The notes beneath the pieces are model-generated. The model was not told the origin of the DNA and did not search any database. It saw only the letters and a list, made by a program, of their open reading frames with translations. From positions 1 through 32,124 of the forward strand of contig CAMDUT010000010.1 in the NCBI GenBank assembly GCA_945877905.1: 32,124 nucleotides of DNA, in the 5' to 3' direction. The stretch comes from Phycisphaera mikurensis NBRC 102666. Lineage in GTDB: Bacteria > Planctomycetota > Phycisphaerae > Phycisphaerales > SM1A02. Made by a program: the position numbers and the translations under genes. Of the stretch, positions 1-32,124 are shown piece after piece (position 1 is the stretch's first letter; every line of letters begins with the position of its first letter).

Positions 1-512
1 CCGAAGTTGTTGAACACGTTGAGGTTGCCGAGGAGCTGGCCGGTATCCACGTTGAACACCGTCTCCGCCACGCGGGCGAACGAGCCGATGCCGCCCGAGG
101 AGCCGTTGAAGGCCAGGGACGTGTCGCACAGGCGGATGCCGCGGTTGTATGCCTCCTCCAGCACCGCGACCGTGTACTGCAGGTTCATGTCCTGCACGGT
201 CTGGTCGTTGACGCCGCCATCGACGAACGGCCCGGTGAGGTCGAACGCGATGTTGTTCAGGCCGTACTGGTTCGGCGCCAGGATCTTGGCCGTGATGTCG
301 AACTGCTGGATGTTGAAGTTCGGCGTGGTGACGTACTCGAAGGTGAACAGCTTGTCGCCGATGATGAACTTGCGGTCGCTGCCGGTTGACATCAGGGCGC
401 CGAGGTTGACCGTGTCGTTGTTGCCGAGGACGATGACGGCGTTCGCCGCCGCCGAGAGGAAGAGCGCGCCGGCCGGAACGATGAGTGCGAGTGTCCTGTG
501 AATCTGCTGCAT
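1..512 (-). CDS. Secreted protein, partial (runs off left edge); signal peptide MQQIHRTLALIVPAGALFLSAAANA
   Basis: Reverse-strand translation MQQIHRTLALIVPAGALFLSAAANAVIVLGNNDTVNLGALMSTGSDRKFIIGDKLFTFEYVTTPNFN... stays open to position 1. AAGGAG Shine-Dalgarno lies just upstream of the ATG (agcaaggagctcactATG). Absent from the ORF track because it has no stop in the window. Confidence 0.75.
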   Translation of the reverse strand, partial: MQQIHRTLALIVPAGALFLSAAANAVIVLGNNDTVNLGALMSTGSDRKFIIGDKLFTFEYVTTPNFNIQQFDITAKILAPNQYGLNNIAFDLTGPFVDGGVNDQTVQDMNLQYTVAVLEEAYNRGIRLCDTSLAFNGSSGGIGSFARVAETVFNVDTGQLLGNLNVFNNF

Positions 513-707
513 AGTGAGCTCCTTGCTGTCCGCCCGTCCAGTGCCTCCCCGCAACGTGCGTGGCGCAGTCACCTGGGCGGTAGGGCCCGAATGGTGCATC
601 GCCGCCCGCACGCATTCAATGGCGTGGGGCGCTTTCGGCCGATCTTCGATGCTTCCGTGCGCGCGGCGCGGGGAACTCTCCCGTGCACTGCGCGCGATGC
701 AGGGAAA

Positions 708-890
708 TCACCCGTCACGCAGGCGGATCACCTCGTCGACATCCTTGTCGCCGCTGCCGCTCACGTTGATCACCACGATGGCGTCCTTCGGCATCGTGCG
801 CGCAAGCTGCACCGCCGCATGCACGGCGTGGCTCGTCTCGAGCGCGGGGATGATCCCCCCCTCCTGCGCCAGCAAGCGGATTGCCGTCGA
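708..890 (-). pseudogene. C-terminal remnant of tryptophan synthase beta chain
   Basis: Frame reads STAIRLLAQEGGIIPALETSHAVHAAVQLARTMPKDAIVVINVSGSGDKDVDEVIRL, matching the TrpB C-terminus (EGIIPALESxHA...PKDxIVVVNLSGRGDKDV). The rest of TrpB is absent; upstream sequence is the GGT gene in another frame. Confidence 0.8.
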
Positions 891-891
891 A

Positions 892-2631
892 TCACCAACC
901 CAGCGCCACGCCGTCGAGGCGGTGATCGACGCCTGACTCCAGGCATGGTCCCACGCCGCCCTCACCGCGGTGAAGGCGCACCATCTGCGCTGCGCCCTTG
1001 AAGTCCCTGGGATCGCCCAGCCGGTGGCCGCGCGCGGCCAGGTCGCGCCGCACGTCCTCGGGCACGTCTGCGTCCAGCTCGACCTCGTCGTTCGTCATCA
1101 GCACGCGGAACCGGGGCGCGTCGACGGCCTGCTGCGGGTTCATGCCGAGGTCGAGCACGTTGACGAGCGACTGCAGCTGCCCCTGCGGGTGGTTGTTGGC
1201 TCCCACGCAACCGAGCAGGAACTCCGGCGTGCCGTCCTTCATCACCATGCCGGGGAGGATCGTGTGCCGCGGGCGCCTTCCGGCCGCCAGTGCGTTGGGG
1301 CTGCCGCGCTTCGCGGCGAACTGTGCGGCGCGGTTGTTCAGGATGATGCCGGTGTCGCCCGCGAGGAGCCCCGAGCCGAACACGCCGGAGATGCTCGACA
1401 TCAGCGAGACGGCGTTGCCATCCGCGTCGATGGCGCACATGTACGAGGTGTCGCCGGAGTTCCCGCCCTGCGCCCGCCCGAGCGGCAGCGCGCGTGGGCC
1501 GAGGCGTGCGCGTGCCTCGGCGAGCCCCGCGGGGGTGAGCGCGGCACGCACCTTCGCCATCATGGCGTCATCCGGCTCGCCGACCGTGTCGATCGCGAAC
1601 GCGAACGCGATGCGGAGCGCCTCGATCTCGTGGTGCATGCGGTCCGCGGGGCTCATCTTCGCAAGGTCGAGCCCGTCGAGGATGCCGAGCGCCTGCAGCG
1701 CCACCACGCCCTGGGAGTTCGGCGCCAGCTGCAGCACGTCGCGGCCGCGGAACCCGGCTGACAGCGGGTCGACCCACTGCGCGTGCTGGCGGGCGAAGTC
1801 GTCCATCGTCGTCGGGACGCCGCCCGCGGTGAGCGTATCGGCGATCGCGCGCGCGACGCTTCCTGCGTAGAACGCCTCGCGGCCACCCTTCGCGACGCGC
1901 TCGAGCGTGTCGGCGAGCGCGGGGAACCGAATCAGTTGGCCGGGTACCGGGCCCTTTCCGCCGGGAAGCAGCAGGGCGAGCAGAGCGGGGCTGGCGTACT
2001 TCGGAAGCGCCGGCGTGAGCAGGTTCCAGACGCCGGCGATCGACTCGCCGATGGGATAGCCATCGCGCGCCGCCGCCACCGCCGGTTCCCACAGCGCGGC
2101 CAGCGGCTTCGACCCGAATCGCTCGTGGAGCGCGCACCAGCCGTCGACGGCGCCGGGGATGGTCACGGACATCGGGCCGTGCTCGGGCACGAACGGCCCG
2201 GGCGGGATGCGGTCGAGCGACGCGCCAGAGGGCGCGGCGCCGCTGCCGTTGAGGCCATGGGCCTTTCGGTCCTTCGCCGACCAGACAATGACCATCGTGT
2301 CGCCGCCGAGACCGCTCATCATCGGCTCAACCACGCTCATCATCGCCGCCATCGCGAGCGCTGCGTCGTACGCGTTGCCGCCTTCGGCCAGCACGCGGAA
2401 CCCGACCTGCGTCACCATCGGCGAACTCGACGAGGCGATGCACCGCCGCGTGAACACCGGCGAGCGACGGTCGAGGAACGCTTCCGGGTCGACGGGCGTG
2501 GCGCCGTTTCCGGGCTTCGCGCCATCGCCGGCGAGTGGCGCCGCGGACCATGCCTCGCGCATTCCTGCGGTCGCGATGGCGACAGGGATGGAGGCGAGCA
2601 GGAGTCGGCGCGAATGGTCGGTTTGCTTCAT
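892..2631 (-). CDS. Gamma-glutamyltransferase family protein, exported
   Basis: [23 protein letters not shown] leader; AxxxMxxVxEPMMSGLGGD, GDTSYMCAIDADGNAVSL (nucleophile Thr region), GSGLLAGDTGIILNNR and C-terminal GVDHRLDGVALGW are GGT hallmarks. Confidence 0.9.
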   Translation of the reverse strand: MKQTDHSRRLLLASIPVAIATAGMREAWSAAPLAGDGAKPGNGATPVDPEAFLDRRSPVFTRRCIASSSSPMVTQVGFRVLAEGGNAYDAALAMAAMMSVVEPMMSGLGGDTMVIVWSAKDRKAHGLNGSGAAPSGASLDRIPPGPFVPEHGPMSVTIPGAVDGWCALHERFGSKPLAALWEPAVAAARDGYPIGESIAGVWNLLTPALPKYASPALLALLLPGGKGPVPGQLIRFPALADTLERVAKGGREAFYAGSVARAIADTLTAGGVPTTMDDFARQHAQWVDPLSAGFRGRDVLQLAPNSQGVVALQALGILDGLDLAKMSPADRMHHEIEALRIAFAFAIDTVGEPDDAMMAKVRAALTPAGLAEARARLGPRALPLGRAQGGNSGDTSYMCAIDADGNAVSLMSSISGVFGSGLLAGDTGIILNNRAAQFAAKRGSPNALAAGRRPRHTILPGMVMKDGTPEFLLGCVGANNHPQGQLQSLVNVLDLGMNPQQAVDAPRFRVLMTNDEVELDADVPEDVRRDLAARGHRLGDPRDFKGAAQMVRLHRGEGGVGPCLESGVDHRLDGVALGW

Positions 2632-3887
2632 TGAGTCTCGGTCGATCAGAGTACGTTTATGCCATAAATCAATCGCAGATCGGCAATCGGCCAGCCGGAC
2701 GTCCCGACGCCGCACGCAGCAACGATCGACGGACGTTCCTCGCCGGCGTGGCGGCCCTCGCGGGTGCGGCCGGCGTGGCGGCTGCCGAGTCCCGGGGCGA
2801 AGCGGCGGCGGAGGGACGAGCGGCGGACGGAACGTTCCGCGAAGCCCCCGCGGCCGGCACGCCGGGCAAGCACTCGTTTCGCCTGTCGAGGCTGGCGCCC
2901 CAGGTGACCACCGCTGCCGGCACGCGGACCTTGGCGACGGTGCGCGAGTTCGCCGCCCTGCGCGGCATGTCGCTCGCCAAGCTGTCGATCGCGCCCGGCT
3001 GCTTCCGCGAGCCCCACTGGCACGCGAACGCCGACGAACTCGGCTACTGCACTGCGGGCGAAGTGCTGGTGACCGTCTTCTCGACCGGGAACCGGCACGA
3101 CGCGTTCCGCATCACGGCCGGCGAGATGTATATGGTGCCGTCCGGTTCGCTGCACTCGATCGAGAACATCGGTGCCGGCCGGGCCGAACTGGTCGCGGCG
3201 TTCTCGCACCAGTCACCCGAGGACTTCGGGCTCTCCGGTGCAGTCGGCTGTATGTCGCCGTCGGTGATGGGCAACGCGTGGGGGCTCGAGGCTTCCGCGC
3301 TTGCCGGCGTGGCCCATTCGACGGGGGACGTCGTCTTCGGGAAGACCGACGGGCCCGCGGAGGTCCCGGCATCGGCCGCAAAGCCGAATCCGTGGAAGTT
3401 CGCGATCGAATCGATTCCGCCCGCCATCGTCAACGATTTCGGCTCCGCGCGGGTCGCCCGCAGCGACGTGTGGCCGGCCCTGCGCGCGCAGTCGATGTAC
3501 TCCCTGCGGCTCGGCGGCGACGGGATGCGAGAACCGCACTGGCATCCGGAGACTGCGGAGATGGGCTACGTGCGCGCGGGCCGCAGCCGCATGACGATCA
3601 AGTCCCCGGGCGCCATCGATACGTTCGAGGTCGGGCCCGGGGACATGTACTTCATCCCCGCCGGGTATCCGCACCACATCGAGAACCTCGGTACGGACGA
3701 GCTGCACTTCCTGGTGTTCTTCGACCGCGCGATGCCCAACGACGTGGGCTACACGGGAGGCATCCCCGCGTTCCCGCGGCGGATCGTGGCGCCGGCGCTC
3801 GGCACGACCGTCGCCACGCTGCCGCGCTACCCCGATCGCACCGCGGACGCGATGATTGTCCAGAAGCGCAATCCGGTCGCGCCCTGA
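2631..3887 (+). CDS. Bicupin protein, oxalate decarboxylase-like, Tat-type signal (start uncertain)
   Basis: [21 protein letters not shown] twin-arginine-like leader; two cupin domains with [11 protein letters not shown] and [11 protein letters not shown] metal motifs and [16 protein letters not shown] / [16 protein letters not shown]. No ATG/GTG directly precedes the leader; TTG at 2631 or ATG at 2535/2547 are possible. Confidence 0.85.
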
Positions 3888-3923
3888 TCGCCGGGGACGG
3901 GCGGGTGCGGTGCTGCGTGGTGT

Positions 3924-3957
3924 GCCATCGTGCGCGCCGCCTGGCGAGGGCGATGGC
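3924..3957. terminator. Hairpin between convergent genes
   Basis: GCCATCG (3924-3930) and CGATGGC (3951-3957) form a perfect 7-bp stem immediately before the convergent stop at 3958. No clear U-tract. Confidence 0.4.
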
Positions 3958-4317
3958 TCATGGCCGCGTGATCGCAACGCCGAGCACGAACGCGTTCGTC
4001 ACCAGGAGCACGATCGCCGGAAGGGTACTGGCCAGCGAGTCGCCGATGCGGACGCGCGTGACGACGGCCAGGATCATCAGGAGCGTGAGGCCGGCGGCGG
4101 CGAGCACGAGGATCGGCGGGCTGAAGTGGCCCGCCAGCAGCCCGAGCGCCCCGAGGCACTCCAGCGTGCCGACGAGGCGCCGGAACCGCGCGAGGCCGTA
4201 GCGCCTGAACTCGGCATCCATCCGCCGGCTCGACAGGCAGGCGATCCCGTAGCCGAGGAACGCGGCCGCCGACACGGCACGCGCGACTTCGAAGGCGATC
4301 GGCAACGGGGCAGCCAA
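3958..4317 (-). CDS. DoxX-like membrane protein
   Basis: [93 protein letters not shown]; DoxX-like helices and GxLExLGALGLL motif. Start (TTG) uncertain. Confidence 0.65.
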
Positions 4318-4368
4318 GTCCGAACGGTAGGCCGGGCGGTAGCCCCGCCACCGGATATCGTGCCGGGA

Positions 4369-4743
4369 ATGCAACAGATGATCGGATCGGTGCTCCAAGT
4401 CATCGTCGGGCTGGGCCTCCTGAACGTATGGCTGCTGCGCCGCGAGAGCGCCACGGCCTACCGCGGAGGCGACGCGAAGAACCTCAAGGAGGAGTTCGCC
4501 ACCTATGGACTCCCGGCGCCGATGTTCTACGTCGTCGGCGGGCTGAAGATCGCATGCGGAGCGCTGCTCCTGGTGGGCCTGGCATTCGCGCCGGTCGTGC
4601 TGCCCGCGGCGGCGGTGGTCGCCGTGCTGATGCTCGGCGCGGTCGCCATGCACCTGAAGGTCGGCGATCCGGTGAGCAAGTACGTGCCGGCGGCGCTCAT
4701 GCTTGCCATGAGCGTCGCGATCTGCGTGATCTCCCGCGTCTGA
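4369..4743 (+). CDS. DoxX-like membrane protein
   Basis: [73 protein letters not shown]...[22 protein letters not shown]. Confidence 0.75.
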
Positions 4744-4762
4744 CGGAGCCCGCGCCGCGCGT

Positions 4763-5143
4763 TCACGCAGGGGAGGGCGCCAGCAGCCGCCGCAGTTCGC
4801 GTCGATCCAGCACGACGCCGAGGTTGACCACGAGCATCGCCACCGCAAGCGGGATGCCGCGCGGGAACATCGACACGTTGAACGCGACGATCCCGACGGT
4901 GATCGGAAGCTGCATCACGCCCGCCGCGAAGCGGGTGCGCGGCACCAGGAGGAGGACGCCGAGCAGCAGGTGCCCGGCGGCAAGCCAGCCCATCAATCCG
5001 CCCTCGCGGATCAGGTCCCACATCTGCGCGCCTCGCGAGCCGTCGCTCATCGGCGGCTTGACCCAGCCGAAGGCGTGGTTGGCCGCGGAGCCGATCAGGG
5101 GCAGGGAGAGGAGGATGGCGCAGAGTGCCTGCAGGTGGCGCAT
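4763..5143 (-). CDS. DoxX-like small membrane protein
   Basis: MRHLQALCAILLSLPLIGSAANHAFGWVKPPMS...GWLAAGHLLLGVLLLVPRTRFAAGVMQLPITVGIVAFNVSMFPRGIPLAVAMLVVNLGVVLDRRELRRLL. Confidence 0.65.
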   Translation of the reverse strand: MRHLQALCAILLSLPLIGSAANHAFGWVKPPMSDGSRGAQMWDLIREGGLMGWLAAGHLLLGVLLLVPRTRFAAGVMQLPITVGIVAFNVSMFPRGIPLAVAMLVVNLGVVLDRRELRRLLAPSPA

Positions 5144-5150
5144 GGCGGGT

Positions 5151-5339
5151 TCAACCTTCGTCGTCCGGCGCCTTGGGTTCCGCAGGGCGCCGCGCGGCCG
5201 GGACGAAGGGTACGTCGCCCGCATGGGGCAGGCGCATCCGGCCTGCGATCGCGCCGCAATCGGCACACCAGGCGCCATCGAAAGCGAATCCGCCGGGCCG
5301 TGCCGATCGGAACCGCGGCCGACGGCGCGCATCCGTCAA
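5151..5339 (-). CDS. Possible small CxxC protein
   Basis: From TTG: (M)TDARRRPRFRSARPGGFAFDGAWCADCGAIAGRMRLPHAGDVPFVPAARRPAEPKAPDDEG. Has a CxxC and non-shadow composition; start and reality uncertain. Confidence 0.3.
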   Translation of the reverse strand: MTDARRRPRFRSARPGGFAFDGAWCADCGAIAGRMRLPHAGDVPFVPAARRPAEPKAPDDEG

Positions 5340-5383
5340 GCCGTTGAACGATCGATGGCTCGCAGCCTCTCGTCGGGGGTCGC

Positions 5384-5527
5384 GGGACCGTCGTCGATGT
5401 CGCGGCGAAGAACGGTTCCTTCGACACGCTGGTCGCCGCGGCCTGGACGGCGGCGGTCGAGATGCTCTTTGACAGCGCCGACCCCCAGGCGGGTGCGGTG
5501 TACGGCGCGCTCGATCATGGAGGCGTC
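5384..5527 (+). pseudogene. Fasciclin (FAS1) domain N-terminal relic
   Basis: Frame reads GTVVDVAAKNGSFDTLVAAAWTAAVEMLF; TVVDVA..NGSFDTLVAA is the FAS1 opening motif. It starts shortly after an in-frame stop (5345), has no start codon or signal peptide, and similarity is lost after ~20 aa. Confidence 0.5.
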
Positions 5528-7566
5528 TCGCGCCCGCCCTCGACCGGCCCGCTCGCCGCCAGCGCCCGCCAGAACTCAAGCCGGCAGCCCTGCGCGTGCT
5601 GCACCGCGGCGTCGATGTCGAGCCGCGCGGCGGGGTTCCCGTAGCGCTCGGCGAGGGATCGCGGTCGATCGGCGCGTGGCACCGCGCTTGATGCGGCGTC
5701 CGGCACCCCGGGCGCCACGGCCGGCCGCATGGCGGGCGCGGGGGCAGCAGGTGCGGGCCCCGTCCCGGGCTTCGCCCTCGCCAGCGGCTTGATCTCGCTC
5801 GCCGGGTGCTTCGTCCCGCCGATCACCACGCCCCAGACGGGGATGTCGCGGATCGCCATCGGGTCGACCTCGAGCGGGCTCGCGCCGAGCACCGTGAAGT
5901 CGGCGAACTTCCCCGCGCGGATGCTCCCCACCTTGTCCTCGGCGCCGAGCGTCGTCGCGGCGTCGATCGTGACCATGCGCATCGCCTGGTGCGGGGTGAC
6001 GCGCTCGTCGGGCGCAAGCACCTTGCCCGACCGGATGCCCACGCGGTTCACGGCGATCCACATCGCCTCGAGCGGGCGCGGCGGCGCGACGGGCGTGTCC
6101 GTGTGCAGCGCGGTGAGCACGCCCGACGAGACGAGCGTCCGCAGGCGCGCGGCCGTCTCGGCGCGGTCGGTGCCCATGTAGGGCACGTTGATCTCCGCGC
6201 GCTGGAAGACGTAGTAGGGGTTGACGCTCGCCAGGCCGCCGAGGCGCGCGAGCCGTGCCGCGTCCTCCGGCGTCGAGATGCCGTAGTGCTGGATGGTGAA
6301 GCGATGGTCGAAGCGGGGCTTCGCGTCCTGCAGGGCCGCCAGCGCGTCGATCACCGCGCGCACGCCGGCGTTGCCGTTCGTGTGCGTGTGGAGCTGCATG
6401 CCGGCGTCCCACCAAGGGCGGAAGCGCGTCACCATCTCGTCGGGCTTCATCATCCACATGCCCGCACGACCGTCCACGTAGCCCGGGTCGGTCACCTGCA
6501 TGCCGAAGGACAGGAAGGAATCGTCGGCGAAGAACTTCACGCCGGCGAACATGAGCTTGTCGTCGGCCTGCGCCTCGAGCCCCTTCACGAAGGCCACCGC
6601 GTCGGCACCCTTGTCGCGCACGGCGACGTCGGCCGCGATGACCGTGACGCAGCGGAGCGGGGCGTGCGGGCCGCGGAAGAAGGCCTTGGAGCACTCCAGG
6701 TCGCGGTCGATCCCGAACAGCATGCCGAGCGACATGTCGCTGGTGGTGGTGATGCCGTTCCTCCAGCCCAGGTCGACCAGGTACTTCATGATCGGCGTGA
6801 TCTCCGCGGGCGTGAGCATCCGCGCCATCTCCGGTCCGAGCACCCAGCTGGCTGCGGTGGCGCCGAGGAATTGCCCGTTCGGTTCGCCGTCGGGGCCGGC
6901 CATCACGCCGTTGACTGAGAGGTCGTTGCGCGTGACGCCGCGCTGCTTCAGGGCGGCGCTCGACCCGTACACGAAGTGCTCGGACGCGTCCCACACCCAC
7001 ACCGCGCGGTCGCCGGCCACCCGGTCGAGGAACGCCTTGTCGAGGTGCCGGCCCATCGCGGCGACGTCGTAGCCCCAGAACAGCACGGCCCGTCCGTCGG
7101 CGGGATGGCTCGCCAGGTGGGCCGTGATGGCCTGCTCGACCGCCGCGACGTCCTTGATGCCCGGGATCTCGGGGCCGTAGGGATTCTGCTGCGGGAAGTG
7201 CGAGAGGCTCGGCATCGACAGCGCGATGGCGCCGATCAGCGGGTGCCCGTGCGCCTCGACGAAGCCGGGGACCAGCACGAGGTCCTTGAAGGTGTCGTCG
7301 AGGGTGACCACGGTGCCGTCGCGCCGCGCGGCATCGAGCCATGGCGCGAGGTCCTCTATGGAGCGGCCCACCGACAGGACCTTGCCGTCACGCACGGCCA
7401 CCGCCGTGCCCGCGGGCCAGCCCGGGTCCATGGTGACGACCTGCCTAGCGGTGAAGACGGTGATGGGCGCGCCCGCGCCGGCGGCCGGGGCCGCGTCGGC
7501 GAAGGGGGAAGCGAGCGAGACCGATCCCGAGGCGAACGCGATCGTCGCGAGGCGCTGGATGCCCAT
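5515..7566 (-). CDS. Amidohydrolase family protein (YtcJ-like, amidohydrolase_3), exported
   Basis: MGIQRLATIAFASGSVSLASPFADA leader; LVPGFVEAHGHP, QLHTHTNGNAGVRAVIDAL, FDHRFTIQHYG, LTALHTDTPVAPP..MWIAVNR, GSIRAGKFADFTVLGASPLEV. Confidence 0.9.
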   Translation of the reverse strand: MGIQRLATIAFASGSVSLASPFADAAPAAGAGAPITVFTARQVVTMDPGWPAGTAVAVRDGKVLSVGRSIEDLAPWLDAARRDGTVVTLDDTFKDLVLVPGFVEAHGHPLIGAIALSMPSLSHFPQQNPYGPEIPGIKDVAAVEQAITAHLASHPADGRAVLFWGYDVAAMGRHLDKAFLDRVAGDRAVWVWDASEHFVYGSSAALKQRGVTRNDLSVNGVMAGPDGEPNGQFLGATAASWVLGPEMARMLTPAEITPIMKYLVDLGWRNGITTTSDMSLGMLFGIDRDLECSKAFFRGPHAPLRCVTVIAADVAVRDKGADAVAFVKGLEAQADDKLMFAGVKFFADDSFLSFGMQVTDPGYVDGRAGMWMMKPDEMVTRFRPWWDAGMQLHTHTNGNAGVRAVIDALAALQDAKPRFDHRFTIQHYGISTPEDAARLARLGGLASVNPYYVFQRAEINVPYMGTDRAETAARLRTLVSSGVLTALHTDTPVAPPRPLEAMWIAVNRVGIRSGKVLAPDERVTPHQAMRMVTIDAATTLGAEDKVGSIRAGKFADFTVLGASPLEVDPMAIRDIPVWGVVIGGTKHPASEIKPLARAKPGTGPAPAAPAPAMRPAVAPGVPDAASSAVPRADRPRSLAERYGNPAARLDIDAAVQHAQGCRLEFWRALAASGPVEGGRETPP

Positions 7567-7619
7567 GCACGGAGGGTATCGGCGCTCAGCGACGCCTGCG
7601 GCGCGCGGCGTCACGCGCA

Positions 7620-7648
7620 GCGTTCGGCGCGAGGGCGACGCCGAACGC
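7620..7648 (-). terminator. Terminator-like hairpin downstream of the FAS1 gene
   Basis: Perfect 10-bp inverted repeat GCGTTCGGCG / CGCCGAACGC with 9-nt loop, directly after the stop at 7650 (minus strand). No U-tract. Confidence 0.55.
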
Positions 7649-7649
7649 C

Positions 7650-9371
7650 TCAGTCCACCTGCTTCGTCGGTGCGGCCATCCGTTCGAGCGCGCGATCCAT
7701 TGCCCGGCGGTAGGTCCACGCCCGCTCGGACGCGTCCTGGTGCTCCGCGCCCTCGTTCAGGGCACGCTCGAGCTCGGCCTTGCCGTCGCTTCCGACCGCA
7801 TCCTCCCCGAGGAGCACCACGGAGGCGATCGCCAGCTCGTACAGCGCGGCGCACGACGCCGCGTCGCCGGCGTTGAACCGCGGGACGCCGCGCTCGATGG
7901 CCAGCTCGAGGATCGAAGCGGCGCGCTGCGCCCGCGCCGGCATGCCGGAGACCGCGGTCGAGGCCTCCCTCGCTGACGCCGCGCTCGGCGCGGGGAGCAC
8001 GCGGTCGATGACGTGGATGAAGCCGTTGGCCGCCTCGATGTCCGCGACCTCGATGCGCGCGCCGGCGGCCGTGATGACGCCCGACTCGAGCGCGAACTTG
8101 ACGGTTCCGTCGCCCATCAGCGTGCGCACCGAGCCTTGCGCGAGCATCTCCTCGCGTCGGATCGCGGTCGGCAGGACGTGCGCGGCCAGCACGGCGGTGA
8201 GCGCGCGCCGGTCCTGCAGCAGTTCCCTCAGCGCGTCGGCCGGGATCGCGCCGAACGCCTCGTTGGACGGCGCGAGCAGGGTCCACGGGCCGGGATTCCG
8301 CGCGCCGAGCTGGGGCCCGAGCCCGGCCGCGTCGATGGCCGCTCGGAGCGTCGTGAACCGGTCGTCCTCGGCGACGATCTGCTCGATGCTCCGGAGTTCC
8401 GGGAGCATGACGGAGTCGATCACGTGCACGATGCCGCCGTCGAAGGCGACGTCCGTGGCGACGAATCGCGCACCGTCGATCGTCGGTCCGTCCGCGTCGA
8501 TCTCGAGCGACTGCCCGGACAGCGCGGCGAGCCGCCGCCGGTCGAGCACGGCCGAGCTGCCCACGGGTTGCGCGACCACGTGGTGCCTCAGGATCGCCTG
8601 CAGCGTCGGCTTGCCGGCGTCGCTCGTCAGGAACTCGACCCGTGCCGCCGGCAGCTTCGCGAAGGCCTCGTTGGTCGGGGCGAAGACGGTGAGCTTCGCG
8701 TCCTTCGGGAACTCGATCCCCGAGGCCTTGACCAGGGCAAGGAGCGTGGTGAGGTTCGCCTTCGTGGCGACGGACGCAAGCGAGCCGGTCGACGACCGCG
8801 TGGCCGCGGCCTGGCCAGTCGGTCGGATCCAGTCGATCTCGATCGCGAACGGACCCTCCTTCTTGTCGGAGAGCGTCACGCCGATCGACTCGACGGAGGC
8901 CGGGTCGAGCGCGGGCGCGTTCCGCACCCGCTGGCCGAAGCTGTTCGCCACGCACTGGTCGAAGGGGATCTCGACCTCGGACCACTCGCCGGCCCGTGTC
9001 TTGAAGGTGCTCTGGTAGCCGCCCGCCATGAGGCGCAGGCGCGACGACCGGATGTCGCACTGGTAGGTGCGGCCGTCGCCCTTCACTCGCATCACGAGGC
9101 CGGTCGCCCCCGCGAAGGTGCCCTCGGGCACCGACGTGCGGATCTGCGAGAAGCCGCCGTTGTTCTCGAGCGAGAGCTCGCCGGAGAACCGCAGCGTGCC
9201 GCCTTCGCCCGCCGCGATCCGTCCGGTCGACAGCCCGCCCATCACGCCGTCGAGGACGGTCTGCCAGCCCGTGGTGCCGCCGTCGAACTCGAGGTTCGAC
9301 TCGGCCGCACAGGGGGCGCACGCGAGGAGGGCGACGAGGCCGAACGGGCGGATCGAGGCATTGATTTGCAT
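7650..9371 (-). CDS. Secreted CIA30-domain plus two fasciclin-domain protein
   Basis: MQINASIRPFGLVALLACAPCAAE leader; LEFDGGTTGWQTVLDGVMGGLSTGR...LSLENNGGFSQIR (CIA30/NDUFAF1-like); two FAS1 modules ('LTVFAPTNEAFAKLP', 'GIVHVIDSVMLP'; 'WTLLAPSNEAFGAIP', 'GFIHVIDRVLP'). Confidence 0.9.
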   Translation of the reverse strand: MQINASIRPFGLVALLACAPCAAESNLEFDGGTTGWQTVLDGVMGGLSTGRIAAGEGGTLRFSGELSLENNGGFSQIRTSVPEGTFAGATGLVMRVKGDGRTYQCDIRSSRLRLMAGGYQSTFKTRAGEWSEVEIPFDQCVANSFGQRVRNAPALDPASVESIGVTLSDKKEGPFAIEIDWIRPTGQAAATRSSTGSLASVATKANLTTLLALVKASGIEFPKDAKLTVFAPTNEAFAKLPAARVEFLTSDAGKPTLQAILRHHVVAQPVGSSAVLDRRRLAALSGQSLEIDADGPTIDGARFVATDVAFDGGIVHVIDSVMLPELRSIEQIVAEDDRFTTLRAAIDAAGLGPQLGARNPGPWTLLAPSNEAFGAIPADALRELLQDRRALTAVLAAHVLPTAIRREEMLAQGSVRTLMGDGTVKFALESGVITAAGARIEVADIEAANGFIHVIDRVLPAPSAASAREASTAVSGMPARAQRAASILELAIERGVPRFNAGDAASCAALYELAIASVVLLGEDAVGSDGKAELERALNEGAEHQDASERAWTYRRAMDRALERMAAPTKQVD

Positions 9372-9609
9372 GGCAACGTGGGTTCGCCCGGCATGCGAGA
9401 CTGGATGCCGAATCCGAGGCGCGTGCTTTGGCTGGACGTTCCTCGCCGCTCCGCCCGGGGCGACGCCGTCGTCCGGCGACCGCGCCTGCATTCGTTCACG
9501 GCCCCGAGCTGCGGTCGCCCCGTCGGGTGCTTCTTGCCTGCACTAGACTCCCGGTCCCTCCGGGCTCCGTTGCCCGGGGGACCCGCTTCGCCTTGCAAGG
9601 AACCTGCAC

Positions 9610-11676
9610 ATGTCCTCCCGCGTGATCGCGATCGCCTTGGCACTCTCGGGAGCCACGCTCCTGCCGTTCACGATGCTTCACGCCGCGCATGCCGCCGGTT
9701 CGCAGGCGCAGGCGCCCGAGGCATCCGACTGGCCGCAGAAGGCCACGGTCGGCGGCACGACCTACGTGCTGAACGCGCCGGAGTACACCGGCATCTCCGG
9801 GAACACGGTCTCGATGCGGTCGGCGGTGCAGGTGCAGGCCGCGCAGGGCAACCCGGTGCAGGGAACGCTCGACATGTCGGCCGTCATCTCGCAGGCGACC
9901 GATCCGGGCTACGTGGAACTCGGCAACTTCGAGATCACCGCCTGCACGATGGGCGACGGGTCCGGAGATGCGACCAAGGCGGCCGTCGCCGGCCTGCTCG
10001 ACGGCATGGCGCTCGAGGCGATGCTGACCACGATCGTCCAGGGCGTCGCCGTCGACTCGTCGCGCAACGTGACGGGGCTCGCGAACCCGGTGCCGGCCAT
10101 CCGCGTCGTGGAGCGCCCGGCGGTGCTCGTGTCCCTGAACGGCGCGCCGGTGCTGGGCGATTGCGGCGCCGGCTGGAAGCGCGCCGTCAACACGCCGAGC
10201 ATCCTGCTGAAGTCGCCCGACGGCACGTGGTACTCCCGCGTCGGCGGATCCACCTGGCTGAGCGCGACGGACATCAACGGTCCCTTCTCGGCGGCATCGG
10301 CCGCCCCCCCGCAGGACGTGCTCTCGGCGGTCGGCAGCGTGCCTCCCCCGCCCGCTGGAACGCAGGCCCCGGCCGCCGCGCCGTCGAACGGCACGCGCGC
10401 CGTTCCCGACGTCGTCGTCGCCACCGTGCCGACGCTCCTGGTCTCGACCAACGGCGCGCCCCAGCTGGCGCCGGCGTGCGACGGCGTCGAGCGGGTGACG
10501 AACGCGTCCGCGCCCCTGCTGCGCAGCGGCGGGAAGTGGTGGACCCTGGGCTCGGGTCGCTGGTACTCGACCTCCGACCTGAAGAACGGCCCATGGAGCT
10601 ACGTCGCGGCGACGGCGGTGCCCTCGTCCTTCGCCAACCTGCCGGCCGAGGGCCCGCTCGCGGCCGCACGCGCAAGCGTCCCCGGGACCCTCGAGGCGAA
10701 CTCGGCGGTGGTTGCCAACAGCGTCGTGCGCGCCGTGAGCGTCCCGCGCGGCAAGGCCAACTGCTCGGTCGGCTTCCGCGGCGAGCCGGCATTCGTCCCG
10801 ATGGACGGAGGGCTGTCCTATGCGTCGAACTCGACGCAGCCGGTCATCGGCAGCGGCAGCGGCTTCTATTGCTGCGACAACGGGGCGTGGTTCACGGCTC
10901 CGTCGGCCTCGGGTCCCTGGCAGGTGTGCGACGCGGTGCCGCCGGCGATCTACTCGATCCCGCCGTCGTCGCCGGTGCATGCGTGCACGTACGTCGAGGT
11001 CGTGGCGAGCAGCCCCGAGTCGGTCACCTTCGGGTGCACGCCGGGCTACCTCGGGACGTACCTCCAGGACGGTGTTCCCGTCTTCGGCACGGGGTACGAC
11101 TACAACGCGACCAACCCGCAGCAGGTCGATCAGTCGCAGGTGAACGTTCCCTCGTACGTCGCGCCGAGCTACCCCGCGACCTACGGCAACCAGACCGAGT
11201 ACTCGTACGGCAGCGGCACCTATGCGCCGCAGCAGGACTACGGGTGGTCGTACGGCTACGCCGACATGTATCCCTCCGTGTACGGCATGGGCTACGGCGG
11301 CTGGGGATGGAGCCCGTACTGGGGCTCGGCGTTCGGCTACGGCTGCGGCTGGGGCTGCGGCTATGGCTGGGGCTACGGCGGCTGGGGCAACTGGAACCGC
11401 GGCTGGCATGATCGCGGCATGGTGGACCGCGCGTGGAACAACCGCGGCAACGGCGATGCGCGCGGCGCGGCGGCGAACGCGGCCAACCGATGGAGCGGCG
11501 CGCGCGGCGCGGCCGGCTCCGCGCGCGCCGGCAACCGCGGCATGCAGGGCTATCACAGCCCGGCGGGCCGGGGCGGCGTCTCGGGCTTCCGAGGCGCCGA
11601 CCAGTCCCGTTACGGCGGATTCGCCAACCGCGGCGGTTCGCGCGGCGGCGGCTCGCGCGGCGGCGGACGACGCTGA
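9610..11676 (+). CDS. Large secreted repeat-type protein (carbohydrate-binding family V/XII-like annotation group), paralog 1, with G/W/Y and RGG-like tail
   Basis: Signal peptide MSSRVIAIALALSGATLLPFTMLHAAHAA; GKWWTLGSGRWYSTSDLKNGPWSYV, ASVPGTLEA, GFYCCDNGAWFTAPSASGPWQVCDAVPPAIYSIPPSSPVHACTYVEV, GTGYDYN; tail YGGWGWSPYWGSAFGYGCGWGCGYGWGYGGWGNWN...GGSRGGGSRGGGRR. Confidence 0.8.
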   Translation: MSSRVIAIALALSGATLLPFTMLHAAHAAGSQAQAPEASDWPQKATVGGTTYVLNAPEYTGISGNTVSMRSAVQVQAAQGNPVQGTLDMSAVISQATDPGYVELGNFEITACTMGDGSGDATKAAVAGLLDGMALEAMLTTIVQGVAVDSSRNVTGLANPVPAIRVVERPAVLVSLNGAPVLGDCGAGWKRAVNTPSILLKSPDGTWYSRVGGSTWLSATDINGPFSAASAAPPQDVLSAVGSVPPPPAGTQAPAAAPSNGTRAVPDVVVATVPTLLVSTNGAPQLAPACDGVERVTNASAPLLRSGGKWWTLGSGRWYSTSDLKNGPWSYVAATAVPSSFANLPAEGPLAAARASVPGTLEANSAVVANSVVRAVSVPRGKANCSVGFRGEPAFVPMDGGLSYASNSTQPVIGSGSGFYCCDNGAWFTAPSASGPWQVCDAVPPAIYSIPPSSPVHACTYVEVVASSPESVTFGCTPGYLGTYLQDGVPVFGTGYDYNATNPQQVDQSQVNVPSYVAPSYPATYGNQTEYSYGSGTYAPQQDYGWSYGYADMYPSVYGMGYGGWGWSPYWGSAFGYGCGWGCGYGWGYGGWGNWNRGWHDRGMVDRAWNNRGNGDARGAAANAANRWSGARGAAGSARAGNRGMQGYHSPAGRGGVSGFRGADQSRYGGFANRGGSRGGGSRGGGRR

Positions 11677-11696
11677 CGGCCGGGCGCGCACCGGCC

Positions 11697-12827
11697 ATGG
11701 ACCGACCGCACCGCACCCGTCCCTCGGGCGCCTCGCTCGTCGCCTGCGTGCTCGGCGCGCTGTGGATGTGCGCCGCGACGGGGGGCGCGCCGTCGGACGC
11801 GCCCGTGCCGCAGGTCGCGCCCGCGCGCCCGGTGCGGGTCGCGGTCTTCGCCGACCCGCCGTTCGCGATGCGCGATCCTTCGGGCCGTTGGGACGGCTAC
11901 GCGGCCGTGCTGCTGCAGGCGGCCGCGGTGCAGTCGCAACTGGTGCTCGAGTTCCGTGAGTGCGCGTCGCTCGACGAGCTGTACGAGGACGTGGCCGCGG
12001 GCCGGGCCGATGTCGGCCTCGGGAACACCCTCGTCACCTCCGCGCGGCTCGCCGCCCTTGCGTACACGCAGCCGATCCTCGACGGCGGGCTGCGCGTGAT
12101 GGTTCCCGGTGACCATGCCCACACCCTGCGGAGGCTGTGGGAAGGCATGGAGGCCGACGGCCACGTCCGAGTGCTGCTGTGGGGCGCGGTCATCACCGTC
12201 GGCGCCTCGCTCGTGCTGGTCGCGGTGCTGCGCCGCGTCGACCGCGAGTTCACGCGCCACTGGCACGAAGGCTTCGCCGAGGCCTTCTACCACGTCGCAT
12301 CGGTCACGATGACGGGGAAGACCTCGTACAAGGGGAAGGTCGGACCCCGCTGGGCGGCGAGCCTGGTCGCGGCGCTGTGGCTGGTCTTCGGGGTGGCGTC
12401 GGTTGCGTACCTGACCTCGAGCCTCACCAGCGTGATGACCGCGAACACCATGAAGTCGCGCATCGGCGGCCCGCATGACCTGAAGGACAGGACCGTGGGC
12501 GTGCTCGAGGGAAGCGTCGCCGCGCGCTACTGTGCCCAGCACGGGATCCACGTCGTGCCGTTCGCGTCGCTCGACGCCGCGGCGGCGCAGCTCGCCTCGA
12601 AGCGGCTCGATGCGGTCGTGGCCGACGCGCAGTCGCTCGACTACTTCCACGTGTCGCACCCGGAGGTCTCCGTCGCCGTGGTGGGCGAGGTCTTCGAGCG
12701 CCGCCATTTCGCGTTCCCGGTCCGGCCGGGCGACGACGAGCTGCTGCGGCGCCTCGACGTCGCGATCGTCTCGATGCGCGAGGACGGGGTGCTCGACCGC
12801 GTCCGCGGCCGCTGGTTCGGGCACTGA
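11697..12827 (+). CDS. GluR0-like receptor channel: periplasmic amino-acid-binding fold interrupted by TM1-pore-TM2
   Basis: VRVAVFADPPFAMRDPSGRWDGYAAVLLQ...GRADVGLGNTLVTSARLAALAYTQPILDGGL (SBP lobe), TM VLLWGAVITVGASLVLVAVLRR, pore loop FYHVASVTMTGKTSYKGKVGPR, TM AASLVAALWLVFGVASVAYLTSSLTSVMTA, second lobe to RLDVAIVSMREDGVLDRVRGRWFG. Confidence 0.85.
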   Translation: MDRPHRTRPSGASLVACVLGALWMCAATGGAPSDAPVPQVAPARPVRVAVFADPPFAMRDPSGRWDGYAAVLLQAAAVQSQLVLEFRECASLDELYEDVAAGRADVGLGNTLVTSARLAALAYTQPILDGGLRVMVPGDHAHTLRRLWEGMEADGHVRVLLWGAVITVGASLVLVAVLRRVDREFTRHWHEGFAEAFYHVASVTMTGKTSYKGKVGPRWAASLVAALWLVFGVASVAYLTSSLTSVMTANTMKSRIGGPHDLKDRTVGVLEGSVAARYCAQHGIHVVPFASLDAAAAQLASKRLDAVVADAQSLDYFHVSHPEVSVAVVGEVFERRHFAFPVRPGDDELLRRLDVAIVSMREDGVLDRVRGRWFGH

Positions 12828-12871
12828 CGCCGCGGCGTCGCGTGCTCGCGCCGCGCGTGGCGCGTTCGCGC

Positions 12872-12912
12872 CACAATCGCGGCACTTGCCTCAAGATCGT
12901 TCCGCGATTGTG
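12872..12912. promoter_or_regulatory. Perfect 11-bp inverted repeat upstream of the LuxR-type gene
   Basis: CACAATCGCGG (12872-12882), 19-nt spacer, CCGCGATTGTG (12902-12912). Confidence 0.6.
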
Positions 12913-12980
12913 TCCCGAGGGGTACCGCTTGCGTGCATTTTCGCGGTTCCTGCGGGAGGCCGTTCTTACGATCGGCCGGA

Positions 12981-13820
12981 ATGTCCCGCGGTGCGGTCAA
13001 GCTGGACCTTTCCATGGACGGAGTTCCTGAGCTGCTCGCGGACTTCGAGGTGCTGTCGCTCCTGGGTTCGCTGGGTCGGTCTCGGGGCTGGAAGTCCATG
13101 TCCGTGATCGGCGCGATGCCCGGCGCGCGCGTGGCCGACTTGCCGGCGGCCCTGGCGCGCCTGGTGACCTTGGGGCTCGTCGAGCGGAGCGCCCGCGGAC
13201 CGTCGCGGCCGGTGACGTATCGCGCCGCGAACGCGCCGCTCGTCGTGACGTTCGATCCCGCCGACCCGCTGACGGCGTATCGCCTGGCCGCGGCGAGGCT
13301 GGCGCTGATGGGGCACCTTCGACGCCTCGGGTCCGTGCGCGCATCGCGCGCCGCGCGCAAGGGAGCCGGCTGGCGGCGCGAGTCGGTGGCGGTGCTCCCC
13401 CTCGACGAGGAGTCCATGGAGATCGTTCGGACGTGCCTCGGCCGCATCGACGCATGCCTGCAGGCGGCCTCGGAGACGGTGGACTCCCCCTCCGCCGCCG
13501 GCAAGGAGCACCGCCCCTGCTTCCGCGTGCAGGTATCCGTCGACCCGGTCGAGGCGCGCGCGGTCTCGATCCCCTTGGTGCTGCTGATGGCGCGCGACGA
13601 GGCCGCGTCGAGGACCCGCGCCGGAGGGATCGCCGCCCGTCCGCGCCTGAGCCGGCGGGAGCGCGAGGTCGCCGAGGCCCTCTCGTCCGGGCGCACGAAG
13701 CGCGAGGCGGCCGCAAAGCTCGGGCTGACATTCGCGAGCGTCAACACGCTCACCGTGCGCGCCTACCGCAAGCTCGGGATCACCCGCCGGGCCCAGCTGG
13801 CTGGCGCCTTGAACGCGTGA
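12981..13820 (+). CDS. Transcriptional regulator with N-terminal winged-helix-like region and C-terminal LuxR-type HTH
   Basis: C-terminus RLSRREREVAEALSSGRTKREAAAKLGLTFASVNTLTVRAYRKLGITRRAQLAGALNA is a LuxR/GerE HTH. N-terminus LLADFEVLSLLGSLGRSRGWKSMSVIGAMPGARVADLPAALARLVTLGLVERS..PSRPVTYRA resembles an ArsR/MarR-like winged helix. Confidence 0.75.
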   Translation: MSRGAVKLDLSMDGVPELLADFEVLSLLGSLGRSRGWKSMSVIGAMPGARVADLPAALARLVTLGLVERSARGPSRPVTYRAANAPLVVTFDPADPLTAYRLAAARLALMGHLRRLGSVRASRAARKGAGWRRESVAVLPLDEESMEIVRTCLGRIDACLQAASETVDSPSAAGKEHRPCFRVQVSVDPVEARAVSIPLVLLMARDEAASRTRAGGIAARPRLSRREREVAEALSSGRTKREAAAKLGLTFASVNTLTVRAYRKLGITRRAQLAGALNA

Positions 13821-13887
13821 CGGCGCCTCCTGCCCCCTCGAACCCTCACGCGGCGCACGGACGGGCGGTTCCGCCTACCTTGTGCCG

Positions 13888-15531
13888 ATGAGCGACACCT
13901 TCGCGGACATCGGGCTCGGTGCGGACCTCGTCGCGGAGCTCGCTTCGCTCGGTTACGAGGAGCCGACGCCCATCCAGCGCGCCGCGATCGGGCCGCTGCT
14001 CGCGGGCCGCGACCTGCTGGGGCAGGCTGCGACCGGCACCGGGAAGACGGCGGCCTTCGCGCTCCCCATCCTGCAGCGCATCGCCGGGGAACGGCCCGCC
14101 CCGGGGCGACCGCTCGCCCTGGTGCTGGTCCCCACGCGCGAACTCGCCGTGCAGGTCTCCGAGGCCTTCCACCGGTACGGGCGCAAGCTCGGCACCGCGG
14201 TAGTGCCGATCTACGGCGGCCAGGAGTTCCACCGACAGGTGGCTGCGCTGCGCCGCGGCGCGCACGTGGTCGTGGCGACCCCCGGCCGCGCGCTCGACCA
14301 CCTGCGGCGCGAGACGCTGGACCTCGGCGACCTTCGCATGGTGGCCCTCGACGAGGCCGACGAGATGCTCGACATGGGGTTCGCCGAGGACCTCGAGCTG
14401 ATCCTCGAGGCCGCGCCCGAGTCGCGGCAGACCGCGCTCTTCTCGGCGACGCTTCCGCCGCGCATCGCGTCGATCGCGGAGCGGCACCTGCGCGACCCCG
14501 AGCGCATCCTGATCGCGCGCGACGCCGCGAAGCCCGGCTCGATGCCGAAGGTGCGGCAGGTGGCGTACATCGTGCCGCGCGCGCACAAGGTGGCCGCGCT
14601 CGGGCGCGTGCTCGACCTCGAGTCGCCGACCCTGGCGCTGGTGTTCTGCCGCACGCGCATCGACGTCGACGAGCTGGCCGACCGCCTCGCGGGGCGCGGC
14701 TACACGGTCGCGTCGCTGCACGGCGGCATGTCGCAGGCCGAGCGCGACCGCGTGATGACGCGCGCGCGGGCAGGGTCGGTCGACCTGCTGGTCGCCACCG
14801 ACGTGGCGGCGCGCGGCATCGACATCGAGCACCTCACGCACGTCGTCAACTTCGACGTGCCGAGCTCCGCCGAGGCCTACGTGCACCGCATCGGGCGCAC
14901 GGGGCGAGCCGGGCGCGAGGGCGTCGCGATCACGCTGGTCGACCCCCGCGCGCACCGGCTGCTGCGCAACATCGAGCAGGCCACGAAGCAGCGGGTCACG
15001 ATCTGCACGGTCCCCACGCCGCGCGACGTGAAGGCGCGGCGCATGGACGTGACGCGCGCGGCCGTGCGCGATGCCGTGGCCGCGGGCGACCTCGACGCGT
15101 TCCGCACCATCGCGGAGTCGCTCGCGTCCGAGTTCGACCCCATGGACGTCGCGGCGGCCGCCATCCGCCTGGCGCACGAGGCCGCCGAGGGCGACGGATC
15201 CGACCAGGAGGAGCAGCACATCCCGGTGATCGAGAGCTTCGCGCGCCCGAAGCCCGCCCCCGAGCGCCCGCAGGGCGGCGACATGGTGCGCATCTACATC
15301 TCGGGCGGCTCCAAGATGGGAATGCGCACCGCGGACATCGTGGGCGCCATCGCCAACGAGGCGCGCATCAACCCGCGCGGGATCGGCGACATCGAGATCG
15401 CCGAGACGTACTCGCTGGTCGAGCTCCCGGCGCGCGACGTGGACCACGTGATCCGCGCGCTGCGCGGCGCGACCATGCGCGGGCGCAAGCTGAAGGTGAA
15501 CCGCGACCTGGGCATCCGGCCCGGGAAGTGA
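13888..15531 (+). CDS. DEAD-box ATP-dependent RNA helicase with DbpA-type RNA-binding C-terminus
   Basis: ATGTGKTAAFALP, PTRELAVQV, TPGRALDHL, LDEADEMLDMGF, FSATLP, ATDVAARGIDIEHLTHVVNFD, HRIGRTGRAG; C-terminal MVRIYISGGSKMGMRTADIVGAIANEARI..IGDIEIAETYSLVELP. Confidence 0.95.
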   Translation: MSDTFADIGLGADLVAELASLGYEEPTPIQRAAIGPLLAGRDLLGQAATGTGKTAAFALPILQRIAGERPAPGRPLALVLVPTRELAVQVSEAFHRYGRKLGTAVVPIYGGQEFHRQVAALRRGAHVVVATPGRALDHLRRETLDLGDLRMVALDEADEMLDMGFAEDLELILEAAPESRQTALFSATLPPRIASIAERHLRDPERILIARDAAKPGSMPKVRQVAYIVPRAHKVAALGRVLDLESPTLALVFCRTRIDVDELADRLAGRGYTVASLHGGMSQAERDRVMTRARAGSVDLLVATDVAARGIDIEHLTHVVNFDVPSSAEAYVHRIGRTGRAGREGVAITLVDPRAHRLLRNIEQATKQRVTICTVPTPRDVKARRMDVTRAAVRDAVAAGDLDAFRTIAESLASEFDPMDVAAAAIRLAHEAAEGDGSDQEEQHIPVIESFARPKPAPERPQGGDMVRIYISGGSKMGMRTADIVGAIANEARINPRGIGDIEIAETYSLVELPARDVDHVIRALRGATMRGRKLKVNRDLGIRPGK

Positions 15532-15699
15532 GTGCGGGAGCACCGTCACCACGTCAGTGCCTCGGCGTTGCAGTGGTCCCACGCGATGCACGATCCGTGT
15601 GACCAATAATCAATGTCCAGATGAGTCCTGCACGGGGATTCGCATGTGATTGCGGGGTTCCTGTGGGCGATGCGGCCTTCCCTCCCACGCATCATTTGC

Positions 15700-15871
15700 A
15701 TCCCGTGCCCTGCCAAACTGGCACCAATGTGAATCCAACGCCGATGAATCAGGGAACCCTACGGTGAACGGCCGAGCAGTTGCCGCACCACACCGGTCCG
15801 TGTGCAGGCCCCTCGGTGGGACCTGGGCAGGGGCCCACGGAGACCCTCTCGTGACGCCAATTCTCGCAGAC
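15700..15871 (+). promoter_or_regulatory. Leader upstream of rhodopsin with possible structured RNA (weak cobalamin-riboswitch-like elements)
   Basis: GATGAATCAGGGAA (15743-15756), CGGTGAA (15762-15768), GCAG..CCGCACC (15776-15789), CACGGAGACC (15836-15845), and a GGCCCCT/AGGGGCC stem (15808-15814 / 15828-15834 approx). Several consensus positions do not match. Confidence 0.2.
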
Positions 15872-16636
15872 ATGTCAACGACCATGCGTGCCCTCAACGC
15901 CGGACTGTCCATGGAGGGGGTCACCATGTACCTCTTCTGGCTGTCGACGGTCGCGATGGGCGCCGGAGCCCTCTACTTCTGGCTGCAGCGCAAGACCGTC
16001 CAGGTCCAGTACCAGACCGCGATGACCGTGGCCGGCATCATCTGCGCGGTCGCCTGCTTCCACTACTGGCGCATGAGCGGCATCTACCTCGAGGGCGTGG
16101 CGAGCCTCTTCAACGCCGACGGCTCGCGCATCGAGGGCGCGGTCATCAAGCAGTTCCCCACCGCGTACCGCTACATCGACTGGCTGATCACGGTGCCCCT
16201 GCTCGTGATGGAATTCCCGTTGCTCCTGAACCTGGGCAAGAAGGGCTCCGAGCTCTTCAAGGGCCTCGTCTTCTGGTCGCTCGTGATGCTCGTCACCGCA
16301 TGGGTGGCCGAGGAGAGCCCGACCGGCAGCCAGCAGTGGTGGACCTGGTACGTCGTGAGCTGCGGCTCGTGGCTGTACATCGTCTACATGCTCTTCACCA
16401 AGGTCACCGAGGCCATGGAGTCCGCCCCGGCGAGCATCCAGGCCAGCCTCAAGGCGATGCGCCTCTTCGTGACGATCGGCTGGGTGATCTACCCCGTCGG
16501 CTTCCTCATGGCGCTCGGCGGGACCAACGGCGAGAGCTGGCGCGAGGTGTGCTACAACGTCGCCGACGTGATCAACAAGGTCTTCTTCGGCCTGGTCTGC
16601 TACCAGGGCGTGAAGGGACTCGGCGAGCGCGCCTGA
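15872..16636 (+). CDS. Proteorhodopsin-type light-driven proton pump
   Basis: Seven-helix pattern; FHYWRMSG (His75-like), RYIDWLITVPLLVMEF (Asp97/Thr101/Glu108-like), GWVIYPVGF, YNVADVINKVFFGL (retinal Lys). Start at ATG 15872; the 15650 ORF start is over-extended. Confidence 0.95.
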   Translation: MSTTMRALNAGLSMEGVTMYLFWLSTVAMGAGALYFWLQRKTVQVQYQTAMTVAGIICAVACFHYWRMSGIYLEGVASLFNADGSRIEGAVIKQFPTAYRYIDWLITVPLLVMEFPLLLNLGKKGSELFKGLVFWSLVMLVTAWVAEESPTGSQQWWTWYVVSCGSWLYIVYMLFTKVTEAMESAPASIQASLKAMRLFVTIGWVIYPVGFLMALGGTNGESWREVCYNVADVINKVFFGLVCYQGVKGLGERA

Positions 16637-16653
16637 TCGCGGACTCCTGAAGC

Positions 16654-17766
16654 TTGAACACCGCCCCGCCCACCGCCGCCGTGCACGAGCACCCCTCACG
16701 GGGGCTCGCGCCGGCGGCGGAGGCGGGGCGGCTCCTTTGCGGTCCGCGCGCCGTTCCGTGGACCATGCTCACGATCGCCGCGGTGCTGGGGGCGGTCGCG
16801 CCCGCCTTCACCGCCGCGGCGGCGCCGTGGCCGTTCGTGGTCGCGCTGCTCGCGTTCGGCATGCCGCACGGCGCCGCCGACTGGGCGGTGGCCGGTCGGC
16901 TCTCGGGCCGCGACGGGTTCCTCCCGCGGCTGCTCGGCTTCGGCGGCTACCTGCTGCTCATGGCGGCGAGCCTTGCGGCCCTTGCGCTGCAGCCGGGCAT
17001 CGCCGCGCTCCTGTTCCTCCTGCTCACGGTGTTCCACTTCGGCATGGCCGACGCGACGGCGGTCGGCGCGGACGACGACGGGCCCGTCGCGCGGTGGGGC
17101 CTCGTCTTCGGGCGCGGGTTGCTCTTGCTCGCGACGGCCTTCGCCGCGCACCCTGCCGAGGCATGGGCGCCGTTCGCGCGGATCGGCGACGCGCTCTCGC
17201 CGTGGGCCGCCGCCGCATGGAGGCCGGACCTCGGGACGCTCCAGCGACTGGCGCTCGTCGGTGCGATCGCGGGCGGCGTCATCGCGTGCGTCGGCGCCGC
17301 CGCGCGCGCCGCGGCCGGGCACGCGCACGCGGCGGCCAAGGACCTCTTCGAACACGCGCTCGTAGTGGCGATGGCCTCGATGGCGGACCCGCTGTTCGCG
17401 GTGGGCTGCTACTTCCTCGGTGTCCATGCGTTCCGCCATTCGCGGCGGCTTGCAAGCACCGGGTGCATCATCGAGGGCGAGGGCGCACGGGCCCGGCCGT
17501 CGCGGACCGCGGGTCCCGCGGAGCCGCTCGGACGCCGCCTGCTCCGCGTCCACGTGCTGAGCCTGCCCCTGATGTGGCCGACCGCCGCGTGCATGGTCGC
17601 CCTGTGCTGGGCGCTCGGAGGCGGCGATCCGCGGACCATCGCCGACGCGAGCATCGCGTTCTACGTGATCACGACGCTTCCGCACCACCTGCTGGGCCTG
17701 CGGCTGCCGCGACCGGACATGTCGCCCGCGGCGACCGGCGCCGAGCGCGCCGCCTTCGGCACGTGA
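16654..17766 (+). CDS. blh: Brp/Blh-type beta-carotene 15,15'-dioxygenase (retinal synthesis)
   Basis: LLAFGMPHGAADWAV, LLTVFHFGMADA, MADPLFAVGCYFLGVHAFRHSRRL, ITTLPHHLLGLRL; 17-bp gap after the rhodopsin stop; TTG start. Confidence 0.92.
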   Translation: MNTAPPTAAVHEHPSRGLAPAAEAGRLLCGPRAVPWTMLTIAAVLGAVAPAFTAAAAPWPFVVALLAFGMPHGAADWAVAGRLSGRDGFLPRLLGFGGYLLLMAASLAALALQPGIAALLFLLLTVFHFGMADATAVGADDDGPVARWGLVFGRGLLLLATAFAAHPAEAWAPFARIGDALSPWAAAAWRPDLGTLQRLALVGAIAGGVIACVGAAARAAAGHAHAAAKDLFEHALVVAMASMADPLFAVGCYFLGVHAFRHSRRLASTGCIIEGEGARARPSRTAGPAEPLGRRLLRVHVLSLPLMWPTAACMVALCWALGGGDPRTIADASIAFYVITTLPHHLLGLRLPRPDMSPAATGAERAAFGT

Positions 17767-17781
17767 CCGCGCCCCGCGCGG
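17767..17781. terminator. Compact hairpin between convergent blh and the peptidase gene
   Basis: CCGCGC-CCC-GCGCGG immediately after the blh stop (17764-17766) and before the convergent stop (17784-17786). Confidence 0.35.
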
Positions 17782-17783
17782 CC

Positions 17784-18779
17784 TCAGCCCTCGACCCAGC
17801 GATGCGCGTGGTCGAAGCTCCGGTGGTACCAGCTTCCCTTCTTGAACGGGCGCAGGTGGATGCCGCACGGGATCGCGTGTCCATTGCAGTCCTTGATCTT
17901 CCCACCGGTCGAATCCATGATGAGCGGCGTGCCGTCCGGGCTCGTGGCGCACGAGCCCATCCACATGATGACGTGGGTGACCTTGGTCTGCTTGCTGTCG
18001 CGGATGTACAGCAGGTCGCCCGGCTTGAGCGTCCGGCACAGCTCCTCGTACCACCTGTCCGGGTCGCCCTCCGGGCGCCTGATCACCTGGGCGCGCGCCT
18101 CGCCGTGGGCGCTGCGTGACGTGGCCTCCGCGGCCTGCTTGTGGATGTCCGTGTTGAGGTGGATGCCGAGGCCCCAGTTGTAGTTCCAGCCGCTGAAGTT
18201 GCTGCAGTCGACGCCCTTGCCCTGCTTGCCCGCGCAGCAACGGTTCCATGGCCATCCCTGCGGCGGGTTCCAGTCCGGCACGTGGTGGTGCTGGTACTCG
18301 TAGCCGATGAAGCGGGACGCGCCGGCGACGATGCGCTCGCGGCGCCACTCGGCGGGCTTCGACCGCACCTCCGGCGGGCAGTCGAACATGCGCGCGGGCA
18401 CGCCCCATGCGCCGCAGCGCTTGCGGGTCTCCTCGGAGTACCACTCGCGCTCAGGCACCGTGCTCTCGGCGCCGGGAGCGCCACGCGGTCCATGGCGGTC
18501 GAAGAGCAGTTCCTCCACCGGGAACGAGAACTTCAACGCATACGGGCTGCGGTACGGGCCCTCGTACGGCTTCGCGTCCTGCGACTCGTCGACCTGTTCG
18601 CTCTCGCCGGGCTGGCCGTCGCCGACCTGCTGCACCGGCTGCTCCTGGCGCCGTTCCTCGAGCCGTTCCTCGAGCCGTTCGCGCCGGGTTTCTCCGGACG
18701 GCTGCTGCGGGTCCTGCGGCCACGGGGCGGCTGCGACGAGGATCGTGGCGACGGCGGCGAGAAGCGAGGAGGAATCCAT
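17784..18779 (-). CDS. Secreted NlpC/P60-like cysteine peptidase
   Basis: MDSSSLLAAVATILVAAAPW leader; catalytic-type GVDCSNFSGWNYNWGLGIH, KPGDLLYIRDSKQTKVTHVIMWMG, and C-terminal KGSWYHRSFDHAHRWV. Confidence 0.7.
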   Translation of the reverse strand: MDSSSLLAAVATILVAAAPWPQDPQQPSGETRRERLEERLEERRQEQPVQQVGDGQPGESEQVDESQDAKPYEGPYRSPYALKFSFPVEELLFDRHGPRGAPGAESTVPEREWYSEETRKRCGAWGVPARMFDCPPEVRSKPAEWRRERIVAGASRFIGYEYQHHHVPDWNPPQGWPWNRCCAGKQGKGVDCSNFSGWNYNWGLGIHLNTDIHKQAAEATSRSAHGEARAQVIRRPEGDPDRWYEELCRTLKPGDLLYIRDSKQTKVTHVIMWMGSCATSPDGTPLIMDSTGGKIKDCNGHAIPCGIHLRPFKKGSWYHRSFDHAHRWVEG

Positions 18780-18845
18780 GGCGAAAACGTACCAACCCTG
18801 GCGCATCGCGCGCGTCGGGCGTTCCCACGACACCATGGCGCGGCC

Positions 18846-19901
18846 TCAGCCCTTCAGCGACGCCATGTCGATCACGAAGCGGTACTTCACGTCGTTGCGC
18901 AGCATGCGCTCGTACGCCTCGTTGACCTGATCCATGCGGATCAGCTCGACGTCGCACGCGATGCCGTGCGTGCCGCAGAAGTCGAGCATCTCCTGCGTCT
19001 CGGGGATGCCGCCGATGAGCGACCCGGCGAGGTTGCGCCGCGGCATGATCAGGCTGAACGCGCGCACCTGCTGGGGGTTCGGGGGGACGCCCACCATCAC
19101 CATCGTCCCGTCGAGCCGCAGCAGCGCGAGGTACGCGTCGACCGGGTGATCCGCGCTCACGGTGTCGACGACGAGGTCGAGGCTCGACGCATGCCGCGCC
19201 ATCGCGTCCGCGTCGCTCGACACCACCACCTCGTGCGCGCCGAGCCGCTTGCCGTCCTCGACCTTGCCGGCCGAGGTGGTGAAGAGCACCACGTGCGCGC
19301 CCATGGCGCGCGCGAACCTCACGCCCATGTGGCCGAGGCCGCCGAGGCCCACGATCCCCACCTTCTTCCCCGGGCCCGCGCCCCATTTCCGCAGCGGCGA
19401 CCACGTGGTGATGCCGGCGCAGAGGAGGGGCGCGGCGCGCGCCGGGTCGAGGTTCGCGGGAACGCGCAGCGTGAAGGCCTCGTCGGCCACCACGCGCTCG
19501 GAGTAGCCGCCGAAGGTCATGCCGCCGAGGTGCGCGTCCGGGGAGTTGTAGGTGAACGTGGCGCCGCCGAGGCAGAACTGCTGCAGCCCCCGGCTGCAGT
19601 GGTCGCACGTGCGGCAGCTGTCGACCATGCAGCCAACGGCCGCGAGGTCGCCCGCCTTGAAGCGCGTCACCTTCGCGCCCACGCGCGTCACGCGCCCGAG
19701 GATCTCGTGCCCCGGCACCACCGGGTACGCGGTGCCGCCCCACTCGTCGCGCGCCACGTGCAGGTCGCTGTGGCAGACGCCGCAGAAGAGGATGTCGATC
19801 TCGACGTCCGTGGGGGTGGGCTCGCGCCGGGCGATGGCGTGCGGCCCGAGCGGCGAGGTCGGGGACTGCGCGGCGTAGGCCTTGGTGGGGGTGGTGGTCA
19901 T
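18846..19901 (-). CDS. NAD(P)-dependent zinc alcohol dehydrogenase (YahK/cinnamyl-type)
   Basis: FCGVCHSDLHVARDEWGGTAYPVVPGHEILGRV, CDHCSRGLQQFC, CAGITTWSPLRKWGAGPGKKVGIVGLGGLGHMGVRFARAMGA. Confidence 0.95.
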   Translation of the reverse strand: MTTTPTKAYAAQSPTSPLGPHAIARREPTPTDVEIDILFCGVCHSDLHVARDEWGGTAYPVVPGHEILGRVTRVGAKVTRFKAGDLAAVGCMVDSCRTCDHCSRGLQQFCLGGATFTYNSPDAHLGGMTFGGYSERVVADEAFTLRVPANLDPARAAPLLCAGITTWSPLRKWGAGPGKKVGIVGLGGLGHMGVRFARAMGAHVVLFTTSAGKVEDGKRLGAHEVVVSSDADAMARHASSLDLVVDTVSADHPVDAYLALLRLDGTMVMVGVPPNPQQVRAFSLIMPRRNLAGSLIGGIPETQEMLDFCGTHGIACDVELIRMDQVNEAYERMLRNDVKYRFVIDMASLKG

Positions 19902-19932
19902 GGGGTTCCGGGGGTTCGTGGGGTGTCGCGGT

Positions 19933-21501
19933 TCACAGCCCGCGCTTCGCCTGCGCGGCGGCGAGCTTCTTGCTCTCGACCTCGGCGAGGTACTTGCGCG
20001 TGGCGTTCGGCAGGAGAGTCCACATTCGGATCGAGAAGACGAGCCCGACGATGGCGAAGGGGAAGAGCACCATCGGCCAGTACGACCAGTCGTTCGTGGC
20101 CAGGTAGCCGATCACGAACGACTGGATGGCCGCGCCGAGCTTGCTGAAGGCGTCCGCGATGCCCGTTGCGGTGCCCGCGGCGCGCTTGCCGCCGAAGTCC
20201 GCGGTCGCGGTGCCAGACATGATGCTGTGCACCCCGATCACCGCCATCATGGTGGTGACGGCGCAGGCCGCGATGATCATCGGCCGGGCGCCGATCAGCC
20301 ACGCGGTGAACGAGCCGGGCGCCGCTCCCGTCGACTCGAGCGTGGCCTTCACCGGCACCAGCGTCAGGCAGAGGAGCATGAGCCCGGTGGTCGCGAACAT
20401 GATCGCCTGCATGAGCGCGGCGCTCGGTGCCCGGCGCGAGTTGAAGAAGCGGTCGCTGACCCAGCCCGCGGCGAACCCGCCGGCGATGCCGGTGACCGCG
20501 CCCCAGATGCCCCAGTTCACGGTGACCGCCTCGACGCCCATGCCGGTGTCCTTCGCGAAGAGCAGGTACCAGCTCAGGATGCCGTCGCGCAGCACGCCCG
20601 AGGTGAGCTCGACCACGCCGATCATCAGGATGACCGGGTTCGAGAGGACGCGCCAGATGAGCCCGAGGTAGGTGTCCTTGCGCGTGGGGTCGCCGGCCAT
20701 CTCGTCGCTCGACGCGTCGTGGGTGTCGAGCGGGTCGAAGCCGGCCTGGTCGGGCGTGTCCTTCAGGAGGATCACGTCGATGAGCGCCCAGACGAGCATG
20801 ATCGCCGCGGGAATCGCGAAGATGAGCCACAGGGCGGGCACGGTGCGCCCGTCGAGCGAGAAGAGGTTGTTGAGCACCACGCGCGCGAGGGTGGGCTCGG
20901 CCGGCTGCTCGAGCTGCACGGCGTTCGCGATGGCGCGGCCCCAGTCGAACGCGAAGTAGACGCCCATGGAGATCAGCGTTCCGAAGATCGCTCCGAACGT
21001 GCCGCGCTCGCGGACGTGGAACCAGTAGCTCTTCACCTTGATGGTGCTGACCGCGCCGAAGCTCTGGCAGAGCATGTTCAGGCTGTAGAGGACGGCGAGC
21101 GCGGCGCCCATGCTCACGTCGAGCGTGCCGTTCAGCTTCATGCTGACGACGATGGCCATCGCGAAGTTGAAGATCGACGAGCCGATGGCGCCGACGAGCA
21201 TCCCGCGCTTGCCGCCGAGACGGTCGACCAGCGGTCCCACGAAAAGCAGGCCGATCGCGTAGGTCGTGAGCCCCGAGCCCGTGACCAAGCCGAACGTCTT
21301 CTTGTCCATCAGCGTGCCGAGCGCCACGGCCGCGACCGACATGTTGTATCGCCCCATGTAGAGGAACGAGTAGGTCATCCCAAGCGGGAACCAGTTCACG
21401 AAGCGCCGCCACATGAACCTCCTCGTGTGTCCCAGCGGGTTCGTCAGGAAGTAGACGGTGATGATGTAGGCGAAGGCGCCCGCGACGAGGAGTCCGACCA
21501 T
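19933..21501 (-). CDS. MFS transporter, organophosphate:phosphate antiporter (OPA)-like
   Basis: MWRRFVNWFPLGMTYSFLYMGRYNMSVAAVALGTLMDKKTFGLVTGSGLTTYAIGLLFVGPLVDRLGGKRGMLVGA...FGGKRAAGTATGIADAFSKLGAAIQSF. Confidence 0.9.
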   Translation of the reverse strand: MVGLLVAGAFAYIITVYFLTNPLGHTRRFMWRRFVNWFPLGMTYSFLYMGRYNMSVAAVALGTLMDKKTFGLVTGSGLTTYAIGLLFVGPLVDRLGGKRGMLVGAIGSSIFNFAMAIVVSMKLNGTLDVSMGAALAVLYSLNMLCQSFGAVSTIKVKSYWFHVRERGTFGAIFGTLISMGVYFAFDWGRAIANAVQLEQPAEPTLARVVLNNLFSLDGRTVPALWLIFAIPAAIMLVWALIDVILLKDTPDQAGFDPLDTHDASSDEMAGDPTRKDTYLGLIWRVLSNPVILMIGVVELTSGVLRDGILSWYLLFAKDTGMGVEAVTVNWGIWGAVTGIAGGFAAGWVSDRFFNSRRAPSAALMQAIMFATTGLMLLCLTLVPVKATLESTGAAPGSFTAWLIGARPMIIAACAVTTMMAVIGVHSIMSGTATADFGGKRAAGTATGIADAFSKLGAAIQSFVIGYLATNDWSYWPMVLFPFAIVGLVFSIRMWTLLPNATRKYLAEVESKKLAAAQAKRGL

Positions 21502-21533
21502 GCGCGCAGGGTAGCGGGCCGTACCATCCGTGC

Positions 21534-24347
21534 ATGTTCAGCCGAGGCGATCGGTCGGTCTCCGTCTTCGCGCCCCTCGCCCTCGCTGCGCTCGCCGCAC
21601 TCGTGCGCCCGGCCTCCGCGCAGTTCGTCTCGCATCCCTCGCAGGTCGACAACCTCCCGCCGGCGCCCGCCCTCGACGACGGCGAGACGCTGTGGCCGCA
21701 GGTGTCGTCCGCGGACGGCACGACGTTCGTCCTCTATTCCCCGCAGTTCGCGTCGATCGTCGGCACGCAGGGCACGGCGCGCGCGGCGTTCAGCGCGGCG
21801 CGCGCCGGAGAGGCGCCCGTCTACGGCTCGGTCACCTTCACCGCGTCGCTTGACAGCGACCTCTCCTCGGGGCTGATCCACGTCTCCGACATGCTCGTGC
21901 AGGGGGCCACCCGCGCCGACGGGAAGGACCCGTCGTCCACCGTGGCCGTGCTGCAGCGGATGCTGATGGGCGCGGACTTCACGGTGCAGCGCTCGGCGGT
22001 GCTCGAGAACATGGACCTCGCGGGCGCGCGTACGCAGGCGCCCGCGGTCTCGAACGCGCCGCCGACCGTCCGCGTGGTGGACCATGCCGCCGTCGCGCTG
22101 GCGCTCGACGGCGCGCCCGTCCTTCGCGCCGTGGCTCCGGGCACGGGCATCGCGATGAACACGCCCTCGCTGCTCGCGTTCGAGTCGGCGACGCAGTCGT
22201 GGTTCACCCGGATCGGCACGTCGACCTGGATGCGCTCGACGTCATGGAAGGGACCGTTCGTGCCGGGGGCCGGGCCCTCTGCCGACGCCGCGCGGGCCAT
22301 CGAGTCCGCGCTTCCTTCGCGCGCTCCCGGCGTGGCGCCCCCGCCCGTTCCGGCTCCGGGCCAGGTTCCCGAGGTCATCGTGGTGACGCAGCCGGCCGTG
22401 CTCGTGAGCGTCGACGGCGGCCCCGACCTCGTGCAGGTGGCCGACGGCATCTACGGCGTGCGCAACGCGAGCGGCGACCTGTTCACGTCGGCCGACGGCA
22501 ACACGTGGTGGCTGCTTGCGTCCGGACGCTGGTTCACGAGCGGCGACCTGATGGCCGGGCCGTGGACGTCCCTCGAGCCGGATTCGCTCCCGAGGGCCTT
22601 CGCCCAGCTTGACCCGAAGGGATCGTGGGGCAACGTGCTCGCGAGCGTGCCCGGGACGCCGGCGGCCAAGGACGCCGTGTACGTGCAGGCGATCCCGCAC
22701 GTGGCGACCCTTGACCGCGCCAAGGCACGCGCGGCGGCGAAGGTCGGCTGGATCGGCGGCGCGCCGCGCTTCGTCCCCGTGGACGGCACGTCGCTGGCGC
22801 TCGCGACGAACGCGACGGCGCCGGTCATCCAGTGCGACGGCGCGTACTACCTGTGCTCCGACGGCGCATGGTGCGTCGCGTCCTCGCCCACGGGACCGTG
22901 GGACCTGTGCGACGCCGTGCCGGAGTCGATCTACGCCTTGCCTGTCTCTTCGCCCGCCTACGGCACGACGTTCGTGCGCGTCATGAACGCGACGCCGCAG
23001 GCCGTGACGTTCGCGTTCACCGCCGGCTACGCGAACAGCTTCCCGAACGGCGGGATCGTGTGCTACGGGACCGGGTTCACGGCAGCCGGCCTTCGCGTCA
23101 CGGACGCCGACGTCGCGGGGAACGGACGGGCCGATCCCGGGGACGGGGCCGTGTGGGGCAACTACGTGGGCGTGCCGACGACGTATGCATGCCCGATGGC
23201 GCTGGGCGTGACCGGGTGGACGTGCCAGGGGCTCCCGGGCTGGACCGACTTCGCCTTGCAGTGCGCGCCGTCATGGGCCGCATGCGGATGGTGGGGGCCG
23301 GGTTGCTCGTTCGACACGGGCTTCGCGCTCGGCATGGGGTACGCCGGTGCGTGGGAGTGGGGCTACCACCCGTGGGGCAGTGCCGACGCCGACGGGTGGT
23401 GGAGGCAGCATTGGGGCGGTGCCTACCGGCGCGGGTGGTCCGCGGCGATCCAGTCGGTGAACCGTGCGGCGAATGCGGGGGTCGCCCCGGTCGCGGGCAG
23501 CGCCTCGACCGCAGGCATCGCCGCGCCCACCGCACCTCGATGGGCCCACGCCGCGGGCGCCGACGACGACGTGTCGGCCTCGCCGGACGGGCGCATCACG
23601 CAGCAGCGCGGGACGCACACGTACGCGCGCGGAACGGGCGGGTGGCAGGCGGCGTCGGGTGTCAACGGCGGAACGGCCACTGCCGCACCCGGCGCGGGCC
23701 AGCCGAGCGGCTTCTACGAGCGTGACGCGTCACCGCAGGCGACCGCCTCGGCGCGCGCGACCACGATGGACGACTTCCGCCCGGACCCGAACCACGACTT
23801 CGACGGCAGCCCGCGCGGCGCGTTCGCGCGCGGCGAGACGAACTACGCCGACCGTCGCGAGGCGCTCGAGCCCCCCGCGCAGGGCGGCGGCGAGCCCGAC
23901 GACTACCGCCGGGGCGGCAGCTGGAACGGCGGCAACTACGACCGGCGCGACCAGCCGCGCGGCGACTGGCAGGCGCCCCGGCAGGCGCCCGACGATCGGC
24001 CCCGCAACGGCTACCCCGGCTGGTCGAGCGGCGAGCGCGGCTACGGGCGCACCAGCGGCTACACGGGCGCGCGCGGGGTCACCGACAGCTGGAACCACGG
24101 ATGGTCGCGCTTCGGCGGATCGTCCGACCAGTACTGGCGCTTCTCGGGGCAAGGTGCCCAGAGCGGCTACACCGGCGGCATCTACTACAACGGCGGCGGG
24201 CCCCTCCGCAGCGGCTACACGGGCGGCGGGCTCGGCGTGAACAGCTCGATGTTCGGCTGGCCGTGGGGCTGGGGCGGCGGCATGTACGGCGGCAATTACC
24301 GCTACGGCAACTTCGCCGGCGGCATGCCGATGGGCATCATGCGGTGA
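21534..24347 (+). CDS. Large secreted repeat-type protein, paralog 2 of the 9610-11676 gene, with SGYTG repeats and G/W/Y tail
   Basis: Leader MFSRGDRSVSVFAPLALAALAALVRPASAQ; WWLLASGRWFTSGDLMAGPW, LASVPGTPAAKDAV, PRFVPVDGTSLALATNATAPVIQCDGAYYLCSDGAWCVASSPTGPWDLCDAVPESIYALPVSSPAYGTTFVRV align with paralog 1. Confidence 0.8.
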   Translation: MFSRGDRSVSVFAPLALAALAALVRPASAQFVSHPSQVDNLPPAPALDDGETLWPQVSSADGTTFVLYSPQFASIVGTQGTARAAFSAARAGEAPVYGSVTFTASLDSDLSSGLIHVSDMLVQGATRADGKDPSSTVAVLQRMLMGADFTVQRSAVLENMDLAGARTQAPAVSNAPPTVRVVDHAAVALALDGAPVLRAVAPGTGIAMNTPSLLAFESATQSWFTRIGTSTWMRSTSWKGPFVPGAGPSADAARAIESALPSRAPGVAPPPVPAPGQVPEVIVVTQPAVLVSVDGGPDLVQVADGIYGVRNASGDLFTSADGNTWWLLASGRWFTSGDLMAGPWTSLEPDSLPRAFAQLDPKGSWGNVLASVPGTPAAKDAVYVQAIPHVATLDRAKARAAAKVGWIGGAPRFVPVDGTSLALATNATAPVIQCDGAYYLCSDGAWCVASSPTGPWDLCDAVPESIYALPVSSPAYGTTFVRVMNATPQAVTFAFTAGYANSFPNGGIVCYGTGFTAAGLRVTDADVAGNGRADPGDGAVWGNYVGVPTTYACPMALGVTGWTCQGLPGWTDFALQCAPSWAACGWWGPGCSFDTGFALGMGYAGAWEWGYHPWGSADADGWWRQHWGGAYRRGWSAAIQSVNRAANAGVAPVAGSASTAGIAAPTAPRWAHAAGADDDVSASPDGRITQQRGTHTYARGTGGWQAASGVNGGTATAAPGAGQPSGFYERDASPQATASARATTMDDFRPDPNHDFDGSPRGAFARGETNYADRREALEPPAQGGGEPDDYRRGGSWNGGNYDRRDQPRGDWQAPRQAPDDRPRNGYPGWSSGERGYGRTSGYTGARGVTDSWNHGWSRFGGSSDQYWRFSGQGAQSGYTGGIYYNGGGPLRSGYTGGGLGVNSSMFGWPWGWGGGMYGGNYRYGNFAGGMPMGIMR

Positions 24348-24379
24348 TCGCGGCCGGATGCGCGCGCGCCGGCGTGTCC

Positions 24380-24400
24380 GCGGGCGAACCCCCCGCCCGC
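24380..24400. terminator. Hairpin between convergent genes
   Basis: GCGGGCG (24380-24386), 7-nt loop, CGCCCGC (24394-24400) between convergent stops at 24347 and 24408. Confidence 0.4.
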
Positions 24401-24407
24401 ATGGACG

Positions 24408-24752
24408 TCAAGGCCCGACGACCAGCGAGATGAGGCTGGCGATCCGACGGTGCGCCTCGATCGGGTGCCGCAGGGGCATCTCGGGGTGGACCTTGTAGCG
24501 GTTGCACCTCCCGAGCCGCTCGCGCTCGATGTAGCTGCTCGCCTCGAGGTCCGAGATGATCCGCTGCACCGCGCGCTCGGTGATGCCGACCGTCCGCGCG
24601 ATGTCCTTCAGGAGGATCTCGGGGTCCTTCGCGATGAGCAGCAGCACGTGGGCGTGGTTGCTCAGGAACGTCCACGTCGGGGCGCGGCCGGAGGCCGGCG
24701 TGCTTGCCCGTGAGGTCGGTCTCGGCTTGGCGGCGTTGCGTCGTTGCTTCAC
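24408..24752 (-). CDS. Winged-helix (MarR-like) transcriptional regulator
   Basis: TWTFLSNHAHVLLLIAKDPEILLKDIARTVGITERAVQRIISDLEASSYIERERLGRCNRYKVHPEMPLRHPIEAHRRIASLISLV. GTG start directly abuts the dabA TGA. Confidence 0.85.
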   Translation of the reverse strand: MKQRRNAAKPRPTSRASTPASGRAPTWTFLSNHAHVLLLIAKDPEILLKDIARTVGITERAVQRIISDLEASSYIERERLGRCNRYKVHPEMPLRHPIEAHRRIASLISLVVGP

Positions 24753-27149
24753 TCAGGCCGGCTCCCATCCCTCGCCCGGGACCAGGCGCTGCGTGGCGCC
24801 GCCCTGCGGGTCGAGCGAGAACAATCGTACCCATCCGTTCTCGACGAGTTCCCGCACCTGCGGGCGCGCATCGAGCACCGAGTCGATGCGGTCGGTCGTC
24901 GCCTCGACGATCACCTGCAGCCGAAGCGGCTCGTGCCGCCACTGGCCGTCGGCCGCCTGCACCGACTGGAGCGGCAGGCCCGAACGGAGGTCTCCGCCGC
25001 TCCCGACGGCCACGCCGACCGCGCCGACCCGGTCGTGGAGCGCCTTGTCGCCGGCCCCGAGCGCGTCGTTGTCGACCGTCGAGGCGAGGTACTGGAGGTT
25101 GATCCATGACGCGACCACCATCGGCGCCGTGAGGATCAGGTCGAGCACGCGGCCGTCGAGGTCGGCCTCGTGGTCGTACTCGTGCAGGAAGGCCCGGCCG
25201 GAGAGGTCCACGCCGCGGGTGCGCGCCCGGCGTGCCGCGATGAACGCGGCGTTGCCGGCGAGCGCCCATTCGGGCCGGACCTGCGCCCAGTCCCGGGTCC
25301 GGCGGCGGAACGCGCGCAGGAGCCGCCCCGGACCGCGCTCCTCGATGCCGAGCCGAGGCGCCCGCTCGGCGCGCACGGCGGCGCCGGCCTCCTCGAACAG
25401 CGCGCGCGCGCGGCCGACCGCCCCGAGGTGCGAGCCCGGGATGCTGCCCTCGTCGAGGATCCGGACCGTGTCGTCGGACGTGTCGTGCACGGCGGGGACG
25501 AACAGCGTGTCCTCGGGGATCGACCACCCGCGTTCCGGAAGCGCGGCGCGGACGCGCGCGTCGTTGAGGATCGCGCAGGCGATGCGCGCATTGGGCCCTC
25601 CGCCGTGCCCGCCGCATGCGCCGCAGTCGAGCGACGCCGCGTGCGGGTTGTTCGCGCTGCGTGCCGAGTGGCCGCACAGGAACACGAGCGGCGCGAACCC
25701 GCCGCGCATCCCCATCCCGCGCAGGATGGCGTCGGCGGTGCGGATCCGGGTATCGAGGCCGATGCCCGAGCCGTCATCCTCGGGCTGGAGGCCGAACGAA
25801 GCGTGCTCCTCGCGGCGCTCCGCGGAGCCGGGCAGCGCCTCGTCCAGCGCCATGCGTGCGCCGTAGGCGGCCCCGGCCACCTCGACCATCGCGAAGGCCG
25901 ATCCGGGCGAACCGTGCAGCCGTGCCGCCAATCCCGCGCCTACGGGATCCGACGGGGCGTGCGCGTGAACCGTGCAGGTCGGGTGCAGGAGCACGGGGCA
26001 GCGGGCGGACGGATGGCCCGCCTCGACCCATTCCACCGCGACGCCGAAGAATCCGGCGAAGCCCCTGGTCTCGATCGCGTCCGAGTGGCGCTCGAGGTGC
26101 CGCCGCAGCGGCTCCGAACGCACGTCGATGCAGAAGACCGCCTGGATCGCGGGGCGCATGCCGCGCTCCCGCGGTTCCGGCGGCCGGACCGACGTGAGGA
26201 GTGTGCGGACGAATCCGTCCTCCGCCGCCTCCTGGAGCGTCAGGCGGAATCGTTCGTCCTCGACCGGCACGCCCCCGATGCCGCCTCCGCCGCGGATCGG
26301 TTCGCCCGGTCGTGCCGCCACGCGCGCCACCGCGAGGTCCGCGCACGCCCGTGCCGCGAGCAGGTCACGCACTGCGCCCGGCTGGTCCTGGTCCCGCTGC
26401 CATGCGACTCGGCGTGCCTGCGTCGCCCAGCCGTAAATGCCGGAGAGCAGCCGGAGCAGGTAGGCGTCGCGCTCGATCGCGTCGATCCCGAGCTCGTCGA
26501 GCACCAGCGAGATCGCCTCGTTCGGGTCCTCGGGCATCGATGCGACGGCCTCGCGGAACCCGCGCAGGCCCGCCGCGTCGACCGATCGGTCCACCTTCGC
26601 GAACCGAAGCCACCTCGCGAAGGGACGCGGGCCCGCGGTCGCGTCCAGCGCCTTCGGGTCGGCGCTCTCGGACTCGCACCAACGCGCCAGCGCGTCGCAC
26701 ACCGTGGTGTTCCAGGTCGTGCCGTTCCGCCAGTCGATCCACTCCGCGATCGTCCGGGTGGGGAGCCGGAAGCGTTGCGGGGGGCGTGCCGACCCATCGA
26801 GCGCGCCGAGCACCCGCTCGGCGGGCACGCCCATTCGGCGTGCCGCGGAGGCGACGTCCTCCGGGGCGAACGCGCCTTGGCGCCAGCGCAGCCGGTAGTG
26901 ATCGACAGGAGGGAGCACCTGCGCGCCGAGGCCGTCGGAGACGGTGCGTGCCGCCGCATCGAAGGGCGAGGCGGCGTGCCCGATGAAGGGGTTGACCGCG
27001 ACGAAGGAACGGAGGTCCCAGGCGGGTGGGATGAGCACGCACGCGCGATCGATGTCGCCGGCGAGCGACGGGCGCGGACGGGTCGTTCCGGGGATGCTGC
27101 GGATCTCAGGCACGGGTGGCTCCGGGAAGCGCGCCGCGGAGGAAGGCAT
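24753..27149 (-). CDS. dabA: DabA-type inorganic carbon (bicarbonate/CO2) transporter subunit (DUF2309)
   Basis: IPPAWDLRSFVAVNPFIGH, VFCIDVRSEPLRRHLE (Cys/Asp), LCGHSARSANNPHAASLDCGACGGHGG (His/Cys Zn ligands). Start may be GTG at 27113, overlapping the dabB stop. Confidence 0.92.
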   Translation of the reverse strand: MPSSAARFPEPPVPEIRSIPGTTRPRPSLAGDIDRACVLIPPAWDLRSFVAVNPFIGHAASPFDAAARTVSDGLGAQVLPPVDHYRLRWRQGAFAPEDVASAARRMGVPAERVLGALDGSARPPQRFRLPTRTIAEWIDWRNGTTWNTTVCDALARWCESESADPKALDATAGPRPFARWLRFAKVDRSVDAAGLRGFREAVASMPEDPNEAISLVLDELGIDAIERDAYLLRLLSGIYGWATQARRVAWQRDQDQPGAVRDLLAARACADLAVARVAARPGEPIRGGGGIGGVPVEDERFRLTLQEAAEDGFVRTLLTSVRPPEPRERGMRPAIQAVFCIDVRSEPLRRHLERHSDAIETRGFAGFFGVAVEWVEAGHPSARCPVLLHPTCTVHAHAPSDPVGAGLAARLHGSPGSAFAMVEVAGAAYGARMALDEALPGSAERREEHASFGLQPEDDGSGIGLDTRIRTADAILRGMGMRGGFAPLVFLCGHSARSANNPHAASLDCGACGGHGGGPNARIACAILNDARVRAALPERGWSIPEDTLFVPAVHDTSDDTVRILDEGSIPGSHLGAVGRARALFEEAGAAVRAERAPRLGIEERGPGRLLRAFRRRTRDWAQVRPEWALAGNAAFIAARRARTRGVDLSGRAFLHEYDHEADLDGRVLDLILTAPMVVASWINLQYLASTVDNDALGAGDKALHDRVGAVGVAVGSGGDLRSGLPLQSVQAADGQWRHEPLRLQVIVEATTDRIDSVLDARPQVRELVENGWVRLFSLDPQGGATQRLVPGEGWEPA

Positions 27150-28656
27150 GGATGCGGTCGAGCGCGCGGCCGACCGTGATCCCGACGTAGAAGCCGCTCA
27201 TCGCATGCACCAGCAACGGCGCGGACCGGGCCCGGTGGCGCGGCGAGCACGCCCACGCGTGCATCACCGCGAGCACGACGACCGCGCCGACGGGCATGGC
27301 GGCCGCGACCCATGCCCATGTGCCGCCGATCGCCGGTCGCGCCGGCATCGACGGCTCGACCCAGGCATCCGCCGCGGCGTACGCGAGGCATGCCGTCGCC
27401 GGGAGGAGCGCCGAGCACGCGAGGGCGCACGCGATGCGCCGTGCCGTCGCCGCCGCCGATCGCCGCGGCGTGCCGAGCCATGCGACCCATGCCTGCCCGG
27501 ACGCGAGCGCGACGATCGTCATCAAGGCGAGCTCGCCGGGCTCGATCCCGTGGAGGACACCGAGCGCGAGCGCCGAGGCGTACAGGGCGGGAGCGGACGT
27601 GATCGTGCCGAGCGCGAGCAGCACGGCCGCCCGGCGGAAGGTCGGCGAGCTCGGGTGCACGCGCGCCGGGACCTCGCCCGCGCGCATGAATGCCCATGCC
27701 TTGTAGGTGCCGTGCCCGACCAGGTGCAGCAGGGCGGCCGGGAACGCGCAGAGCCCGCACTGGACCAACATGAACCCCATCTGCGAAACGGTCGACCACG
27801 CGAGCCCGGCCTTGGCGCGGGCCTGCACCCAGGCGGCCGGTGCGGCCACAAGGATCGACGCGGTGCCCACCGCGGAGAGCATCACCCAGGCCTCGGGGAC
27901 GCGTGCCACGGCTGGCGCGAACCGGATGAGGAGGGCGCCGCCCGCGTTCACGATCCCGGCATGCATCATCGCGGAGAAGGGCGTCGGGGCCTCGACCGTC
28001 TCGGGGAGCCATCCATGGAAGGGAGCCTGCGCGCACTTCACCAAGGCGGCCGCGCAGAGGAGCAGCACGAACCACGTGAGCGCGGGGCCCGGTTCGGCGG
28101 CGGACGCGGACGCGACGGTGGCCGCGACGCCCGCCGTGCCCCACGATGTCCACGCGACGGCCGCTGCCGCCACCAGCAGCGCGTCACCGCAGCGGCTCAT
28201 GATGAACTTCCGCCGCGCGATGACGTGCGTCCGCGGGCGCTCGCGGCTGAACCGGAGCATCCGGTCAACGCCCAGGCCGACCGCGAGCCATGCCGAGACC
28301 AGCAGCACGAAGGAGTCGGCCAGCGAGAGCAGCCAGGCCGCGGTGACCGTCACGGCGAGCGCCCGCAGGAAGCCGGTGCGGCGGGCGTGCCCCTCGAGGC
28401 AGCGCACGGCGTAGCCGAACGTCACGGTCCCGATGCCGGACACGACCAGGGCCACGATCGCGGTGACCCGGTCGACCGAGAGGCCGGCGATCGCGGTCGG
28501 CTGCGGGTGCAGCGCCGCCCATGCGACCGCGCCCGCCGAGACGGCCGCGAGCAGGGCAGGGACGGCACGCAGCTCGGTGCCGTCGGCCGGGCGCGGCACG
28601 CCGATGCTTGACGTTTCGCGAATCGTGGAACCGGAATCTGAACACGCGACTTGCAT
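27106..28656 (-). CDS. dabB: DabB-type NuoL-like membrane subunit of the inorganic carbon transporter
   Basis: MQVACSDSGSTIRETSSIGV..LRAVPALLAAVSAG...RFSRERPRTHVIARRKFIMSRCGDALLVAAAAVAWTSWG...CAQAPFHGWLPETVEAPTPFSAMMHAGIVNAGGALLIRFAP...QARAKAGLAWSTVSQMGFMLVQCGL; adjacent to dabA. Confidence 0.92.
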   Translation of the reverse strand: MQVACSDSGSTIRETSSIGVPRPADGTELRAVPALLAAVSAGAVAWAALHPQPTAIAGLSVDRVTAIVALVVSGIGTVTFGYAVRCLEGHARRTGFLRALAVTVTAAWLLSLADSFVLLVSAWLAVGLGVDRMLRFSRERPRTHVIARRKFIMSRCGDALLVAAAAVAWTSWGTAGVAATVASASAAEPGPALTWFVLLLCAAALVKCAQAPFHGWLPETVEAPTPFSAMMHAGIVNAGGALLIRFAPAVARVPEAWVMLSAVGTASILVAAPAAWVQARAKAGLAWSTVSQMGFMLVQCGLCAFPAALLHLVGHGTYKAWAFMRAGEVPARVHPSSPTFRRAAVLLALGTITSAPALYASALALGVLHGIEPGELALMTIVALASGQAWVAWLGTPRRSAAATARRIACALACSALLPATACLAYAAADAWVEPSMPARPAIGGTWAWVAAAMPVGAVVVLAVMHAWACSPRHRARSAPLLVHAMSGFYVGITVGRALDRIHAFLRGALPGATRA

Positions 28657-28692
28657 ATCGCGTATTGTAGTGCGCACGTCTGGTGCGGTCAA
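28649..28692 (-). promoter_or_regulatory. dabB promoter and overlapping dyad
   Basis: Minus strand: TTGACC (28692-28687), 17-nt spacer, TACAAT (28669-28664), then ACGCGAT and the dabB ATG. Dyad ACT ACA ATA CGCGA TAT GCA AGT spans 28671-28649. Confidence 0.6.
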
Positions 28693-28790
28693 GGCCCTTC
28701 GTGGCGTGCGCGCATCGCGCTCAACTTGCCCGACCTCCCGCCGGCGCCCGGGTGCGGGCCGCCGCCCGGCCCTGCGTCGCCCGCGCCGCT

Positions 28791-30410
28791 TCAGCCGTAG
28801 GCCGGGTCGTACACCTTGCCGCGCACGAACGCGGCCACGTCGGCCGGCCGCGCGACGCGCGCGAGGCCGCGGTCGAAGATGAGCTCGGCCACGCGGATCG
28901 CGACCTCGACGCTCGCCTCGCGGATGTTCGCCATCGGCGGATAGATGAGGTTGACGTCGAGGTCCTGCTGCGTCACCTGCGCGGCCAGGCTCTCGGCCGC
29001 CTTCAGGAACATCTCGTCGGTGACGCGGCTCGCCTCGGTGGCGAAGACCGCCATCCCGATCGCCGGGTAGATGTAGACGTTGTTGCCCTGGCCGGGGACG
29101 AACAGCCTGCCCTTGTGGTGCAGGGGCGCGAACGGGCTGCCGGACGCGAAGATCGCGCGCCCGCCCGACCACTCGATGGCCTCCTGCGCGGTGCACTCGC
29201 TCTTGGAGGTCGGGTTCGAGTACGGGAAGATCACGGGGCGATCGTTGATGCGCGCCATGGCCTCGATGACCTGCCGGCTGAAGCTGTGCGGGATGGTGCT
29301 CACGCCGACCAGCACGCTCGGCCGGATGGCCTCGACGATCTCGGCGAGGTCCTTCGCGGGCGCGTGCGGGTGCGCGAACGGGCGCTGGAACTCGCTGAGA
29401 CCCGTGGTCTCGGCGGTCACCAGGCCGCGGCTGTTGACGAGCCGGCATCGCGCATGGGCATCGGCGTCGGACATCCCCTCGCGCACCATCTGCTGGCAGA
29501 CGAGGTCGGCGATGCCGACGGCGGCGCTCCCGGCGCCGAAGAAGAGGTACGTGTGGTCGCGCAGGCGCTTGCCCAGGATGCGGTTGGCGCCGAAGAGTCC
29601 GGCCACCGCCACGGAGGCCGTGCCCTGGATGTCGTCGTTGAAGCAGCAGACGCGGTCGCGGTAGCGCGCCAGCAGCGGCATCGCGGTGCGGTTGGTGAAG
29701 TCCTCGAACTGGATGCAGCAGCGCGGGAAGACCTCCTGCACCGCCTCGACGAACTCGTCGAGGAACGCGTCGTACTCGGCGCCCTCGATGCGGCGCATGT
29801 GGAGGCCCGGGTAGAGCGGGTCCTCGAGGAATGCCTCGTTGTTGGTGCCCACGTCGAGCATCACGGGAAGCGTGTGCCTCGGCGGCACGCCGGCGCACGC
29901 GGTGTAGAGCGCGAGCTTGCCGATCGGGATGCCCATGCCGCACACGCCGAGGTCGCCGAGGCCGAGGATGCGCTCGCCGTCGGTGACGACGATGAAGCGA
30001 ACGTCCTTCTCGGGCCAGTTGCGCAGAACGTCCCGGATGCGCCCCTTGCGGCGCGCGCTCACGTACAGCCCCTTCGGCCGGCGCATGATGTGCCCGAAGC
30101 GCTGGCACGCCTCGCCGACGGTGGGCGTGTAGACCAGCGGCATGAACTCGGCGGGCGCGCTGGTGAGCAGCTGGTAGTACAGCCTCTCGTTGCGGTCCTG
30201 GAGCTCCGAGAGGAAGACGTACTTCTCGAGGTCGGTGGGCTTGTGCGAGAGCTGGATGCGCTGGCGCTCGAGCTGGATCTCGGTGGTCTCGACCTTGTCG
30301 GGGAGCAGCCCGACGAGGCCCAGTCGCTCGCGCTCGGCCTCGGTGAACGCCGTGCCCTTGTTCAGGCGGGGGTTGAAGAGCAGGTCGAAGCTGGTGTGTG
30401 CGCCGTCCAT
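28791..30410 (-). CDS. NAD-type malic enzyme (about 540 aa; ORF-track start at 30425 also possible)
   Basis: NPRLNKGTAFTEAERERLGLVGLLP, FMPLVYTPTVGEACQRFG, FIVVTDGERILGLGDLGVCGMGIPIGKLALYTACAGVPP, VCCFNDDIQGTASVAVAGL, FGAGSAAVGIADL, FPYSNPTSKSECTAQEAIEWSGGRAIFASGSPF. Confidence 0.95.
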   Translation of the reverse strand: MDGAHTSFDLLFNPRLNKGTAFTEAERERLGLVGLLPDKVETTEIQLERQRIQLSHKPTDLEKYVFLSELQDRNERLYYQLLTSAPAEFMPLVYTPTVGEACQRFGHIMRRPKGLYVSARRKGRIRDVLRNWPEKDVRFIVVTDGERILGLGDLGVCGMGIPIGKLALYTACAGVPPRHTLPVMLDVGTNNEAFLEDPLYPGLHMRRIEGAEYDAFLDEFVEAVQEVFPRCCIQFEDFTNRTAMPLLARYRDRVCCFNDDIQGTASVAVAGLFGANRILGKRLRDHTYLFFGAGSAAVGIADLVCQQMVREGMSDADAHARCRLVNSRGLVTAETTGLSEFQRPFAHPHAPAKDLAEIVEAIRPSVLVGVSTIPHSFSRQVIEAMARINDRPVIFPYSNPTSKSECTAQEAIEWSGGRAIFASGSPFAPLHHKGRLFVPGQGNNVYIYPAIGMAVFATEASRVTDEMFLKAAESLAAQVTQQDLDVNLIYPPMANIREASVEVAIRVAELIFDRGLARVARPADVAAFVRGKVYDPAYG

Positions 30411-30462
30411 GGCGCTCCGAAGCATACGGACACCGCCGGTGACGCGTCCCGGGCCGCCGCCG

Positions 30463-32124
30463 TCACTGGCCCCACACGCCGAGCATGAACCCGAGGTCCT
30501 GCCCGTTCACGCGGCCGTCGCCGTCGAAGTCGGGTGCGCACGTTCCGCACTCTCCCCACGCGATGAGGAGCAGTCCGAGGTCCGCGCCGTCCACGCGACC
30601 GTCGCCGTTGAGGTCGGCGATCGAGGGCTCGCAGGCGTCGGGGACGAGGTTGCCATTGCGGTCCGTGTCGCTCGACGGGGCGAAGACGAGCGCGGTGGCC
30701 GCGGGGGCGTCAACGGGGTACGAACGGAGCGTCCGCTCCATGTTGCCGGTCACGAAGTCGTATCCGTTGACGGTGGACGAGGCGACCGGCGACGTGACCG
30801 CGAGGCTGCGGCCGTCGCGCGCGTCAGCGATGGCGTAAGCGGCGTTCGTGAGCCCCGCTCCCTGCACGTCCCACCGTCCGAGCAGCTCGCCGGCGCCGCT
30901 CACGCGGTAGACGCCGTTCAGCGCGCTCGCGGCGACGAGGAGCGTGCCGTTGCGGTATGGGTACAGCCCGCGGAGCCCGGGTGCCTGCGAACTCAGGTCG
31001 GCGAACTGGGAGCGCGCGCCCGCGGGCCACGTGAACTTGTGGATCACGCCCGCACCGGTCGTCGCGAACGCCTCGTTGGTGCCGTTGGTGAGTCGCCGGA
31101 AGACGAGGTCGCGCGCGTCGTCGGCGCTGAAGGCCTCGGCGTACTGCGCTGCGGCCTCGCCGCTCGCCGAGACGAGCACGATCCTGCCCGTGGCGAGCAT
31201 CGCCGCGATGCGACCGTCCGGGGCCACCGCGACGGACCGGACCTCCGCGTCCTGGGTCGGGCCCCACGGGACCGCCGGCCCGCCGTTCACCCGGTCGATC
31301 GACCACACCCGGTTCCCCGAGGCGGCGAAGAGGCGGCCGTCGGTGCCGATCGCGAGGTCGTTGATCGGGGAATCGCCGACCGCCACGGTGCGGAGCAGCA
31401 CGCCCGAGCGTGCGTCCAGCTCGCGAAGCAGCGCGTCGTCGGCGCTCCCCACCCAGCGCGATCGCGAGCCGCGGATCGCGTCGCGGTCGGGCGTCCCGTC
31501 GCCGTCGCAGTCCTCGCACGCGTCGATCCGAGCGTCCCGGTTCCGGTCGAGCGACATGTCCGCGTTGATCTGGGCCGAGTCCGCGATGCCGTCGCTGTCG
31601 CAATCGACCTCGCAGGAGGCGGGGATGCCGTTGCCGTCGGCGTCGACCGCGGGGTCCGCGCGCACGTCCGCCGAGTCGGGAATGCCGTTGCCGTCGCAGT
31701 CCGGTTCGCACGCGTCGGGGCGCCCGTCGCCGTCCACGTCCGTGGAGGCCCCGGCGGCGATCTGCACCGGGTCGGGCACGCCGTTGCCGTCGCAATCCTG
31801 GCACGCGTCGAGGAGTCCGTCCGAATTCAGGTCGAGGGCCGGGTCGGTCGCGATCTCGTCCGCGTCCGGCACGCCGTCGTCGTCGCAGTCCGCGGAAAGG
31901 CATGCCGCTCCGAGCATGAACGCCTCGATGGGCATCACCGTGCCGCGGTGGAAGCGGAGGTCGATGTTGGCGCTCGCGCCGGACAGCAGGTGGCAGTAGC
32001 TCATGATCGTGCCGCGCTGGAGCGACCCGCTCGCGCACGCGTCGATCCCGTAGTCGTGGGTGTGGCGCGAGCCGAGGTTGTGGCCGAGCTCGTGGGCGAC
32101 CACGTTCACGTCCCAGTTGCCCGG
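30463..32124 (-). CDS. Secreted metzincin-type metalloprotease, C-terminal part (runs off right edge), with Ca-binding repeats, beta-propeller-like region and dockerin-like C-terminus
   Basis: [17 protein letters not shown] (HExxHxxGxxH), GTIMSYCHL Met-turn; repeats [34 protein letters not shown]-terminal [50 protein letters not shown]. Frame stays open to the window edge. Confidence 0.9.

Follow-up and report, generated by a model that had tools for sequence, protein, structure and literature searches.

A two-gene rhodopsin-blh cassette in a Phycisphaerae genome with no recognisable route to beta-carotene

We analysed a 32,124-nucleotide stretch of DNA, referred to here as the window, which is one whole contig (G000:C10) of a Phycisphaerae genome of 2.47 Mb (201 contigs, 97.6% complete) from an uncultured aquatic planctomycete. 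The closest named relatives of this genome are planctomycete MAGs, several of which carry lake sample names (i.e., a lake origin is read from their isolate codes). On the forward strand the window contains a rhodopsin gene (15851..16636; 261 aa) with a conserved N-terminus and a clear match to PF01036 (profile search, E 1.2e-41). The first-pass annotation had described a 254-aa rhodopsin beginning at ATG 15872, which lies seven codons inside the frame that we prefer. A GGAG, the likely ribosome-binding site, is found at 15839..15842, 8 nt 5' of a GTG at 15851, and is kept in close relatives. Relatives retain this GGAG together with a GTG, ATG, or TTG start seven codons 5' of the position matching ATG 15872, and their proteins carry the corresponding N-terminal extension, e.g., (M/V)TPLLADMSTTM. 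Because the GGAG, the start codon, and the extra N-terminal residues are all kept, we moved the start to GTG 15851, which is probably the true one, and rhodopsin residues are numbered from it. A promoter scan found no sigma-70-like site and was uninformative.

The residues expected of a type-1 proton pump (an Asp acceptor, Thr, a carboxylic donor, and a nearby His) are complete in the rhodopsin. The helix C motif RYIDWLITVPLLVME (16169..16213) supplies acceptor Asp110, Thr114, and donor Glu121, so the D-T-E set named in the first-pass annotation is present, as are its His in FHYW (His71, 16061..16063) and its retinal Lys in NVADVINK (Lys243, 16577..16579). In alignment with GPR and ESR, the rhodopsin of Exiguobacterium sibiricum (PDB 4hyj), His71 occupies the position of GPR His75, with no exceptions among the 12 sequences of the clade alignment, and Lys243 in helix G is the retinal Schiff-base lysine. 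Leu118, also within the helix C motif, corresponds to the green-tuning position (GPR Leu105). At the carotenoid-fenestration position (xanthorhodopsin Gly156) the alignment places Tyr167 (16349..16351), and across 63 clade loci this position holds Tyr in 57, Phe in 3, and Trp in 1 (2 unread). Given Tyr167, a carotenoid antenna is not expected. The structural model (pLDDT 82.7) has a seven-helix fold, and its best PDB match is ESR (E 9e-11, 38% identity, TM 0.75-0.85).

The second gene, blh (16654..17766, forward strand; 370 aa), encodes a Brp/Blh-family protein, predicted to be a beta-carotene 15,15'-dioxygenase, and begins 17 bp after the rhodopsin stop at 16636, as previously noted. Its TTG start lines up with GTG and TTG starts of relatives. 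In profile searches it scored above the cut-offs of both TIGR03753 (116.6 bits; cut-off 95.25) and PF15461 (E 2.3e-34; 119.7 against a cut-off of 28). Alanine mutants of His21, His78, His188, and His192 in 66A03 Blh, from an uncultured marine bacterium, keep less than 5% activity (PMC9227343). The window's Blh has the same order of four catalytic histidines, namely His72 (16867..16869), His128 (17035..17037), and His258 with His262 (17425..17439, spacing 4), at intervals of 56/130/4 compared to 57/110/4 in 66A03 Blh; the two proteins are likened here by family profile and residue pattern rather than by direct alignment. In an alignment of 18 sequences, His72, His128, His258, and a fifth histidine, His344 (17683..17685), are invariant, and His262 is retained in most rows but replaced in two distant ones (L165 and L132). 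The Blh model has a pLDDT of 85.6, and a PDB fold search with it returned no match (best E 0.66). One relative, G267, carries a second, solitary blh (L133:6572-7654, reverse strand) approximately 62% identical to the window's and far from its own rhodopsin-blh pair.

The rhodopsin had been called proteorhodopsin-type, with a phylogeny against proteorhodopsin and xanthorhodopsin clades proposed as a check. In our tree, ESR, GPR, and the window's clade split off together at 99% SH-aLRT, apart from xanthorhodopsin, Gloeobacter rhodopsin, and Kin4B8. The label is thus roughly right as to the side of the tree, but the branching order among ESR, GPR, and the window's clade is weakly supported and the reference branches are long. 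Sequence matches follow the same order (phmmer: ESR 174 bits, GPR 124, xanthorhodopsin 82), and the tree, the scores, and Tyr167 in place of Gly together rule out a xanthorhodopsin assignment. Within its own clade the rhodopsin is 55-96% identical. It belongs to a branch already known from Planctomycetes and Verrucomicrobia, neighboring Exiguobacterium rhodopsin and proteorhodopsin, with freshwater members of both groups on record (PMC5673642, PMC6461901). Such a branch near Exiguobacterium was proposed earlier (PMC5673642), and five freshwater planctomycete rhodopsins, one of them in Phycisphaerae, have been reported in a paper whose text mentions neither carotenoid nor retinal (PMC6461901). 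The members described there (Verrucomicrobiae-Tous-C5FEB and the Phycisphaerae rhodopsin, respectively) resemble the window's clade in hosts, in having Exiguobacterium as nearest neighbor, and in being green variants. The clade is perhaps also the verrucomicrobial clade P4 of PMC10284914.

ESR is the best match of the window's rhodopsin in both sequence and fold and likewise has Tyr at the fenestration position, but its donor is Lys where the window's rhodopsin has Glu121. Three clade relatives (L162, L188, and L192) have Lys instead of the donor Glu, as in ESR. The Glu/Lys donor swap seems to have occurred within or at the base of the window's clade.

A scan of named genomes yielded 60 loci, almost all of them bearing a Planctomycetota or Verrucomicrobiota label; adding the window, G032, and G258 gives the 63 clade loci. 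We found that blh adjoins the rhodopsin gene in 59 of these; the remaining four stop at or near a contig edge just behind the rhodopsin, such that blh is next in every locus (59/59) whose contig runs on. In the window's clade the cassette is always a two-gene unit, an observation that is new here. Several Verrucomicrobia that appeared to lack blh (L161, L163-166, and L170) do have one, encoding a diverged Blh that a search with a single sequence had overlooked. No other neighbor family is conserved within 6.5 kb of the cassette across clade loci, including any uptake or accessory gene, so that blh is the sole conserved neighbor; what looked like additional families turned out to be shadow frames or more Blh. 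The genes flanking the window's cassette differ from those flanking its sister's. One of the few hints of shared surroundings is a fasciclin and CIA30 domain protein in the window (7653-9491, reverse strand), which has a 73% identical stretch near the L151 cassette. Three marine Phycisphaerae have a crtN-like desaturase in divergent orientation immediately beside the pair (L177:4303-5976, L179:4330-5922, and L182:2176-3879, all reverse strand), and these neighbors possibly link C30 genes to the pump.

Pairs of relatives gave dN of approximately 0.003-0.04 against dS of approximately 0.1-0.6 for the rhodopsin gene, and dN of approximately 0.01-0.3 against dS of approximately 0.04-1.3 for blh. 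That dN is far below dS in nearly all pairs indicates that both genes are under purifying selection, the rhodopsin being more conserved than blh. The earlier description of a two-gene cassette is thus borne out by families, motifs, and conserved coding in relatives, which, together with the fold, also support a predicted pump and a predicted retinal-forming enzyme in a Phycisphaerae genome. Distances for the two genes correlate (Pearson r 0.80; by rank, 0 of 999 permutations reached the observed value), and in the tree verrucomicrobial rows are nested among planctomycete ones at two or more points (L153-155 and L184-190), suggesting that the two genes probably crossed between phyla together. 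Some of this apparent transfer could be an artefact of MAG mis-binning. One MAG labelled Flavobacteriaceae (L185) has a cassette nearly identical to the verrucomicrobial L184 and is likely mis-binned.

We asked where the substrate of Blh would come from. The first-pass annotation found the window to contain no genes for carotenoid biosynthesis, which is right as far as scanned, and assumed that beta-carotene would be given. Our data indicate that this substrate is probably not made by the cell, as the genome has neither a CrtB-type phytoene synthase nor a lycopene cyclase of the two families tested (no PF05834 or TIGR03462 match in profile searches). Absence of beta-carotene synthesis had been named as an outcome that would speak against the cassette reading, and such an absence is what searching the genome for crt genes returned. 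The genome contains two SQS_PSY genes, an HpnC (C60, above cut-off) and an HpnD-like gene (C41), and phytoene synthase models score far lower on both. HpnD is the best model for the C41 gene at 210 bits, below its cut-off of 279, and an HpnE directly follows it (430 bits, above cut-off). Because HpnC and HpnD form a tandem pair in the sister genome G102, the two contig ends probably belong to a single locus that was broken during assembly. Two crtI-family desaturases lie close together on opposite strands of C59 (L010:2921-7713), with a tryptophan dioxygenase, an MsbA-like ABC transporter, and dxs nearby. HpnC, HpnD, and HpnE with the desaturases form a squalene-route set for which the genes alone predict a C30 product, and we take this set to resemble the squalene-to-C30 carotenoid route of Planctomycetes.

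We then questioned whether this gene content was homogenous across the clade, keeping in mind that gene absences rest on profile searches of mostly draft MAGs. A rhodopsin above cut-off was found in 23 of the 397 genomes of the class, and 16 of these belong to the window's clade; none of the 16 has a full-length lycopene cyclase. In contrast, all six class genomes with xanthorhodopsin-type (G013, G221, G273, and G296) or NDQ sodium-pump-type (G062 and G068) rhodopsins have crtY in the locus. This split would arise by chance once in 74,613 if genomes were independent, but they are related and the value is a guide only. Among 39 further whole clade genomes, only G434 has a full-length lycopene cyclase, which is therefore missing in 54 of 55 whole clade genomes. 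Weak PF05834 matches in relatives are confined to the N-terminal FAD part, and other FAD families fit them better; the heterodimeric-type cyclase (TIGR03462) was found in none of 24 genomes tested. Among the SQS_PSY copies that were typed, a CrtB-type phytoene synthase occurs only in G434 and the 7-Mb bin G411; the rest are HpnC/HpnD-like or squalene-synthase-like. In G032, which is a single contig (99%) without a lycopene cyclase, the sole SQS_PSY fits squalene synthase. Profile searches found no SQS_PSY at all in G306, G397, G421, G422, and G429, which, if the assemblies are complete, means that their Blh cannot rely on home-made carotenoid. These absences could partly be assembly gaps, and G422 and G429 bear single-cell names.

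The xanthorhodopsin-type clusters come from the same class, mostly the same order, and also contain blh, but their rhodopsins are only approximately 30-33% identical to the window's and crtI, crtB, and crtY lie in the locus. Similarly, the proteorhodopsin photosystem (PR with crtE-B-I-Y and blh) shares a pump with adjoining blh, whereas the window's locus and genome are without the carotene genes (phytoene synthase and lycopene cyclase). According to PMC10284914, the full proteorhodopsin cluster is present in most rhodopsin-bearing Verrucomicrobiota. A putative diapophytoene desaturase has been reported in the host of ESR (PMC2615787).

We consider it fairly probable that the cassette is a minimal photosystem in which a proton pump is combined with a Blh fed by an imported beta-ring carotenoid. 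The rhodopsin would absorb green light and use it to pump protons out of the cell, with no carotenoid antenna needed. Blh, in the same membrane, would cut the carotenoid at its 15,15' bond, and the resulting retinal would bind Lys243. The carotenoid would come from outside, since the cell has a C30 squalene route and no recognisable C40 route; likeliest is beta-carotene or beta-cryptoxanthin, a substrate that 66A03 Blh also accepts (PMC9227343), from plankton. Since C40 genes are missing in almost all clade genomes and blh is kept, an outside carotenoid is favored over a dead cassette. Its source is probably algae or cyanobacteria, whose free carotenoids are plausibly present in lakes. Counting against import, no uptake gene is linked to the cassette. 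Gene identity, catalytic residues, linkage, purifying selection, and the clade-wide absence of known C40 genes are established by sequence, from which pumping, Blh activity, and carotenoid uptake are predicted.

Neither the rhodopsin clade nor the Blh family is new. We found no prior account of a clade-wide blh-only cassette without a C40 route in the literature covered, although the supplement of PMC10284914, which was outside it, could hold one. Discussion of how rhodopsin-bearing bacteria come by their retinal has so far centered on those that lack blh. The present clade, which extends over two phyla, always keeps the gene for the final step next to the pump while the upstream route is missing, which would mean light harvesting that depends on phytoplankton carotenoid, much like vitamin A in animals. 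Rhodopsin and blh in a genome do not alone prove self-sufficient phototrophy.

Beta-carotene might instead be made at home by unrecognised enzymes (e.g., an HpnD/HpnC able to join GGPP as well, together with a cyclase from some unknown family) and then cut by Blh. Retention of blh in every assessable locus is simplest if substrate is always at hand, the genome has two crtI-family desaturases, distant FAD proteins of some relatives have N-terminal similarity to lycopene cyclase, and Aurantimicrobium minutum forms retinal without known genes (PMC7734400). However, the HpnC/HpnD tandem in rhodopsin-free relatives and the HpnE beside HpnD are both as expected for squalene synthesis, the FAD proteins are better explained by general FAD-binding domains, five cassette genomes are without any SQS_PSY, and the genome has zero PF05834 matches. 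We regard such a hidden route as unlikely. Supply of retinal itself mainly from outside, with Blh left to a secondary role in, e.g., retinal transfer or carotenoid breakdown, has a precedent in Rhodoluna lacicola (as cited in PMC7734400), but Rhodoluna is without blh and here all 59 assessable loci have blh beside the pump, making this improbable.

We give still less weight to a shift in substrate, in which Blh would cut the cell's own C30 carotenoid and yield a chromophore other than retinal, such as a C15 product. Most genomes with the cassette also have C30-type genes, and in the three marine relatives a crtN-like gene adjoins it, but G306 and four others carry the cassette without SQS_PSY, all four catalytic histidines are retained, and no substrate reported for 66A03 Blh lacks a beta ring (PMC9227343). 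The retinal-Lys and helix-C motifs are also conventional, and it is very improbable that Blh cuts a C30 or other non-beta-carotene substrate and that the rhodopsin uses a chromophore other than ordinary retinal. Patchiness within the family and unconserved surroundings might suggest a laterally spread relic without present function. This is the hardest of these readings to credit: the frames are intact throughout, dN is well under dS in almost every pair for the rhodopsin gene and blh alike, and the ribosome-binding site and start are conserved.

We also considered the RPE65 family as an alternative cleavage enzyme. A profile search found none in the window's genome, and the family is absent in 48 of 49 genomes, including all clade genomes tested. 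The sole member (G068:C40:13194-14603, L243) belongs to G068, which lies outside the clade and has a sodium-pump-type rhodopsin, blh, and crtY. Another genome of the class, G149 (99% complete), has blh without a lycopene cyclase and two odd rhodopsins: one (L125:7157-8116, reverse strand) has the helix-C set N-D-S (RYMNWMIDVPNLLLS) and an adjoining blh, and the other (L126:5537-7927, forward strand) has N-T-T (RYVNWAITVPLLLMT).
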